Assembly: GCF_019974155.1 (NCBI RefSeq)
Contig: NZ_AP025158.1
Span: 248,001 to 312,000, forward strand
Direction of reading: 5' to 3'
Source of the DNA: Thermus thermophilus
GTDB lineage: Bacteria > Deinococcota > Deinococci > Deinococcales > Thermaceae
Length of the DNA: 64,000 bases
Shown here: piece after piece, positions 1-64,000 of the stretch
Position numbering within the stretch: the first letter of the stretch is position 1
Layout: each line of letters begins with the position of its first letter
Translations under genes and position numbers: made by a program
The notes under the pieces: model-generated
The model's input: the letters and a program-made list of their open reading frames with translations, nothing else
Told to the model about the DNA's origin: nothing
Database searches by the model: none

Positions 1-1
1 G

Positions 2-970
2 GGGGCGAGGCTCGTCCTCGAGGCCCCCGCGGCGGAGGCCCTGCGCTGCGACCCCTGCCAGGGGGTGCCCGTGGAGGTCTACGCCCAAGGGCACCGGATG
101 CGGGCCAGGGTCCTCGAGGCCAAGGGGGAGGCCCTCCTCCTTGACCGCACCCCCCCCTTCCGCGCGGAGTTCGTGGCCAAGGTGAACGCCTTCCGCTTCG
201 TGGGCCTCAAGAACTTCGCCTTCATCCTCTCCCAGGCGAGCCAGGCCCTCTTCCCCGTCTTCCTCTGGAACGTGACCTTCGCCACGGCCACCGTGCTCCT
301 CAACGCCCTCGTGGGCCTTCTCCTGGGCCTCATCCTCAACAACAAGGGCCTTAAGCTTCGGAACTTCTACCGCACGGCCCTCATCGTCTCCTGGGCCCTG
401 CCCGGCGTGATCACCGTCCAGGTCTGGGTGGCCCTCCTCAACTACAACTTCGGGGCCATCAACCGCCTTCTCGGGGTCTTGGGCCTCTACCCCATTCCCT
501 GGCTCAACGACCCCGACTGGGCCAAGGTGGCCATCCTCCTCGTCAACCTCTGGCTCGGCTTCCCCTACATGATGACGGCCACCCTGGGGGCCCTTTCCAC
601 CATCCCCGACGAGCTCTACGAGGCGGCCAAGGTGGACGGGGCCACCCCTTGGCAGGCCCTCCTCCGCATCACCCTCCCCCTCCTGGAGAAGCCCATGTTG
701 CCCATCCTGCTCTCCTCCTTCGCCTTCAACTTCAACAACTTCTACATCATCTACCTCCTCACCGGGGGTGGCCCGGCGCAGGAGGGGAGGCTCGCCACCG
801 CCCAGGCCACGGACATCCTCATCTCCTGGGCCTACAAGACGGCCTTTAGCGCCGAGGGGCAGTCGGCCTACGGCCTGGGGGCGGCCATTAGCCTCCTCAT
901 CTTCGCCATCACCGTGGCCATCAGCCTGGTGAACTTCCGGGTGACCGGGGCGCTGAGGGAGGTGAAGTAG
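2..970 (+). CDS. malF: Sugar ABC transporter permease MalF-type (5' partial)
   Basis: Inner-membrane permease of a binding-protein-dependent sugar importer, expected to pair with the next gene as a MalF-MalG channel. The frame is open from base 2, so the start lies outside the window and about 322 C-terminal residues are visible. The first ~60 residues look non-membrane (end of a MalF-like periplasmic domain), followed by several hydrophobic segments. The cytoplasmic EAA loop that docks the ATPase reads EAAKVDGATPW from nt 620. The stop is followed with no gap by malG. Related Thermus systems import trehalose, maltose and sucrose; the substrate here cannot be read from the sequence. Confidence 0.88.
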   Translation, partial: GARLVLEAPAAEALRCDPCQGVPVEVYAQGHRMRARVLEAKGEALLLDRTPPFRAEFVAKVNAFRFVGLKNFAFILSQASQALFPVFLWNVTFATATVLLNALVGLLLGLILNNKGLKLRNFYRTALIVSWALPGVITVQVWVALLNYNFGAINRLLGVLGLYPIPWLNDPDWAKVAILLVNLWLGFPYMMTATLGALSTIPDELYEAAKVDGATPWQALLRITLPLLEKPMLPILLSSFAFNFNNFYIIYLLTGGGPAQEGRLATAQATDILISWAYKTAFSAEGQSAYGLGAAISLLIFAITVAISLVNFRVTGALREVK

Positions 971-2290
971 GTGCGCAAGCTCGTGGCCTTTCTCCTCACG
1001 GGCCTCGCCCTCTACGGGGTCTACTGGTTCGCGGCGAACCGCCTTTTTGACGAAGGGTCCTACCGCAAGCAGGTGGCCTTCGGGAGCGTCTTCGTGCCCT
1101 ATGGTTGGGCCTACGCCCTGGGCTTCCTCGGGGCCTTGGTCCTCCTCGTCCTCCTCTATAGCCTTCTCTACACCGCCCTCGTAAACCGCCTCCGGGGAAG
1201 GCGGAAAAGCCCCTGGCCCCTTTTCCTCCAGGGGGTGACCCACCTCTTCCTCTGGGTCCTGATCCTCCTCGTCTACTACCCGGTGGTCCAGGTGGTGGCG
1301 GCGAGCTTTGACCCCACCAACAACCTCTTCAGCTTCAAGAGGCCGGAAACGGGCTTCCTCCTCCTGGACGCCAAGGTCATCCCCTACCTGCCCAACCCCT
1401 CCTTGGAAAACTACGCCAAGCTGGTGGAAGGGGTGGTCCTCTACCCTTACCAGGTGGTCCTCGCCCTCCTCGCGGGCCTAGCCCTCCTGGGGGTGGGGGT
1501 CGTGGGCCTTCTCCGCAGGCTTCTTGCCCCCGAGGCGTGGATGGACCTCTGGCAGGGGAGGCTCCTTTTCCTCATGGCCCTTTCCGTCTTCGCCCTCGCC
1601 CTCTCCCTCTCGCCCAGGCAGTTCACCGGGCAGGGCACGGAGACCAAGTTCCTCCTCTGGGTGCGGAACACCTTCCTCATCTCCGGCCTCACAGGGCTTC
1701 TCGCCGTCCTCCTCACCGCCACGGCGGGGTACGCCTTCGCCCGCTTCCGCCACCTGCCCGGCCGCTACCCCATGCTCCTCTTCTTCATCTTCGTGCAGAT
1801 GTTCCCGGGGTTCTTGGCCCTGGTGGCCATCTACTACCTCCTCTCCCGGCTGGACCTCCTGAACACCTTCACCGGGCTCGTCCTGGCCTACTCCGGGGGG
1901 ATCATCAGCTTCGGCACCTGGGTCTACAAGGGCTATCTGGAGAGCATCAGCCCGAGCCTCGAGGAGGCGGCCATGGTGGACGGGGCCACGAGGTGGCAGG
2001 TCTTCACCAAGATCCTCCTTCCCCTCTCCGCCCCCATGTTCGTCTTCATCTTCCTCCTGCAGTTCGTGGGCACCTACTCGGAGTTTGTCCTGGCCAACCT
2101 CGTCCTCACGGGGGTGGAGAGCTGGAACGTGGGCGTGGGCTTAAGGAGCTTCACCACGGGGCAGTTCCAGACCAAGTGGGGCGTCTTCGCCGCGGCGAGC
2201 GTCTTGGGCTCCTTACCCATTCTTTTCCTCTTCTACGGGTTCCAGCAGTACTTCGTTTCCGGCTACACCGCGGGGGCCGTGAAAGAATAA
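971..2290 (+). CDS. malG: Sugar ABC transporter permease MalG-type, enlarged
   Basis: Second permease of the MalFG pair; GTG start directly abuts the malF TAG stop, implying translational coupling. The EAA loop (EEAAMVDGATRWQ, about residues 328-340) and the C-terminal end are typical. At 439 residues it is much longer than the usual 280-300: an N-terminal extension of about 85 residues carries two extra hydrophobic segments, and about 75 residues with two more hydrophobic stretches sit between the first periplasmic loop and the conserved WVRNTF segment (about nt 1430-1660). No ATPase gene is visible here; a shared MsiK-type ATPase encoded elsewhere is the likely partner. Confidence 0.88.
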   Translation: MRKLVAFLLTGLALYGVYWFAANRLFDEGSYRKQVAFGSVFVPYGWAYALGFLGALVLLVLLYSLLYTALVNRLRGRRKSPWPLFLQGVTHLFLWVLILLVYYPVVQVVAASFDPTNNLFSFKRPETGFLLLDAKVIPYLPNPSLENYAKLVEGVVLYPYQVVLALLAGLALLGVGVVGLLRRLLAPEAWMDLWQGRLLFLMALSVFALALSLSPRQFTGQGTETKFLLWVRNTFLISGLTGLLAVLLTATAGYAFARFRHLPGRYPMLLFFIFVQMFPGFLALVAIYYLLSRLDLLNTFTGLVLAYSGGIISFGTWVYKGYLESISPSLEEAAMVDGATRWQVFTKILLPLSAPMFVFIFLLQFVGTYSEFVLANLVLTGVESWNVGVGLRSFTTGQFQTKWGVFAAASVLGSLPILFLFYGFQQYFVSGYTAGAVKE

Positions 2291-2294
2291 GGGC

Positions 2295-2582
2295 ATGGAC
2301 CTGGAGACCCTCAGGGCCAGAAGGGAGGCCGTGCTAAGCCTCTGCGCCCGCCACGGGGCGGTGAGGGTGCGGGTCTTTGGCTCTGTGGCCCGGGGGGAAG
2401 CCCGAGAAGACAGCGACCTGGACCTCCTGGTGGCCTTTGAGGAGGGGCGCACTCTTCTGGACCATGCCCGTCTAAAGCTGGCCCTGGAGGGGCTCTTGGG
2501 GGTGCGGGTAGATATCGTGAGCGAGAGGGGCCTGGCCCCTAGGCTCCGGGAGCAAGTCCTGCGGGAGGCCATCCCTCTATGA
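2295..2582 (+). CDS. mntA: MNT-domain nucleotidyltransferase antitoxin (MntA-like)
   Basis: Minimal nucleotidyltransferase of 95 residues. The GSX10DXD signature is complete: G29-S30, then D41 and D43, with a third candidate metal ligand D73 in VRVDIVS. In characterised HepT-MntA pairs this enzyme AMPylates the tyrosine of the partner toxin's RX4HXY motif, neutralising it. The start lies 4 nt after malG and the stop overlaps the next start by 4 nt (ATGA), so the pair is cotranscribed and coupled. The antitoxin precedes the toxin. A role as a generic MNT enzyme cannot be excluded, but the adjacent HEPN gene makes the toxin-antitoxin call strong. Confidence 0.85.
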   Translation: MDLETLRARREAVLSLCARHGAVRVRVFGSVARGEAREDSDLDLLVAFEEGRTLLDHARLKLALEGLLGVRVDIVSERGLAPRLREQVLREAIPL

Positions 2583-2914
2583 GGAACCCCCGGGAGAGGC
2601 TTCTGGATATCCTGGAGGCCATTGCCCGTATTGAGCGGTACGCCGCTCTGGGGAAGGCACGCTTTTTGCAAGACGAGCTGGTTCAGGTCTGGATCGTGCA
2701 CCACCTAGAGCGCATCGGGGAGGCTGCGGCCAGGCTGGGACGGGAGTTTCACGAGGCCCACCCGCACATCCCCTGGCGGGAGATGGTGGCCATGCGCAAC
2801 CTCCTCGTCCACGAGTACTTCAGCGTGGACTTGGAAGAGGTCTGGTCTACTGTGGTCCGGGATTTGCCCGCGCTAAAGGTTCAGGTACAAGCCCTCTTGG
2901 AGGTTGATTCTTGA
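2579..2914 (+). CDS. hepT: HEPN-domain ribonuclease toxin (HepT-like, DUF86)
   Basis: 111-residue mostly helical protein of the DUF86/HEPN family. It carries RX4HXY as RNLLVHEY (R73, H78, Y80), the RNase active site in HEPN toxins; Y80 is the residue expected to be AMPylated by the partner. The 4-nt ATGA overlap with the MNT gene and a 4-nt TTGA overlap with the following glycosidase gene embed the module in a continuous coupled run. The active-site residues are intact, so the toxin looks potentially functional. Target RNA is unknown. Confidence 0.85.
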   Translation: MRNPRERLLDILEAIARIERYAALGKARFLQDELVQVWIVHHLERIGEAAARLGREFHEAHPHIPWREMVAMRNLLVHEYFSVDLEEVWSTVVRDLPALKVQVQALLEVDS

Positions 2915-4623
2915 ATCACCACGACCTGGAACACGTTGACCCCCCCTTTCCCGAGCTCGGGGAGGAGGTGGAGCTTTTCCTGGAAACCGAGGCCCGGGAG
3001 GGGCTTCTCCTCTACGAGCGGGACGGGGAGCTCCACGAGAAGCCCATGGAGCCTTGGGAAAGGGGCCTCAGGGCGCGGGTTCCCGTCCACGCGAGCCCCT
3101 TCCGCTACGTTTTCCGCCTCCCCCAAGGCTACCTGGGCAGCCACGGCCTGGAGAAGACCCTGCCCCGCTACGACCGCTTCTTCCACCTCCTCGCCAAGCC
3201 CCTTCCCCCGGAGTGGGCCCTGGGGACGGTCTTCTACCAGATCTTCCCCGACCGCTTCCGCCAAGGGCGCCCGGAGCTCGCCCCCAAGGAGGGGGCCTGG
3301 CTTTACGGGGGGAGGCCCATCCGCAAAAAGGCCTGGAATGAACCCCCCGGGGAGGACGGGGCGCGGGAGTTCTACGGGGGGGACCTCTTTGGGGTCCTCG
3401 AGGCCCTCCCCTACCTGGAGGCCCTTGGGGTGGAGGCCCTCTACCTCACCCCCATCTTCCAAAGCCCCTCCAGCCACCGCTACGACACCGAGGACTACCG
3501 CCGGGTGGACCCCCACCTGGGCGGGGAGGAGGCCCTTAGGGCGCTCTACGAGGCCCTCGAGGCCCGGGGGATGAAGCTCATCCTGGACGGGGTCTTCAAC
3601 CACGTGGGGGCGACCCACCCCTGGTTCCAGAAGGCCCTTGAGGACCCCTCCTCCCCCGAGCGGGGGATGTTCACCTTTTACCCCGACGGCACCTACGCCA
3701 GCTTCTGGGGGGTGAGGCACATGCCCAAGCTGGACTACGCCTCGGCGCTCACAAGGGAGCGCTTCGTCTTCGGCAAGGAGGCCCCCGTCCGCCACTGGAT
3801 GCGCCTCGCCCACGGCTGGCGGCTGGACGTGGCCCACTCCATCGGGGAAGGGGGGACGAACCGGAAGAACGCCCGCTGGCTCAGGGCCCTGGCCCGGGCC
3901 GCCAAGGAGGAGCGGGAAGACGCCCTGGTCTTCGGGGAGCTCTCCTACGACGCCGTCCCCACCCTAAGGGCCCACACCCTGGACGGGGCCATGCACTACG
4001 CCGGCTTCGCCCACCCGGTGATGGCGTGGCTTTCGGGGCGGGACCTCCACGGCAACCCCGTGGAGCTGGAGGCCGAAGACCTTTGGCGGGTCCTTTGGGA
4101 CCACTACGCCGCCCTTCCCCTCCAGCTCCGCCACAGCATGTACACCCTCCTCTCCTCCCACGACATCCCCCGGGCCCTCTGGCGCCTTAGGGGGGACAAG
4201 GAGCGTTTCAAGACCGCTTATGCCCTCCTCTTCGCCTTCCCCGGAAGCCCCGCCGTCTACTACGGGGACGAGGTGGGCCTCTCCCAGCCCAACCCCTACG
4301 AGGTCTGGCGGGGGGACCCCTACTGCCGCGCTCCCTTCCCCTGGGACGAGGCCCTTTGGGACAAGGACCTCCTCGCCTTCCTCCGGCGCCTCATCCTCCT
4401 TAAGAAGACCCACCCCGCCTTGAGGCTCGGGGGGCTCCTCCCCCTCGAGGCCCCCCCGGGGGTCCTGGCCTTCAGGCGGCGCCACCGGGGGAAGGAGGTC
4501 TGGGCCTTCTTCGCCAAGGAAGGGGTGCGCCTTTCCCTTCCCCGGGGGGTGGACCTCCTTTCGGGAAGGGAGGTGGCGGGGGAGGTGGAGGCGCGGCACC
4601 TCCTCCTGGAACCTTTAGAATGA
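2911..4623 (+). CDS. GH13 neopullulanase / cyclomaltodextrinase-like glycosidase
   Basis: Alpha-amylase family enzyme (570 residues) likely to hydrolyse maltodextrins, pullulan or cyclodextrins inside the cell; no signal peptide is seen. An N-terminal beta domain (about 1-105) precedes the TIM barrel. Conserved regions: LDGVFNHVG, GWRLDVAH with nucleophile D306, VFGELSYD with acid/base E343, and SSHDIPR with D418. Start is TTG at 2911 overlapping the HEPN stop (TTGA); I see no better start nearby. The location downstream of the MalFG permease genes fits use of imported malto-oligosaccharides. Exact specificity among neopullulanase, cyclomaltodextrinase and alpha-glucosidase is not resolved. 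Confidence 0.85.
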   Translation: MNHHDLEHVDPPFPELGEEVELFLETEAREGLLLYERDGELHEKPMEPWERGLRARVPVHASPFRYVFRLPQGYLGSHGLEKTLPRYDRFFHLLAKPLPPEWALGTVFYQIFPDRFRQGRPELAPKEGAWLYGGRPIRKKAWNEPPGEDGAREFYGGDLFGVLEALPYLEALGVEALYLTPIFQSPSSHRYDTEDYRRVDPHLGGEEALRALYEALEARGMKLILDGVFNHVGATHPWFQKALEDPSSPERGMFTFYPDGTYASFWGVRHMPKLDYASALTRERFVFGKEAPVRHWMRLAHGWRLDVAHSIGEGGTNRKNARWLRALARAAKEEREDALVFGELSYDAVPTLRAHTLDGAMHYAGFAHPVMAWLSGRDLHGNPVELEAEDLWRVLWDHYAALPLQLRHSMYTLLSSHDIPRALWRLRGDKERFKTAYALLFAFPGSPAVYYGDEVGLSQPNPYEVWRGDPYCRAPFPWDEALWDKDLLAFLRRLILLKKTHPALRLGGLLPLEAPPGVLAFRRRHRGKEVWAFFAKEGVRLSLPRGVDLLSGREVAGEVEARHLLLEPLE

Positions 4624-4967
4624 AGGGGATGCGCCTTAAGCGGTTTAAGGGGAAGGTGCGGCGGGTGGCGCGAAAGAAGGTTGAGGCCCCGGTGGACCTC
4701 CTTGCTGAAGCGGAGGCCCTTCATAAGGAGGGCGCCGGCGCGCAGGGCTTTCGGGAGCGGCTACGTGCCCTGATAGAAGGGGTTCAGCGCCGCTGGGAGG
4801 CCCTGAGCCTCGAGGAGAGGGAGCGACTGCTCTCCCAGATCACGGCCCTCCTGGCCCTGCTTCCCGCGGGGAGGCTTGGGCGGTTGGGCCTTCTCGTGGC
4901 CAAGGGGGCAAAGCTTGGGGCGAATAAGGAGGTTCTTTCCCTGCTCCTTAAGCTCCTGAAACGCTAG
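4620..4967 (+). CDS. Small basic helical protein of unknown function
   Basis: 115-residue protein with a very basic N-terminus (about residues 1-20 rich in K/R) followed by helical, leucine-rich sequence; no cysteines, signal peptide or recognised domain. The ATG overlaps the glycosidase stop codon (ATGA), so it is probably translated as the last gene of that run. Codon use matches its neighbours. The basic start could bind nucleic acid or membrane phospholipids, but that is a guess. I do not recognise the family. Confidence 0.6.
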   Translation: MKGMRLKRFKGKVRRVARKKVEAPVDLLAEAEALHKEGAGAQGFRERLRALIEGVQRRWEALSLEERERLLSQITALLALLPAGRLGRLGLLVAKGAKLGANKEVLSLLLKLLKR

Positions 4968-4975
4968 GCCCGGGG

Positions 4976-4981
4976 TATACT
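4976..4981 (+). promoter_or_regulatory. -10 box of a leaderless mutS2 promoter
   Basis: TATACT lies 8 nt upstream of the mutS2 GTG, placing the expected transcription start at or next to the start codon. No Shine-Dalgarno sequence is present between them. A -35 box is not convincing. Confidence 0.5.
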
Positions 4982-4989
4982 CTTTCTTT

Positions 4990-7224
4990 GTGCGGGACGT
5001 CCTCGAGGTCCTGGAGTTCCCCCGGGTGCGGGCCCTCCTGGCGGAGAGGGCCAAGACCCCCTTGGGCCGGGAGCTCGCCCTGGCCCTCGCCCCCCTTTCC
5101 CGAGAAGAGGCGGAGCGGCGGCACGAGCTCACGGGGGAGGCCCTCCTCTACCCCTACGCCCTCCCCGAGGCGGGGGCCTTAAGGGAGGCCTACGGGAGGG
5201 CCCTCGCGGGGGCGAGGCTTTCCGGCCCCGAGCTCCTAAAGGCGGCCAAGGCCCTGGAGGAGGCCATGGCCCTAAAAGAGGAGCTCCTTCCCCTGCGAAA
5301 CGCCCTAAGCCAGGTGGCGGAGGGCATCGGGGACCACACCCCCTTCCTGGAGCGGGTGCGGAAGGCCCTGGACGAGGAAGGGGCGGTGAAGGACGAGGCG
5401 AGCCCCAGGCTCGCCGAGATCCGCAAGGAGCTTAGGCCCCTCCGCCAAAAGATCCTGGACCACCTCTACGCCCTCATGGACCGCCACCGGGAGGCCTTCC
5501 AGGACCGCTTCGTCACCTTAAGGCGGGAGCGCTACTGCGTCCCCGTGAGGGCGGGGATGGCCCAGAAGGTGCCGGGGATCCTCCTGGACGAGTCCGAGTC
5601 GGGGGCGACCCTCTTCATAGAGCCCTTCTCCGTGGTCAAGCTCAACAACCGCCTCCAGGCCCTGAGGCTCAAGGAGGAGGAGGAGGTGAACCGCATCCTC
5701 CGGGACCTCTCCGAGAAGCTCGCTAAGGACGAGGGGGTGCCGAAGACCCTGGAGGCCCTGGGCCTTTTGGACCTCGTCCAGGCCCAGGCCGCCTTGGCCC
5801 GGGACCTGGGGCTTTCCCGCCCCGCTTTCGGGGAGCGGTACGAGCTCCACCGGGCCTTTCACCCCCTGATCCCAAACCCCGTGCGGAACTCCTTCGCCCT
5901 GGACGGGAAGAACCGCATCCTCCTCATCTCCGGGCCCAACATGGGGGGGAAGACCGCCCTCCTCAAGACCCTAGGCCTCGCCGTCCTCATGGCCCAGTCG
6001 GGCCTCTTCGTGGCGGCGGAGAAGGCCCTTTTGGCCTGGCCCGACCGGGTCTATGCCGACATCGGGGACGAGCAGTCCCTCCAGGAGAACCTCTCCACCT
6101 TCGCCGGGCACTTAAGGCGCCTCAAGGAGATGCTGGAAGAGGCCACCCCCAATAGCCTCGTCCTCATTGACGAGCTCGGAAGCGGCACCGACCCCGAGGA
6201 GGGGGCGGCCCTTTCCCAGGCCATCCTCGAGGCCCTCCTGGAGAGGGGGGTCAAGGGGATGGTCACCACCCACCTCTCCCCCCTGAAGGCCTTCGCCCAG
6301 GGGAGGGAGGGGATCGGGAACGCCTCCATGCGCTTTGACCTCGAGGCCCTCCGCCCCACCTACGAGCTCGTCCTCGGGGTGCCGGGGCGGAGCTACGCCC
6401 TGGCCATCGCGAGAAGGCTCGCCCTCCCCGAGGAGGTCCTTAAGCGGGCCGAGGCCCTTTTGCCCGAAGGGGGGCACCTGGAGGCCCTTCTGGAGAGGCT
6501 CGAGGCCGAGCGCCTGGCCCTGGAGGCGGAGCGGGAGCGCCTGAGGCGGGAGCTTTCCCAGGTGGAGAGGCTGCGCAAGGCCCTGGCCGAGCGGGAGGCC
6601 CGTTTTGAGGAGGAGCGGGCGGAGAGGCTTAAGGCCCTCGAGGAGGAGGTGCGGGCCGAGCTCCTCAAGGTGGAGGCCGAGCTCAAGGCCCTCAAGGAGA
6701 AGGCCAGGGCCGAGGGCAAGCGGGACGCCCTCCGGGAACTCATGGCCCTCCGGGAGCGCTACGCCAAGAAGGCCCCGCCGCCCCCGCCCCCCCCGGGCCT
6801 CGCCCCCGGGGCCCTGGTGGAGGTGCCGTCCTTGGGCAAACGGGGCCGGGTGGTGGAGCTCAGGGGGGAGGAGGTCCTGGTCCAGGTGGGCCCCCTGAAG
6901 ATGAGCCTCAAGCCCCAGGAGGTGAAGCCCCTTTCCGAGGCCGAACCGGGCAAGCCCCTCCTCGCCAAGCCCCGGCGGGAGGTGAAGGAGGTGGACCTCC
7001 GGGGCCTCACGGTGGCCGAGGCCCTCCTGGAGGTGGACCAGGCCCTGGAGGAGGCCCGGGCCCTGGGCCTTCCCACCCTCCGCCTCCTCCACGGCAAGGG
7101 GACGGGGGCCTTAAGGCAGGCCATCCGGGAGGCCCTCCGCCGGGACAAGCGGGTGGAAAGCTTCGCCGACGCCCCGCCCCACGAGGGGGGGCATGGGGTT
7201 ACCGTGGTGGCGCTTCGGCCTTGA
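4990..7224 (+). CDS. mutS2: MutS2 family ATPase/endonuclease
   Basis: 744-residue MutS2, which in Thermus suppresses homologous recombination through an Smr nuclease rather than acting in mismatch repair. Order seen: MutS core/lever helices, P-loop ATPase with GPNMGGKT at about 315-322, Walker B region LVLIDELGSGTDP, long Glu/Arg-rich coiled coil (about 490-600), proline run, then a C-terminal Smr domain with DLRG at about 669 and HGKGTGAL at about 701. No N-terminal mismatch-recognition domain, as expected for MutS2. GTG start is supported by the -10 box just upstream. The 3' end overlaps the convergent LOG gene by 26 nt. Confidence 0.95.
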   Translation: MRDVLEVLEFPRVRALLAERAKTPLGRELALALAPLSREEAERRHELTGEALLYPYALPEAGALREAYGRALAGARLSGPELLKAAKALEEAMALKEELLPLRNALSQVAEGIGDHTPFLERVRKALDEEGAVKDEASPRLAEIRKELRPLRQKILDHLYALMDRHREAFQDRFVTLRRERYCVPVRAGMAQKVPGILLDESESGATLFIEPFSVVKLNNRLQALRLKEEEEVNRILRDLSEKLAKDEGVPKTLEALGLLDLVQAQAALARDLGLSRPAFGERYELHRAFHPLIPNPVRNSFALDGKNRILLISGPNMGGKTALLKTLGLAVLMAQSGLFVAAEKALLAWPDRVYADIGDEQSLQENLSTFAGHLRRLKEMLEEATPNSLVLIDELGSGTDPEEGAALSQAILEALLERGVKGMVTTHLSPLKAFAQGREGIGNASMRFDLEALRPTYELVLGVPGRSYALAIARRLALPEEVLKRAEALLPEGGHLEALLERLEAERLALEAERERLRRELSQVERLRKALAEREARFEEERAERLKALEEEVRAELLKVEAELKALKEKARAEGKRDALRELMALRERYAKKAPPPPPPPGLAPGALVEVPSLGKRGRVVELRGEEVLVQVGPLKMSLKPQEVKPLSEAEPGKPLLAKPRREVKEVDLRGLTVAEALLEVDQALEEARALGLPTLRLLHGKGTGALRQAIREALRRDKRVESFADAPPHEGGHGVTVVALRP

Positions 7225-7852
7225 GGGCCTTGACCACCTCCTCTGGCTCGTCCAACAGGCGGAAGAGCCCGAGGTCCTCCGGTCCCACGGCCTTTTGCTC
7301 CCGGAGGAAGGCGAGCCAGCGGACGAGCCCTTCCCAGTAGCCCCGGTCCAAAAGGAAGACGGGGAAGGGGTGGACCTTCTCCGTCTGGATCAAGACCAGG
7401 ACCTCGGAGAGCTCGTCCAAGGTGCCGAACCCCCCGGGCAGAAAGACGAAGCCCACGGCGTAGCGGACGAAGAGGACCTTGCGCACGAAGAAGTAGCGCA
7501 AGGAGAGGGCGTGGGTCTGGTAGGGGTTGGACCGCTGTTCGTGGGGAAGCTCTATGTTCAGGCCCACGCTCACGCCGCCCGCCTCGTAGGCCCCCCGGTT
7601 CACCGCCTCCATCACCCCGGGTCCGCCCCCTGTCACCACCCCGAAGCCCGCCTCGGCCAGGGCCTTGCCCAGGCGGTAGCCCATCTCGTAAGCGGGGTGG
7701 CCCTCGCCGAAGCGGGCAGAGCCGAAGACGGAGACCAAGGGCACCTGGAGCTCGGAGAGGGTTTCAAAGCCCTCCACGAACTCCGCCAGGATGCGGAAGA
7801 GGCGCCAGCTGTCCTCGTGGTGGAGCTGGTCAATGAGGGGCTTCTTGGGCAT
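7199..7852 (-). CDS. LOG-family protein (putative nucleoside monophosphate phosphoribohydrolase)
   Basis: 217-residue Rossmann-like protein of the family once annotated as lysine decarboxylase. Signatures: TGGGPGVMEAVNRGA near residue 75 and PGGFGTLDE near residue 140, which form the nucleotide/phosphoribosyl site of cytokinin-activating LOG enzymes. There is no PLP-binding motif, so the old decarboxylase label should not be used. ATG start; a TAGGCT box 6 nt upstream (minus strand) suggests a leaderless transcript. Convergent with mutS2. The physiological substrate in bacteria such as Thermus is unclear. Confidence 0.85.
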   Translation of the reverse strand: MPKKPLIDQLHHEDSWRLFRILAEFVEGFETLSELQVPLVSVFGSARFGEGHPAYEMGYRLGKALAEAGFGVVTGGGPGVMEAVNRGAYEAGGVSVGLNIELPHEQRSNPYQTHALSLRYFFVRKVLFVRYAVGFVFLPGGFGTLDELSEVLVLIQTEKVHPFPVFLLDRGYWEGLVRWLAFLREQKAVGPEDLGLFRLLDEPEEVVKALKAEAPPR

Positions 7853-7882
7853 GCCCTAAGCCTACCCCTTCCCCGGGCGGGC

Positions 7883-8656
7883 CTAAAGCTCCTCCAGGCT
7901 CACCCGGTGCACGGCCTCCACCCTTTCCCCCAGGCGCTCGGCCAAGGCCCGGTAGGCCTCCGGGTCCCCGGTGACGAAGTGGAAGGTCCGGCCCCGGCCC
8001 TCCGGGTTGAGGAGCCCTTCGGCCTCGAGGGCCCTCGCCACCTCCTGGGCGGTGAGCTCGGCGGAGTCCAGGAGGACCACCCCAGGGAGGACCGCGCCGA
8101 TGGCCCCCTTGAGGAAGGGGTAGTGGGTGCACCCCAGGATCAGGGCCTCGAGGTCCTTGGGGGCGTCCTCGAGGTAGTGGCGGGCCACGAGGAGGGCCAC
8201 GGGGTCGTCCCATAGGCCCTCCTCCACCAAGGGGACGAAGAGGGGGCAGGCCTGGGCCCAGGCCAGGTCCACGTACCTGGGGTAGGCCCCGCTTTCCACG
8301 GTGGCCTGGGTGCCGATGAGGCCCACCTTCCGGAAGCCCCGGGCGGCCCTGGCGGCGGGCTCCACCACCCCGAAGACCGGCACGGAAAGGTCCTCGGCGA
8401 GGTCAGGCAAGGCGGCGGAACTCGCCGTGTTGCAGGCCACCACGATGGCCTTCACCCCTTGCCGCAGGAGGAAGCCCGCGATCTCCCAGGCGAAGCGGCG
8501 CACCATGGCGAGGGGCTTGCCGCCGTAAGGCACGCGGGCCGTGTCCCCGAAGTAGAGAAACTCCTCCCGGGGCAGGAGGCGGCGGAGGGCCTTGAGCACC
8601 GTGAGCCCCCCCACCCCGGAGTCAAAGACGCCGATGGGGGCCTTGGGGTCCTTCAC
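7883..8656 (-). CDS. murI: Glutamate racemase
   Basis: Cofactor-independent racemase supplying D-glutamate for peptidoglycan. Both catalytic cysteines are present in their usual settings, VVACNTAS (first half) and LGCTHYPFL (second half), along with the N-terminal GVFDSGVGG loop. 257 residues, normal length. GTG start is inferred from the N-terminus of the family and a TAGGAT box 8 nt upstream on the minus strand. It is divergent from metK, with the two promoters sharing about 90 bp. Confidence 0.93.
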
Positions 8657-8675
8657 GGGCCCCCATCCTACCTCC

Positions 8676-8703
8676 CTGGACGGAAAAGGGGGGGTGCTAT
8701 ACT
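8676..8703 (+). promoter_or_regulatory. metK promoter
   Basis: CTGGAC (8676-8681) and TATACT (8698-8703) with a 16-nt spacer. The transcript would begin near 8710, leaving a short leader that contains a small hairpin and a strong Shine-Dalgarno sequence. No SAM riboswitch can fit in this leader. Confidence 0.55.
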
Positions 8704-8711
8704 ATCAGGGT

Positions 8712-8727
8712 TGCCCCGAAGGGGGCA
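8712..8727 (+). other. Small hairpin in metK leader
   Basis: TGCCCC, loop GAAG, GGGGCA: a 6-bp perfect stem directly at the predicted 5' end of the metK mRNA and 7 nt before the Shine-Dalgarno AAAGGAGG (8735-8742). It may stabilise the transcript; regulatory use is unproven. Confidence 0.4.
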
Positions 8728-8750
8728 TCGGGGTAAAGGAGGTGCGCGCG

Positions 8751-9929
8751 TTGAGGCTGGTCACGTCTGAATCGGTTACCGAGGGGCACCCGGATAAGCT
8801 GGCCGACCGGATCTCCGACGCCATCCTGGACGCCCTCATCGCCCAAGACAAGAAGGCCCGGGTGGCGGCAGAGACCCTGGTGACCACCGGGCTCGTCTTC
8901 GTGGCGGGGGAGATCACCACCGAGGGGTACGTGGACATCCCCAACCTGGTGCGCAAGACGGTGCGGGAGGTGGGGTACACCCGGGCCAAGTACGGCTTTG
9001 ACGCCGACACCTGCGCCGTGCTCACCGCCATAGACGAGCAGTCCCCCGACATCGCCGGCGGGGTCAACCTCTCCTACGAGTGGCGGGTGCTCAAGTCCAC
9101 GGACCCCCTGGACCGGGTGGGGGCGGGGGACCAGGGGCTCATGTTCGGTTACGCCACCGACGAGACCCCCGAGCTCATGCCCCTTCCCATCACCCTGGCC
9201 CACCGCCTCACCATGCGCCTCGCCGAGGTGCGGAAGACGGGGCTCCTGCCTTACCTCCGGCCCGACGGCAAGGCCCAGGTCACCGTGGTCTACGAGGGGG
9301 ATAAGCCCCTTTACGTCAAGACCGTGGTGGTCTCCGCCCAGCACTCCCCCGAGGTAGAGCAGGAGCAATTGCGGGAGGACCTGATCCGGGAGGTGGTGCG
9401 CCAGGCCATCCCCCCGGAGTACCTGAAGGACGGGGAGACGGAGTACCTCATCAACCCCTCGGGCCGCTTCATCCTGGGCGGCCCCCACGCGGACACCGGC
9501 CTCACGGGCCGGAAGATCATCGTGGACACCTACGGGGGGGCGGTGCCCCACGGGGGCGGGGCCTTCAGCGGCAAGGACCCCACCAAGGTGGACCGCTCCG
9601 CCAGCTACTACGCCCGCTACATGGCGAAGAACATCGTGGCGGCAGGGCTTGCGAGGAGGGCCCTCGTGGAGCTCGCCTACGCCATCGGCAAGGCCAGGCC
9701 CGTTTCCCTCAGGGTGGAGACCTTCGGCACCGGGGTCCTGCCCGACGAGAAGCTCACGGAGATCGCCAAGAAGGTCTTTGACCCGAGGCCCCTCGCCATC
9801 ATTGAGGAGCTGGACCTCCTGCGGCCCATCTACACCCCCACCTCGGCCTACGGCCACTTCGGCCGCCCGGGCTTCCCCTGGGAGGAGACGGACCGGGTGG
9901 AGGCCTTGAGGCGGGAGGCGGGGCTTTGA
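8751..9929 (+). CDS. metK: S-adenosylmethionine synthetase
   Basis: Methionine adenosyltransferase making SAM from methionine and ATP; normal length at 392 residues. Seen: [15 protein letters not shown] (ATP/metal site), GAGDQG at about 124, and the [16 protein letters not shown] active-site segment. Start choice: AAAGGAGG ends at 8742, giving an ideal 8-nt spacing to TTG at 8751; the in-frame GTG at 8742 overlaps this Shine-Dalgarno sequence and would add only three residues. Upstream open frame to 8592 is antisense to murI and is not coding. Followed by a repeat-hairpin that also ends the convergent GGDEF gene. Confidence 0.92.
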
Positions 9930-9963
9930 GGCCACCCCATGCGGGCTTAGGCCAGCATAGGGG

Positions 9964-10032
9964 TAAGCGTCCGTGCGCTTAGGAAGAGCTTTTGGGGCCC
10001 CCACCGCGGCGAAAGCCGCGGTGGGGCACTTA
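9964..10032 (+). repeat. Thermus hairpin repeat, shortened copy
   Basis: Begins with TAAG and ends with CTTA like the full copies, but most of the head is missing or diverged. The tail CCCCACCGCGGC (9999-10010), GAAA loop, GCCGCGGTGGGG (10015-10026) is a perfect 12-bp hairpin. The last three bases (TTA, 10030-10032) are the stop codon of the minus-strand cyclase gene. It sits between convergent metK and the cyclase. A degenerate second inverted repeat lies just before it at 9935-9963. Confidence 0.85.
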
Positions 10033-11112
10033 TTTGGGGGCCGCCTCCACCCGGTTTTTCCCCTTGCGCTTGGCCCGGTACATGGCCTCGTCCGCCCGGC
10101 GGAGGAGGGAGAGGGGCGAGTCGGTGGGGCTGGCCTGGGCCACGCCCAGGCTGGCGGAGAGGTGTTCCACCGGGGGCACCTTCAGGGCCGCCACCTTTTG
10201 GCGGAGCCGCTCCGCCAAGTGGATGGCCTGGGCCAAGGAGGTTTCCGGCATAACCACGGCGAACTCCTCGCCTCCCAGGCGCACCGCCCGGTCGCTCTGG
10301 CGCACGTGGCCCTCGAGGCAAGCCGCCAGGGCCTTGAGCACCCGGTCCCCCACCTCGTGGCCGTAGGTGTCGTTGATCCCCTTGAAGCCGTCCAGGTCCA
10401 AGACCACGAGGGAGAGGGGGCGGCCGTAGCGTTGCACGCGGAATAGCTCCCGCTCCAGCACCAGCTCCAGGTAGCGCCGGTTGCGAAGGCCCGTGAGGAA
10501 ATCCGTGTAGGCGTCCAGCTGGGCTTCCAGATACCCTTCCTTCAGCTGCACCAGCAGGTAGAGGAGGCCCACGTAGGCCAGGTTGGCCCCGAAGAACTGG
10601 GCTAAGGCGTTGAGGTGGATGGCCTGGAAGTGCCCTCGGAAGGTGCCCAGTAGGGCCAGGAGGAAAAGAGCCATGAGGTAGAGGAAGGCCAGGCGTACCG
10701 CTTTCCGAGCGGGGAAAAAGAGGTAGCTGGAGAAGTAGAAGAAGGGCACCCAAAAGGCGGCGGGGGAGAGGCCCATGGGGTTGGGCTGGAAGAGGAGCTG
10801 GTAGCCCAGGGTGGAGAGGAGGTAGGAGGCGACGAGGGCGTGGGCGGTGGGGATGGCCCACCGGGCCGAGGAAGGAAGGCGCCAAAGGAGAAGGGCGAGG
10901 AGGAGGAAGCCTATCCCCATCAGGGGCAGGAAGACCCGGTCCACGGGGTCCACGCCCCCCGGCCTCGAGGCCCAGTAGGCTACCCCCGCGAGGAGGGCTC
11001 CCAGGGGGAGAAGCCAGAGGGCCATCCGCCGCCGAACCGGGTTCAAGGGGTCCAGGAGCTCGAGGGTGGGGTGCAAGCTACCCTTAGCGTACACCTTCCT
11101 TGGGGCCATCAC
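10030..11112 (-). CDS. Membrane-anchored diguanylate cyclase (GGDEF)
   Basis: Predicted to make cyclic di-GMP at the inner membrane. About six hydrophobic helices fill the first ~190 residues, followed by a linker and one GGDEF domain: DLDGFKGINDTYGHEVGD, then an inhibitory-site RQSD exactly five residues before the active loop GGEEF (about 280-284). Both active site and I-site are intact, so product-inhibited activity is expected. No EAL domain or known sensor domain is recognised. GTG at 11112 or ATG at 11109 start; CAGGAT 6 nt upstream would make it leaderless. The stop codon comes from the adjoining repeat. Confidence 0.92.
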   Translation of the reverse strand: MMAPRKVYAKGSLHPTLELLDPLNPVRRRMALWLLPLGALLAGVAYWASRPGGVDPVDRVFLPLMGIGFLLLALLLWRLPSSARWAIPTAHALVASYLLSTLGYQLLFQPNPMGLSPAAFWVPFFYFSSYLFFPARKAVRLAFLYLMALFLLALLGTFRGHFQAIHLNALAQFFGANLAYVGLLYLLVQLKEGYLEAQLDAYTDFLTGLRNRRYLELVLERELFRVQRYGRPLSLVVLDLDGFKGINDTYGHEVGDRVLKALAACLEGHVRQSDRAVRLGGEEFAVVMPETSLAQAIHLAERLRQKVAALKVPPVEHLSASLGVAQASPTDSPLSLLRRADEAMYRAKRKGKNRVEAAPK

Positions 11113-11157
11113 GGCCCCATCCTGCCCCTTCTCCCCTTAAGGGGGCCTTAACGCCCC

Positions 11158-13050
11158 TCAGTCTTCCAGATAGGTGTACCCCTGGAGTTCCCGGGTGTAC
11201 CGCTCCAAAAAGGTCCCCTTCTCCGCGGGGGAGAGGCGGCTTTGCCGCACCAGGCGCTCCACCCCGAGCATCAGCTCCCGGGCGGTGAAGCCCATCTTCT
11301 CTATCACCCGCTCCGCCGTCTCCCCTCCCACGAAGCGCTCTATGGCGAAGCCCTCCTCCTCCACCCGCACGTGGGCCTCCCCCACCTGGCCGAAGAGGTT
11401 GTGGTTGCTCCCGAGGACGTCCTGGTACGCCCCCACCAGGAAGACCCCAAGGTAGTAGGGCTCCCCGGGACGGACGGGGTGGACGGGCAGGGTCTGGCGC
11501 ACGTCGTGGAGGTCAATGAAGCGGTCTATCTTGCCGTCCGAGTCGCAGGAGATGTCCACCAGGGTGGCCCTCCGGGTCGGGGGCTCCAGCAGGCGGGAGA
11601 GGGGCACCACGGGGAAGAGCTGGTGGATGGCCCAGGCGTCGGGGAGGCTCTGAAAGACGGAGAAGTTGCAGACCAGCTTGTCGGCGAGGAGCTTCTCCAG
11701 GTCTTCCAGCTCGTCGGGGACGTAGGGGAGGCTCTGGGCGATGGCCTGGACCCGGCGGGCGATGTGGTAGAAGAGCTCCTCCGCCAGGGCCCGGTCCCGC
11801 AGGGAGACCAGGCCCAGGTCGTAGAGGGTCTGGAGGGTCTCCTTGTCGGCGAAGGCGTCGTGGTAGACCTCCTGGAAGTTCTTGGGGGAGAGGCTTTGCA
11901 GGCTCTCCCAGAGCTCCTTTACCAGGGGGTGGGCCTCGGGGGGCGGAGGGCTTGGCCGCGCCTCCCCGGGCGGGGCGATGACGTCAATCACCTGGAGGAC
12001 CAGGACCTCGTGGTAGGCGGTGATGGCCCGCCCGCTCTCGGTGACCAGGATGGGGTGGGGTTCGCCCTGGGCCTCCACCACCTCCTTGGTGACGTAGACC
12101 AGGTTCTCGGCGTACTCGGAGAGGGTGTAGTTGGCCGAGGCGTAGAAGTTGGTCTTGGAGCCATCGTAGTCCACGGCCAGGCCCCCGCCCAGGTTGAGGT
12201 AGCGGAGGGGGGCCCCGAGCTTCCTGAGCTGCACGTAGGTCTGGGCCGCCTCTCGCACCGCGGCCTTGATCCGGCGGATGTCCGTGACCTGGCTGCCGAT
12301 GTGGGCGTGGAGCATCACCAGGGCGTCCAAAAGGCCCTCCTCTTGGAGGACCTCCACCGCCCGCACGATCTCCGGGGTGGTGAGGCCGAACTTGGCGTTT
12401 TCGCCCCCGGAGGCCTCCCACTGCCCCGCCCCCTTGGCCTTGAGCTTGTAGCGGATGCCCAAGAGGGGTTTCACGCCGAGTTCCTTAGAAAGGCGGAGGA
12501 CCCGGGAGAGCTCGGCGAACTTTTCCAGGGTGATCACCACGTTGCGGCCGAGCTTCCTCCCCATGAGGGCGAGGCGGACGAAGTCGTCGTCCTTGAAGCC
12601 GTTGGTGGTGATGAGGGCCTCCTCGGAGAGGTCCTGAGCCAGGATGAGGGCGAGCTCGGGCTTGCTCCCCGCCTCGAGGCCGAGGTGGTAGGCCTTCCCC
12701 GCCCGGGCCACGGTTTCCAGGACCAGGCGGCGCTGGTTCACCTTCACCGGGTAGACCCCCCGGTAGGTGCCCTGGTAGCCGTACCTCGCCATGGCCTCCA
12801 GGAAGGCCTCGTTGAGGGTCCGGACCCGGGTCTCGAGGATCTGGGGAAAGCGGAGCACGAGGGGCAGGGGCCTACCCTCGTCCCTCAAGGCCTCCACGAT
12901 CTCCAAGAGGGAGGCCGCGGGGCCCTTGGGGCCCAAGGGGGTGACCTCCAGGTCCCCTTTCTCCCCCACCCGGAAGAAGCCCCCGCTCCAGTGGGGCACC
13001 AGGTAAAGCTCCTCCGCGTCCTTAAGGGTGAAGCGCTTGGCCACCTTCAA
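11158..13050 (-). CDS. speA: Biosynthetic arginine decarboxylase
   Basis: PLP enzyme (630 residues) converting arginine to agmatine. In Thermus this opens the agmatine to N1-aminopropylagmatine to spermidine route that feeds the long and branched polyamines of thermophiles. The PLP lysine is K103 in YPVKVNQ; the glycine-rich phosphate loop LNLGGGLAVDYDG and the C-terminal TLVDISCDSDGKID segment are typical of SpeA. It is the last gene of a packed minus-strand run, its ATG overlapping the upstream DUF72 stop by 4 nt. Confidence 0.95.
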   Translation of the reverse strand: MKVAKRFTLKDAEELYLVPHWSGGFFRVGEKGDLEVTPLGPKGPAASLLEIVEALRDEGRPLPLVLRFPQILETRVRTLNEAFLEAMARYGYQGTYRGVYPVKVNQRRLVLETVARAGKAYHLGLEAGSKPELALILAQDLSEEALITTNGFKDDDFVRLALMGRKLGRNVVITLEKFAELSRVLRLSKELGVKPLLGIRYKLKAKGAGQWEASGGENAKFGLTTPEIVRAVEVLQEEGLLDALVMLHAHIGSQVTDIRRIKAAVREAAQTYVQLRKLGAPLRYLNLGGGLAVDYDGSKTNFYASANYTLSEYAENLVYVTKEVVEAQGEPHPILVTESGRAITAYHEVLVLQVIDVIAPPGEARPSPPPPEAHPLVKELWESLQSLSPKNFQEVYHDAFADKETLQTLYDLGLVSLRDRALAEELFYHIARRVQAIAQSLPYVPDELEDLEKLLADKLVCNFSVFQSLPDAWAIHQLFPVVPLSRLLEPPTRRATLVDISCDSDGKIDRFIDLHDVRQTLPVHPVRPGEPYYLGVFLVGAYQDVLGSNHNLFGQVGEAHVRVEEEGFAIERFVGGETAERVIEKMGFTARELMLGVERLVRQSRLSPAEKGTFLERYTRELQGYTYLED

Positions 13051-13631
13051 CGCCCCTCAACCTCCTCCCCGAGTGTAGGCCCGGGAGGTGGGTTTGGGAA
13101 GACCCGCTCCGGGGCGAAGTAGGCGTACCCCTTCCCCGGGGGGAGGCGCTCGGGGTCCAGGAGGTAGAGGAAGGGGCCCTCCTCCGCGTTCACCACGGCC
13201 AGGCCCCGCTCAAGGAGGAGGGGCTTCAGGGGCGCAGGGGCCTGGAAGGCGATGGGGACCGGGCCGAGCTCGTTCTGGACCCCCTCGAGGAGGGGGAGCC
13301 AGGCCTCGAGGGCCTCCGGGGAAAGGTCTTCGGGGAGGAGGAGGCGGAGGGCGCCCGCCTTGGGGCCGAAGAGGCGGAAGCGCCGGAGAAGCCGCCTAAG
13401 GACGCGCCTTTCCTCCCCCGTGGGGCGGAAGGTGAGGTGCTTGTGGCCCACCGCGCTGAAGCGAAACCCCTCGGGGGCGAGGGCCCTAAGGCGGCTTATC
13501 GTCCCCACGTCCCCCACCCGGTGCCACCAGGAGAGCTCCACCGTGGGAAAGGCCTTGCGGTAGGCCTTGAACCCACCGGGGAAGCCCCGGTAGCCCCTGA
13601 GCCCCACCAGGATCTCGCTACCGGGCCTCAA
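13047..13631 (-). CDS. DUF72 (YecE-like) family protein
   Basis: 194-residue protein resembling DUF72 TIM-barrel proteins: ILVGLRGYRGFP at the N-terminus, PTVELSWWHRVG, and APEGFRFSAVGHKHLTF fit the family's conserved strands. It is shorter than the usual ~240 residues and lacks the common GTSGW start. Molecular function of DUF72 is unknown. TTG start at 13631 overlaps the hydrolase stop by 14 nt, and its stop overlaps speA by 4 nt, indicating coupling in the prs-hydrolase-DUF72-speA run. Confidence 0.7.
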   Translation of the reverse strand: MRPGSEILVGLRGYRGFPGGFKAYRKAFPTVELSWWHRVGDVGTISRLRALAPEGFRFSAVGHKHLTFRPTGEERRVLRRLLRRFRLFGPKAGALRLLLPEDLSPEALEAWLPLLEGVQNELGPVPIAFQAPAPLKPLLLERGLAVVNAEEGPFLYLLDPERLPPGKGYAYFAPERVFPNPPPGPTLGEEVEGR

Positions 13632-14331
13632 GCCAGTACTCCAGGAAGGCCAGCCCCACCCGGGCCATGAGGGGGGTGAGGGTGTGGCCCGCCCCCTCCT
13701 CCACGAACCGGGCCAGACGGCCTTCGGGGTAGTGCGGCCTCAAGGCCTCCAAGGTCTTCTCCATCCGGGCCAGGGGGACGATGAGGTCCCGGCTGCCGTG
13801 GAGGTGGAGAAGGGGCACCCCTCCGTAGGCCTCCCCCCGGGTGGCGGGCGGGGCCTGGTAGAGGGCCAAGACCCCAGGGTCCTCCACCACCTGCCCCTGG
13901 GGGAGTTTCATGGGGAAGCCCGAGCCGATGAAGGCGAGGACCCCTCGAGGCCGGAAGCCCTCGGCGAGGAGGAGGTGGGCCACGAAGGCCCCCAGGCTCC
14001 CCCCGGCGAGGAAGAGGGGGAGGCCGAAGCGCCTTTCTGCCTCCTCCGCCACCCTCCGGGCCTCCTCCTTAAACCCCAGGGCCACCCGGTAGACTTCCTC
14101 CACGTACCGGGGGCTCTTGGAGGAGGGGGGAGGGCCCTCCCTTTCCCCGTGCCTCGGGGCGTCAAAGGCGAGGAGGAGGAAGCCCCCTTCCGCGTAGCCG
14201 GGGAGGAGGGAGAGGATGTGCTCCTTGGAGCCTTGAAGGCCGTGGAGGGCGAGGAGGAGGGCCTTGGGCGCCTCGGGGATCCGGGCGAGGACGGAAAGCC
14301 CCGCCAAGGTGAGCCGCTCGGTCCGCACCAT
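13618..14331 (-). CDS. Alpha/beta hydrolase (esterase-like)
   Basis: 237-residue serine hydrolase with a complete triad: S112 in GGSLGA, D182 in HGSRDLIVP and H216 in GAGHT; oxyanion region LHGLQGSK near residue 30. No signal peptide, so cytoplasmic. Substrate is unknown; similar small Thermus proteins act on short esters. The ATG follows the prs TAG with no gap. Confidence 0.85.
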   Translation of the reverse strand: MVRTERLTLAGLSVLARIPEAPKALLLALHGLQGSKEHILSLLPGYAEGGFLLLAFDAPRHGEREGPPPSSKSPRYVEEVYRVALGFKEEARRVAEEAERRFGLPLFLAGGSLGAFVAHLLLAEGFRPRGVLAFIGSGFPMKLPQGQVVEDPGVLALYQAPPATRGEAYGGVPLLHLHGSRDLIVPLARMEKTLEALRPHYPEGRLARFVEEGAGHTLTPLMARVGLAFLEYWLEAR

Positions 14332-15264
14332 CTAGGTAAACAGGCTGGACACCGACTCTCCCCTATGGATCCGCCAGATGGCCTCGGCGAACAGGGGGGC
14401 CACGGTGAGGGTCTTAAGCTTGGGGCCTTCCTTGGGGGGGCAGGTGTCCGTGGCGGCCACCTCCTTCACGGGGCTTTGGGCGATCCTCTCCAGGGCCGGG
14501 CCCACGTAGACCCCGTGGGTGGCGGCGGCGTAGACCTCCTTGGCCCCGGCCTGCATGAGGGCCTCCACCGCCTCCACCAGGCTCCCCGCCGTGGAGATCT
14601 CGTCGTCTACGATGAGGGCCGTCTTCCCCTCTACCTCCCCCACCAGCATCCGCACCCGCACCTCCGTGTCGGAGACCCGTTCCTTGTCAATGAAGGCCAG
14701 GGGAAGGCCGAGCCTGCGGGCGAGGGCGCTTGCCCGTTTGAGGTCCCCGGCATCCGGGGCCACCACCACGGCGTTTTCCAGGTCCACCCGGGTGGCGAAG
14801 TAGTTGGCGATCACGGGCTCGGCGGAAAGGTGGTCCACGGGGATCTTGAAGAAGCCGTGGACCTGGGGGGAGTGGAGGGTCATGGTGAGGACCCGGTCGG
14901 CCCCCGCCGTCTGCAGGAGGTCGGCGATGAGCCGCGCGGTGATGGAGATCCTGGGGGCGTCCTTCTTGTCGCTCCGGGCGTAGGAGAAGTAGGGGATGAC
15001 GGCGGTGACCCGGGCGGCGCTCGCCCCCTTGGCGGCGTCCACCATCATGAGGAGCTCCATCAGGTGGTCCTGCACCGGGGGGACGAAGGACTGGACGATG
15101 AAGACGTCCCCCTCCCTCAGGCTTTCCTCGTAGCGGACGAAGAGGTTGTCGTTGGCGAAGCGCAAGGTGGTGCTCTTGCCCAAGGGGAGGCCTAGGGCCT
15201 CGGCGATGGCCTGGGCCAGGGGCCGGTTGGACTGGCCGGAGAAGATCAAGAGGGGGCGGTCCAT
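14332..15264 (-). CDS. prs: Ribose-phosphate pyrophosphokinase (PRPP synthetase)
   Basis: Class I PRPP synthetase, making PRPP from ribose 5-phosphate and ATP for nucleotide, histidine and tryptophan synthesis. Motifs: [25 protein letters not shown], the regulatory/metal histidine region [11 protein letters not shown], and the PRPP loop [10 protein letters not shown]. About 310 residues. I chose ATG at 15264 over TTG at 15276 because a TATCTT box (minus, 15280-15275) would put the transcript start near 15268 and the family begins close to this methionine. First gene of a four-gene run ending in speA. Confidence 0.93.
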
Positions 15265-15290
15265 GCCGTCCCCCAAGATACCATGCCCCC

Positions 15291-16421
15291 CTAAAGCGGG
15301 GTAATGGCCTCCTGAAGGGGGGTGGTGACCTCGGGGCCCGTGGGGTGGAGGTAGACATTCACCTCGGTGCGCACGCCGAAGGCCTCCAGGTAGACCCCGG
15401 GCTCCACGGTGAAGGCCAATCCCGGCACCAGGGGGCGGAGGTCGTGGGTTTCCAGGTCGTCCAGGTGGGGCCCGGAGCCGTGGACCTCCTCCCCCAGGTT
15501 GTGCCCGGTGCGGTGGCGGACGTAAGGGCCATAGCCCTCCTCCTCCAGGACCTTGCGGGCCAGGCGGTCCACCTCAAAGCCCTTGGGGTAGCGGCCTTCC
15601 CGGTAGGCCCTTTCCACGAAGGCGATGGCCTCGTCCCGCGCCCGGGCCACCGCCCGGAAGGCCCGGTGGGCCGCCTCCGGGGGCCTTTTCCCCGCCATCC
15701 AGGTGAGGTCGGCGTAGACCCCCCCAGGTACTTTGGCCCAGAGGTCCAGGAGGACCACCGCCCCTTCCTCCAGGCGGGCCTCGGAGGGCTCGTGGTGGGG
15801 GTTGGCGGCGTTTTGCCCGAAGGCCACCATGGGGGGGTGGTCAAAGACGAGCCCCTCCGCCTCCAGGGCCCGCACGAGCACCCCCTGGACCTCCCGCTCG
15901 CTGGCCTCGGGGTTTTGGCGCAGGAAGTCCAGGGCCAGGTCCTTGGCCCGGGCGAGGCCGGCCGCCGCCTTGCGGTGGCTTTGCAGCTTCCCTTCGTCCC
16001 AGGTCTGGAAGAGGAGGAGGAGGGGCCAGGAGGAGGCGAGCTCAAGGCCCAGGCCCCGGAGGAGGTCCAGGGTGCCCCCGTCCACCCGGGAGAGGTAGGG
16101 GATCTGCCCCCCCGGGACGTACTCCAAGGCCACGCGCCGAAGCCCCGAAAGGGTTTCGGAAAGGCTCTCCACGAAGCCCCTCCAGGTGTGGTAGGTCCTC
16201 CGGTTTCCGGGGAGGGGAGGGAAGAGGCTTGCCTCAATGGCGTGGCAGAGGAGGGTGGGCGCGCCTTCCCGGGGGATGAGGTAGGCGAAGCGGCGGGTGA
16301 AGTGGAGGTGGGCGAGGCCCAGGACCTCGAGGGCCAGGGGGTTGCTCCTTCCGAAGGAGAAGAGGAGCCAGCCCTCGAGGCCTTCCTCCTTCAAGACTTC
16401 CTGCACGCGGGGAAGGTCCAT
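15291..16421 (-). CDS. M24 family metallopeptidase (Xaa-Pro aminopeptidase-like)
   Basis: 376-residue protein with an N-terminal creatinase-like domain (about 1-150) and a C-terminal pita-bread peptidase domain. The five metal ligands are present: D in LLDLWAK, D in ADLTW, H in [11 protein letters not shown] in TVEPGVY and E in RTEVNVY. Likely a cytosolic proline-specific aminopeptidase, though sister families cleave creatine or act on other substrates. ATG start; a TACCAT box 6 nt upstream suggests a leaderless mRNA. Confidence 0.87.
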
Positions 16422-16503
16422 GCCCCCATGGTATCCCGAGTGGGCGTCGCCTCACCTTTCCCTACCCCTGCCGTGCTAGGCTTACGGGTAGGGAGGGAGA
16501 AGC

Positions 16504-16884
16504 ATGGTAGAGGCACAGGAGGCGGTCATCCGCATCACCCCCCTGGCGGCGGAGAAGGCCAAGGAGATCCTCGCCCGCTACGGCAAGGAAGGCGCGGCCA
16601 TTCGCGTCTACATCAAGTCTGGGGGGTGCTCGGGCTTCCAGTACGGCATGGCCGTGGACGAAAGGGAGCTCGAGGGGGACACCTTCGTGGAGATGCATGG
16701 GGTGCGCCTGGTGGTGGACCGGATGTCCCTGCCCTACCTCGTGGGCTCGGAGATTGACTGGGTGGAAAGCCTCATGGGCGGGGGCTTCACCGTGCACAAC
16801 CCCAACGCCGCCAGCACCTGCGGCTGCGGCCACTCCTTCCGCACCAAGGACCAGGAAGGGGAGGCCCGCGCCTGCGGCCATTAA
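16504..16884 (+). CDS. erpA: A-type iron-sulfur carrier protein (ErpA/IscA/HesB)
   Basis: 126-residue Fe-S cluster carrier/scaffold. The three conserved cysteines are C42 (SGGCSGF), C106 and C108 (CGCG). The C-terminal tail of about 16 residues after CGCG is a small addition containing another cysteine. Shine-Dalgarno-like GGGAGGGAG precedes the ATG. Which A-type subgroup (ErpA, SufA, IscA) is meant cannot be settled from sequence alone. A strong terminator follows. Confidence 0.88.
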
Positions 16885-16900
16885 ACCCCCGTTCCTTCGG

Positions 16901-16933
16901 GGGGCCCTGCCTGAGGGCCCCTTTAGCTTTTTC
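16901..16933 (+). terminator. Intrinsic terminator after the Fe-S carrier gene
   Basis: GGGGCCCT (16901-16908), loop GCCTG, AGGGCCCC (16914-16921), followed by a T-rich run TTTAGCTTTTT. It directly precedes the strong promoter of the peptide transporter. Confidence 0.8.
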
Positions 16934-16937
16934 CCGG

Positions 16938-16965
16938 TTGACCTTAACCCGGCGGGTCGTATAAT
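16938..16965 (+). promoter_or_regulatory. Promoter of the peptide-binding-protein gene
   Basis: TTGACC (16938-16943), 16-nt spacer, TATAAT (16960-16965): close to the sigma-70/SigA consensus. Shine-Dalgarno AAAGGAGG follows shortly before the ATG at 17005. Confidence 0.85.
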
Positions 16966-17004
16966 GGCCTCGGCCACTTAGACGGTGCCACGAAAGGAGG
17001 CGGT

Positions 17005-18885
17005 ATGCAGAAGGTAGGTAAGCTGGCTGTACTCGGTATAACCGCTCTGGGCCTAGCCCTGGCGGGGCCTCAGGACAACAGCCTCGTCATCGGGGCCTCC
17101 CAAGAGCCCAGGGTCTTGGCGGGGGACTTCCTCTCGGTCATCTCCAACCAGGCCATCAAGTCGGAGATTGAGCAGTACCTCTTCGCGCCCTTCATCGGCT
17201 TCAACGCCAACAGCGAGAACTTCCCCGTTTTGGCCACCGAGGTGCCCACGCAGCAGAACGGCCGCCTGCGGGTCACGGACATCGGCGGCGGCAAGAAGCG
17301 CCTGGAGATGGACCTCACCATCCGCCCAGACGCCCGCTGGTCCGACGGCAAGCCCATCACCACCGAGGACGTGGCCTTCTACTACGAGGTGGGCAAGGCC
17401 AAGGGCATGCCCGTCCTTAACCCCGACTACTGGGAGCGGGTCCAGCTCCGGGTGCGGGATGCCCGCAACTTCACCGTGATCTTTGAACCCGCCTACTACT
17501 ACGACACCTACGGCGGCACCTACGGCTCCCCCATCGGCTACGCCCCCAAGCACATCATGGGGCCCGAGTGGGAAAAGGTGAAGGCCGCCGCCCGGAACCT
17601 GGACCCCGACAAGGACGCGGAGAAGCTCAACGAGCTCTACCGCAACTTCTTCCTCAAGTTCGCCACCCCCCAGGCGCTGAACCGCGGGGCCATGGTCTAC
17701 TCCGGGCCCTTCAAGCTCCGCCGCTGGGTGCCGGGGAACTCCATTGAGATGGAGCGGAACCCCAACTTCCCCATCAAGCCCGAGGGCGGGGAGAGCAAGT
17801 ACGTGCAGAAGGTGGTCTACCGCTTCATCCAGAACACCAACTCCCTCCTGGTGGCGGTGATCGGCGGTTCCATTGACGCCACCTCCAGCGTCTCCCTCAC
17901 CTTTGACCAGGGCCGCTCGCCCCAGCTGGCGCGGCGCGCCCCCGGCCGCTTTGACATCTGGTTCGTCCCCGGGGCCATCTGGGAGCACATTGACATCAAC
18001 AAGTTTGAGAACTGCCAGGTGGTCAGGGACCTCGGCCTCAACGACAAGCGCACCCGCCAGGCCATCCTCCACGCCCTGAACCGGGAGGGCCTGGTGAAGG
18101 CCTTCTTTGACGGCCTCCAGCCCGTGGCCCACACCTGGATCGCCCCCGTCAACCCCCTCTTCAACCCCAACGTGAAGAAGTACGAGTTTGACCTGAAGAA
18201 GGCGGAGGCCCTCCTGGCGGAGATGGGCTGGAGGAAGGGGCCGGACGGCATCCTCCAGCGCACCGTGGGCGGGCGCACCGTGCGCTTTGAGATTGAGTAC
18301 GTGACCACCGCGGGCAACGTCATCCGCGAGCGCACCCAGCAGTTCTTCGCCGAGGACCTCAAGAAGATCGGCATCGCCGTCAAGATCAACAACGCTCCTT
18401 CCGCCGTGGTCTTTGCCGACGACTTCATCCAGCGGGCTTCCGAGTGCAAGTGGACCGGGATGTTTGAGTTCGCCTGGGTGTCTAGCCTTCAGGAGGACGG
18501 CGGCCTCTTCCAGTACAGGAACCTGAACACCGGGGCCATCCTGGTCCCCACCAAGGAGAACAACTACCAGGGCCAGAACATCGGCGGCTGGCGGAACGAC
18601 GAGTTTGACCGCCTGACGAGCCAGGGGGTCTTGGAGTTTGACCCCGAGCGGCGCAAGCAGCTCTTCTGGCGCGCCCAGGAGATCTGGGCCGAGGAGCTTC
18701 CCGCGCTTCCCCTCTACTTCCGCGCCAACCCCTACGTGGTGCGGAAGGGCCTCGTGAACTACGTGGCCAGCGCCTACGCCGGTGGCTATGGCTACCCCGG
18801 CTGGAACGCATGGGAGATCGGCTGGGAAAGCCGCGGCGCCGTGAAGAAGTGGGACCAGGCGAAGTACGCCCTTTCCACCAGGTAA
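17005..18885 (+). CDS. Oligopeptide/dipeptide ABC transporter substrate-binding protein
   Basis: 626-residue extracytoplasmic solute-binding protein of family 5 (DppA/OppA). A short signal peptide (basic MQKVGK, hydrophobic stretch, cleavage near ALAGPQ) is followed by the mature two-lobed receptor; the typical segments VTDIGGGKKRLEMDLT, RPDARWSDGKPITTEDV and TRQAILHALNREG are seen. No lipobox cysteine. It has its own strong promoter and a hairpin after its stop, an arrangement that gives more binding protein than permease. Ligand (peptide, sugar or other) cannot be assigned from sequence. Confidence 0.9.
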   Translation: MQKVGKLAVLGITALGLALAGPQDNSLVIGASQEPRVLAGDFLSVISNQAIKSEIEQYLFAPFIGFNANSENFPVLATEVPTQQNGRLRVTDIGGGKKRLEMDLTIRPDARWSDGKPITTEDVAFYYEVGKAKGMPVLNPDYWERVQLRVRDARNFTVIFEPAYYYDTYGGTYGSPIGYAPKHIMGPEWEKVKAAARNLDPDKDAEKLNELYRNFFLKFATPQALNRGAMVYSGPFKLRRWVPGNSIEMERNPNFPIKPEGGESKYVQKVVYRFIQNTNSLLVAVIGGSIDATSSVSLTFDQGRSPQLARRAPGRFDIWFVPGAIWEHIDINKFENCQVVRDLGLNDKRTRQAILHALNREGLVKAFFDGLQPVAHTWIAPVNPLFNPNVKKYEFDLKKAEALLAEMGWRKGPDGILQRTVGGRTVRFEIEYVTTAGNVIRERTQQFFAEDLKKIGIAVKINNAPSAVVFADDFIQRASECKWTGMFEFAWVSSLQEDGGLFQYRNLNTGAILVPTKENNYQGQNIGGWRNDEFDRLTSQGVLEFDPERRKQLFWRAQEIWAEELPALPLYFRANPYVVRKGLVNYVASAYAGGYGYPGWNAWEIGWESRGAVKKWDQAKYALSTR

Positions 18886-18903
18886 CCCGGGTGGTATAGT
18901 GAG

Positions 18904-18934
18904 GCCCGCTGGGCTTTAGCCCAGCGGGCTTTTT
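18904..18934 (+). terminator. Terminator/attenuator between binding-protein and permease genes
   Basis: GCCCGCTGGGC (18904-18914), loop TTTA, GCCCAGCGGGC (18919-18929) and TTTTT: an 11-bp perfect stem with a U-tract. Partial readthrough would lower permease expression. A TATAGT at 18895-18900 could be a weak internal promoter, but its start would fall in the stem. Confidence 0.85.
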
Positions 18935-18959
18935 GATGGAATAAAGGGGAGGTACAAGG

Positions 18960-19970
<1,011 letters not shown>

Positions 19971-19979
19971 AGGTGCTTC

Positions 19980-21167
19980 ATGGCGACCGCGACGGCATCC
20001 TCTAAGCCTCGGACCTTTTTCAGCCTCTTCTGGCGCCGCTTCCGGCGGCACAAGATGGCCATGGCGAGCCTGGTGGTCATCGTCCTCCTCATCCTCATGG
20101 CCCTGTTCGCCCCCTGGATCGCCCCCTACGACCCCACGGCCCAGCCCACGGGGGAGGACGTGGGCCAGTACTACTTCAACCCTCCTTCCCGGGAGCACCT
20201 CCTGGGCACGGACGACCTGGGGCGGGACGTGCTTTCCCGGATCATCTACGGCTCCCGGATCTCCCTCCTCGTGGGGTTCGCCGTGGCCTTGTCCAGCGTG
20301 ATCATCGGGACCCTCATGGGCACCCTGGCGGGCTACTACGCCGGGCGGCCCCTCCGCTTCTACTTGGGCCCCTTGCGGCGGGAGAAGGAGGGGTTTTATC
20401 CCTGGAGCTTCGCGCTTTGGCGGGTCTTCTCCTGGGTGCTCTACTACGGGGTCTTGTACCTCGCGGTCTCCGTGGCCTGGACCTTGGCGGCGGAGGGGAT
20501 CCGGGCGGGAAGCCTATGGGGCTACCTGGGCTTCGGCCTCGTCCTGGCCCTCGCCCTTTGGGCCGCCTGGTTCGGGCTTAAGGGAGAGATCCGCCTGGAC
20601 CTGGACGTGGCCATAAGCCGCCTCATTGACTTCATGCTCACCATCCCCACCCTTCCCCTCCTCTTGGTGCTCTCCGCCCTCCTGCGGGACCCCGAGGTGG
20701 CGGTGGGGCGCTGGGCCCAGGGGGTGTTTGGGGACGCCGCCAGCGTGTTCATCATCATCGCCATCCTCGTTTTCTTCGGCTGGCTGGGGACGGCAAGGCT
20801 CGTGCGGGGGAGCATCCTCTCCTTAAGGGAAATGGACTACGCCACCGCCGCCCAGGCCCTGGGGGCCACGGACTTCCGCGTCATGTTCCGCCACCTGGTG
20901 CCCAACGCCATGGCTCCCCTCATCGTCCAGGCCACCTTGCAGGTGGGCCAGGCCATCCTGGTGGAGGCGGCCCTCTCCTTCCTCGGGTTTGGCATCCAGC
21001 CCCCTGTGGCCACCTGGGGCAACATGCTCACCAACGCTCAGGAGTACATCTTCATCGCCCCTTGGCTGGCCCTGCCCCCCGGGTTCATGATCTTCATCAC
21101 GGTGCTCGCCTTCAACTACCTGGGGGACGGCCTCCGGGACGCCCTGGACCCGAGGAGCCGCCTCTAG
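19980..21167 (+). CDS. Peptide ABC transporter permease (DppC/OppC-type) with internal insertion
   Basis: 395-residue permease, about 90 longer than usual. The N-terminal cytoplasmic arm, HLLGTDDLGRDVLSR motif (about 73-87) and EAA loop (YATAAQALGATDFRV) are typical. Between GYYAG (about 118-122) and RLDLDVAISRLIDF (about 205) lies an insertion of about 84 residues with two extra hydrophobic segments, which would add a transmembrane hairpin. ATG starts 9 nt after the DppB stop. A repeat element follows 15 nt after its stop. Confidence 0.88.
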   Translation: MATATASSKPRTFFSLFWRRFRRHKMAMASLVVIVLLILMALFAPWIAPYDPTAQPTGEDVGQYYFNPPSREHLLGTDDLGRDVLSRIIYGSRISLLVGFAVALSSVIIGTLMGTLAGYYAGRPLRFYLGPLRREKEGFYPWSFALWRVFSWVLYYGVLYLAVSVAWTLAAEGIRAGSLWGYLGFGLVLALALWAAWFGLKGEIRLDLDVAISRLIDFMLTIPTLPLLLVLSALLRDPEVAVGRWAQGVFGDAASVFIIIAILVFFGWLGTARLVRGSILSLREMDYATAAQALGATDFRVMFRHLVPNAMAPLIVQATLQVGQAILVEAALSFLGFGIQPPVATWGNMLTNAQEYIFIAPWLALPPGFMIFITVLAFNYLGDGLRDALDPRSRL

Positions 21168-21182
21168 GCGCCTGGGGGTCCC

Positions 21183-21285
21183 TAAGTGGCTGCACGTTGA
21201 TTTCGCGACACGGGTTGCCCGAAATAAGGCTTGGGAAGGTCCTTTTGGGGCCCCCACCGCGGCGAAAGCCGCGGTGGGGTGCTTA
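21183..21285 (+). repeat. Thermus hairpin repeat, full copy
   Basis: Starts TAAGTGGCTGCACGTTGATT and ends GGTGCTTA. The tail has CCCCACCGCGGC (21252-21263), loop GAAA, GCCGCGGTGGGG (21268-21279), a perfect 12-bp stem with a GNRA loop. Lies between the convergent dppC-like and truA genes. The head matches the copies at 27238, 45403 and 54247 (reversed). Confidence 0.9.
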
Positions 21286-21289
21286 ACTA

Positions 21290-21317
21290 CCCCATGCTGG
21301 CTTGGGCCAGCATGGGG
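21290..21317. repeat. Second inverted repeat (GGCTTGGGCCAGC family)
   Basis: CCCCATGCTGGC, loop TTGG, GCCAGCATGGGG: a perfect 12-bp stem placed 4 nt after the main repeat. Degenerate relatives are at 9935-9963 and about 56482-56507, all between convergent genes. It could act as a bidirectional terminator, but there is no clear U-tract. Confidence 0.65.
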
Positions 21318-21357
21318 GCCCTGGAAGAGGGCTTTCCTAGGCTAGGGGGGAAAAGCC

Positions 21358-22119
21358 TTAGGGCCTAAGCTTCTCCTCCGGGTAGGCGGCCTCCACGAAG
21401 TAAAGGCCGTGGGCCGGGGCGGTGGGGCCCGCCAGGCGGCGGTCGGCGGTTTTCAGAATGGCCTCAAGGCTCTCCGGGGACCGCTTTCCGAGCCCCACCT
21501 CCAGGAGGGTGCCCACCATGCCCCGCACCTGGCCCCGCAGGAAGCTCGTCCCCCGGAAGTAGAGGCGCACCTCGAGGCCCGCTTCCCCCTCCGCCACCTG
21601 GAGCCGGGCCTCGAGGAGCTCCCGCTCCCCCGGCCGGGTTTCCTCCTTGGCGAAGCCCAGGAAGTTGTGCCGCCCAAGGAGGAGGAGGAGGGCCTTTTCC
21701 ATGGCCTCCAGGTCCAGGGGGCGCCGCACCCAAAGGGCCCGGTGGCGGAGGAGGGGGGAGGGGTGGGGCCTCACGAGGATCCGGTAGCGGTAGGCCCGCC
21801 ACAGGGCGTCCTTGCGGGCGTGGAAGTCGGGGGCCACCTCCCTCGCCCCCACCACCTTGAGGTCCTCGGGGAGGAGGCGGTTTAGGGCCTCGGGGACCTT
21901 CTCCACGGGGATGGCGCTTTCCACGTCCACGTGGAAGGGCATGGCCAGGGCGTGCACCCCGGCGTCCGTGCGCCCCGCGGCCACCGCCTTGGGGAGGGCG
22001 CCGATCCCGGGCAGGGCCCTTTCCAGCTCCCCCTGCACCGTGCGCAGGCCCCTCCCCTGCCGCTGCAGCCCGGCGAACAGGGTGCCGTCGTACTCGCAAA
22101 GGAGGAGGAGGCGCCGCAC
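21358..22119 (-). CDS. truA: tRNA pseudouridine(38-40) synthase
   Basis: Isomerises uridines at positions 38-40 of tRNA anticodon arms. The catalytic aspartate is D52 in GRTDAGVHA, with the N-terminal [13 protein letters not shown] motif; 253 residues, normal. GTG start lies 4 nt after the stop of the iron-transporter ATPase gene, so it is the last gene of that operon although functionally unrelated. Confidence 0.93.
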
Positions 22120-22123
22120 GCCC

Positions 22124-23176
22124 TCAGGCCTCCTGCCGGACCGGGGCGGCAGGGGGGCCTTCCAGGGCCACCCCTTCCCCCACCACCTCTAGCCCTACCC
22201 GGTCCCCCACCTTGAAGGGGCAGGTGGGGCCTTCCTGCACCAGGACCTCCCGCTCGGGCTGGACCCCGTGGAGGCGCACCCGGTAGGTGAGGTCGTGCCC
22301 CTTGAACTCCCGGGCCACCACCTCCCCCTGGGGGCCCTGCCCCGGGGGGGTGAGGCGCAGGGCCTCGGGGCGGAGGGAGAGGAGGAGGGGGCCCTCCCTG
22401 GCTTCCGCCAGGGGCACGCGGCCCAGGCAGGTCTCGGCGTACCTCCCCCGGCCCTCCCCGGGGAGGAGGTTGGTCCGGCCCAGGAACTGGGCCACGAAGG
22501 GGGTCTTGGGGCGGAGGTAGACCTCCTCCGGGGTCCCCACCTGGAGGATCTCCCCGCCCCGCATCACCCCGAGGCGGTCGGCGAAGGAGAGGGCCTCCTC
22601 CTGGTCGTGGGTGACGAGGAGGGCGGCGGTGCCCGTCTCCTTGAGCACCTTGCGCACCTCCTCCCGGGTGGCGGCCCTAAGCCCCGCGTCCAGGCTGGAG
22701 AAGGGCTCGTCCAGGAGGACGAGCTTGGGCCCGGGGGCCAGGGCCCGGGCCAGGGCGACGCGCTGCTGCTGCCCCCCCGAGAGCTCCCCCGGCCTCCGGT
22801 CCTGGAAGAGGGTCATGCCCACCCGTTCCAGGGCCTTGCGGGCCCGCGCCAGGCGGTCCTTGCCCCTAAGGCCGAAGGCCACGTTGCCCAAGGCGGTGAG
22901 GTGGGGGAATAGGGCGTAGTCCTGGAAGACGAAGCCGATGCCCCGCTTCTCCGGGGGGAGGGCGGTGATGTCCCGCCCCTCCAGGAAGACCCGGCCCGCG
23001 TCGGGGGCCTCGAGGCCCGCCACCACCCGCAAGAGGGTGGTCTTGCCGCAGCCCGAGGGCCCCAGGAGGGCCAGGATCTCCCCGGGATACAGGGCGAGGT
23101 CCACGCCCCGGAGGACCTCCAGCTCTCCGAAGCGCTTGCGGATGCCCTTGAGCTCTAGAAGCGGCGCTCGTTCCAC
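22124..23176 (-). CDS. fbpC: Iron(III) ABC transporter ATP-binding protein (FbpC-type)
   Basis: ATPase subunit of the Fe(III) importer, 350 residues. Walker A GPSGCGKT (39-46), Q-loop VFQDYALFP, signature [14 protein letters not shown] (from 131), Walker B LVLLDEPF (151-158), then a C-terminal TOBE-like regulatory domain. The frame stays open upstream to 23380, but that part is a shadow of the permease gene; GTG at 23176 gives the normal FbpC N-terminus and overlaps the permease 3' end by 22 nt, consistent with coupling. Confidence 0.88.
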
Positions 23177-24705
23177 AGCAACACCCCCACGAAGGCTGCG
23201 GAAAGCCCCACGATGAGGAGGGCGAAGGGGGCGGCCTCCGCGAACATGGCTTCCTGAGTGTAGCCGAAAACCCGGGTGGCCAAGGTGCTGAACCCCGTGG
23301 GGGCCAAGAGGAGGGTGATGGGAAGCTCCTTCATGGCCCCGATGAAGGCCAGGCTGCCCCCGGCCGCGGCCCCCCGCCAAAGCAGGGGAAAGGTGACCCG
23401 GAAGAAGGCCCGGGTGGGGGTGTCCCCCAGGGTGCGGGCCGCCTCCTCCAGCCTGGGGGGGACCTGGGCCAGGGCGCTCCGCACGGGGCCTAGGCTCTCC
23501 GTGAGGAAGTGGAGGGCGAGGGCGAGGACCAGGAGGGCCAGGGTGCCGTAGAGGAAGGGGAGGGCTCTCAAGATGAAGAAGATCCAGGCGAGGGCGTAGG
23601 CCAGGGGCGGGATGGCGTAGGCCAGGTAGGCGAGCCTTTCCAGGGTGCGGGAGGCGGCGGAGGGATAGCGGGAGGCCAGGTAGGCGATGGGGAGGGCCAT
23701 GCCCACGCTCAGGAAGGCCACGGGGAGCGCCACGAGGAGGGCGTGGCCCAAGGCCTCCGCGAGGCCGCTCGTGGCGGAGGCGGGGAAGCGGCGGGCCAGG
23801 TGGAGGAGGGCGTAGAGGGGGAAGGCCACCGCGAGGAGGAAGGGGAGGAGGAGGAAGAGGTGGGCCAGGGGGGCGAAAGGCCCGAGGCGGGCGGGGGGCG
23901 AGGTCCGGGCCGCGCCCCGGCCGGTCCGGCCCAGGTTCAGGCGGCGGAGGAGGGCGGCCTCCAGGAGGAGGAGGCTTCCCGTGAGCAGGAGAAGGAAGAG
24001 GGCGAGCCAGGCGGCGTAGACCCGGTCAAAGGCAGCGTTGTACTGGAGGTAGATGGCGTAGGAGAAGGTCTCGTAGCGGAGGAGGCTCACGGTGCCGAAG
24101 TCGCCGAGGACGTGGAGGGCGATCACCAGGTAGCCCGAGAGGAAGGCGGGGAGGAGCTGGGGCAGGGTCACCCGGAGGAAGGCCCGCCACGGGGGGTGGC
24201 CCAGGGTGCGGGCCGCCTCCTCCACCGAGGGGTCCACCCCCAGGAAGGCGGCCCGGAGGGCGAGGAAGAGGTAGGGGTAGGTGGTGAGGCCCAGGACGAG
24301 GAGGGCCCCCCAGTACCCCTCGGGCCGGGGCAGGGGGAGGAGCCCCCCCGGCCCCGTGGCCGAGAGGAGAACGTAGGCCCCCACGTACCCCGGGACGGCG
24401 AGGGGGAGGGTGAGGAGGGTGGCCCAGAGGCGCTTGCCCCTGAGGTCCGTGCGGGTGGTGAGGTAGGCGGCGGGAAGGGCCACGAGGGTGGCGAGGCCCA
24501 AAACCCCGGCCGCGAGGCCCAGGGTGTTGCGGAGGAGCTCCAGGTTCTTGGGTCTGAGGAGGATCTCCCGCAGGACCAAAGGGTCGGCCTCGAGGGCCCG
24601 CACCCCCAGGTAGGCCACGGGGAGGAGGACCCCGCCCCCGGTGAGGAGGGCGGGAAGGAGGAAGGGAAGTAGGCTGGGAAGGGTGGCGCGCTGAAAGAGG
24701 GTCAT
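23155..24705 (-). CDS. fbpB: Iron(III) ABC transporter permease (FbpB-type)
   Basis: 516-residue permease with about 12 hydrophobic segments, the duplicated form typical of FbpB/SfuB: two EAA loops are visible, [15 protein letters not shown] in the first half and [15 protein letters not shown] in the second. ATG start; 44 nt separate it from fbpA and contain a strong hairpin. Overlaps fbpC by 22 nt. Confidence 0.92.
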
Positions 24706-24717
24706 GGCCGTTTGGGG

Positions 24718-24742
24718 AAGGGGCGGGGAGACCCCGCCCCTT
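24718..24742 (-). other. Hairpin between fbpA and fbpB
   Basis: On the minus strand AAGGGGCGGGG, loop TCT, CCCCGCCCCTT: a perfect 11-bp stem with a 3-nt loop and no U-tract. Probably stabilises the fbpA 3' end or partly attenuates fbpBC, parallel to the hairpin after the peptide-binding-protein gene. Confidence 0.6.
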
Positions 24743-24749
24743 GGGCCCG

Positions 24750-25736
24750 CTAGAGGACTCCGGTCTCCCTCAAAAGCCTCAAGGCCTGGTCCAGGGGAAG
24801 CTTCTCAAAGTCCAGCTTGGGGCTTTTCGCTATGGCCTCCTCCAGGGGGATGAGGTTGGGGTCCAGCACCACCCCCTTCACCAGGGGGTACTCCCCAATG
24901 TTGCCCATGAAGTACTGCTGGGCCTGAGGGGAGAGGAGGTAGGTGAGGAAGCGGGTGGCCGCGGCGAGGTTCTTGCTCGTCTTCAGGATGCCTGCCCCCG
25001 TCACCAGGGCCAGGTTGCCCACGTCCCCCTCCTTGAAGTGGTGCAGGCCCAGGTTGTACCCCGCCCGGCGGAAGCGCACCACGTAGTAGTGGTTGGTGGA
25101 GCCGAGGTCTATCTCCCCGGCCCGGATGGCGTCCAGCATGGCCGGGTTGGAGGGGTAGGCCTTGGGGGCGAGGGCCTTCATGGCGAGGAGCCACTCCCGG
25201 GCCTTGGCCTCACCGTGGAGGGCGAGGATCCCGGCCACCATGTCCTGGAAGCTGGAGTAAGTGGGGGTCCAGCCCACCCGGAGCCCCTTCTCCTGGGCGA
25301 AGCGGGGAAGGTCCAGCAGGCTTTGGGGAAGTTCCTCGGCCTTGACCTTATTGGGGTTGTAGGCCAGCACCCGAAGCCGCATCGTGACCGGTACCCAGGC
25401 CTTGGAGCCGGGGACGAAGGCCAGGGGCTTTCCCAAGAGGCTTTCCCCCAAAGGCCGAAGGAGCCCCTTGGCCGCCGCCTGGCCCAGGGCCCCGGAGGTG
25501 TTGAGCCAAAGCACGTCCGCCGGGGAGCGGTTTCCCTCCTCCTGGAGGGCGGCGAGGATCTGGGCGTCGGTGCTGTAGCGCACCTGTACCCGGATCCCAG
25601 TCTCCGCCTCAAACCGCTTGACCAAGGGTTCCACCAGGCTCTGCCCCCGCCCCGAGTAGATGGTGAGCGTGGGGCTTTGGGCAAGGGCGCCTAGGGCCGC
25701 GAAAGCCGCGAGGGTCAAAAGGTAACGCTTCACCAT
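24750..25736 (-). CDS. fbpA: Iron(III)-binding periplasmic protein (FbpA-type)
   Basis: 328-residue ferric-ion receptor. Signal peptide MVKRYLLTLAAFAALGALAQ, then the family-typical LTIYSGRGQSLVEPLV start of the mature protein. Paired tyrosines in STNHYYVVRFRRAGYN are the likely iron ligands, as in transferrin-like bacterial FbpA; Thermus FbpA is known to bind Fe(III) with carbonate. Expressed from its own TTGACA/TACCCT promoter with a palindrome at the predicted start site; heads the fbpA-fbpB-fbpC-truA run. Confidence 0.9.
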   Translation of the reverse strand: MVKRYLLTLAAFAALGALAQSPTLTIYSGRGQSLVEPLVKRFEAETGIRVQVRYSTDAQILAALQEEGNRSPADVLWLNTSGALGQAAAKGLLRPLGESLLGKPLAFVPGSKAWVPVTMRLRVLAYNPNKVKAEELPQSLLDLPRFAQEKGLRVGWTPTYSSFQDMVAGILALHGEAKAREWLLAMKALAPKAYPSNPAMLDAIRAGEIDLGSTNHYYVVRFRRAGYNLGLHHFKEGDVGNLALVTGAGILKTSKNLAAATRFLTYLLSPQAQQYFMGNIGEYPLVKGVVLDPNLIPLEEAIAKSPKLDFEKLPLDQALRLLRETGVL

Positions 25737-25754
25737 GGGTACCTCCGTTCTCTT

Positions 25755-25772
25755 CGGGAGGCGCGCCTCCCG
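25755..25772. promoter_or_regulatory. 18-bp palindrome at the fbpA transcription start
   Basis: CGGGAGGCGCGCCTCCCG is a perfect palindrome beginning at the predicted start point of the fbpA transcript. It could be a dimeric repressor operator or a 5'-end hairpin in the mRNA. No protein is assigned. Confidence 0.5.
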
Positions 25773-25778
25773 GGAAGG

Positions 25779-25807
25779 AGGGTACCCCGGGGTGGGGGAA
25801 ATGTCAA
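25779..25807 (-). promoter_or_regulatory. fbpA promoter
   Basis: Minus strand TTGACA (25807-25802), 17-nt spacer, TACCCT (25784-25779). The TGA inside the -35 is the stop codon of the upstream metalloenzyme gene. Just upstream, GTGATAATCG (plus strand, about 25839-25848) weakly recalls a Fur half-site. Confidence 0.7.
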
Positions 25808-26580
25808 GTATTCCGGTCGGATTTATTGGTTTTAGAAGTGATAATCGTTCGCAACCAGGGGAAGACGCCCGTGAGGTCTTCCGGTGGGGGAGGGGCCTCC
25901 CCGGTGTAGACCAGGGGGACGGGGTTTAGGGTGTGGCGGGGGTGCCAGGGCTCCTCGGCGTTGCCGTGGTCCGAGGCCAGGAGGAGGACGCCGCCTTCGG
26001 CGAGGAAGCCCTGGAGGAAAAGGGTGAGCTCCCGGAAGCGCTCGCGAAGGCTTTCGGGGTGGCGGTGGGCGGCGAGGTCCAGGGCCCAGTACTCCAAGAC
26101 CACGAGGTCAAAGGCCCGGGCTAAGGCCGCCGCCTTGGCCCCCGTCCCGTAGGGGTCCTCCCAGAAGCCGGGGGGAAGGGCCAGGGGGTGGCCCAAGGGG
26201 AGGAGGGGAAGGCCCGCGAGGCGGGCCGCCTGGGCGAAGGCGGAAAGGAGGAGCCTTTTCCCCTCCGTGGCCCGCCTGAGGTAGTCCGGGCGGTAGCCGT
26301 TGGCGTGGAGGACCTTGAGGCCCTTCCCCTTGGCCCAGGCGTAGAGGCTTTGCGCCAGGAGGGGCCGAAGCCTCGGGCTTGGGAAGGGGCCCTGGTGGTG
26401 GCCGAGGAGCCTGGCGGCGTTTTCCCCGGTGAGGAGGGCGGTCTGCCCCGTGCCCGACTGGGGCAGGCCCTCCACCCCCAAGGTGGCGTCCAAGGGGGTG
26501 GGGGCGAGGGTGAGGAGGAAGGGGAAGAGGTCCGCCAAGGCCCCTCCCACGCCCAGGCCGTCCACGAAGAGGAAGAGCAC
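25804..26580 (-). CDS. Alkaline-phosphatase-superfamily metalloenzyme (phosphoglycerate-mutase-like)
   Basis: 258-residue metalloenzyme-domain protein. Metal-site motifs are in order: LFVDGLG (residues 5-11), SGTGQTALLTG with the nucleophile position, LDLAAHR, SDHGNAEE and RHTLNPVP near the end. This set matches the core of cofactor-independent phosphoglycerate mutase and phosphopentomutase but without their extra domains, so the substrate is uncertain. GTG start with TAGGAT 6 nt upstream suggests leaderless expression. Its last codons overlap the fbpA promoter. Confidence 0.75.
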   Translation of the reverse strand: MLFLFVDGLGVGGALADLFPFLLTLAPTPLDATLGVEGLPQSGTGQTALLTGENAARLLGHHQGPFPSPRLRPLLAQSLYAWAKGKGLKVLHANGYRPDYLRRATEGKRLLLSAFAQAARLAGLPLLPLGHPLALPPGFWEDPYGTGAKAAALARAFDLVVLEYWALDLAAHRHPESLRERFRELTLFLQGFLAEGGVLLLASDHGNAEEPWHPRHTLNPVPLVYTGEAPPPPEDLTGVFPWLRTIITSKTNKSDRNT

Positions 26581-26649
26581 CTTTCCATCCTAAGGGGGAC
26601 ATTTGCCATGGGGGGATAGAGCTACCCTGAGTTTAGGAGGTGATGGGGT

Positions 26650-27240
26650 ATGGGAAGCTACAACCCGCTGGTCTTTGTTCTAGGCCTGGTCACGGCGGCC
26701 GGGGTCTCGGGGGTGGCCTACTTGCTCGCCGTGGCCCGGGGTGGGGACGAGAGGGCCCTGGGGCGGCTTTATGGCCCCCTCTTCTTCACCCTGGGGGTCT
26801 TCTCCCTGGGGGCGGTGGCCCAGCTCTACTGGACCAACTGGGCGGGCCGTCCGGTGCCCCAGTACACCGAGCTCTTCGGGGTGGCCACGGGGCTTTTCGC
26901 CTTCATGATGGTCCTCGCCGGCTTTTACCTCTACCAGGGCCTGGAGCTTAAGGCCCTGGCCTGGCCCTCCGCCTTCCTAGGGCTTTACCTCCTCTAGGGG
27001 GCGCGGGCGGTTTTGGACTTCGGCCTCACCCGCAACCCTCCCCTCACCGCCCTCATGTGGGGGGCGGCGGGCCTTGCCAGCCTTGGGATCCTCTTCTACG
27101 CCTATAGCCGCCCCGAGGCCCGGCGCACCTGGGCCTACCTCGGGGCCCTGGTCCTGGCCCTGATGGCCCTGGGGGCCTTCCTCACCGGCTTTACGGCCTA
27201 CTACGGCCACATCGCCAGCGCCGTGGGGGGCGGGGGCTAA
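26650..27240 (+). pseudogene. DUF981-like membrane protein interrupted by one in-frame TAG
   Basis: A single frame runs from ATG 26650 to TAA 27240 with one stop, TAG at 26995-26997. The two parts (115 and about 80 residues) read as one ~196-residue membrane protein with about six hydrophobic helices; codon use is normal on both sides and no frameshift is present. ATG has a fine Shine-Dalgarno sequence (TAGGAGGTGATG). The TAG differs by one base from CAG or GAG. It may be a true nonsense mutation, a sequencing error or a readthrough site. The DUF981 call is by overall look only. The terminal TAA is the first three bases of a repeat element. Confidence 0.65.
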
Positions 27241-27334
27241 GTGGCTGCACGTTGATTTCGCAACATGGGTCGCCAAGGCTTGGGAAGGTCCTCTTGGGGC
27301 CCCCACCGCGGCGAAAGCCGCGGTGGGGTACTTA
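27238..27334 (+). repeat. Thermus hairpin repeat, full copy
   Basis: Begins TAAGTGGCTGCACGTTGATT; its first TAA is the stop codon of the membrane protein frame. It lacks about 6 bp in the middle relative to the copy at 21183. Hairpin CCCCACCGCGGC (27301-27312), GAAA, GCCGCGGTGGGG (27317-27328), ending TACTTA. Lies between two genes on the same strand. Confidence 0.9.
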
Positions 27335-27354
27335 AAGGGCCCAAGGGTTTGTGT

Positions 27355-27385
27355 CCCCATGCCCAAAGCGCTTCCGGGCATGGGG
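27355..27385. other. Inverted repeat upstream of the OsmC gene
   Basis: CCCCATGCCC (27355-27364) and GGGCATGGGG (27376-27385), a perfect 10-bp inverted repeat around an 11-nt loop that itself contains the palindrome AAGCGCTT. It ends 25 nt before the OsmC ATG and may be an operator or leader hairpin. Confidence 0.5.
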
Positions 27386-27410
27386 TAGCCTTTTGAGCAA
27401 GGGAGGTTCT

Positions 27411-27839
27411 ATGCCGGTTCGGAAAGCAAAGGCGGTATGGGAGGGCGGCCTTAGGCAGGGGAAGGGGGTTATGGAGCTGCAAAGCCAGGCCTTCCAGGGG
27501 CCTTACTCCTACCCCTCCCGGTTTGAAGAAGGGGAGGGGACGAACCCCGAGGAGCTCATCGCCGCGGCCCACGCGGGGTGCTTCTCCATGGCCCTGGCGG
27601 CCAGCCTGGAGCGGGAGGGCTTTCCCCCGAAGCGGGTTTCCACCGAGGCCAGGGTCCACCTGGAGATGGTGGACGGGAAGCCCACCCTCACCCGGATTGA
27701 GCTTCTGACCGAGGCGGAGGTGCCGGGGATCCCCCCGGAGAAGTTCCTGGAGATCGCCGAGGCCGCCAAGGAAGGCTGCCCCGTGTCCCGGGCCCTGGCG
27801 GGGGTAAAGGAGATCCTCCTTACGGCCCGCCTGGTCTAG
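27411..27839 (+). CDS. OsmC/Ohr-type peroxiredoxin-like protein
   Basis: 142-residue OsmC-family thiol peroxidase expected to reduce organic hydroperoxides. Both redox cysteines are present, C57 in AHAGCFSM and C123 in EGCPVSRAL, with the conserved arginine near R37 (PSRFEEG). ATG 27411 was chosen because GGGAGG lies 6 nt upstream and the family begins there; the open frame to 27351 crosses a hairpin. Single gene between a repeat and a convergent gene. Confidence 0.88.
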   Translation: MPVRKAKAVWEGGLRQGKGVMELQSQAFQGPYSYPSRFEEGEGTNPEELIAAAHAGCFSMALAASLEREGFPPKRVSTEARVHLEMVDGKPTLTRIELLTEAEVPGIPPEKFLEIAEAAKEGCPVSRALAGVKEILLTARLV

Positions 27840-27842
27840 GGG

Positions 27843-28571
27843 CTACTCCCCCTTCCAGAGGAGGCGGCCGCAGGAGGGGCAGCGGGTGAGCTGCCCCTGA
27901 ACCACCTTCTGGGCCACGTGGGTGGGTAGGACCACGTTGCATCCCTCGCAGCGGTAGACCTGGCCCTGGACCGCCATCCGGGCCACCCCGGTGCCCCGAC
28001 GGGCCCTGCGGATGGCCTCGTACTCCTTGAGGATCTGGGCGGGGATCGCCGCCGCCATGGCGGTTCGCTCCTCCACCTTGGCGGCGATGGCGGCCTCCAG
28101 TTCCGCCACCCGGGCCCGGTTGGCCTCGAGGAGCTCCTGGAGCCTGGGCTTGAGCGCGGCGAGCTCCTCCTCCACCTGGGCGATCTCCGCCTCCAGGTTC
28201 TCCATGGCCTCCATGATGGGGGTGGAGAGTTCTAGGAGTTCCCGGATCCGGTCCTTGATCTGCTGGATGCGGTTCTCGTACTGGGTCTGCTCCCTGGCGC
28301 TTTGGGCCCGCTTTTGCTCCTCCTCCGCCTGCTTCTCCTTGGCGCTCAGGTCCTCAATGTCCAGGCTGTGGCGGTTGTACTCCCGCTCCAGCTCTGCCCG
28401 CCGCTCCAGGAGGTTCGTGAGCCTTTCCTCCAGGGCTTCCACCTGGCCCTGGAGGGCCACGAGCTCCTCGGGCAGGCTCTCCGCCTCGGTCCGGAGCCGG
28501 TCTATTTCCAGGTCCTTTTCCTGGAGCGCGTAGAGCGCCTTCAGTGCCTCCGCCCCGTTCACGCCTCCCAT
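27843..28571 (-). CDS. Coiled-coil protein with C-terminal C4 zinc ribbon (CT398/DUF164-like)
   Basis: 242 residues: about 200 residues of Glu/Leu-rich antiparallel coiled coil followed by a zinc ribbon with YRCEGC and RCPSC. Members of this family are proposed adaptors for flagellar, secretion or RNA-polymerase related complexes; the role in Thermus is not known. Last gene of the rhodanese-MBL-zinc ribbon run; its ATG overlaps the MBL gene by 13 nt. Confidence 0.82.
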   Translation of the reverse strand: MGGVNGAEALKALYALQEKDLEIDRLRTEAESLPEELVALQGQVEALEERLTNLLERRAELEREYNRHSLDIEDLSAKEKQAEEEQKRAQSAREQTQYENRIQQIKDRIRELLELSTPIMEAMENLEAEIAQVEEELAALKPRLQELLEANRARVAELEAAIAAKVEERTAMAAAIPAQILKEYEAIRRARRGTGVARMAVQGQVYRCEGCNVVLPTHVAQKVVQGQLTRCPSCGRLLWKGE

Positions 28572-29182
28572 TCTAACCCCGTGAGAAAGGGGTTCGTCCG
28601 GGCCTCGAGGCCCAGGGTGGTCCCGGGCCCGTGCCCCGGGTGGACCCGGGTTTCCGGGGGAAGGGAAAGGAGCCTCTTTAGGGAGGCGAAAAGCGCCTTG
28701 GGGTCGGCCCCGGGGAGGTCGTAGCGGCCGACGCTTCCCCGGAAGAGGAGGTCCCCGGAGAAGACCTGGGCTCCTTCGGGGTCGTAGAAGGCCACGTGGC
28801 CGGGGCTGTGACCGGGAAGGTGGAGGACTTGGAAGCCGAAAAGGGCCATGCCCTCCTCCAGGGGGCGCACGGGGAGGGGGGGCTTGGGGATGGCGAAGCC
28901 CCAGGCCTGGGCGGCGAGGTCCGCCCTTTCGTACAGGGGGAGGTCCAGGGGGTGGAGGTAAACGGGGAGGTCCAGGGCCTCCACCAGGGGGGCCACGGCC
29001 CCCACGTGGTCAAAGTGGGCGTGGGTGAGGAGGATGGCCCGGGGGGTGAGGCCCGTGTTTTGGAAGAGGGTCAAGAGCTTTTCCGGCTCGTCCCCGGGGT
29101 CAATGAGGACCGGGCCTTCCCCCGTCTCCACCAGGTAGGCGTTTTCCTGCAGGGGGCCTAGGGTGACGGGAAAGACCCTCAT
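28559..29182 (-). CDS. Metallo-beta-lactamase fold hydrolase (glyoxalase II-like)
   Basis: 207-residue MBL-fold hydrolase with THAHFDH (H54, H56, D58, H59), a later GHSPGH histidine and a GD metal ligand (VFSGDLLFRGSVGR). The short length without the glyoxalase II C-terminal helical domain suggests a general thioesterase or persulfide dioxygenase-like role; pairing with a rhodanese favours sulfur metabolism, as inference. ATG 29182 overlaps the rhodanese stop (ATGA). Confidence 0.82.
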   Translation of the reverse strand: MRVFPVTLGPLQENAYLVETGEGPVLIDPGDEPEKLLTLFQNTGLTPRAILLTHAHFDHVGAVAPLVEALDLPVYLHPLDLPLYERADLAAQAWGFAIPKPPLPVRPLEEGMALFGFQVLHLPGHSPGHVAFYDPEGAQVFSGDLLFRGSVGRYDLPGADPKALFASLKRLLSLPPETRVHPGHGPGTTLGLEARTNPFLTGLEWEA

Positions 29183-29871
29183 GGCTCGGTGGGCAGGCCC
29201 TCCTGGAGCCACTCGTGCATGGAGCCGAGGTAGTTCCGGGCCCGGACCCCGAGGCTCCTCAAGACGAAGAAGGCCACGGCGCTCCGGGCCCCGGAGTGGC
29301 AGTAGACCCCCACCTCCTGCCCCGGCCGAAGCCCGAGCCTTTCAAGAAGCCCCTCCGGGCTTAAGAAGAGCTCCAGGGGAGCGTTTTTGCTCCCGGGGAT
29401 GCGCCCGCCCCGGGGGCAGCAGGGGGGGTGGACCTCCCCCCGGAACTCCTCGGGGCTCCGCACGTCCAAAAGAAGGGGGTGGCGGGCGGCCTCATCGGCG
29501 GTGAGGAGCCAGTCCCGCCGGAGCTTGGCCACCACTTCGGTGCGCTCGGGCTTGGGCTCCTCCTTCTCCGTGGCGTAGGGCTCCCAGCCCTCGGTCCAAA
29601 GCTGGACCTCGAGGCCGCCCAGGCCCAGAAAGAAGGCGGTGCGGCAGAGGCGGCTCGTGAGCCCTTCGTCGTAGAGGACCACGGGGTTTTTTAGGCCCAG
29701 GGTCTGGAAGAGCTCCGTGAGTCCGCCTTCCAGGGCCTTAAGCTCCGCCTCCTCCCGCAGGCGGAGCTTGGGGGCGGAGAGGTCCAGGTGCCGGGCCCCG
29801 GGGAGGTGGCCCGCCTCGTAGGCGGGGCGGGGGCGGGTGTCCACCAGGACCGCGTCCCTAGGCAGGTCCAT
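29179..29871 (-). CDS. Two-domain rhodanese (thiosulfate sulfurtransferase)
   Basis: 230-residue tandem rhodanese. The N-terminal repeat lacks an active cysteine loop; the C-terminal repeat carries the catalytic C191 in YCHSGARS and the LLDVRSPEEF and GRIPGSKNAP signatures. A CC pair at 151-152 is unusual. ATG 29871 was preferred over the longer open frame to 29994, because TATAAT lies 7 nt upstream, pointing to a leaderless transcript, and the family begins here. Confidence 0.87.
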   Translation of the reverse strand: MDLPRDAVLVDTRPRPAYEAGHLPGARHLDLSAPKLRLREEAELKALEGGLTELFQTLGLKNPVVLYDEGLTSRLCRTAFFLGLGGLEVQLWTEGWEPYATEKEEPKPERTEVVAKLRRDWLLTADEAARHPLLLDVRSPEEFRGEVHPPCCPRGGRIPGSKNAPLELFLSPEGLLERLGLRPGQEVGVYCHSGARSAVAFFVLRSLGVRARNYLGSMHEWLQEGLPTEP

Positions 29872-29878
29872 GGGCCTG

Positions 29879-29884
29879 ATTATA
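29879..29884 (-). promoter_or_regulatory. Leaderless rhodanese promoter (-10)
   Basis: TATAAT on the minus strand, 7 nt from the ATG; a weak TTCCCA at 29907-29902 has 17-nt spacing. It is divergent from the Hsp20 promoter 35 bp away. Confidence 0.6.
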
Positions 29885-29920
29885 GGGGACGCATGGGTAA
29901 GTGGGAAAGAGTAAGGGGAC

Positions 29921-29949
29921 TTGACAAAGAACTGCGCAGGTGTTATAAG
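29921..29949 (+). promoter_or_regulatory. hsp20 promoter
   Basis: TTGACA (29921-29926), 17-nt spacer, TATAAG (29944-29949), followed by GGAGGTGA at 29957-29964. No CIRCE-type inverted repeat was seen. Confidence 0.75.
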
Positions 29950-29969
29950 CGTAACTGGAGGTGATAGAT

Positions 29970-30437
29970 ATGGCCCTGGTGCGTAGGGACGCACGCCCCA
30001 CGGAAATCACCCCCTTCCGGACCTGGGGACCCCTTTCCCTCCTGGAGGAGGCCAACCGGCTCTTTGAGGAGGTGATGGGCGAGTTCGCCCGGCCCCTCGC
30101 CCCCGCCTACGTGGCCCCGGCGGACCTCTACGAGACGGACGAGGCCCTGGTCCTGGAGATGGCCGTGCCCGGGATGACCCCTGAGGACTTGGAGGTGAGC
30201 CTCGAGGGCACCAAGCTCACCGTCCGGGGCCAGGTGAAGCCCCAGGAGGACGCCAAGGCCCGCCGCTACTACCTCCAGGAGATCCCCCACGGCTCCTTTG
30301 TGCGCACCTTCACCCTGCCCGTGGAGGTGAAGACGGACGAGGCCAAGGCGGAGTTCCGCCACGGCATCCTCCGGCTCACCCTCCCCAAGGTGGCCGAGGC
30401 CCGGGCCAAGCGGATCCCCATTGAGGTGGTCCAGTAA
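29970..30437 (+). CDS. Small heat shock protein Hsp20
   Basis: 155-residue ATP-independent holdase. The alpha-crystallin domain runs from about residue 45 to 140, with the PADLYETDEALVLEMAVPGM start and the terminal strand RHGILRLTLPK; the C-terminal I-P-I motif (KRIPIEV) for oligomerisation is present. ATG 29970 fits the Shine-Dalgarno GGAGGTGA, which is too close to the in-frame GTG at 29961. Followed by a strong bidirectional terminator. Confidence 0.93.
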   Translation: MALVRRDARPTEITPFRTWGPLSLLEEANRLFEEVMGEFARPLAPAYVAPADLYETDEALVLEMAVPGMTPEDLEVSLEGTKLTVRGQVKPQEDAKARRYYLQEIPHGSFVRTFTLPVEVKTDEAKAEFRHGILRLTLPKVAEARAKRIPIEVVQ

Positions 30438-30453
30438 GGGCGTGAGGCCTTAA

Positions 30454-30480
30454 CCCCCCTGGGTTCTCCCAGGGGGGCTT
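30454..30480. terminator. Bidirectional terminator hairpin
   Basis: CCCCCCTGGG (30454-30463), loop TTCT, CCCAGGGGGG (30468-30477), then CTTACTTT on the plus side. Lies between hsp20 and the convergent aminotransferase. Confidence 0.75.
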
Positions 30481-31543
30481 ACTTTAGGGCCCCGTCCAGC
30501 CGCCTTAGGGCCTCTTCCAGCACCTCGGGGTAGGTGGCGAAGTTGAGCCGGACGTAGGTGTCGTACCCCCGGCCGAAGCTTTCCCCCGGGTTCAGGGCCA
30601 CCCGGGCCCGCTCCAGGAAGTACGCGGCGGCCTTGGGGAAGGGGGTCTGGATCCAGGCCAGGTAGGTTCCCTCCGGCGGGTGGTGGCCGAGCCCCCGCGC
30701 CTTGGCCCAGGCCGCCACCCGGTCCCGGTTGGCCCGAAGCCGCTCCAGGGTGGCCTTCAGCCAGGGCCCCCCTTCCTTCAGGGCCGCCTTCCAGGCGGCC
30801 ATGGCCAGGACGTTGGGGAAGACGTGGGGCAGGTGGCGCTTCACGGCCTCCACCAAGGGCTTGGGGCCGAGGACCGCCCCGATGGGCAGCCCCGCCAAGT
30901 TGTAGGCCTTCCCCGGGCCCACCAGGGTGAGGGTCCTTTCCGGGAGGAAGCGGGCCAGGGGGACGTGGGGCTTCTCGTAGGTGAGGGGGGCGTGGAGCTC
31001 GTCGGAGACCACGATGAGGTCGTGCCTGCGGGCGATCTGGGCCAGGGCGGCGAGCTCCTCCTCGCCGAAGACCCGGCCCGTGGGGTTGTGGGGGTGGCAG
31101 AAGAGGAGGAGACGGGTGGCGAAGGCCAGACGCTCCAGCCCCGCGAGGTCCAGCCGGTAGCCTTCCGGGGTCTCCCGCAAGGGGTTGGCGAGGACGGTGC
31201 GGCGCTGGTCCCGGATGGCGGCGAGGAAGGGCGGGTAGATGGGGACCTGGGTGAGGACCCCCTGGCCCGGGGCGGTGAAGGCGGCCACGGCGGCGTAGAG
31301 CCCCACCACCACCCCGGGCATGAAGGCGAGCTCCGCCTCGAGGCCCAGGGCCTCCAGGATCAGCTCCCTGAGCTCCCGGTCCCCCTCCCGGGGCGGGTAG
31401 CCGAGAAAGCCTTGGGCCCGTTCGGCGAGGGCTTGCTGGATCGCCTCGGCCGGGGGGAAGTCCATGTCCGCCACCCAGAGGGGGAGGACGTCCTCGGGGT
31501 AGGTGCCCCACTTGAGGGAGCCGGTGCGGGGAGGCAGGTCCAT
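30479..31543 (-). CDS. PLP-dependent C-S lyase / aminotransferase (MalY/PatB type)
   Basis: 354-residue fold-type I PLP enzyme. Landmarks: [17 protein letters not shown] (N153), SDELHAPL (D181) and the PLP lysine K212 in GPGKAYNL. The WVADMDF and SDEIHADL-like sequences are typical of cystathionine beta-lyase/PatB enzymes that cleave cystathionine or cysteine conjugates. ATG start has TAAGAT 6 nt upstream (31555-31550), consistent with leaderless transcription. Confidence 0.85.
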
Positions 31544-31562
31544 GGGCTTATCTTACCCGGCC

Positions 31563-32498
31563 TCAGGTGTGGTCCTGGACCACCTCCAGCCCGTGGGCCT
31601 TGAGCCGTTCCACCAGGGCCCGCACTGCTCCCTTGACGGCCTCGGTGATGAGGGGGCTGCCGAAGCGGCTCACCCCGGCGTAGACCCCCCGGGCGCTCTT
31701 GCGGACCTCGAGGAGCAGGTCCTGGGTCAGGTCCTCCTCCTCCACGTGGGTGAGGACGTAAAACCCCTCCTTGCCCCGGGCCACCTCCAGGAAGACGGCG
31801 ACCCCTTCCTTCAGGCGCACGGGGGTCTTCTCCAGGGCCAGGTCTTGGGGCAGCTCGCCGGAAAGCAGGGCGTGGGCCACGTCGTACCTCCTTGAGGGGG
31901 GCCAGGGGGCGGGGTCTTCGCGGAGCTTGGTGAAGACGGCGTGGAAGAAGGTCCGCCCCGCCTCCTTCCACTTTAGGGCGTACTTGGTGCGGAGGTGGGC
32001 CTCGGGGGGCGGCCGGACCTCCACCCGGTAGAGCCCGGTCCGCTCCGCCTCCTCCAGGGCGAAGCGGAAGTACTCCTCGTGGTCCGTGGTGAGGAGGAGG
32101 CTTCCCCCGGGCTTCAGGCGGGTGGAGAGCCTGCGGAAGAAGGCCTCCCGCAGGAGGCGCCGCTCCTGGTGCCGCTTCTTGGGCCAGGGGTCGGGGAAGT
32201 TGACGATGACCTGGTCCAGGGTCCCCGGCAAAACCAGGTTCCGAAGGGCGAAGGGGCCCTGGCCGTGGTAGAGGCGGACGTTGGCGAGGCCCTCGCGGCG
32301 CATGCGGCGAAGGGCCCGGAGGACGCTGGCCGCCGAGACCTCGGCCCCGAGGACGAGCCAATTGGGGCGCGACCGGGCGAGCTCCGCCGTGAAGCGGCCG
32401 TCGCCAAAGCCGATCTCCAGGACCAGGGGGCCTTCCCGGCCGAAGAGGTCCCGCACTTCGGGAGGCCAGCGGTGGAGGCGGGCGGGCACGACCAGCAC
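31563..32498 (-). CDS. trmB: tRNA (guanine-N7-)-methyltransferase, long form
   Basis: Makes m7G46 in tRNA using SAM. Motif I LEIGFGDG (27-34) and the RNA/catalytic motif [11 protein letters not shown] (about 100-110) are clear. At 311 residues it has a C-terminal extension of about 100 residues beyond the usual enzyme, as in some thermophile TrmB proteins. GTG start with TATAAT 8 nt upstream; no Shine-Dalgarno. Divergent from mtaB. Confidence 0.92.
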
Positions 32499-32506
32499 GG
32501 TTGCCG

Positions 32507-32512
32507 ATTATA
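32507..32512 (-). promoter_or_regulatory. Leaderless trmB promoter (-10)
   Basis: TATAAT on the minus strand, 8 nt from the GTG. The -35 is not obvious. Confidence 0.6.
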
Positions 32513-32524
32513 CGGCCTCCGTCC

Positions 32525-32553
32525 TTGACGGGGCCTTCTCCCCGGCGCAAAAT
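32525..32553 (+). promoter_or_regulatory. Leaderless mtaB promoter
   Basis: TTGACG (32525-32530), 17-nt spacer, CAAAAT (32548-32553), then 7 nt to the ATG at 32561. Confidence 0.6.
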
Positions 32554-32560
32554 CAGAAGG

Positions 32561-33859
32561 ATGCGCGCCGCCTTCCGTACCCTGGGGTGCAAGGTCAACC
32601 AGGTGGAGACCGAGGCCCTTCTGGGCTTCCTCAAGGCCCTGGAGCCGGAGGTGGTGCCCCTGGAGGCCGGGGGGGCGGACCTCGTGGTCATCAACTCCTG
32701 CGCCGTCACCACCACGGCGGAGGCGGACACCCGCAAGGAGGTGCGCCGGGCGAGGCGGTACAACCCCCAGGCCTTCATCGTGGTCACGGGGTGCTACGCC
32801 GAGCTCGCCCCTGAGGTCCTAAAGGAGCTCGGGGCGGACGCGGTGGTCCCCAACGCCCGGAAGGCCGAGCTTCCCCGGGTGATCCTGGAGCGCTTCGGCC
32901 TTCCCTCTGACCCCATCACCACCCCGCCCAACGAGTTCTGGGGGGCGGGGGAGAGGGGGCTTTTGAATAGCCGGGTACGGGCCTTCCTCAAGGTCCAGGA
33001 CGGGTGCCAGGCGGGCTGCGCCTACTGCATCATCCCGAGGCTAAGGGGCAAGGAGCGCCACCGGGACCACCGGGAAGCCCTGGCCGAGGCCGAGGCCCTC
33101 CTCCGCATGGGCATCAAGGAGATCGTCCTCACCGGGGTGCGCCTCGGGAGCTACAAGGGGCACCCCCGGGGCCTGGCCGGGCTCGTGGAGGACCTCTACC
33201 ACCTGGGGGCCAAGGTGCGGCTTTCCTCCATAGAGCCCGAGGACACGGGGGAGGACCTCCTTAGGGTGATCGGCCGCTACGCCCCCGAGGTCAGGCCCCA
33301 CCTCCACCTCTCCTTGCAGACGGGCTCGGACCGGCTCCTTAGGCTCATGGGCCGCCGCTACGATAAGGCCTACTACCGGGAGTTGGTGCAGCGGGCCTAC
33401 GACCTCATCCCCGGCTTCGCCCTCACCACCGACGTCATCGCCGGCCTGCCCACGGAGACGGAGGAGGAGCACCGGGAGACCCTGGCCTTCCTGGAGGAGC
33501 TCAGGCCCACCCGGGTCCACGCCTTCACCTACACCCCGAGGCCCAAGACCCGGGCGGCCTCCATGCCCCAGGTCCCCCCGGAGGTGCGGAAGCGGCGCAC
33601 CAAGGAGCTCATCGCCCTGGCCCAGCGCCTGGCGGAGGAGCGGATTCGCCCCAGGCTCGGGGAGCGGGTGGAGGTCCTGGTGGAAAGGGTCCAGGGGGGC
33701 GAGGCCCTGGGCCACACCCCCGACTACTACGAGGCCCGCCTCCAGGGCGAGGCCCGCCCCGGGGAGACGGTCTGGGCCCGGGTCCTGGGGGTGGAGGGGT
33801 ACGTCCTTTTGGGCCGGGTGGAAGGGGTGAAGGGGCCCCTGGAGCTTCCCGTGCGGTAG
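32561..33859 (+). CDS. mtaB: tRNA t6A37 methylthiotransferase MtaB
   Basis: Radical-SAM methylthiotransferase converting t6A37 to ms2t6A37. The N-terminal UPF0004 domain has its three cluster cysteines (C10 in LGCKVNQ, C47 in NSCAVT, C78 in TGCYA), the radical-SAM triad is C149, C153, C156 (DGCQAGCAYC), and a C-terminal TRAM-like region follows. The LGCKVNQVE start is the MtaB signature; MiaB normally has LGCQMN. ATG 32561 chosen from the family N-terminus and the -10 box 7 nt upstream. Confidence 0.9.
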   Translation: MRAAFRTLGCKVNQVETEALLGFLKALEPEVVPLEAGGADLVVINSCAVTTTAEADTRKEVRRARRYNPQAFIVVTGCYAELAPEVLKELGADAVVPNARKAELPRVILERFGLPSDPITTPPNEFWGAGERGLLNSRVRAFLKVQDGCQAGCAYCIIPRLRGKERHRDHREALAEAEALLRMGIKEIVLTGVRLGSYKGHPRGLAGLVEDLYHLGAKVRLSSIEPEDTGEDLLRVIGRYAPEVRPHLHLSLQTGSDRLLRLMGRRYDKAYYRELVQRAYDLIPGFALTTDVIAGLPTETEEEHRETLAFLEELRPTRVHAFTYTPRPKTRAASMPQVPPEVRKRRTKELIALAQRLAEERIRPRLGERVEVLVERVQGGEALGHTPDYYEARLQGEARPGETVWARVLGVEGYVLLGRVEGVKGPLELPVR

Positions 33860-33869
33860 GATGTTTCCC

Positions 33870-34193
33870 ATGGAGTGCGTCTTCTGCCGCATCATCGCCG
33901 GGGAACTCCCCTCCAGAAAGGTCTACGAGGACGAGGGCTTCGTGGCCTTCCACGACATCAGGCCCAAGGCCCCGGTGCACGTCCTGGTGGTGCCGAAGGA
34001 GCACGTGGAGAAGCTCTCCGACTACCCCGACACCGAGGAAGGGGAGCGGAAGCTCGGGGCCCTCTTCCGCACCGCGAACCGGGTGGCGCGGGGCTTGGGC
34101 CTTCAGGGCTACCGGGTCCAGGTGAACGTGGGGGAGAAGGGGGGGCAGGAGGTCTTCCACGTCCACGTGCACGTCATGGGCGGCTGGGGATGA
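33870..34193 (+). CDS. HIT family nucleotide hydrolase
   Basis: 107-residue histidine-triad protein with the active-site run HVHVHV (H97, H99, H101) and two N-terminal cysteines in CVFCRIIAG typical of the zinc-binding HINT subgroup. Likely hydrolyses nucleoside phosphoramidates or AMP esters. ATG 33870 is preferred over 33861 because TAGGA lies 8 nt before it and the family starts MECVFC. The 3' end overlaps a convergent gene by 20 nt. Confidence 0.9.
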   Translation: MECVFCRIIAGELPSRKVYEDEGFVAFHDIRPKAPVHVLVVPKEHVEKLSDYPDTEEGERKLGALFRTANRVARGLGLQGYRVQVNVGEKGGQEVFHVHVHVMGGWG

Positions 34194-34935
34194 GGAAGCG
34201 GTCCAGGACCCTCCCCGCGGGGTCTAGGGCGTAGCCCAAAAGGCCCTCCCGCCCCACCTCCAGGAAGAGGGCGTGGTGGGCCACGGCCAGGGCCCGGCTC
34301 CAGGGGAGGGGAGGACGGGTGGGGTAGAGGCCCGCGCCTCCGCCTCCCGTCACCACGTGGAGGAGGCCCTGGACCTCCAGGCGCTCGTAGTGGTGGTCGT
34401 GGCCCGCGAGGACCAGGGCTACCCCGTGGCGGCGGAGGAGGGGTTCTAAGAGGCCCCTCAAGAGGGGGCTTCCCCCGTGGAGCCCCGAGGAGTAGAGGGG
34501 GCGGTGGAGGACCAAAAGCTTCCAGGGGGCCCGGGAGGTTTTGAGGGCCTCCTCCAGCCAGGCCCTCTGGGCCCTGAGGTCGCCTTCCGTGTAGAGGACG
34601 AAGACCTCGAGGCCGCCGAAGCGGACCCGGTAGTGGGGCCTCTCCAGGCCGAAGCGGCGGAGCTGGGCCTCGAGGTTCGGGGCGTCGTGGTTGCCGAAGG
34701 CGGGGTAGAGGGGGACGGGGGGGAGGTCCTGCAGGAAGCGCTCCACCACCTGCCCCTTGGGATAGAAGTTGTCCCCGGTGGTGAGGAGAGCGGTGAGGGG
34801 GCTTTGGGCGTGCTCCTTCCGGAGGAGGGCCGCCACCTGGGCCCGCCCCGGGGTGTCCTGCCCCCAGTCCCCGAGGACCGCAAGCCGCTGGCCCAGGGCG
34901 AGGGAGAGAAAGAGGGCCAGGGCGAGGAGGCGCAA
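34174..34935 (-). CDS. Exported metallophosphoesterase (purple acid phosphatase-like)
   Basis: 253-residue phosphoesterase with a signal peptide (MRLLALALFLSLALGQ). The binuclear metal motifs are complete: GDWG (22-25), GDNFY (54-58), GNHD (81-84), a later LVLHRP histidine and GHDHHYER near 175. The GDWG and GDNFY forms are those of acid phosphatase 5/PAP enzymes. TTG start, with GGAGG 8 nt upstream. Probably releases phosphate in the periplasm. Confidence 0.85.
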   Translation of the reverse strand: MRLLALALFLSLALGQRLAVLGDWGQDTPGRAQVAALLRKEHAQSPLTALLTTGDNFYPKGQVVERFLQDLPPVPLYPAFGNHDAPNLEAQLRRFGLERPHYRVRFGGLEVFVLYTEGDLRAQRAWLEEALKTSRAPWKLLVLHRPLYSSGLHGGSPLLRGLLEPLLRRHGVALVLAGHDHHYERLEVQGLLHVVTGGGGAGLYPTRPPLPWSRALAVAHHALFLEVGREGLLGYALDPAGRVLDRFLIPSRP

Positions 34936-34938
34936 GGC

Positions 34939-35367
34939 CTAGGCCTCCGCGGCCCCGTGGGGCTTGAGGCTCGCCTCTTCCACCCCGGCCTTCTCCACCA
35001 CCTCCTCCGCCACCAGGATGGGCGCCCCCGCCCGGAGGGCCAGGGCCATGGCGTCGGAGGGGCGGGCGTCCACCTCCAGCTCAATCCCCCGGTGCTCCAG
35101 GATGAGGCGGGCGTAGAAGGTGCCCTCTTTGAGGTCAATGATCTCCACCCGCTTGAGCTTGGCCTGGAGCATCTCCATCACCGAGAGGAGGAGGTCAGGG
35201 GTGAGGGGTCTTGGGGGTTTTTCCCCCTGGAGGGCCACCACGATGTGGTGGGCCTCGAGGGGGCCGATGACGATGGGGAGGAGCTTGTCGTTTTCCGTCC
35301 TGAGCAGGACCACCACGCTGCCGTTCTGGGGGTCCACGCCCAGGGTTTCAATCTTGGCGTGCAGCAT
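34939..35367 (-). CDS. Bifunctional nuclease domain protein (DUF151)
   Basis: 142-residue DUF151 protein; the conserved LLRTENDKLLPIVIG, HHIVVAL and VDARPSDAMALALR segments are present. Family members in plants and Thermotoga have been linked to DNase/RNase activity, but activity here is untested. Leaderless ATG with TATACT 6 nt upstream. Divergent from a phosphoribosyltransferase gene with a shared promoter; 3 nt before the phosphoesterase gene. Confidence 0.85.
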   Translation of the reverse strand: MLHAKIETLGVDPQNGSVVVLLRTENDKLLPIVIGPLEAHHIVVALQGEKPPRPLTPDLLLSVMEMLQAKLKRVEIIDLKEGTFYARLILEHRGIELEVDARPSDAMALALRAGAPILVAEEVVEKAGVEEASLKPHGAAEA

Positions 35368-35373
35368 GCCCTC

Positions 35374-35383
35374 AGTATAGACT
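35374..35383. promoter_or_regulatory. Bidirectional leaderless promoter core
   Basis: AGTATAGACT. Read on the plus strand it offers TAGACT (35378-35383) 6 nt before the GTG at 35390; on the minus strand TATACT (35379-35374) 6 nt before the ATG at 35367. The two -10 boxes overlap and the spacings are identical. Confidence 0.65.
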
Positions 35384-35389
35384 GGGCCC

Positions 35390-35926
35390 GTGAGGACCTA
35401 CCCTGTGGAGATCGCCGGGGTCAAGCGGGAGCTTCCCATCGTCCAGGTGGGGCCAGGTGTCGCCGTGGCCCTGCTCAACCTCTTGGGGGACACCGAGCTC
35501 ACCGAGGCCGCCGCGGAGGAGCTGGCCAAGCGGCTTCCTCCGGAGGCGGAGGTCCTGGTCACCCCCGAGGTCAAGGCTGTCCCCCTGGCCCACGCCCTCT
35601 CCCGCATCACGGGCAAGCCCTACGTGGTGGCCCGCAAGACGGAGAAGCCCTACATGATCAACCCCGTGAGCCGCCAGGTGCTCTCCATCACCACGGGGAA
35701 GCCCCAGCTTCTGGTCCTGGACGGGGCCGACATCCCCCGGGTTCGGGGCAAGAAGGTGGCCATCGTGGACGACGTGGTCTCCACCGGCTCCACCCTGGCG
35801 GGCCTCAGGGAGCTCATTGAGAGCGTGGGGGGGGAAGTGGTGGCGGTGCTTGCCGTCTTCACCGAGGGCACCCCCCGCCAGGACGTCGTGGCCCTCGGCC
35901 ACCTTCCCCTCTTCAAGCCGGAGTAG
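35390..35926 (+). CDS. Phosphoribosyltransferase (adenine/xanthine PRT-like)
   Basis: 178-residue type I PRT with an intact PRPP loop [13 protein letters not shown] (123-135). N-terminal hood residues and the [14 protein letters not shown] segment resemble adenine/xanthine PRTs, but base specificity is not determined. GTG start, leaderless. Followed after 9 nt by a diverged paralogue. Confidence 0.85.
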
Positions 35927-35935
35927 GAGGACCCT

Positions 35936-36463
35936 ATGGAGACCTACCCCATCACCGTAGGCGGCGTGACGCGGCACGTGCCCCTCATTGAGCCCCTTCC
36001 GGGGAGGCGCATCCCCCTGGTGGAGTTCCTGGGGGACCCGGAGTTCACCCGGGCCGCGGCCGAGGCCTTGAGGCCTTTGGTGCCCGAGGAGGCGGAGATC
36101 CTCTTCACCACGGAGACGAGCCCCATCCCCCTCACCCACGTCCTGGCGGAGGCGCTGGGCCTGCCCTACGTGGTGGCCCGCAGGCGCCGCCGCCCCTACA
36201 TGGAGGACCCCATCATCCAGGAGGTCCAGACCCTGACCCTCGGGGTGGGGGAGGTGCTTTGGCTGGACCGGCGCTTCGCGGAAAAGCTTCTCAACCAGAG
36301 GGTGGTTCTGGTCTCGGATGTGGTGGCGAGCGGGGAGACCATGAAGGCCATGGAGAAGATGGTTCTCCGGGCGGGGGGGCACGTGGTGGCCCGCCTGGCG
36401 GTCTTCCGCCAGGGCACGCCCGGCCTCGCCGTGGACACGGTGGCGGAGCTTCCCGTGCTCTAA
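35936..36463 (+). CDS. Diverged phosphoribosyltransferase paralogue
   Basis: 175-residue paralogue of the preceding gene, colinear over its length (YPITVGG vs YPVEIAG; PYVVARRRRRPYM vs [13 protein letters not shown]). The PRPP loop has become VVLVSDVVASGET (123-135): the first acidic residue is Ser and the STG core is ASG. It may be non-catalytic, regulatory, or of altered specificity, perhaps forming a heteromer with its neighbour. GGAGGA precedes the ATG. Overlaps the convergent HAD gene by 4 nt. Confidence 0.8.
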   Translation: METYPITVGGVTRHVPLIEPLPGRRIPLVEFLGDPEFTRAAAEALRPLVPEEAEILFTTETSPIPLTHVLAEALGLPYVVARRRRRPYMEDPIIQEVQTLTLGVGEVLWLDRRFAEKLLNQRVVLVSDVVASGETMKAMEKMVLRAGGHVVARLAVFRQGTPGLAVDTVAELPVL

Positions 36464-37071
36464 GCCCGACGTCCCGGCGCCCAAAGGGGGGTGTAGACCT
36501 CCGCCCGGAGGCCGAGCCTCCGGGCAGTTTCCACGTTCTCGGGGTCGTCGTCCAGGTAGAGGGTCTCCTCAGGGGCGAGGCCCAGGCCCTCCAGGGCGAG
36601 GAGGAAGGCCCGGGGGTCGGGCTTGGCCACCCCGAGAGCGCAGGAGGCGAAGAAGCCGTCCACGTACCGGGCGAGGCCGTGGTGGGCCAGGCTTTCCTGG
36701 AGGCTTGGCAGGGTGTTGGAGAGGACACCCACCTTGAGGCCCCGGGCCTTGAGCCTGCGCAGTAGGCCCTCGGCCCCGGGGGCGGGCCGCATGAAACGGT
36801 AGTACCTCCAGGGGAGAAGCTCTTCGGGCGGCACCCGGAGCTCCTGGGCCACCTCGAGGACCAGGGACCGCCAGAGGGCCTCCTCCTCCTCCAGGGTCCG
36901 CACCGCAAGCCCCCGCACGGCCTCGTTCAAGGCCCGCACCGCGCGGGCCAAGGCGGCCAGGCTCCGCTCCAGCCCGGCGCCCCGCGCCGCAAGCTCCACG
37001 GCCTTCCGGTAAAGGGCCTTCTCGTCCAGGAGGAGGAGGACCCCATCGCGGTCCAAAAGGGCCCCGCGCAT
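36460..37071 (-). CDS. HAD-superfamily hydrolase
   Basis: 203-residue phosphatase-like protein: motif I LLDRDGVLL with nucleophile and general acid aspartates, motif II SNT, motif III lysine in GVAKPDP, motif IV LDDDPEN. A helical cap lies between motifs I and II. Substrate unknown. A TAGACT 7 nt upstream, overlapping the stop codon of the cyclo-ligase gene, may give it its own leaderless transcript. Confidence 0.85.
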   Translation of the reverse strand: MRGALLDRDGVLLLLDEKALYRKAVELAARGAGLERSLAALARAVRALNEAVRGLAVRTLEEEEALWRSLVLEVAQELRVPPEELLPWRYYRFMRPAPGAEGLLRRLKARGLKVGVLSNTLPSLQESLAHHGLARYVDGFFASCALGVAKPDPRAFLLALEGLGLAPEETLYLDDDPENVETARRLGLRAEVYTPLWAPGRRA

Positions 37072-37076
37072 GGGGC

Positions 37077-37631
37077 CTAGTCTAGCAGGCTCCCGGGGTC
37101 CTTGGCCGGGCGTTTGACCGCCTCCACCCCCGCCTCCGTGGCCAGGTGGTCCACGGGCACGTCCCAGGGGTCCCGGGGGAGGGCGGGGAAGAGGAGGGCC
37201 TGGGGCACCACGCCCACGGTGGCGGCCCGCACCTCCTTGAGGAAGCGGTCGTAGAACCCCTGGCCGTGCCCCAGTCGGTACCCCTCCCGGTCAAAGGCCA
37301 GGCCCGGCACCACCACCAGGTCCAGGACCAGGGGGTCTTCCGGCGGGGTGGTGGGCTCGAGGAGGCCGAAGGGCCCGGGGGCGAGGGGGCCGAAGGGGTG
37401 GACGGTGAGCCCTTTCCCCGCCACCTTGGGCAGGTAGTAGCGGGCGGGGTAGGCCTCCACCAGGGGCAGCAGGTTGAGCTCGTGGGGCAGGGGGTGGTAG
37501 AGGAGGATGTGCCGGAAGCCCCGCTCCCGTAGCCAAGGGAGGAGGGCGGCCCCCACGGACCGGGAGAGGGCCTTAAGGTCCAGCCCCCGCCAGGCGGCCC
37601 GGGCCCTGCGGCGGAGCTCGGCCTTGGTCAC
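37077..37631 (-). CDS. 5-formyltetrahydrofolate cyclo-ligase
   Basis: About 184 residues; converts 5-formyl-THF to 5,10-methenyl-THF with ATP. Landmarks: VTKAELRRRAR start, KVAGKGL, LDLVVVPGLAFDREGYRLGHGQGFYDRFL (GxGxGxYDR ATP-site motif). GTG at 37631 fits the family N-terminus and has TACCCT 6 nt upstream; the open frame to 37667 is not supported. Divergent from the FmdB-like gene. Confidence 0.88.
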   Translation of the reverse strand: MTKAELRRRARAAWRGLDLKALSRSVGAALLPWLRERGFRHILLYHPLPHELNLLPLVEAYPARYYLPKVAGKGLTVHPFGPLAPGPFGLLEPTTPPEDPLVLDLVVVPGLAFDREGYRLGHGQGFYDRFLKEVRAATVGVVPQALLFPALPRDPWDVPVDHLATEAGVEAVKRPAKDPGSLLD

Positions 37632-37637
37632 GGGGGG

Positions 37638-37686
37638 AGGGTACCACGCCCGCCCCTTGACACTCAAGGAGGCTAAGCGTCAAAAT
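37638..37686. promoter_or_regulatory. Divergent promoter pair with overlapping -35 boxes
   Basis: The inverted repeat TTGACACTCAA (37657-37667) supplies TTGACA for the plus strand (-10 CAAAAT at 37681-37686) and TTGAGT for the minus strand (-10 TACCCT at 37643-37638, 18-nt spacer). Only one direction could be occupied at a time. Confidence 0.55.
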
Positions 37687-37706
37687 CCCATTGGGGAGGG
37701 AAGGGT

Positions 37707-37940
37707 ATGCCGATCTACGTCTACAAGGGCTTGGAAACGGGCAACTACTACGAGTTTGAGCAGGGCTTCCACGACGAACCCCTCAAGGCCCACCCCGAGA
37801 CGGGGGAGCCCTTGAAGCGGGTCATCACCCCGCCCGCCATCATCTTCAAGGGCTCGGGCTGGCACGTGAAGGACTACGCCAAGAAGGACTCCGGCGCCAA
37901 GAAGGAAGAGGGTTCGGACACCAAGGACAAGGAGGACTGA
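37707..37940 (+). CDS. FmdB-like small protein lacking zinc cysteines
   Basis: 77-residue protein starting MPIYVYKGLETGNYYEFEQ, the layout of FmdB-family zinc ribbons, with a matching PLKRVITPPAIIFKGSGW tail and a charged C-terminus. The family's CxxC pairs are absent; the protein has no cysteine at all, so zinc binding through Cys is impossible. GGGAGGG precedes the ATG. Function unknown. Confidence 0.75.
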   Translation: MPIYVYKGLETGNYYEFEQGFHDEPLKAHPETGEPLKRVITPPAIIFKGSGWHVKDYAKKDSGAKKEEGSDTKDKED

Positions 37941-38007
37941 TCCCCTCTTTCCTTCGCCCGACCGGCGCGGGGGAGCTTTGAGGCGGCCCCGTTCCGGGAG
38001 GGGGTGT

Positions 38008-38457
38008 TCAGGGCACCACCTGGTCCCCCGGGGCGAGGGGGAGGAGTCCTTCCCGCACCTCCAGCACGCCCCGGTAGGCGGTCCCGGGGGCGTAGACTTC
38101 CCCCGGGCTTAGCCGCTTCACCTGGAGCACCCGTAGGGTTCCGTCCAGGAAGGCCACCACCACGGGAAAGCGGTAGCCCTCGGCGCTGAAGGGGGCGTCC
38201 GTGGCCTCGGGGAAGAGGTAGAGGAGGGCTTCCAAGCCCTCCTCCCGCAGGCCGAGGCCCCGTCGCCAGGCCTCCGGGGTCCGGGCCACCCGTCCCCGGA
38301 GGGTGTGGGGGCCTTCCCGGGTGAGGACGGTGAGGGCCTCGGCCGGAGGGGGGGCCTGGAGGCGCCGCGCCGCGAGCAGGTAGCCCATAAAGGAGAGGAC
38401 GGAGAGGAGGACGAGGAGGGCGAAGGCCAAAAGGGGGAGGAAGGGGTTCCGCTCCAC
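38008..38457 (-). CDS. DUF192 family protein, membrane-anchored
   Basis: 149 residues with one N-terminal hydrophobic segment (about 6-30) and a DUF192 beta domain (about 45-149; TPEAWRRGLGLREEG resembles the family's GLM core, but weakly). It follows a better-conserved DUF192 gene after 10 nt and appears to be a diverged duplicate. DUF192 proteins are small exported proteins of unknown function. Confidence 0.7.
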   Translation of the reverse strand: MERNPFLPLLAFALLVLLSVLSFMGYLLAARRLQAPPPAEALTVLTREGPHTLRGRVARTPEAWRRGLGLREEGLEALLYLFPEATDAPFSAEGYRFPVVVAFLDGTLRVLQVKRLSPGEVYAPGTAYRGVLEVREGLLPLAPGDQVVP

Positions 38458-38467
38458 TTGCTTCGTT

Positions 38468-38926
38468 TCACCGCTGGGGCCAGCGCTTCAGGGCCTCCCC
38501 CCCGACCCGGGCTCCCTCGGCGAGGCCGCGGCGGCGGAACCAGCCCTGGTTCACCTCCAGGGCCCCTTGGTAGACCACGCCCGGGTAGTAGACGGGGCAG
38601 GGGTCGGCCCGGCAGGGCTCCATGTCCAGGATGCGCAGGATAACGCCTTGCCGGTCAAAGAAGGCGATGGAAAGGGGGATGAGGGTGTTTTTCATCCAGA
38701 ACCCGCCCGCCGTGGGCTCGGGGAAGAGGAAGACCATGCCCTCGTCCTCGCCGAGGCGCTCCCGGAACATGAGGCCCCGGGCCCAGCGCTCCGGGGTGTC
38801 GGCCACCTCCACCTTGAGGAAGTGGCGCTTGCCGTTTCCCTCCACGTAGAGGGTGCTCTTGGGGAAGGTGAGCCCCTGGGCCAGGGCGAGGAGGCCCAGG
38901 AGGCCGAGGAGGGCGAAGAAGCGCAT
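38468..38926 (-). CDS. DUF192 family exported protein
   Basis: 152 residues with a signal peptide (MRFFALLGLLGLLALAQG) and a conserved DUF192 domain: ADTPERWARGLMFRERL, GMVFLFP, GFWMKNTLIPLSIAFFD, and the paired cysteines MEPCRADPCPVYYPG. Function unknown; often found near small membrane proteins. First of a tandem DUF192 pair downstream of tmk. Confidence 0.85.
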   Translation of the reverse strand: MRFFALLGLLGLLALAQGLTFPKSTLYVEGNGKRHFLKVEVADTPERWARGLMFRERLGEDEGMVFLFPEPTAGGFWMKNTLIPLSIAFFDRQGVILRILDMEPCRADPCPVYYPGVVYQGALEVNQGWFRRRGLAEGARVGGEALKRWPQR

Positions 38927-38933
38927 GGGTCCA

Positions 38934-40255
<1,322 letters not shown>

Positions 40256-40287
40256 GGGGAAAGCTTACCCGATGCCCCCCAGGGGGC

Positions 40288-40316
40288 TTTGCGGGCGAAT
40301 GACCGGTCAGTATGAT
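40288..40316 (+). promoter_or_regulatory. Leaderless promoter of the S9 peptidase
   Basis: TTTGCG (40288-40293), 17-nt spacer, TATGAT (40311-40316), then 6 nt to the ATG at 40323. A perfect 10-bp palindrome sits in the spacer. Confidence 0.55.
40300..40309. promoter_or_regulatory. Palindrome TGACCGGTCA in the promoter spacer
   Basis: Perfect palindrome between the -35 and -10 boxes of the S9 peptidase gene, where a bound repressor would block RNA polymerase. The form resembles TetR-type operators; no regulator gene is adjacent. Confidence 0.45.
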
Positions 40317-40322
40317 GGCGGC

Positions 40323-42128
40323 ATGGAGCCCGAAACCCTGCTGAAGCTCCGCTTCCTCTCCGACCTCACCCCAGGCCCCGAGGGCCTTCCCCTCTTCCTC
40401 CTCACGGAGATCCAGGAGGGGGACCCGCCCCGCTACCGCTCCCGCGTCGCCCTCTTTGACGGGGCCTTGCGCCTCCTCACCCAGGAGGAGGCGAGAAGGC
40501 CCCGCTACCGCGCCCCCTTCCTCTACTTCCTGCGCCGGGTGGGGGAGCGGGAGGAGCTTTTCCGCCTGGACCTCCGGGGGGGCGAGGCGGAGCGCCTCAC
40601 GGAGACCGCCGGGGTCCTGGACTACGCCCTGGGCCCCGGGGGCGAGGTGGCCTTCCTGGCCCTGAAGGAGGCCCCCCGGCCTGGGGAGCCCCGGGTCTTC
40701 GGGGGCTGGCCCTTCAAGTTTGACGGGAGGGGGCTTCTGCCCGAGGGGAGGGTGGCCCTCTACGCCCTGGAGGAGGGCAAGGCCCGCCTCCTCCTGGACC
40801 GCTACCCCCCGCCCAAGGAGATGGTCTACGCCCCTGAGGGGCTCTATTTGGTCATGCCCGAGGACGCCCGGGCCCAGGCGGAGGGTCGGGACACCCTCTT
40901 CCTCCTCCGGGAGGGGCGGCTGGAGAAGGTCTACGGGGGCGTGGGCCCCATCTTCGCCCTGGAGTGGAGCCCGGAGGGGCTTTTCTTCCTGGGGCACGCC
41001 TTTGAGCGGGGCGGGGGCACGGAGGCGAGGCTTTACCACCTTAGGGGGGGCGAGGCCCGGGTGCTCTTTGAGGGAAGCCTCCAGAACTCCCTGAACTCCG
41101 ACCTGCGCTACGGCCAGCACCCCCAGGGCCCCAGGTGGGGCGAAGACGGGGTCTACCTGGTGCGCACCGAGGCGGGGAGGGCGCGGCTTTACCGGGTGGG
41201 CCTGGACGGGAGGGCGGAGGCCCTCACCGAGGGGGGAAGCGTCCTCGCCTTCGCCCTCACGGAGCGGGGGCTTTTCCTCCTCAAGGAGGACTTCACCCAC
41301 CCGGCCAGGCTCGAGGGCCCCTTGGGCCCCTTTGACCCCAACGCCGGGGTCTTGGACCTGGCCGAGCCCCTCTACACCGAGTGGACAAGCCCCGAGGGGC
41401 ACAGGGTCCCGGGGTGGGTCCTCCTGCCCGAGGGGGAGGGGCCCCACCCGGTGATCCTCTACATCCACGGAGGGCCCCACACCGCCTTCGGGGCCGCCCC
41501 CATGCTGGAATTCCAGCTTTTCCGCCGGGCGGGCTACGCCGTGGCCTTCGCCAACCCCCGGGGCTCCACGGGCTACGGCCAGGACTTCGCCCTCCTGGAG
41601 GGGGAGTGGGGGGAGCGGGACGAGCGGGACCTCATGGGGTTCTTGGACCACGTCCTGGCCCACTTCCCCTTAGACCCCAAGCGGGTGGGGGTGGCGGGGG
41701 GAAGCTACGGCGGGTACATGACCAACTGGCTCACGGCCCGCTACCCCGAGCGCTTCAAGGCGGCCGTCACCGACCGGAGCATCTGCAACTGGCTGAGCTT
41801 CTTCGGGGCGAGCGACATCGGCCCCCGGTTCACCTACCTGGAGCTTGGGGCCAAGCCCTGGGAGAGGCCCGAGGTCCTTTGGGAGAAGAGCCCCCTCCGC
41901 CTGGTCCACCGGGTCCGGACCCCTACCCTCGTGGTCCACTCGGAAGAGGACCACCGTTGCCCCATAGACCAGGGGGAGACCTGGTACACCGCCCTCTTCC
42001 ACCTTGGGGTGAAGACCCGCTTCTTTAGGGTGCCCGAGGAAGGCCACGAACTTTCCCGCTCGGGGCGGCCCGACCGCCGCCTGGCCCGGCTTCGGGCCTA
42101 CCTGGACTGGTGGCGGGAAAACCTGTAA
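40323..42128 (+). CDS. S9 family peptidase (acylaminoacyl-peptidase-like)
   Basis: 601-residue prolyl-oligopeptidase-family enzyme: N-terminal beta-propeller (about 1-340) and C-terminal alpha/beta hydrolase. Catalytic triad: S461 in GGSYGG, D543 in SEEDHR, H575 in EGHE. The YIHGGPH oxyanion motif is typical. No signal peptide, so cytosolic peptide turnover is likely. ATG 40323 chosen from the -10 box 6 nt upstream. Confidence 0.92.
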   Translation: MEPETLLKLRFLSDLTPGPEGLPLFLLTEIQEGDPPRYRSRVALFDGALRLLTQEEARRPRYRAPFLYFLRRVGEREELFRLDLRGGEAERLTETAGVLDYALGPGGEVAFLALKEAPRPGEPRVFGGWPFKFDGRGLLPEGRVALYALEEGKARLLLDRYPPPKEMVYAPEGLYLVMPEDARAQAEGRDTLFLLREGRLEKVYGGVGPIFALEWSPEGLFFLGHAFERGGGTEARLYHLRGGEARVLFEGSLQNSLNSDLRYGQHPQGPRWGEDGVYLVRTEAGRARLYRVGLDGRAEALTEGGSVLAFALTERGLFLLKEDFTHPARLEGPLGPFDPNAGVLDLAEPLYTEWTSPEGHRVPGWVLLPEGEGPHPVILYIHGGPHTAFGAAPMLEFQLFRRAGYAVAFANPRGSTGYGQDFALLEGEWGERDERDLMGFLDHVLAHFPLDPKRVGVAGGSYGGYMTNWLTARYPERFKAAVTDRSICNWLSFFGASDIGPRFTYLELGAKPWERPEVLWEKSPLRLVHRVRTPTLVVHSEEDHRCPIDQGETWYTALFHLGVKTRFFRVPEEGHELSRSGRPDRRLARLRAYLDWWRENL

Positions 42129-42133
42129 AACCG

Positions 42134-42176
42134 CCTGCCTCCTTCGCCGGGTAGGGCGGGGGAGGCAGGAGGGTTT
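42134..42176. terminator. Terminator after the S9 peptidase
   Basis: CCTGCCTCC (42134-42142) pairs with GGAGGCAGG (42161-42169), flanked by AAAACC upstream and GGGTTTT downstream, so it can serve both this gene and the convergent LC7 operon. Confidence 0.7.
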
Positions 42177-42188
42177 TCCCGGGGGGCT

Positions 42189-42791
42189 TCAGGCCTGGCT
42201 TTCCGCCACGGGCTCGGGGATGGGGCCGAAGGCCTCCTCGTAGCGGGCGATGTTCTCCGCGAGGCTACGGAGGAGGGCCTTGGCGTGCTGGGGGCTCGTG
42301 ATGATCCGGCTCACCACCAGGGCCCCCCCCTGGGGCTGGAGCAGGGCGAAGTCCAGGATGAACTCGTTTTTGGTGTGGGCGATGAGGGCCAGGTTGGCGT
42401 AGCGGCCCTGGGCCACGTCCTTGTCAATGTGGATGTCCAGCTTCAGCTCGTTCATGCTAACGCCTCCCTCAATGCGCGGGCGCGCTCCCTTGAGGGTCAC
42501 CCGGGCCCGGCCCAGGTCCTGGAGGTCCTCCAGCAGGAGGAGAAGGTGGTGGCCGGCCACGGGGGCCAGGAAGAGGGCGCCCTCGGGGTACTCTACCACG
42601 AGCTCCGCCACCTCCTCTCCCTCGCTTTGGGCCAGGGCCACGCCCAGGCCCAAAAGGGCGGCGGCCCGCTCCGCCGCGCCGGAGGCCTCCCCCACCGCCT
42701 CCAGGAGGAGGCCGTCGGGGCGGAGCAGGGCCACTCCGCGGATGCCCCGCGCCAAAAGGCCCTCGAGGAGCTCCCTCAGCCTTCCCTCCAC
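42189..42791 (-). CDS. Roadblock/LC7 domain fused to DUF3467
   Basis: 200-residue frame. Residues 1 to about 110 resemble a Roadblock/LC7 domain (GIRGVALLRPDGLLLEAVG, then a central helix and VEYPEGALFLAPV strand). From M113 (NELKLDIHIDKDVAQGRYANL...) it is a complete DUF3467 protein ending near AENIARYEEAFGP. An ATG for the DUF3467 part at 42455 has its own ideal Shine-Dalgarno sequence, so both a fused and a short product are possible. Third Roadblock gene in a row; overlaps the preceding one by 16 nt. Confidence 0.75.
   Translation of the reverse strand: MEGRLRELLEGLLARGIRGVALLRPDGLLLEAVGEASGAAERAAALLGLGVALAQSEGEEVAELVVEYPEGALFLAPVAGHHLLLLLEDLQDLGRARVTLKGARPRIEGGVSMNELKLDIHIDKDVAQGRYANLALIAHTKNEFILDFALLQPQGGALVVSRIITSPQHAKALLRSLAENIARYEEAFGPIPEPVAESQA
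42455..42467 (-). promoter_or_regulatory. Internal Shine-Dalgarno and ATG for a DUF3467-only product
   Basis: Minus strand GGAGG (42467-42463), 7-nt gap, ATG ending at 42453 (first base 42455). In frame with the longer LC7-DUF3467 reading frame; the short product would have 88 residues. Confidence 0.6.
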
Positions 42792-43117
42792 GCCTCCTCC
42801 AACCTCAAGGCGATGCGGGAAAGCTCCTGTCCCACGGCCTTGCGGTTCAGGCCCCGGTGGACCACCGCCCCCAGGAGAAACTCCCCCACCCGGACGGCCA
42901 GGACCTCCCGGTCCTCCGTGGCCAGGGTGAAGCGGAGGACCTTCCCGCCCAGGGCCTGGGCCAGGGGGTCCATGCGCCGCGCCAAGGCGGCGAGCTCCGC
43001 CGCCAGGGCCTCGGCGGAAGGCGGCCCCTTGCCCAAGGCCTCAATGACCAGGCCGTCCATCCCCGTGAACACCGCCTGGTCCACGCCCAAGGCCGACAAG
43101 CCCGTCAAGTAGGCCAT
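42776..43117 (-). CDS. Roadblock/LC7 domain protein
   Basis: 113-residue single-domain protein with the LC7 pattern LSALGVDQAVFTGMDGLVIEALG followed by a helix and the LAVRVGEFLLGAVVH strand. Related domains regulate small GTPases (MglB) or act as scaffold dimers. ATG at 43117; overlaps the previous LC7 gene by 13 nt and the next by 16 nt. Specific partner unknown. Confidence 0.72.
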   Translation of the reverse strand: MAYLTGLSALGVDQAVFTGMDGLVIEALGKGPPSAEALAAELAALARRMDPLAQALGGKVLRFTLATEDREVLAVRVGEFLLGAVVHRGLNRKAVGQELSRIALRLEEAWREG

Positions 43118-43488
43118 GCCACCACCCCCCCTGCCCGGTCCAGAAGGCGCCGGGCGGCCAGCCGCGCCTGGCCCAGGTTGGCCTCTGGGGTGAGGAGGAG
43201 AAGGAGGAAGAGGGGTTCCGGGTCCTGGGTGCGCATGCTTCTCAGGTAGCCTACCACGCCCGTTCCCCCCACCAGGAGCTCGCCCACCTCCTCCGCCCCT
43301 AGGCTTCGGGCGTAGGCCGCCCGGGCCTGCCGCCACAAGGCGGCGTGCTCCGCCACGGCGGCCTCGAGGTCCAGGGGGCGCTTCCTCACCCCCTCCACCA
43401 GGAGGCCGTCCGGGGTGCCGATGGCCGCCGCCAGGCTCCCCTCCACCCGGTCCAGCAGGTCTTGGAGAAGCTCGGGTCCGATCCGCAT
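43105..43488 (-). CDS. Roadblock/LC7-like domain protein
   Basis: 127 residues; LLQDLLDRVEGSLAAAIGTPDGLLVEGV at the N-terminus matches the first strand-helix of Roadblock domains, followed by GELLVGGTGVVGYLRSM and a helix. ATG at 43488, 2 nt after the recR stop. First of three consecutive Roadblock-type genes behind ybaB-recR. Confidence 0.68.
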   Translation of the reverse strand: MRIGPELLQDLLDRVEGSLAAAIGTPDGLLVEGVRKRPLDLEAAVAEHAALWRQARAAYARSLGAEEVGELLVGGTGVVGYLRSMRTQDPEPLFLLLLLTPEANLGQARLAARRLLDRAGGVVAWPT

Positions 43489-43490
43489 CC

Positions 43491-44075
43491 CTAGACGGGC
43501 CGCCTCCCCTCCAGGGCCCGGCCCAGGGTCACCTCGTCGGCGTACTCCAGGCTCCCCCCCACGGGGAGGCCGTAGGCGGGCCGGGTCACCCGCACCCCCC
43601 GCCGCTTCAGCTCCTCGGCGAGGTAGAGGGCGGTGGCCTCCCCCTCCACGGTCATGGAGGTGGCGAGGACCACCTCCTCCACGCCTTCCAGCCGCCGGAA
43701 GAGCCCCTCCAGGTTGAGCTCCTTGGGGCCGATGCCCTCCAGGGGGTTCAAGGCCCCTCCCAGGACGTGGTAGAGGCCCCGGAACTCCCCGCTCCGCTCC
43801 AGGGCGTACAGGTCGGCCACGCTCTCCACCACGGCGAGGAGGGAGCGGTCCCGGTCCTCGTCCTGGCAGATGGGGCAGAGCTCCCCCTCGGCCAGGTTGC
43901 CGCACTCGCGGCAGGCCTGGACCCGCTTGAGCCCCTCCAGGGCCTCCGCCAGGGCCTCGGCCTCCTCCTTGTGGAAGGCGAGGTGAAGGGCCAGGCGCTG
44001 GGCCGTCTTGGGGCCGATGCCGGGGAGGCGGGAGAGGGCCCGGGTGAGCTTGAGGAGGCTTTCCGGGTAGCGCAT
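43491..44075 (-). CDS. recR: Recombination mediator RecR
   Basis: 194 residues: helix-hairpin-helix (LSRLPGIGPKTAQRLA), C4 zinc finger (CRECG and CPIC near residues 55-70), Toprim domain (VVESVADLYALE) and C-terminal Walker-like segment. Works with RecO to load RecA on gaps. ATG directly follows the ybaB stop, the classic ybaB-recR pairing. Confidence 0.95.
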   Translation of the reverse strand: MRYPESLLKLTRALSRLPGIGPKTAQRLALHLAFHKEEAEALAEALEGLKRVQACRECGNLAEGELCPICQDEDRDRSLLAVVESVADLYALERSGEFRGLYHVLGGALNPLEGIGPKELNLEGLFRRLEGVEEVVLATSMTVEGEATALYLAEELKRRGVRVTRPAYGLPVGGSLEYADEVTLGRALEGRRPV

Positions 44076-44393
44076 CTAAAAGAGCTTCCCCAGCATCTGC
44101 CCCACGCCCCCGAGCTCCTTGGCCATCTCCTTCTCCGAGAGCTCGTGGGCCTTGGTCTGGGCGTCCTGAATGGCCACCAGAAGGAGGTCCTCGAGGCCCT
44201 CGGGGTCGTCCTGGAAGGCCTTGAGGGCCTCGGGCTTGAGCCTCAGGGCGAGGATCCTCCCGTGGCCGTTCGCCTCCACCTCCACGAGCCCCTGGGCCGA
44301 GCCCACCACGGTCATCCGCTCCAGGCGCTCCTGCACCTCGGCGGCCTTCTTCTGGGCCTTCTGCGCTTCCTTGAGAAGCTTCTGGAAGTTCAT
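44076..44393 (-). CDS. ybaB: YbaB/EbfC nucleoid-associated protein
   Basis: 105-residue DNA-binding dimer. The [16 protein letters not shown] start, [14 protein letters not shown] centre and [14 protein letters not shown] helix are typical. ATG 44393 is set by the family; the longer open frame lies over hemB. A TATACT box and GGGGAGA precede it. Divergent from hemB. Confidence 0.92.
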
Positions 44394-44409
44394 CGTCTCT
44401 CCCCTACTG

Positions 44410-44417
44410 AGTATAGT
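44410..44417. promoter_or_regulatory. Bidirectional promoter core ybaB/hemB
   Basis: AGTATAGT contains TATAGT on the plus strand (44412-44417, 7 nt before the hemB ATG, leaderless) and TATACT on the minus strand (44415-44410, for ybaB). The two -10 boxes share four base pairs. Confidence 0.6.
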
Positions 44418-44424
44418 GGAAGGC

Positions 44425-45405
44425 ATGGAGCGCCCAAGGAGGCTTCGGTCCCCCCTGCTCCGCCCCCTGGTGGCCGAGGTGGAGCTTTCCCCAAAGCACC
44501 TCATCCTCCCTCTCTTCGTGAAGGAGGGCGGGGAGAAGGAGGAGGTTTCCTCCATGCCCGGGGTCTTCCGCCACCCCCTCGCAGGGCTTCCCCGGGTGGC
44601 GGAGGAGGCCTTGAAGGCGGGCCTCGGCGGGGTCATCCTCTTCGGCGTCCTGCCCCAGGAGGCCAAGGATCCCCTGGGGAGGGGGGCCTACGCCGAGGAC
44701 GGGGTGGTGCAGCGGGCCATACGGCTCCTCAAGCGGGAGTTCCCCGAGCTTCTCGTCGTGGCCGACACCTGCCTTTGCGAGTACACGGACCACGGCCACT
44801 GCGGCGTGGTGAAGGAGGGTCCCCTGGGCTTCTACGTGGACAACGACGCCACCTTGGACCTCCTCGCCAGGACCGCCCTCTCCCAGGCCCAGGCGGGGGC
44901 GGACGTGGTGGCCCCGAGCGCCATGATGGACGGGCAGGTTAGGGCCATCCGGGAGGCCCTGGACCGGGGAGGGTTCGCCCACGTGCCCATCCTCTCCTAC
45001 GCGGTGAAGTACGCCTCCGCCTTCTACGGGCCCTTCCGGGAGGCGGCCCAAAGCGCCCCGGGCTTCGGGGACCGCTCCGGCTACCAGATGGACCCCCGGG
45101 CGGGCCTCTGGGACGCCCTTCGGGAGGCGGCCTTGGACGACCTGGAAGGGGCGGACATGCTCATGGTGAAGCCCGCCCTGCCTTACCTGGACGTGCTCCA
45201 TGCCCTGAAGGGACGCTTTGCCAAGCCCCTCTTCGCCTACCAGGTCTCCGGGGAGTACGCCATGCTCAAGGCCGCGGCCCTCAAGGGGTGGCTGGACGAG
45301 AGGCGGGCCGTGCTGGAAAGCCTCTTCGCCCTGCGCCGGGCCGGGGCCCAGGGGATCCTCACCTACTACGCCCTCGAGGCCGCCCGCTGGCTTAGGGAGG
45401 CCTAA
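44425..45405 (+). CDS. hemB: Porphobilinogen synthase (delta-aminolevulinate dehydratase)
   Basis: 326-residue enzyme condensing two ALA molecules in haem synthesis. Zinc-type cysteines C116, C118, C126 ([13 protein letters not shown]), first-site lysine K195 ([12 protein letters not shown]) and Schiff-base lysine K249 (LMVKPA) are present. ATG 44425 is leaderless. Its TAA stop is the first codon of a repeat element. Confidence 0.95.
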
Positions 45406-45493
45406 GTGGCCACGCGTTATTTCGCAACAGGGGTTACCCAAAGCAAGGCTGGGGAAGCTCCCTTTTGGGGCCCCCGCCGCGGCGGGGTGCTTA
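45403..45493 (+). repeat. Thermus hairpin repeat, variant with short stem
   Basis: Starts TAAGTGGCCACGCGTTATTT and ends GTGCTTA. The stem is reduced to the loopless 16-bp palindrome CCCCGCCGCGGCGGGG (45472-45487). The first TAA (45403-45405) is the hemB stop and the last TTA (45491-45493) is the stop of the convergent MFS gene. Confidence 0.88.
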
Positions 45494-46684
45494 GACCTCC
45501 TTGGGCCTCGGGGCGGGGATGCCCCCGGTGAGGAAGGCGTAGCCCGCGGCGAGGGCCACCATGGCCCCTGCGAGGAGGAAGACCCTGGGGGCGCCCAAGG
45601 GTTCCTCCAAGGCCCCGCCCCACATGGTGCCGAGGAGGACGGCGGCGTTCATCACCGCGCTGAAGGCGGCGAAGATCCGCCCCCGCATCTCCTGGGGGGT
45701 GTTGAGCTGGAGGATGGAGCGGGCGGGCACGATGAAGGCCATGTTGAGGAAGCCGCTCACGAAGAAGGCGGCGAGGACCCAGGCGTAGACGGGGAAGAGC
45801 CCCACCGAGGCCTCAAAGACCCCGAAGAGGAGAAGGGCGAGGAGGAAGAGGCGCTCCCGGGGGATCCGCCTCAGGAGGTAGGGGAGGCCCACGCCCCCCA
45901 GGATGGCCCCCAGGGCCATGGCCGCCTCCATGAAGCCGAACCCCGCCGAACCCACCCCGAGCCACTTGAGGGCCAGGACCACCCCCAAGGCGGTCTCCAC
46001 CGAGCCGAAGGCGGCGGCGGCGAAGAGGGTGCCCACGGTGCGGCGGACGGCGGGCTGGCGGAAGAGGTGGCCCAGGCCCTCCTTCACCCGCTCCAGGTAC
46101 CCCGCCTTGGGCAGGGCCTGGGGCTTCAAGGGGGGAAGGCCGGTGAGGAGAAGGCCCGAGGCCAGGTAGGTGAGGGCGTCCAGGTAGAAGGCGTAGGCGG
46201 GGCCCACCCAGGCCACCAGAACCCCGGCCGCCCCCACGAAGAGGACCTCGGAGATGCGGTCGGCGAGGAGGATGAGGCCGTTGGCCTCGTCCACCTCCTC
46301 CTCGGGCACCAGGTCGGGAACCACGGCGTTTTGGATGGGGTCGTGGAGGTCCCGGAGGAGCTCCATGAGGAAGACGAGGAGGAGGAGTGCGGGAAGGCTC
46401 TTGGCCCCGAGGAGGGGGATGAGGGCCACGAGGGGGGCCCTGAGGAGGTCCGACCAGACCAGAAGCCGCTTCCGGTCCTGGGTGTCGGCCCAGGCGGAAA
46501 GCAGGGGGGAGAAGACCACGGTGCCGAGGAGCTGGGTGCCCAGCACCAGGGAGACCCAGAGGGCGTTTTCCGTGAGCAGGTAGACGAGGACGAGGAGGGC
46601 CACCCGGTGGACCTTGCTCCCCGCTTGGGAGACCAAATAGGCCGCCACCAGGCGGGCGAAGGCCTTATGACGCAAGACCCGCAT
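45491..46684 (-). CDS. MFS transporter
   Basis: 397-residue 12-helix major facilitator protein with the TQDRKRLLVWSDLLRAP loop between helices 2 and 3 and a central cytoplasmic loop near residue 190. Similar to predicted efflux proteins of the MefA/enterobactin-exporter type; substrate unknown. Has a strong promoter (TTGACC/TATAAT) and AAGGAG before the ATG. Confidence 0.85.
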   Translation of the reverse strand: MRVLRHKAFARLVAAYLVSQAGSKVHRVALLVLVYLLTENALWVSLVLGTQLLGTVVFSPLLSAWADTQDRKRLLVWSDLLRAPLVALIPLLGAKSLPALLLLVFLMELLRDLHDPIQNAVVPDLVPEEEVDEANGLILLADRISEVLFVGAAGVLVAWVGPAYAFYLDALTYLASGLLLTGLPPLKPQALPKAGYLERVKEGLGHLFRQPAVRRTVGTLFAAAAFGSVETALGVVLALKWLGVGSAGFGFMEAAMALGAILGGVGLPYLLRRIPRERLFLLALLLFGVFEASVGLFPVYAWVLAAFFVSGFLNMAFIVPARSILQLNTPQEMRGRIFAAFSAVMNAAVLLGTMWGGALEEPLGAPRVFLLAGAMVALAAGYAFLTGGIPAPRPKEV

Positions 46685-46702
46685 CGCTGCTCCTTGGAGG
46701 GG

Positions 46703-46730
46703 ATTATACCTTGGCCTTTCTCCAGGTCAA
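46703..46730 (-). promoter_or_regulatory. MFS gene promoter
   Basis: Minus strand TTGACC (46730-46725), 16-nt spacer, TATAAT (46708-46703). The TGA in the -35 box is the stop codon of the upstream gene. Confidence 0.75.
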
Positions 46731-48442
46731 GGGAGCGAGAGGAGGGTGTAGGCCAGGCGGCGCCCTTCCCGGGCCAGGACCAGGGCCTTTCCCCCCAGGC
46801 GGTAGACCAGGAGGTCTTTTAGCCGCCTCGGCACCTCCCCCGCCTGGCCCAAGTAGACGGCGTCCTCCTTCAGGCGCACGGAGAGGACGTGCTGGTCCAC
46901 CTTCAGGGCCTGGGGCTCGGGGGTCAAGGCCAGGAAGTGGACCTCCCCCCCGAGGGTCTCCCGGGTGGGGGGGCGGCGGCCCAGGTACTCCCGGAGGGCT
47001 TGGCCCAGGGTTTGGGCCTCCGCCTCCAGGCCCAGGGCCTGGCCCACCTCTTGGAGGAGGGGAAGGGGGTCGGCCTGGCCCAGGCGCTTGAGGGTGAGGT
47101 CCAGGCCCTTGCGGGCGAAGTCCTGGAGGGCCTCTTCCGGCGCTTTGCGGTACTTCTCCGCCAGGGCGGGGCCGAAGGCCTGGGCCTGGAACTCGCCTTT
47201 GAGGCGGGCGGAAAGCCCCCTCAGGAGCCGGAGGTAGGCGTAGTCCTTTCCCGGGTGGAGGAGGTAGGCGAGGAGCCTTCCCTCGGACAGAAGCTCGTAG
47301 AGGCGGAGGCCGCTTCGGGCCTCGAGCCTCAGGTGGAGGAGGTCGTTTTCCCGCACCGCCCACACCTCCAGGTCCTCCCAGGGGAGGACGAGGGTGTCCT
47401 CCAGGGGGTGGTCCTCCCCCTCGAGGCCCAGGTACCAGGCGCCCTCCGCGTGGCTCAGGATGAGGGTGAGGGGGCCGAGGACCACAGGGCCCGGGGCGAG
47501 GCGCAGGGTGAGGAGGCCCTCCTCCTCTTGCCCGGGCTCGGGGACCCTGGGCCAGGGGGTCTCCCCCTGGGGGGTGGGGAGGAGGCTGAGGAGGGCGACC
47601 ACCTTCTCCAGGGCCACGCGGAACCGCCCCTTCTCCTCCTCCAAGAGGAGCTCCCGCCGCCTCGCCTCCTGGGCCGCCTTGCGCAGGCGCTCCTCCAGCT
47701 GGGCCACCTCCTTCTCGCCCGCGCCCAGGCGGCGGGCCTCCTCCAGGGCCCGGCGGAGGGCGGGGAGGTCGGGCTTCGGCGGGAGGTTGTAGGCCCCCTC
47801 CCACTCCAGGAGGCGGTTCAGGAAGCGCCGGACGTAGGTGCGCGTCTCCTCCGGGGGAAGGGGGAGGAGCTTGGGAAGCTCCCGCGCCGTCTCCAGGAAG
47901 TCCACCACCAGGGCCTGGGCCACCTTGGGGTCGTCCAGGTCCATGAGCGTGTCGGAGAGGGAGGGGATGGGACGGGTGGGGACGAAGCGGGAGAGGTTGA
48001 AGTCCCTCTTGAACCCCGGGGTCTCCCGGTAGAGGGCGAAGTTGTCCAGGAAGGCGTGGATAAGCCGGAGCTCCTCCCGCCTCCCCGCGAGGAGGGCCTC
48101 GAGGCGGGCCTTCACGTCCCGCTCCACCTGGAGCCGCCACACCTTGAGGGCTAGGGCGGCCAGGGGGCTCGCCTCCGGAGGCGGGGGCTCGGGCTCCTCG
48201 GGCACGGCGATGGCGGGGAGCTCCACGGGGGCTTGGGCCTCGGGGGCGAGGGCCCGCCTTTGGGCGCGGAAGCGGGCGTCCGCCTGGCGGAAGCGCTTGG
48301 CCAAGGGCCCCGGCAGGCGGGACTGGATGAGGAGTTGGCGGAGCCTTAGGAGGGCCTGCTTCCCCCCTTTAGGCGTGCGGCCCTGGAGGAGGTCCTCCAC
48401 CCGGTACTCGTAGAGGTCCACCAGGTCGTCCAGGTGGTCCAC
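46727..48442 (-). CDS. Large coiled-coil/beta protein of unknown function
   Basis: 571-residue cytoplasmic-looking protein with no recognised domain. An N-terminal Arg/Leu-rich helical part (1-70), a Pro/Glu-rich linker (about 75-90), a coiled-coil region (about 225-275), then a beta-rich half that includes LLTLRLAPGPVVLGPLTLIL and repeated leucine strands. No cysteines of note, no signal peptide, normal codon use. GTG start with TAGGAT 6 nt upstream, sharing a promoter core with the divergent PP2C gene, which hints at a link to that signalling operon. Confidence 0.65.
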   Translation of the reverse strand: MDHLDDLVDLYEYRVEDLLQGRTPKGGKQALLRLRQLLIQSRLPGPLAKRFRQADARFRAQRRALAPEAQAPVELPAIAVPEEPEPPPPEASPLAALALKVWRLQVERDVKARLEALLAGRREELRLIHAFLDNFALYRETPGFKRDFNLSRFVPTRPIPSLSDTLMDLDDPKVAQALVVDFLETARELPKLLPLPPEETRTYVRRFLNRLLEWEGAYNLPPKPDLPALRRALEEARRLGAGEKEVAQLEERLRKAAQEARRRELLLEEEKGRFRVALEKVVALLSLLPTPQGETPWPRVPEPGQEEEGLLTLRLAPGPVVLGPLTLILSHAEGAWYLGLEGEDHPLEDTLVLPWEDLEVWAVRENDLLHLRLEARSGLRLYELLSEGRLLAYLLHPGKDYAYLRLLRGLSARLKGEFQAQAFGPALAEKYRKAPEEALQDFARKGLDLTLKRLGQADPLPLLQEVGQALGLEAEAQTLGQALREYLGRRPPTRETLGGEVHFLALTPEPQALKVDQHVLSVRLKEDAVYLGQAGEVPRRLKDLLVYRLGGKALVLAREGRRLAYTLLSLP

Positions 48443-48448
48443 GGCTCC

Positions 48449-48460
48449 ATCCTATACAAT
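48449..48460. promoter_or_regulatory. Back-to-back leaderless promoters
   Basis: ATCCTATACAAT: minus strand TAGGAT (48454-48449) 6 nt from the GTG at 48442, and plus strand TACAAT (48455-48460) 7 nt from the ATG at 48468. The two -10 boxes touch. Confidence 0.58.
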
Positions 48461-48467
48461 AGAGCCG

Positions 48468-49223
48468 ATGCGCATCGCTCCCCGGCTGAGCGTGGCCGCT
48501 GTTTCCCACGTGGGCCGCCGCCAGAACAACGAGGACTTCCACCGGGTCCTCCCCCTGGAGACGCCGGCAGGGCTTTTGCTCCTCCTCGCGGTGGCCGACG
48601 GGATGGGGGGCCTCGAGGCCGGGGAGTGGGCGAGCAAACTCGCCATTGAGGCCCTTTCCGAGGTGGCCCGGGGCTACGCGGAGCACCTCCAGAGCGGCCG
48701 CCCCGCCGTGGGCCTTGCCCGGGTCATGGAGAAGGGTTTCCTCCTGGCCCGGCGCCGGGTGGAGCGGGAGGCGGGGCGGCCCGAGCGCCGGGGGATGGGC
48801 ACCACCCTCACCGCCTTCCTCTACGCCGACTGGCTCAAGGAGGGGGTGGTGGGGCACATCGGCGACTCCCGGGCCTACCGCTTCGGCCCCACCGGGGTTT
48901 TTCGCCTCACCGAGGACCACTCCTGGGTGGCGGAACGTCTGAAGGAGGGGGTCCTCACCCCCACGGAGGCGGAGCGCCACCCCTACCGCAACGTCCTCAC
49001 CCGGGCCCTGGGCCTTCCCGAGGCGCGCTTTGACCTCGTGGAGGTGCGCCTCGCCCCGGGGGAGGGGGTGCTTCTCGTGACCGACGGGCTCTACGGGCAC
49101 GTACCCGAGGAGGAGTGGCGGCTTGGGCGGGACCTCCAGGCGAGCCTGGAGGCCATGGTGGCCGAGGCCTTGCGGCGGGGCGGGGACGACAACGTCACCG
49201 CCGTGGCCCTGCGGGTGGAGTGA
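48468..49223 (+). CDS. PP2C-type Ser/Thr protein phosphatase
   Basis: 251-residue metal-dependent phosphatase. Motifs in order: RRQNNED (17-23), VADGMGG, GMGTTLTA, GHIGDSRAY, LVTDGLYGH and GGDDNVTAV at the end. All metal-binding aspartates are kept. Leaderless ATG. Expected to reverse phosphorylation by the Hanks-type kinase whose ATG overlaps its stop (TGATG). Confidence 0.92.
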   Translation: MRIAPRLSVAAVSHVGRRQNNEDFHRVLPLETPAGLLLLLAVADGMGGLEAGEWASKLAIEALSEVARGYAEHLQSGRPAVGLARVMEKGFLLARRRVEREAGRPERRGMGTTLTAFLYADWLKEGVVGHIGDSRAYRFGPTGVFRLTEDHSWVAERLKEGVLTPTEAERHPYRNVLTRALGLPEARFDLVEVRLAPGEGVLLVTDGLYGHVPEEEWRLGRDLQASLEAMVAEALRRGGDDNVTAVALRVE

Positions 49224-51181
49224 TGGCCCTGCTCCTCGCTGCCCTCCTCGTCCTCCTCACGGTCCTCCTGGCCGTTCGCCTCCCGGCCTGGGCCTCGGCC
49301 CTTCTCCTCGGCCTTCTCGCCGGGAGCGGGTACGCCCTGGGGGTCCGCTCGGAGGCCTTGCCCGCCGGGGCGCTCCTCTTGCTCGGGGCCCTCGCTGCGC
49401 CCCGCCTCTACTTGGGCCCGAGGCGGCGGAAGCGGCCCGAGCGGCGGCCCCCAGGCCCAAAGCGCCCCGCCGCGGCGGGGACCACGGCCGAGCGGGAGGC
49501 CCTCTCCCAGCGGTACGAGATCCTGGAGAAGGTGGGCCTCGGGGGGATGGCCACCGTCTACAAGGCCAAGGACCGCAAGACGGGCCGCTTGGTGGCCCTG
49601 AAGGTTCCCCAGGAGCGCTTTCTCGGGGACCCCAGGTTCGTGCGCCGTTTCCACCGGGAGGCTGAGGTCCTTACCCGCATGGACCACCCCAACATCGTCA
49701 AGGTCTACGACCACGGTCAGGTGGAGGGCGTCCACTACATCGCCATGGAGTTTCTGGACGGGGAGGGGCTGGACAAGCTCATAGAGGAGAGGCGCCTCTC
49801 CCTTAGGCAGGCGGCGGCCATCCTGGCCCGGGTGGCGGACGCCCTGAGGCACATCCACGCCCAGGGCATCGTCCACCGGGACATCAAGCCGGGGAACATC
49901 ATGGTCCTCAAGGGGGCCTTGAGGGAGGAGGGGGTGGACCCCAGAGGGGTGCGCCTCATGGACTTCGGCATCGCCGCGGGCCGGGTGCTCACCCGCCTCA
50001 CCATCACCGGGGCCCGGATCGGCACCCCCGTGTACATGAGCCCGGAGCAGGCCAAGGGGCAGAAGCTGGACCACCGCTCGGACATCTATTCCCTGGGGAT
50101 CGTCCTCTACGAGGCCCTCACCGGCCAGCCCCCCTTCACCGGGGGGTACGAGACGGTGATCCATCAGCAGATCTTCCAGATGCCCACGCCCCCCAAGCAG
50201 CTCAGGCCCGAGATCCCCCAGGCCCTTTCCGACCTGGTCCTGAGGATGCTGGAGAAGGACCCCGCCAAGCGGCCGGGCCTGGACGAGGTGGTGCGGGTCC
50301 TCGAGGGCCCCTGGGAGGAGGAGCGCGAGCTTTCCGAGGCCCAGTACCTCCTGGTGGCCGTGGAGGCGAAGAAGGGGGCGGTGCGCCTCTTGGACCTGGG
50401 GGGCACCCCGGCCCGCCTCCTCTCCGGGGTGGGGTCGGGGGCGGGGCAGTTCCCCTCGCCTCCCTTGGCCGTGGCCGCCGATCCTGGGGGGGGGATCTGG
50501 GTCGCCGTCTTCCAGCACGGGGAGAAGCTCCTCCACCGCCTCTCCCCTCAAGGGGAGGTCCTCCTCTCCACTGGGCCCTACGGGATGAAGCCGGGGGAGT
50601 TCCTCCTCCCCGTGGGGCTCGCCGTCCTCGAGGACCAGGTCTTCGTCTTGGACGGGGAGACGGCCACGGTGAGCCGGCTGGACCTCGCGGGGCGGTACCA
50701 GGGCCGCTTCGGGGGCCAGGGGCTTGGGCGGGGCACCTTCCGAGACCCCAAGGCCCTGGTGGCGGCCGAGGGGCACCTCTTCGTCCTGGACTACGGCAAC
50801 CGGCAGGTGCAGCGCCTCACCCCCGAGGGGGCGTACCTCTCCCGCTACGCCTTCCGCCGCTCCCGCGAGGACGGGGCCCTTAGGCTCCTCGGGGGGCTGG
50901 GGGCGGGGGAGGGCCGGCTCTACCTTTACGACGTGGAGGCGGTCAAGGTCCGGGTGTTGGACCTCTCGGGGCGGCTTCTCGCCTCCTACCCCCTGCCCCT
51001 TCTGGAGGGGGAGGACCGGATGAGCCTGGTGGAGCTCCTTCCCGTGGGCCGGGTCCTATACGCCGCCCGCCGGGGCTCTAGCCGCATCCACCGGATCTCC
51101 CTGGACACCGGGGAGGCCCTTCCGCCCTTGGAGGTCTACGCGCCCGTGCGGGGCCTGGCCCTTTGGAGGCGGACGCCGTGA
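49223..51181 (+). CDS. Ser/Thr protein kinase with C-terminal NHL-type beta-propeller
   Basis: 652-residue Hanks-type kinase. Two to three hydrophobic N-terminal segments (about 1-63) anchor it; a basic linker follows, then the kinase domain (about 97-370): GLGGMATVYKAK, K127, HRDIKPGN (D220), DFG (247-249), SPEQAKG. The rest (about 385-645) is a propeller of NHL-like repeats (such as GAGQFPSPPLAVAADPGGGIWV, LFVLDYGNRQVQRL). No membrane segment separates kinase and propeller, so both should be on the same, cytoplasmic, side, unlike PASTA kinases. Coupled to the PP2C gene and the response regulator. Confidence 0.88.
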   Translation: MALLLAALLVLLTVLLAVRLPAWASALLLGLLAGSGYALGVRSEALPAGALLLLGALAAPRLYLGPRRRKRPERRPPGPKRPAAAGTTAEREALSQRYEILEKVGLGGMATVYKAKDRKTGRLVALKVPQERFLGDPRFVRRFHREAEVLTRMDHPNIVKVYDHGQVEGVHYIAMEFLDGEGLDKLIEERRLSLRQAAAILARVADALRHIHAQGIVHRDIKPGNIMVLKGALREEGVDPRGVRLMDFGIAAGRVLTRLTITGARIGTPVYMSPEQAKGQKLDHRSDIYSLGIVLYEALTGQPPFTGGYETVIHQQIFQMPTPPKQLRPEIPQALSDLVLRMLEKDPAKRPGLDEVVRVLEGPWEEERELSEAQYLLVAVEAKKGAVRLLDLGGTPARLLSGVGSGAGQFPSPPLAVAADPGGGIWVAVFQHGEKLLHRLSPQGEVLLSTGPYGMKPGEFLLPVGLAVLEDQVFVLDGETATVSRLDLAGRYQGRFGGQGLGRGTFRDPKALVAAEGHLFVLDYGNRQVQRLTPEGAYLSRYAFRRSREDGALRLLGGLGAGEGRLYLYDVEAVKVRVLDLSGRLLASYPLPLLEGEDRMSLVELLPVGRVLYAARRGSSRIHRISLDTGEALPPLEVYAPVRGLALWRRTP

Positions 51182-51828
51182 GGGTGCTTCTGGTGGAGGA
51201 CGACCCCGGGGTGCGGGAGGCCTTGGAGCTCGGCCTTTCCCTGGAGGGGCACGAGGTGCGGGCCGTGGACCGGCCCGAGGAGGCCTTGGGCCTTCTTTCT
51301 TGGGCCGAGGTGGTGGTTTTGGACGTGCTGTTGCCCCAGGGAGACGGGTTTTCCCTTTTGCGCGCGATCCGGGAGCGCTCCGAGGTCCCCGTCCTCATGC
51401 TCACCGCCTTGGACGGGGTGGAGTGGCGGGTGAAGGGCCTTAGAGAGGGGGCGGACGACTACCTGGTGAAGCCCTACAGCCTCCAGGAGCTTTTGGCCCG
51501 CCTCGAGGCCCTGGTCCGCCGGGCGCGGAGGCGCGAGGAGGTCCTCGCCTACAAGGACCTCCGCCTCTACCCCCGGCGCATGGAGGCCTTCCGCGGGGAA
51601 AGGCGCCTCGCCCTCTCCCCCAAGGCCTTCCTCCTCCTGAAGGCCTTCCTCGAGGCCCCGGAGGAGGTTCTGTCCAAGGAGGCCCTGATGCGGAAGGTCT
51701 GGGGGGAGGAGGTGGAGCCCGCCACCTTGGAGGTCCACCTCTCCGCCCTGAGGAAGGCCTTGGGGGAGCCCAGCCCCATCCAGACGGTGCGCGGGTATGG
51801 CTACCGCCTTTTCCTCCCTGAGGGCTAG
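51178..51828 (+). CDS. OmpR/PhoB-type response regulator
   Basis: 216 residues: receiver domain with acidic pocket E7-D8-D9, phosphoacceptor D49 (VVLDVLLP) and conserved K near 101 (LVKPYS), then a winged-helix DNA-binding domain (LSPKAFLLLKAF ... TVRGYGYRL). GTG start overlaps the kinase stop (GTGA) and has GGAGG 8 nt upstream. Overlaps the histidine kinase gene by 32 nt. Confidence 0.92.
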   Translation: MRVLLVEDDPGVREALELGLSLEGHEVRAVDRPEEALGLLSWAEVVVLDVLLPQGDGFSLLRAIRERSEVPVLMLTALDGVEWRVKGLREGADDYLVKPYSLQELLARLEALVRRARRREEVLAYKDLRLYPRRMEAFRGERRLALSPKAFLLLKAFLEAPEEVLSKEALMRKVWGEEVEPATLEVHLSALRKALGEPSPIQTVRGYGYRLFLPEG

Positions 51829-53101
51829 GCTCTTCGCCCTCCTCCTCCTCGCCCTTTTCCTCCTCCTTGCCCCCTTGGCCTGGCTTTCCGCCCGGGAGGC
51901 GGAGCGGGCCGCGAGCGAGGACCTGAGGCGGGCCCTCTACACCCGGCTTTACCTCCTCCAGGCGGAGGGGATCCGGGACGAGGAGCGGCTTCTTCGGGAG
52001 CTTTTCCGCCTGGCCCAGCTCTTCGGGGGCGGGGTGGGGTTTGTCCTCCGGGAGGGAGAGGCCCGCTTCACCCAGCTCGGGGACTGGCCTTTACCCCCCG
52101 GGCTTCCCGCGGCCTTGGCGGCGGAAGGGGTCTACCAGGGGGTCTTTCGGGGGACGCTCTATGTGGCCCTGGCCCAAGGAGGGCTCGCCTACGGCCTTGC
52201 GGTGCCCCTGGAAGGGGTTTCCGGGCTCGGCCGGCGCCTCCTCGCCCGCTACGCCCTCTGGGGCGGGGGGCTTTTGCTTGGGGTCTTCCTCCTCGCCGCC
52301 CTCGCCCTTTCCTGGGCCCTCCGTCCCCTCCGGGACCTGGAGAAGGCCTTGCGGGCCCGGGCGCCCGAGGACCTGAGCCCCCTCCCCGACCCGGGCCTGG
52401 CCGAGCTGAAGCCGGTGGTGGCGGCGCTGAACGCCCTTTTCGCCCGGGTGGGGCGGCTCCTCGCCGAGCTTGCCGAGAAGGAGGAGGCGGCCCGGCGCTT
52501 CGCCCGCCACGCCTCCCACGAGCTCCGCACTCCCCTCACCGCCCTCAAGGGCTACCTGGAGGTGCTGCGGCGAAGGCCCGAGCCCCGGGCCCTGGAAGGG
52601 GCTTGGCGGGAGGCCGGGCGCATGGAGGTCCTCCTCGCGGGGCTTCTCCGCCTCTCCCGCCTCGAGGCCCTTCCGCCCCAGAGGGTCCCCTTGGACCTCC
52701 GGGCCTTCCTGGAGGCCCAGGGCCTCGAGGTCCAGGGGGAGGGGAGGGTCCTGGCCGACCCCGAGCTTTTGGCCCTCGCGGTGGAGAACGTTCTGGAGAA
52801 CGCGCGCCGCCACGGCAGGCTTCCCGTGCGGGCGGAGCTTTCCCGGGAAGGGGAAGGGGTCTGGGTCTGGCTCGTGGACGCGGGCCCCGGGTTCCCCGAA
52901 GACCTCCTTCCCCGGGTCCTGGAGCCCTTCGTCCACGGGGGCAAGGGGACGGGGCTCGGCCTCGCCCTGGTGGCCGCGGTGGCCCGGGCCCACGGGGGCA
53001 GGGTCCGCGTGGAAAACCGCGGGGGGGCGGGGGTGGGGCTTTACCTGCCTTTGGCTCCGCTTAAGGTTTCCCCCGGTGCGCCCTTTGGGGAGGGGGGCTA
53101 G
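51797..53101 (+). CDS. Sensor histidine kinase
   Basis: 434 residues. Two transmembrane helices (about 10-30 and 152-175) enclose a ~120-residue periplasmic sensor without a recognised fold; a HAMP-like linker follows, then the H-box ASHELRTPLTA (H241), N-box VLENARRHG, G1 DAGPGF and G2 GKGTGLGL. Partner of the preceding response regulator. ATG start lies inside the regulator gene. Confidence 0.9.
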   Translation: MATAFSSLRARLFALLLLALFLLLAPLAWLSAREAERAASEDLRRALYTRLYLLQAEGIRDEERLLRELFRLAQLFGGGVGFVLREGEARFTQLGDWPLPPGLPAALAAEGVYQGVFRGTLYVALAQGGLAYGLAVPLEGVSGLGRRLLARYALWGGGLLLGVFLLAALALSWALRPLRDLEKALRARAPEDLSPLPDPGLAELKPVVAALNALFARVGRLLAELAEKEEAARRFARHASHELRTPLTALKGYLEVLRRRPEPRALEGAWREAGRMEVLLAGLLRLSRLEALPPQRVPLDLRAFLEAQGLEVQGEGRVLADPELLALAVENVLENARRHGRLPVRAELSREGEGVWVWLVDAGPGFPEDLLPRVLEPFVHGGKGTGLGLALVAAVARAHGGRVRVENRGGAGVGLYLPLAPLKVSPGAPFGEGG

Positions 53102-53126
53102 CCTGGGTCCTGGGAGGTGATGCGGG

Positions 53127-53657
53127 ATGAAGAAAGCGGTTGTCGGCGTGCTGGCTCTTTTGGCGGGCCTCTCCCTGGCCCAGCAGGTGGACTACCGGGA
53201 GGCGGCCTGGGCGGCGGCGGCCCTCGCCCGGCTGCAGACCGTGGCCGAGAAGGCCTCGGGGGAGGAGAAGCTCCTCTCCTGGGCCAAGGAGCTCAAGGCC
53301 CGGGCGGAGAAGAGCTACGAGGCCAAGGCCTACTTCAAGGCGGCCCGGGAGGCCCAGGCCGCTCTCCTCCTCTACCGGGCCGCTCAAGGGGAGCCCGAGG
53401 CCCCCATGGGCTACCGTCACGGCCATGGCCCTAAAGACTGGGGCCGCTGGGGCAGGGACCTTTCCGCCCGTCTTGGCTCCCGCGCCCAGGCCCTGGTGGA
53501 CCGGGCGGAGAAGGAGCGCGTCTACTACCGGGGGCAGGACCCCCTGGTGCAAAGCCTCATCGCCGAGGCCAAGGCCCGGCTGGACAAGGAGCCCGGAAGG
53601 GCCTTCCTCCTTGCCCAGGCGGCGCTGGCCCTGATCTCCGCCGAACGGGGGTTCTAA
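53127..53657 (+). CDS. Exported helical protein of unknown function
   Basis: 176 residues with a signal peptide (MKKAVVGVLALLAGLSLAQ). The mature part is mostly helical, Ala/Glu/Arg-rich, with a His/Gly patch (YRHGHGPKDWGRWG) in the middle that could bind metal. ATG has an unusually complete Shine-Dalgarno sequence, GGAGGTGAT, 5 nt upstream. Being the fifth gene of the phosphatase-kinase-RR-HK run, it may be a sensed or regulated envelope protein; I do not recognise a family. Confidence 0.7.
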   Translation: MKKAVVGVLALLAGLSLAQQVDYREAAWAAAALARLQTVAEKASGEEKLLSWAKELKARAEKSYEAKAYFKAAREAQAALLLYRAAQGEPEAPMGYRHGHGPKDWGRWGRDLSARLGSRAQALVDRAEKERVYYRGQDPLVQSLIAEAKARLDKEPGRAFLLAQAALALISAERGF

Positions 53658-53664
53658 GGTAAGG

Positions 53665-54090
53665 ATGCGGTGGCTCGTCGGCCTCCTCCTCCTCGCCCAG
53701 GCGGTCCTGGGCCAGGGGGAGGCCGACGGGCCGGTGGCTTCTCCGTCAGGAGCCCACCTGGCGGAGCGGGCGCTTTTCCGCTGCCTCGAGGTCCTCAAGG
53801 GCCTCGAGGTCCAGGCCTTCTACCGGGAGGGGCCGGGCCTCCTCGTCCTCCTCGGGCGGGAGCGGTCCCTCCTCGTTTTGGCCCTGGAGGGGGGAAGGCT
53901 TTGGCCCCACCCGCGGCCGCCCCGGGGGAGGCCCCTGCCCAAGCGGCCCTTTCCTTTCCTGCGGGAGCTCACCCTGGCCCCCTGGGTGCTGGAGGTGGAG
54001 GGGGAGTACCGCTGCTTCGTCCTCCACCGCGGGCGGGTGGTGGGGATCCTCCGCCTGGACCAGGACCTCCGCCCCCTGCCCCTCTTTTAG
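53665..54090 (+). CDS. Small exported protein of unknown function
   Basis: 141 residues with a signal peptide (MRWLVGLLLLAQAVLGQ). Mature sequence is beta-rich with Arg/Pro-rich middle and two cysteines, in LFRCLEV and EYRCFVL, that could form a disulfide. Starts 7 nt after the previous gene and ends the signalling operon just before a double repeat element. Family unknown. Confidence 0.62.
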   Translation: MRWLVGLLLLAQAVLGQGEADGPVASPSGAHLAERALFRCLEVLKGLEVQAFYREGPGLLVLLGRERSLLVLALEGGRLWPHPRPPRGRPLPKRPFPFLRELTLAPWVLEVEGEYRCFVLHRGRVVGILRLDQDLRPLPLF

Positions 54091-54112
54091 GCCGGGCAAA
54101 GGGGGTGGGGAG

Positions 54113-54146
54113 GCCCTTTGGGGCCCCCGCCGCGGCGGGGGGCTTA
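54113..54146 (+). repeat. Isolated tail of the Thermus hairpin repeat
   Basis: TTTGGGGCC followed by the 16-bp palindrome CCCCGCCGCGGCGGGG (54125-54140) and GGCTTA, as in the tail of the copy at 45403, but with no head. It joins tail-to-tail with the next, reversed copy. Confidence 0.75.
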
Positions 54147-54247
54147 AGTACCCCACCGCGGCGAAAGCCGCGGTGGGGGCCCCAAGAGGACCTTCCCAAG
54201 CCTTATTTCGGGCGACCCATGTTGCGAAATCCACGTGCAGCCACTTA
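54145..54247 (-). repeat. Thermus hairpin repeat, reversed copy with inverted hairpin
   Basis: Reading the minus strand: TAAGTGGCTGCACGTGGATT head, same middle as the copy at 21183 and a 12-bp hairpin, ending GTACTTA. In this orientation the loop is TTTC rather than GAAA, so the hairpin is flipped relative to the head compared with the other copies. Confidence 0.88.
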
Positions 54248-54309
54248 GCCTTGGCCCCGGCATGTGCTAAGCTTTTCTCCGTGTGCCCCTTGGGGGCTTG
54301 GGAGGAGCC

Positions 54310-54930
54310 ATGGAGTACCGTTTGAAAGCGTACTACCGCGAGGGAGAGAAGCCGTCGGCCCTCAGGCGGGCGGGCAAGCTGCCTGGGGTCATGTACAACC
54401 GGCACCTGAACCGGAAGGTCTACGTGGACCTGGTGGAGTTTGACAAGGTCTTCCGCCAGGCCTCCATCCACCACGTCATCGTCCTGGAGCTTCCCGACGG
54501 CCAGAGCCTGCCCACCTTGGTCCGCCAGGTGAACCTGGACAAGCGGCGTCGGCGCCCCGAGCACGTGGACTTCTTCGTCCTTTCCGACGAGCCGGTGGAG
54601 ATGTACGTGCCCCTCCGCTTCGTGGGCACCCCGGCCGGGGTGCGGGCGGGCGGCGTGCTCCAGGAGATCCACCGGGACATCCTGGTGAAGGTCTCCCCCC
54701 GGAACATCCCCGAGTTCATTGAGGTGGACGTGAGCGGCCTGGAGATCGGCGACAGCCTCCACGCCTCCGATCTCAAGCTGCCTCCGGGGGTGGAGCTCGC
54801 CGTCTCTCCCGAGGAGACCATCGCCGCCGTGGTCCCGCCCGAGGACGTGGAGAAGCTCGCCGAGGAGGCGGCGGCCGAGGTGGTGGAGCCCGAGGTCATC
54901 AAGAAGGGCAAGGAAGAGAAAGAGGAGTAG
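54310..54930 (+). CDS. rplY: 50S ribosomal protein bL25 (TL5/CTC family)
   Basis: 206-residue two-domain 5S rRNA-binding protein: N-terminal L25 domain (about 1-90) and C-terminal CTC beta domain (about 95-185), with a charged tail. The length matches Thermus TL5. GGAGGAG precedes the ATG. A possible TAAGCT -10 box at 54268-54273 would pair with TTAGCC whose first bases are the end of the repeat. Followed after 15 nt by pth. Confidence 0.95.
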   Translation: MEYRLKAYYREGEKPSALRRAGKLPGVMYNRHLNRKVYVDLVEFDKVFRQASIHHVIVLELPDGQSLPTLVRQVNLDKRRRRPEHVDFFVLSDEPVEMYVPLRFVGTPAGVRAGGVLQEIHRDILVKVSPRNIPEFIEVDVSGLEIGDSLHASDLKLPPGVELAVSPEETIAAVVPPEDVEKLAEEAAAEVVEPEVIKKGKEEKEE

Positions 54931-54945
54931 CCCAAGGGTCCGGGC

Positions 54946-55497
54946 GTGTTCCTGGTGGTGGGCCAGGGGAACCCGGGGGAGCGGTACGCCCGCACCCGGC
55001 ACAACCTCGGCTTCATGGTCCTGGACCGCCTGGGCCTTTCCTTCCGCCCCCGGGGGGAGGCGCTCGTGGCGGAGGCGGAGGGCGGGTTGTTCCTCAAGCC
55101 CCTCACCTACTACAACCTCACGGGGCAGGCGGTGGCCCCCCTCGCCCGCTTTTACAAGATCCCTCCCGAGCGGATCCTGGTGGTCCACGATGAGATGGAC
55201 CTCCCTTTGGGGCGGATCCGCTTCAAGGCCGGGGGGAGCGCCGCCGGGAACCGGGGCGTGCTCTCCATAGAGGAGGCCCTGGGCACCCGGGCCTTTCATC
55301 GCCTGCGCCTCGGCATTGGGAAGCCCCCGGACCCTTCCCGGGGGGCGGAGTACGTGCTCTCTCCCTTCCGCGAGGAGGAGCTTTCCGTGGTGGAGCGGGT
55401 CCTCGAGGCGGCCAAGGAGGCGGTCTGGTGCTGGGTGCGGGAGGGCCTTCCCCCCTGCGCCGGGCGCTTCAACGGCCTGGACCTCTCCTTGGGGTAA
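54946..55497 (+). CDS. pth: Peptidyl-tRNA hydrolase
   Basis: 183 residues; recycles peptidyl-tRNA. Catalytic histidine in TRHNLGF and the GNPGERY, PLTYYNLTG, HDEMDLPLGRIRF motifs are present. The usual GGHNGLxSI segment reads AAGNRGVLSI, so the second active-site histidine and asparagine are replaced. GTG start. Forms the common rplY-pth pair; ddl follows after 9 nt. Confidence 0.93.
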   Translation: MFLVVGQGNPGERYARTRHNLGFMVLDRLGLSFRPRGEALVAEAEGGLFLKPLTYYNLTGQAVAPLARFYKIPPERILVVHDEMDLPLGRIRFKAGGSAAGNRGVLSIEEALGTRAFHRLRLGIGKPPDPSRGAEYVLSPFREEELSVVERVLEAAKEAVWCWVREGLPPCAGRFNGLDLSLG

Positions 55498-56466
<969 letters not shown>

Positions 56467-56507
56467 GCGCCCCTCGGGCATTCCCTGCCCGCTTGGGCCA
56501 GCCCGGG

Positions 56508-58451
<1,944 letters not shown>

Positions 58452-58553
58452 TTAAAAATGGGGGGTCTTCCCGCCTAAGCCCGGAGGGTTTATGGGACTG
58501 GGGCCAATGTGCGGCCCTTTTCTGCCCGGGCGTTTCCCGGGTATCCTGCGCCC

Positions 58554-58923
58554 ATGGTTTGGGTGCTTCTGCACGCTTCCCTTGGCCTCTTCCTCCTTTT
58601 GGCGGTGCCCGCCTTGGCCCTCGTGGGCCTTTGGGGCTTTTTCCGCCCCCTTCCTCCCCGCTTTTACGCCTTTCTCCGGGGGGTGGCTTGGGTGGCCATC
58701 CTCCAGGTCCTCCTAGGCTTCCTCCTCTTCCTCCAGGGGCTAAGGCCTAAAGACGGCCTCCACCTCCTCTACGGCCTCCTCCTCGCCGCCGGCCTCCACT
58801 ACCTGGGGGGCCTCGAGCCCGGGGGGTGGTTCTACCGGGGCCTCAAGGACCCGCCCAAGCGCCCCGAGGTCTTCGTGGCCCTGGGGCTCCTCTTCTGCGT
58901 GGGGCTCGTCCTTCGGGTGTACT

Positions 58924-58937
<14 letters not shown>
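58554..58937 (+). CDS. Small four-helix membrane protein
   Basis: 127 residues with four predicted transmembrane helices (about 2-22, 38-58, 66-82, 104-122) and short loops; no family recognised, no cofactor motif. ATG 58554 is preferred because TATCCT lies 6 nt upstream; the open frame extends to 58509. Its 3' end overlaps the restriction endonuclease gene by 14 nt on the opposite strand. Confidence 0.65.
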
Positions 58938-60934
<1,997 letters not shown>

Positions 60935-62122
60935 TTAGCGGATTATACCGAGCTTCCGTCCCACCTTGGCGTAGGCCTCGAGGGCCCTATCCAGCATCTC
61001 CTTCGTGTGGGCGGCGGTGACGATGTTGCGGATCCTCGCCTTCCCCCGGGGCACGGTGGGGAAGCCGATGCCCACGGCGAAGACCCCTTCCTCCAGGAGG
61101 AGGCGGCTCGCCTCAAAGGCCAGGGGGGCCTCGCCGAAGAGCACCGGGGTGATGGGGGTCTCGCTCCCCAGGGTGTCGTAGCCCAGGCGGGCGAGCTCCC
61201 GCTTGAAGTAGCGGGTGTTCTCCCAGAGCCTTTCCACCCGCTCGGGCTCCTTCTCTATCAGCTCCAAGGCCCCAAGAAGCGCCCCCACCACCGCCGGGGG
61301 GTGGCTCGTGGAGAAGAGGAAGGGCCTGGCCTTGTTGATGAGGAGGTCCTTGAGCTCCCGGGCCCCCGCGGCGTACCCCCCGATCCCCGCCCAGGCCTTG
61401 GAGAGGGTGGCCACCTGAATGACGTCGGGGTCCTGGTGGAAGCCGAAGTGGTGGACCGTGCCTTTCCCCTTCTCCCCGAGGACCCCCGAGCCGTGGGCGT
61501 CGTCCACGTAGACCACCGCCCCGTACTTCTTGGCCAGGGGGACGATTTTGTCCAGGGGGGCGATGTCCCCGTCCATGGAGAAGACCCCGTCGGTGACGAT
61601 GAGCTTGAGCCCGTCGGTGTCGTGGGCCTTGAGGAGCTCCTCCAGGTGGGCCACGTCCGCGTGGCGAAAGACCACCCGGGTGGCCTTGGTGAGGCGGAGG
61701 CCGTCAATGATGCTGGCGTGGTTCAGCTCGTCGGAGAAGACCACGTCCCCCTCCTTGAGGAGGGCCCCCAGCACCCCCTGGTTGGCGGTGAAGCCCGACT
61801 GGAGGACGAGGGCGCTTTCCGTGCCCTTGAAGCGGGCCAGGGCCTCCTCCAGCTCCAGGTGGTAGGTGAAGGTGCCGGCGATGGTGCGCACCGCCCCGCT
61901 TCCCGCCCCCCACTTTTCCAGGTACTGCCGGGCCTTCTCCTTGAGGTAGGGGTGGTTGGCGAAGCCGAGGTAGTTGTTGGAAGCGAGGTTCACCACCTCC
62001 CGCCCCTCCACCCGGGTGACGGGCTCCTGGGGGGCCTCGAGGACCTTGGGGGAGATGTAAAGCCCCTCCCGCTTGAGCCTTTCCAGCTCCTCGCGGACGC
62101 GTGCGCGCAAGTCCAGGCTCAT
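60935..62122 (-). CDS. kbl: Glycine C-acetyltransferase / alpha-oxoamine synthase
   Basis: 395-residue PLP enzyme of the alpha-oxoamine synthase family, normally condensing glycine and acetyl-CoA to 2-amino-3-ketobutyrate; the Thermus enzyme is known for broad substrate use, including pimeloyl-CoA (biotin route). ASNNYLGFANHP, YVDDAHGSG (D207, H210) and PLP lysine K242 (TLSKAWAG). ATG 62122 set by the family; TTAGAT 6 nt upstream. Its stop codon is immediately next to the methylase ATG. Confidence 0.92.
   Translation of the reverse strand: MSLDLRARVREELERLKREGLYISPKVLEAPQEPVTRVEGREVVNLASNNYLGFANHPYLKEKARQYLEKWGAGSGAVRTIAGTFTYHLELEEALARFKGTESALVLQSGFTANQGVLGALLKEGDVVFSDELNHASIIDGLRLTKATRVVFRHADVAHLEELLKAHDTDGLKLIVTDGVFSMDGDIAPLDKIVPLAKKYGAVVYVDDAHGSGVLGEKGKGTVHHFGFHQDPDVIQVATLSKAWAGIGGYAAGARELKDLLINKARPFLFSTSHPPAVVGALLGALELIEKEPERVERLWENTRYFKRELARLGYDTLGSETPITPVLFGEAPLAFEASRLLLEEGVFAVGIGFPTVPRGKARIRNIVTAAHTKEMLDRALEAYAKVGRKLGIIR
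60942..60947 (-). promoter_or_regulatory. Leaderless promoter of the TthHB8I methylase (-10)
   Basis: TATAAT on the minus strand, 7 nt from the methylase ATG and inside the last codons of kbl. A -35 within kbl is weak. Confidence 0.6.
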
Positions 62123-62219
62123 GGCCTTATCTAACCGCCTTGGCCCCGGGGCTGTCCAGGGCCTCACCTTCCTCTGACCGAAAAGCGCTACCCTAGGGAT
62201 GGGAGGTGGTAGCGGTTCC

Positions 62220-63137
62220 ATGAGGGCCGAGCTGCAAGCCGAAACCGAGGCCGAGCGCCTGGAGCGCCGGGCGAAGCTCCACGAACTCCTCCACCGCTTG
62301 CGGGGGGAGCCGAACGTCCTCCTTCCCTTCCACCAGGCCCTGGCGCTGAGGCCCAGAGGGGAGCGCCATCTGGGCCTCAGGACCATTGAGGTGGACAAGG
62401 TGGTGGGCTCCGTGGACCGCTACGAGGACTTTGACCACCGCTTCCTCCCCAAAACCCCCCACACCCTGGAGCGCTGGAAGCGCCTCCGCGCCCTCCAGCT
62501 TGAAGGGGTGGAGTTTCCCCCCATAGAGGTCTACCAGGTGGGGGAGGCCTACTTCGTGAAGGACGGGAACCACCGGGTGGCCCTGGCCAAGGCCACGGGG
62601 CAGAAGTTCATTGACGCTTACGTCATCGCTCTGGACGTCCCCGTGCCCGTGGAGCCCGGGGACACGCCCAAAGACCTCCTCCTCAAGGCGGAGTACGCCC
62701 ACTTCCTGGAGAAGACGCGGCTCAAGGAGCTCCTTCCCGAGGCGGAGGAGATCCGCTTCACCACCTTGGGCCGCTACGACCTCCTCCTGGACCACATCGC
62801 CACCCGCCGCTACTTCAAGGGGCTGGAGGAGGGCCGGGAGATCCCTTGGGAGGAGGCGGTGGTGGACTGGTACGAGAACCTCTACAAGCCCACGGTGGAG
62901 GCCATCCGCCGCCTGGGCCTCCTCAGGGACTTCCCGGGCCGCACCGAGGCCGACCTCTACCTCTGGGTCATGGACCACCGCTACTTCCTGGCCCAGGAGC
63001 TCGGGGTGGACCCCGGTCCCGAAGGGGCGGCGGAGAGCTACGAAGCCCGCTTCGGGGGCGTGTGGAAGCGGCTTGGCGGGGGGCTTAAGCGCCAGTTGAA
63101 GGCTTTTTTCTTGGCGAAGGGAAAGGAGAAATTCTAG
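62220..63137 (+). CDS. ParB-motif protein of unknown function
   Basis: 305-residue protein. After a charged helical start, residues about 50-120 resemble a ParB/sulfiredoxin-like nucleotide-binding fold: TIEVDKVVGSVDRYEDF, then PPIEVYQVGEAYFVKDGNHRVALAKA with the DGNHR signature. No helix-turn-helix is obvious; the rest is helical with many aromatic and acidic residues. It lacks a ParA neighbour and CTPase box, so a role in partitioning is doubtful. GGGAGG at 62201-62206 supports ATG 62220; ATG 62199 is possible. Confidence 0.68.
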   Translation: MRAELQAETEAERLERRAKLHELLHRLRGEPNVLLPFHQALALRPRGERHLGLRTIEVDKVVGSVDRYEDFDHRFLPKTPHTLERWKRLRALQLEGVEFPPIEVYQVGEAYFVKDGNHRVALAKATGQKFIDAYVIALDVPVPVEPGDTPKDLLLKAEYAHFLEKTRLKELLPEAEEIRFTTLGRYDLLLDHIATRRYFKGLEEGREIPWEEAVVDWYENLYKPTVEAIRRLGLLRDFPGRTEADLYLWVMDHRYFLAQELGVDPGPEGAAESYEARFGGVWKRLGGGLKRQLKAFFLAKGKEKF

Positions 63138-63157
63138 CGGCCCGAATTGCCGTGTCA

Positions 63158-63171
63158 AGTGCATATGCACT
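63158..63171. promoter_or_regulatory. 14-bp palindrome upstream of the lipoprotein gene
   Basis: AGTGCATATGCACT, a perfect and AT-richer palindrome in the 121-nt gap before the CsgG-like gene. Candidate operator; no -10/-35 pair could be assigned with confidence in this gap. Confidence 0.4.
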
Positions 63172-63258
63172 CGCTTCTCTTTGGTTTTCCCCTTAGGCTC
63201 ACCCTAGCCCCAAGCTGTGTGGGGTAAAGTCAAGGGTCAAAAGGGAGGTGAGCCTACA

Positions 63259-64000
63259 GTGAAGAGGGCTTGGTTTCTTCTGAGCGCTTTTGCCCTGGCC
63301 GCTTGCGCACCCCAGGTGACGACCAAGGTGGATTCGGGGCTTTCCCCGGACAACCCTTATGCCACCTACACGGGGCCTCGGGCGAAGGTAGTTGTGGCTT
63401 CATTCCCGTGTAAGGCGGAAAAGTGCGGTCCTGGTGTGGATTCGTCCCAAGTGGGTGCGGCCGTTTTGGGTAAGCTTTTCGGCATCGAGGTGTCCACCAG
63501 CAAGGGCGATGTTGGGGCTGGGATTGCCGATATGCTTACCACTGCTCTTATTAACTCCAACCACTTTATCGTCTACGAGCGCTCTATCCTAGATCAGCTG
63601 CAAAAAGAGAGCCAAATCGGCAATCAGGCTCAGCAACTGCAGGGGGCGGAGATTTTGATCACCGGGACCATCACTGCCTTTGAGCCGGACGCCGGCGGTA
63701 CCCGTGGTGGAGGCGGTGGGTTAATTGGAGGCCTCTTGGGAGCCGTTACGGGAGGTCAAAAGAAGGCCTACGTGGCCGTGGACTTCCGTGCGGTGGATGT
63801 TCGCACGGGAGCTGTGGTGGCCGCCTTCCGGGTGGAGGGAGAGGCTTCGGACACGGACTTTGGGGGCTTGCTTGGGGCCTTGGTACCCGGGGCTGCCTTG
63901 GGTGGCGCTTTGAGCCAGTACCAGAAAACCCCCATGGGTAAGGCCTTGGCTGTGATGGTGGGCAAGGCGGTTGAAGAGCTGATCCGTCGCATCCCCCCCT
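63259..64000 (+). CDS. CsgG-like outer-membrane lipoprotein (3' partial)
   Basis: Open from GTG 63259 to the window end, 247 residues seen. Signal peptide with lipobox LAAC (C16) predicts a lipoprotein. The mature part resembles the CsgG domain: VVVASFPC, DMLTTALINSNHFIVYERSILDQL, AEILITGTITAFEP, and VDFRAVDVRTGAVVAAFRVEGEA, with a Gly-rich insertion (residues about 153-172). Good Shine-Dalgarno sequence GGGAGGTGA. Third codon positions hold far more A/T than in neighbouring genes, suggesting acquisition. Curli-type secretion pore or a general envelope role; no curli genes are visible. Confidence 0.72.
   Translation, partial: MKRAWFLLSAFALAACAPQVTTKVDSGLSPDNPYATYTGPRAKVVVASFPCKAEKCGPGVDSSQVGAAVLGKLFGIEVSTSKGDVGAGIADMLTTALINSNHFIVYERSILDQLQKESQIGNQAQQLQGAEILITGTITAFEPDAGGTRGGGGGLIGGLLGAVTGGQKKAYVAVDFRAVDVRTGAVVAAFRVEGEASDTDFGGLLGALVPGAALGGALSQYQKTPMGKALAVMVGKAVEELIRRIPP

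Follow-up and report, generated by a model that had tools for sequence, protein, structure and literature searches.

Bacterial Ser/Thr kinases often touch two-component regulators, usually from separate loci. In Thermus, a hot-spring bacterium, the genes of both kinds of system follow one another in a single array, and the locus raises the question of whether the two systems phosphorylate each other or have simply come to be made together. We have analyzed this array in a stretch of 64,000 nucleotides from T. thermophilus, here called the window, and in related genomes. Genera are labelled g1 (Thermus), g4 (Meiothermus), g5 (the sister genus of Thermus) and g2 and g3 (other Thermaceae genera). 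The features of the locus are listed in Table 1.

Table 1. Features of the signalling locus, in positions of the window
Feature	Position	Strand	Description
PP2C	48468-49223	+	Ser/Thr phosphatase, PP2C_2 (9e-15)
Hanks-type kinase (STK)	49223-51181	+	Pkinase (2e-54), NHL (6e-06 in Pfam)
Response regulator (RR)	51178-51828	+	OmpR/PhoB-family; Response_reg + Trans_reg_C
Histidine kinase (HK)	51797-53101	+	membrane protein; HAMP + HisKA (His241) + HATPase_c
EXP1	53127-53657	+	exported helical protein, invariant C-terminal AERGF
EXP2	53665-54090	+	small exported protein, two conserved Cys (40 and 117)
DIV	46727-48442	-	571-aa protein, no recognised family; divergent partner of the operon
Divergent promoter region	48443-48467		-10 elements for the PP2C side and the DIV side

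The six-gene array on one strand, with the overlaps reported in a preliminary description of the window, is real; its coordinates were refined slightly and domain searches agree with the earlier gene identities. The PP2C and kinase genes overlap by 1 nt (TGATG), the kinase and RR genes by 4 nt (GTGA) and the RR and HK genes by 32 nt, while gaps of 25 nt and 7 nt separate HK from EXP1 and EXP1 from EXP2. The array is more than chance, since 24 further Thermus genomes (L050-L073, which with the window make 25) and one genome of the sister genus g5 (L074) have the six genes in this order and with nearly identical overlaps. Within Thermus the PP2C-kinase spacing is -1 in all but two genomes and the kinase-RR spacing is -4; RR and HK overlap by 26 or 32 nt, and HK and EXP1 are mostly 17 to 25 nt apart. 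Long RR frames running into HK were rejected as an artefact: the hits had read past the true stop codon, which in most Thermus comes two codons sooner. An Rfam scan of the window found no RNA family. DIV and the promoter region had no place in the preliminary description.

The start of DIV, at 48442 on the minus strand, is 25 nt upstream of PP2C. On the PP2C side a -10 hexamer, TACAAT (48455-48460), ends 7 nt ahead of the ATG, which would make the gene leaderless; on the DIV side TAGGAT (minus strand, 48454-48449) lies 6 nt ahead of the start. In the Deinococcus-Thermus group about 40% of genes are leaderless, with a TANNNT element (PMC3160421), and -10-like hexamers 6-9 nt from both starts have the spacing expected of such genes. 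A hexamer at leaderless distance was found on the PP2C side in 40 of 44 loci, against 3.1 expected from shuffles, and on the DIV side in 42 of 44, against 2.3 expected. The DIV-side hexamer is weak (4/6) in most Thermus. The two elements overlap in 26 of the 40 loci that have both, and in Meiothermus they form a single overlapping TATTATAA/TTATAATA element. No such -10 element lies before STK, RR, HK or EXP1 in any genome compared, and EXP2 is preceded by a -10-like element in 2 of 25. Terminator-like sites within the operon show no excess over chance (5, against 4.5 in shuffled sequence). An internal promoter or terminator splitting the two signalling pairs had been named among the observations that would speak against the proposed joining of the two systems; none is conserved across the genomes. 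Transcription of all six genes as one coupled unit is thus well supported by these sequence comparisons, and their co-expression is probable.

The first two genes encode a phosphatase-kinase pair. The PP2C motifs DGMGG, GDSR, TDGL and GGxDN are conserved and include the metal-binding Asp residues of the PP2C fold. The kinase has three N-terminal hydrophobic helices (residues 2-58), a kinase domain (98-357) and an NHL propeller (about 370-650). Its catalytic residues K127, E146, D220 and D247 are invariant, and the Hanks Lys, HRDxKxxN and DFG elements are all present. The best fold match of the kinase is Mycobacterium tuberculosis (Mtb) PknB (E 1.6e-20), and by sequence the propeller is of the NHL type (Drosophila Thin NHL, 2e-29). 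The predicted structure has a mean pLDDT of 80, with low confidence in the membrane part. The earlier placement of propeller and kinase domain on the same side of the membrane agrees with prediction: no hydrophobic helix separates the two domains, so both should be cytoplasmic. Mtb PknD is likewise a membrane Hanks kinase with a propeller, but its propeller is an extracellular sensor (PMC6213207), whereas that of Thermus is predicted to lie on the kinase side. In the same phylum, RqkA of Deinococcus radiodurans (DR_2518), a radiation-responsive quinoprotein kinase, joins a Ser/Thr kinase to a WD40/PQQ-type beta-propeller (PMC11007091); the Thermus kinase shares this layout, but its propeller matches NHL repeats. 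Overlapping phosphatase and kinase genes are also found in pairs of the prpC-prkC type. The Thermus pair differs from these in its divergent partner DIV and in scoring below the NCBIfam equivalog cut-offs, with 168.8 against 230 bits for Stp1 and 311.9 against 450 for the PASTA kinase. The kinase has no PASTA repeats, and only the kinase part of the PASTA-kinase model was matched. Searched with the kinase profile, a genome collection yielded records of Thermus and Meiothermus first, then generic kinases, and no named Deinococcus. A paper on Thermus phosphoproteins does not name the kinase responsible (PMC12667214).

Every one of the 31 genera examined in the phylum has the kinase, a distribution far wider than that of its linkage to two-component genes. 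The preliminary description had made conservation of that linkage a test of its significance. The linkage stands throughout Thermus, where PP2C and kinase are followed by the two-component genes in 25 of the 25 genomes that could be judged, and fails in Meiothermus, whose orthologous pair lies away from the kinase gene. The one exception within Thermus is G039, about 95.6% identical in DNA, which has a deletion running from the end of RR through HK and EXP1 into the start of EXP2; this genome, however, has a completeness of 87%, and stops interrupt its kinase frame. Among 19 loci of g2, g3 and g4, no orthologous RR or HK was found behind the kinase. In Meiothermus and the two other genera the kinase is the last gene of its own operon, and in most of the inspected loci a peroxiredoxin-like gene follows it. 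One Meiothermus locus (L047, genome G006) has an RR and an HK some 0.7 kb after the kinase, but these were rejected because, at 39% and 34% identity, they belong to another two-component system; the true RR-HK orthologue of G006 is on another contig than the kinase. The outgroup families f2 and f4 have DIV, PP2C and kinase without two-component genes, so that absence of the linkage is the ancestral state.

The second half of the array has homes of its own. A search with the HK profile found one clear orthologue in most Thermaceae other than Thermus, with scores far above those of paralogues, and orthologous RR-HK pairs are located at other loci in Meiothermus, g2 and g3 (RR 316-327 bits, HK 415-450 bits). 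The pair adjoins a TetR gene in g2 and in most g4 loci examined, and genes for an ECF sigma factor and an RskA-type anti-sigma factor in g3. In g2 and g3 it is followed by SCO1 and/or copper-monooxygenase/cytochrome-like genes, with EXP2 and an AddB-like gene next; G006 has the arrangement RR-HK-EXP2-AddB. An AddB-like gene also lies downstream of EXP2 in most Thermus, and L25-pth-ddl occupies this position in the window. Since the orthologous pairs stand beside TetR or ECF genes and the kinase elsewhere ends its own operon, the two-component genes appear to be an independent cluster that docked once. The kinase+PP2C tree and the RR+HK tree, both built by a quick method and with a long g5 branch, each join Thermus with g5 with support of 100, so that a single origin suffices for the linkage. 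It is most natural to suppose that a block of RR-HK-EXP2-AddB came to sit after the kinase gene a single time, before Thermus and its sister genus diverged. The g2 two-component cluster lies some 9-13 kb downstream of the kinase gene, on the same strand, and loss of the intervening genes could therefore have made the junction; this spacing may be the trace of an intermediate, or a coincidence.

Such a deletion could also have fused two unrelated operons, with the linkage kept since by inertia and read-through and with no functional coupling. The g2 spacing favours this explanation, as do the smaller genomes of Thermus (2.0-2.4 Mb) relative to most Meiothermus and the existence of G039 without most of the two-component part. 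We nevertheless consider it quite improbable, because the linkage and its near-identical overlaps were kept in 25 of 25 assessable Thermus genomes and in the sister genus, even though EXP2 acquired a different downstream neighbour in the lineage of the window and EXP1 was inserted between HK and EXP2.

The exported proteins, which the preliminary description had proposed as possible factors sensed or controlled at the envelope, go together with the two-component system. Both have apparent signal sequences. Five genomes lack both HK and EXP2: G008, G010, G011 and G015, each 99% complete and forming one clade in the kinase+PP2C tree, and G043, which is 65% complete. This joint absence counts as a single loss event and not as several. 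The HK and EXP2 genes are unlinked in the compared Meiothermus genomes except G006, and relatives of EXP2 adjoin the orthologous two-component pair in some genera other than Thermus. Paralogues of EXP1 lie beside different RR-HK pairs in Meiothermus and twice in the genome of the window (L207, L208). Both proteins therefore track two-component signalling and not the Ser/Thr kinase. Conversely, the kinase is retained in four Meiothermus genomes that lack this HK entirely, and is therefore independent of this two-component system. OmpR/EnvZ-type systems with exported accessory proteins of the CpxP kind likewise combine a regulator, a membrane HK and small exported proteins in one unit. The Thermus unit has the same layout, with a receiver and winged helix in RR, HAMP-HisKA-HATPase in HK and both the phospho-acceptor His and Asp; its EXP1 and EXP2, however, matched no Pfam family or PDB chain in sequence searches.

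Cross-phosphorylation of the regulator by the Ser/Thr kinase had been suggested from the gene order. In the integrated form of this idea the kinase would phosphorylate RR (or HK) on Ser/Thr and PP2C would reverse it, so that RR reads both pathways. The mechanism as such is established, in PrkC-WalR, CovR, DosR and VraR (PMC4478028; reviewed in PMC6213207). PrkC and WalRK of Bacillus subtilis also bring a Hanks kinase and an OmpR-family two-component system together in one regulatory theme; there the target of PrkC, which has PASTA repeats, is Thr101 of WalR, the residue just ahead of the active-site Lys, and PrkC did not accept even Ser at that position (PMC4478028). The Thermus RR has its phospho-acceptor at Asp49, with Thr76 and Lys98, and the residue equivalent to Thr101 of WalR is Val97 in 37 of 38 sequences and Ala in the remaining one (g5). 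Three residues after Lys98, Ser101 is fixed in 26 of 26 operon-linked regulators, against Ala in 12 of 12 unlinked orthologues. No other Ser/Thr is fixed in the linked regulators alone, and Ser101 is one of nine near-fixed differences between the clades. In this regulator family KP[FY] is often followed by Ser or Ala. From these alignments Ser101 is a weak candidate phosphosite, equally compatible with drift. To our knowledge, documented eSTK-regulator pairs do not need operon linkage, which counts against cross-talk, as does the persistence of the kinase in the four Meiothermus genomes mentioned above. The suggestion thus gained no positive evidence from the sequences: direct biochemical cross-talk between the kinase and the two-component system is possible but unsupported, and we regard an integrated circuit of this kind as unlikely.

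The array is probably best explained as a docked double operon, in which an old core and an independent two-component half are made together with no need for cross-phosphorylation. The old signalling core would be PP2C and the NHL-propeller kinase, divergent from DIV; the propeller may sense a cytoplasmic cue, with PP2C resetting the substrates of the kinase. The second half would be an independent envelope-sensing two-component system with EXP1 and EXP2 as exported accessory proteins, docked directly behind the kinase gene in the ancestor that Thermus shares with its sister genus. One leaderless promoter and the overlapping start and stop codons would then lead to all six proteins being made together, and the presumed benefit would be co-supply and co-regulation of the inside-sensing and outside-sensing pathways.

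DIV is a more unusual item of the locus than the operon fusion. The family is present in 95 of 111 genomes of the class. DIV had no match in Pfam or NCBIfam; a sequence search of the PDB gave no usable match and a fold search none at E<0.001. The predicted structure (pLDDT 87) is helical with two small beta domains. Throughout the Thermaceae and in two further families DIV stands opposite PP2C and kinase across the shared leaderless promoter. The triad of DIV, PP2C and STK is present in families f1, f2 and f4, and among the loci examined in f3 and f5 the divergent pairing of DIV with the kinase was not found. Where a family lacks the triad, the genes next to DIV gave no clear functional lead, and no relatives were found on known plasmids. 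DIV, PP2C and the inward-facing kinase could form a phylum-wide signalling module of a novel type in which DIV is a dedicated substrate or scaffold and which in Thermus controls the two-component regulator directly through Ser101, a combination that we think very unlikely. With no recognised domain, phylum-wide conservation and pairing with the kinase, DIV is a place to seek the real job of this kinase.

For Thermus, the distribution of the two signalling systems indicates that their joining, which needs a single origin, arose once in the ancestor shared with the sister genus and has been kept since. A single transcript throughout the genus, set beside an outgroup that has these parts at different loci, provides a natural before-and-after experiment, in which it can be asked whether the joining of the genes created a biochemical link or shared expression alone.

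The gene divergent from the PP2C-Hanks kinase operon (DIV, 571 aa) belongs to a family of roughly 570-660 aa proteins, for which Pfam, NCBIfam and PDB-fold searches gave no match. Within the class, DIV is carried by 95 of 111 genomes, and it forms a divergent pair with PP2C-kinase in families f1, f2 and f4. At one locus, L105, the DIV frame is broken into two.

Features in and around the operon and elsewhere in the same genome
Feature	Position	Strand	Remarks
DIV	window 46727-48442	-	other loci L098, L100, L105-L108 and others
Missing in G039 (L049), first stretch	window 45691-48051		most of MFS and DIV
Missing in G039 (L049), second, separate stretch	window 51514-53764		regulator end, histidine kinase, EXP1, EXP2 start
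Dispersed element, ~104 bp	window about 54145-54248		shortly after operon
L207, EXP1-like gene	C1 (chromosome), about 1.464 Mb		beside regulator-histidine kinase pair
L208, EXP1-like gene	C2 (19-kb second contig), about 12 kb		beside regulator-histidine kinase pair

The relative G039, ~95.6% identical in DNA, lacks two stretches of the window, and stops interrupt its kinase frame. The gaps reflect either real deletions or poor assembly, this genome being 87% complete. G039 also has an empty site, with 97 bp absent, for the dispersed element, which has the termini TAAGT...ACTTAG and an internal hairpin. The window's genome holds 17 copies with sharp, common edges and unrelated flanks, and several other Thermus genomes give 20-30 matches each; the element appears to be small, MITE-like and mobile.

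The genes resembling EXP1, the first of the operon's two exported proteins, at L207 and L208 are similar copies; at L207 a lipoprotein-like and a PepSY-like gene separate it from the two-component pair. Orthologues of the operon's own pair were compared at loci L212-L216 and L218-L223. A TetR gene adjoins them in g2, another genus of the Thermaceae, and at most Meiothermus loci, whereas in a further genus, g3, genes for an ECF sigma factor and an RskA anti-sigma factor do so instead. The regulatory company of the two-component pair has thus changed repeatedly.
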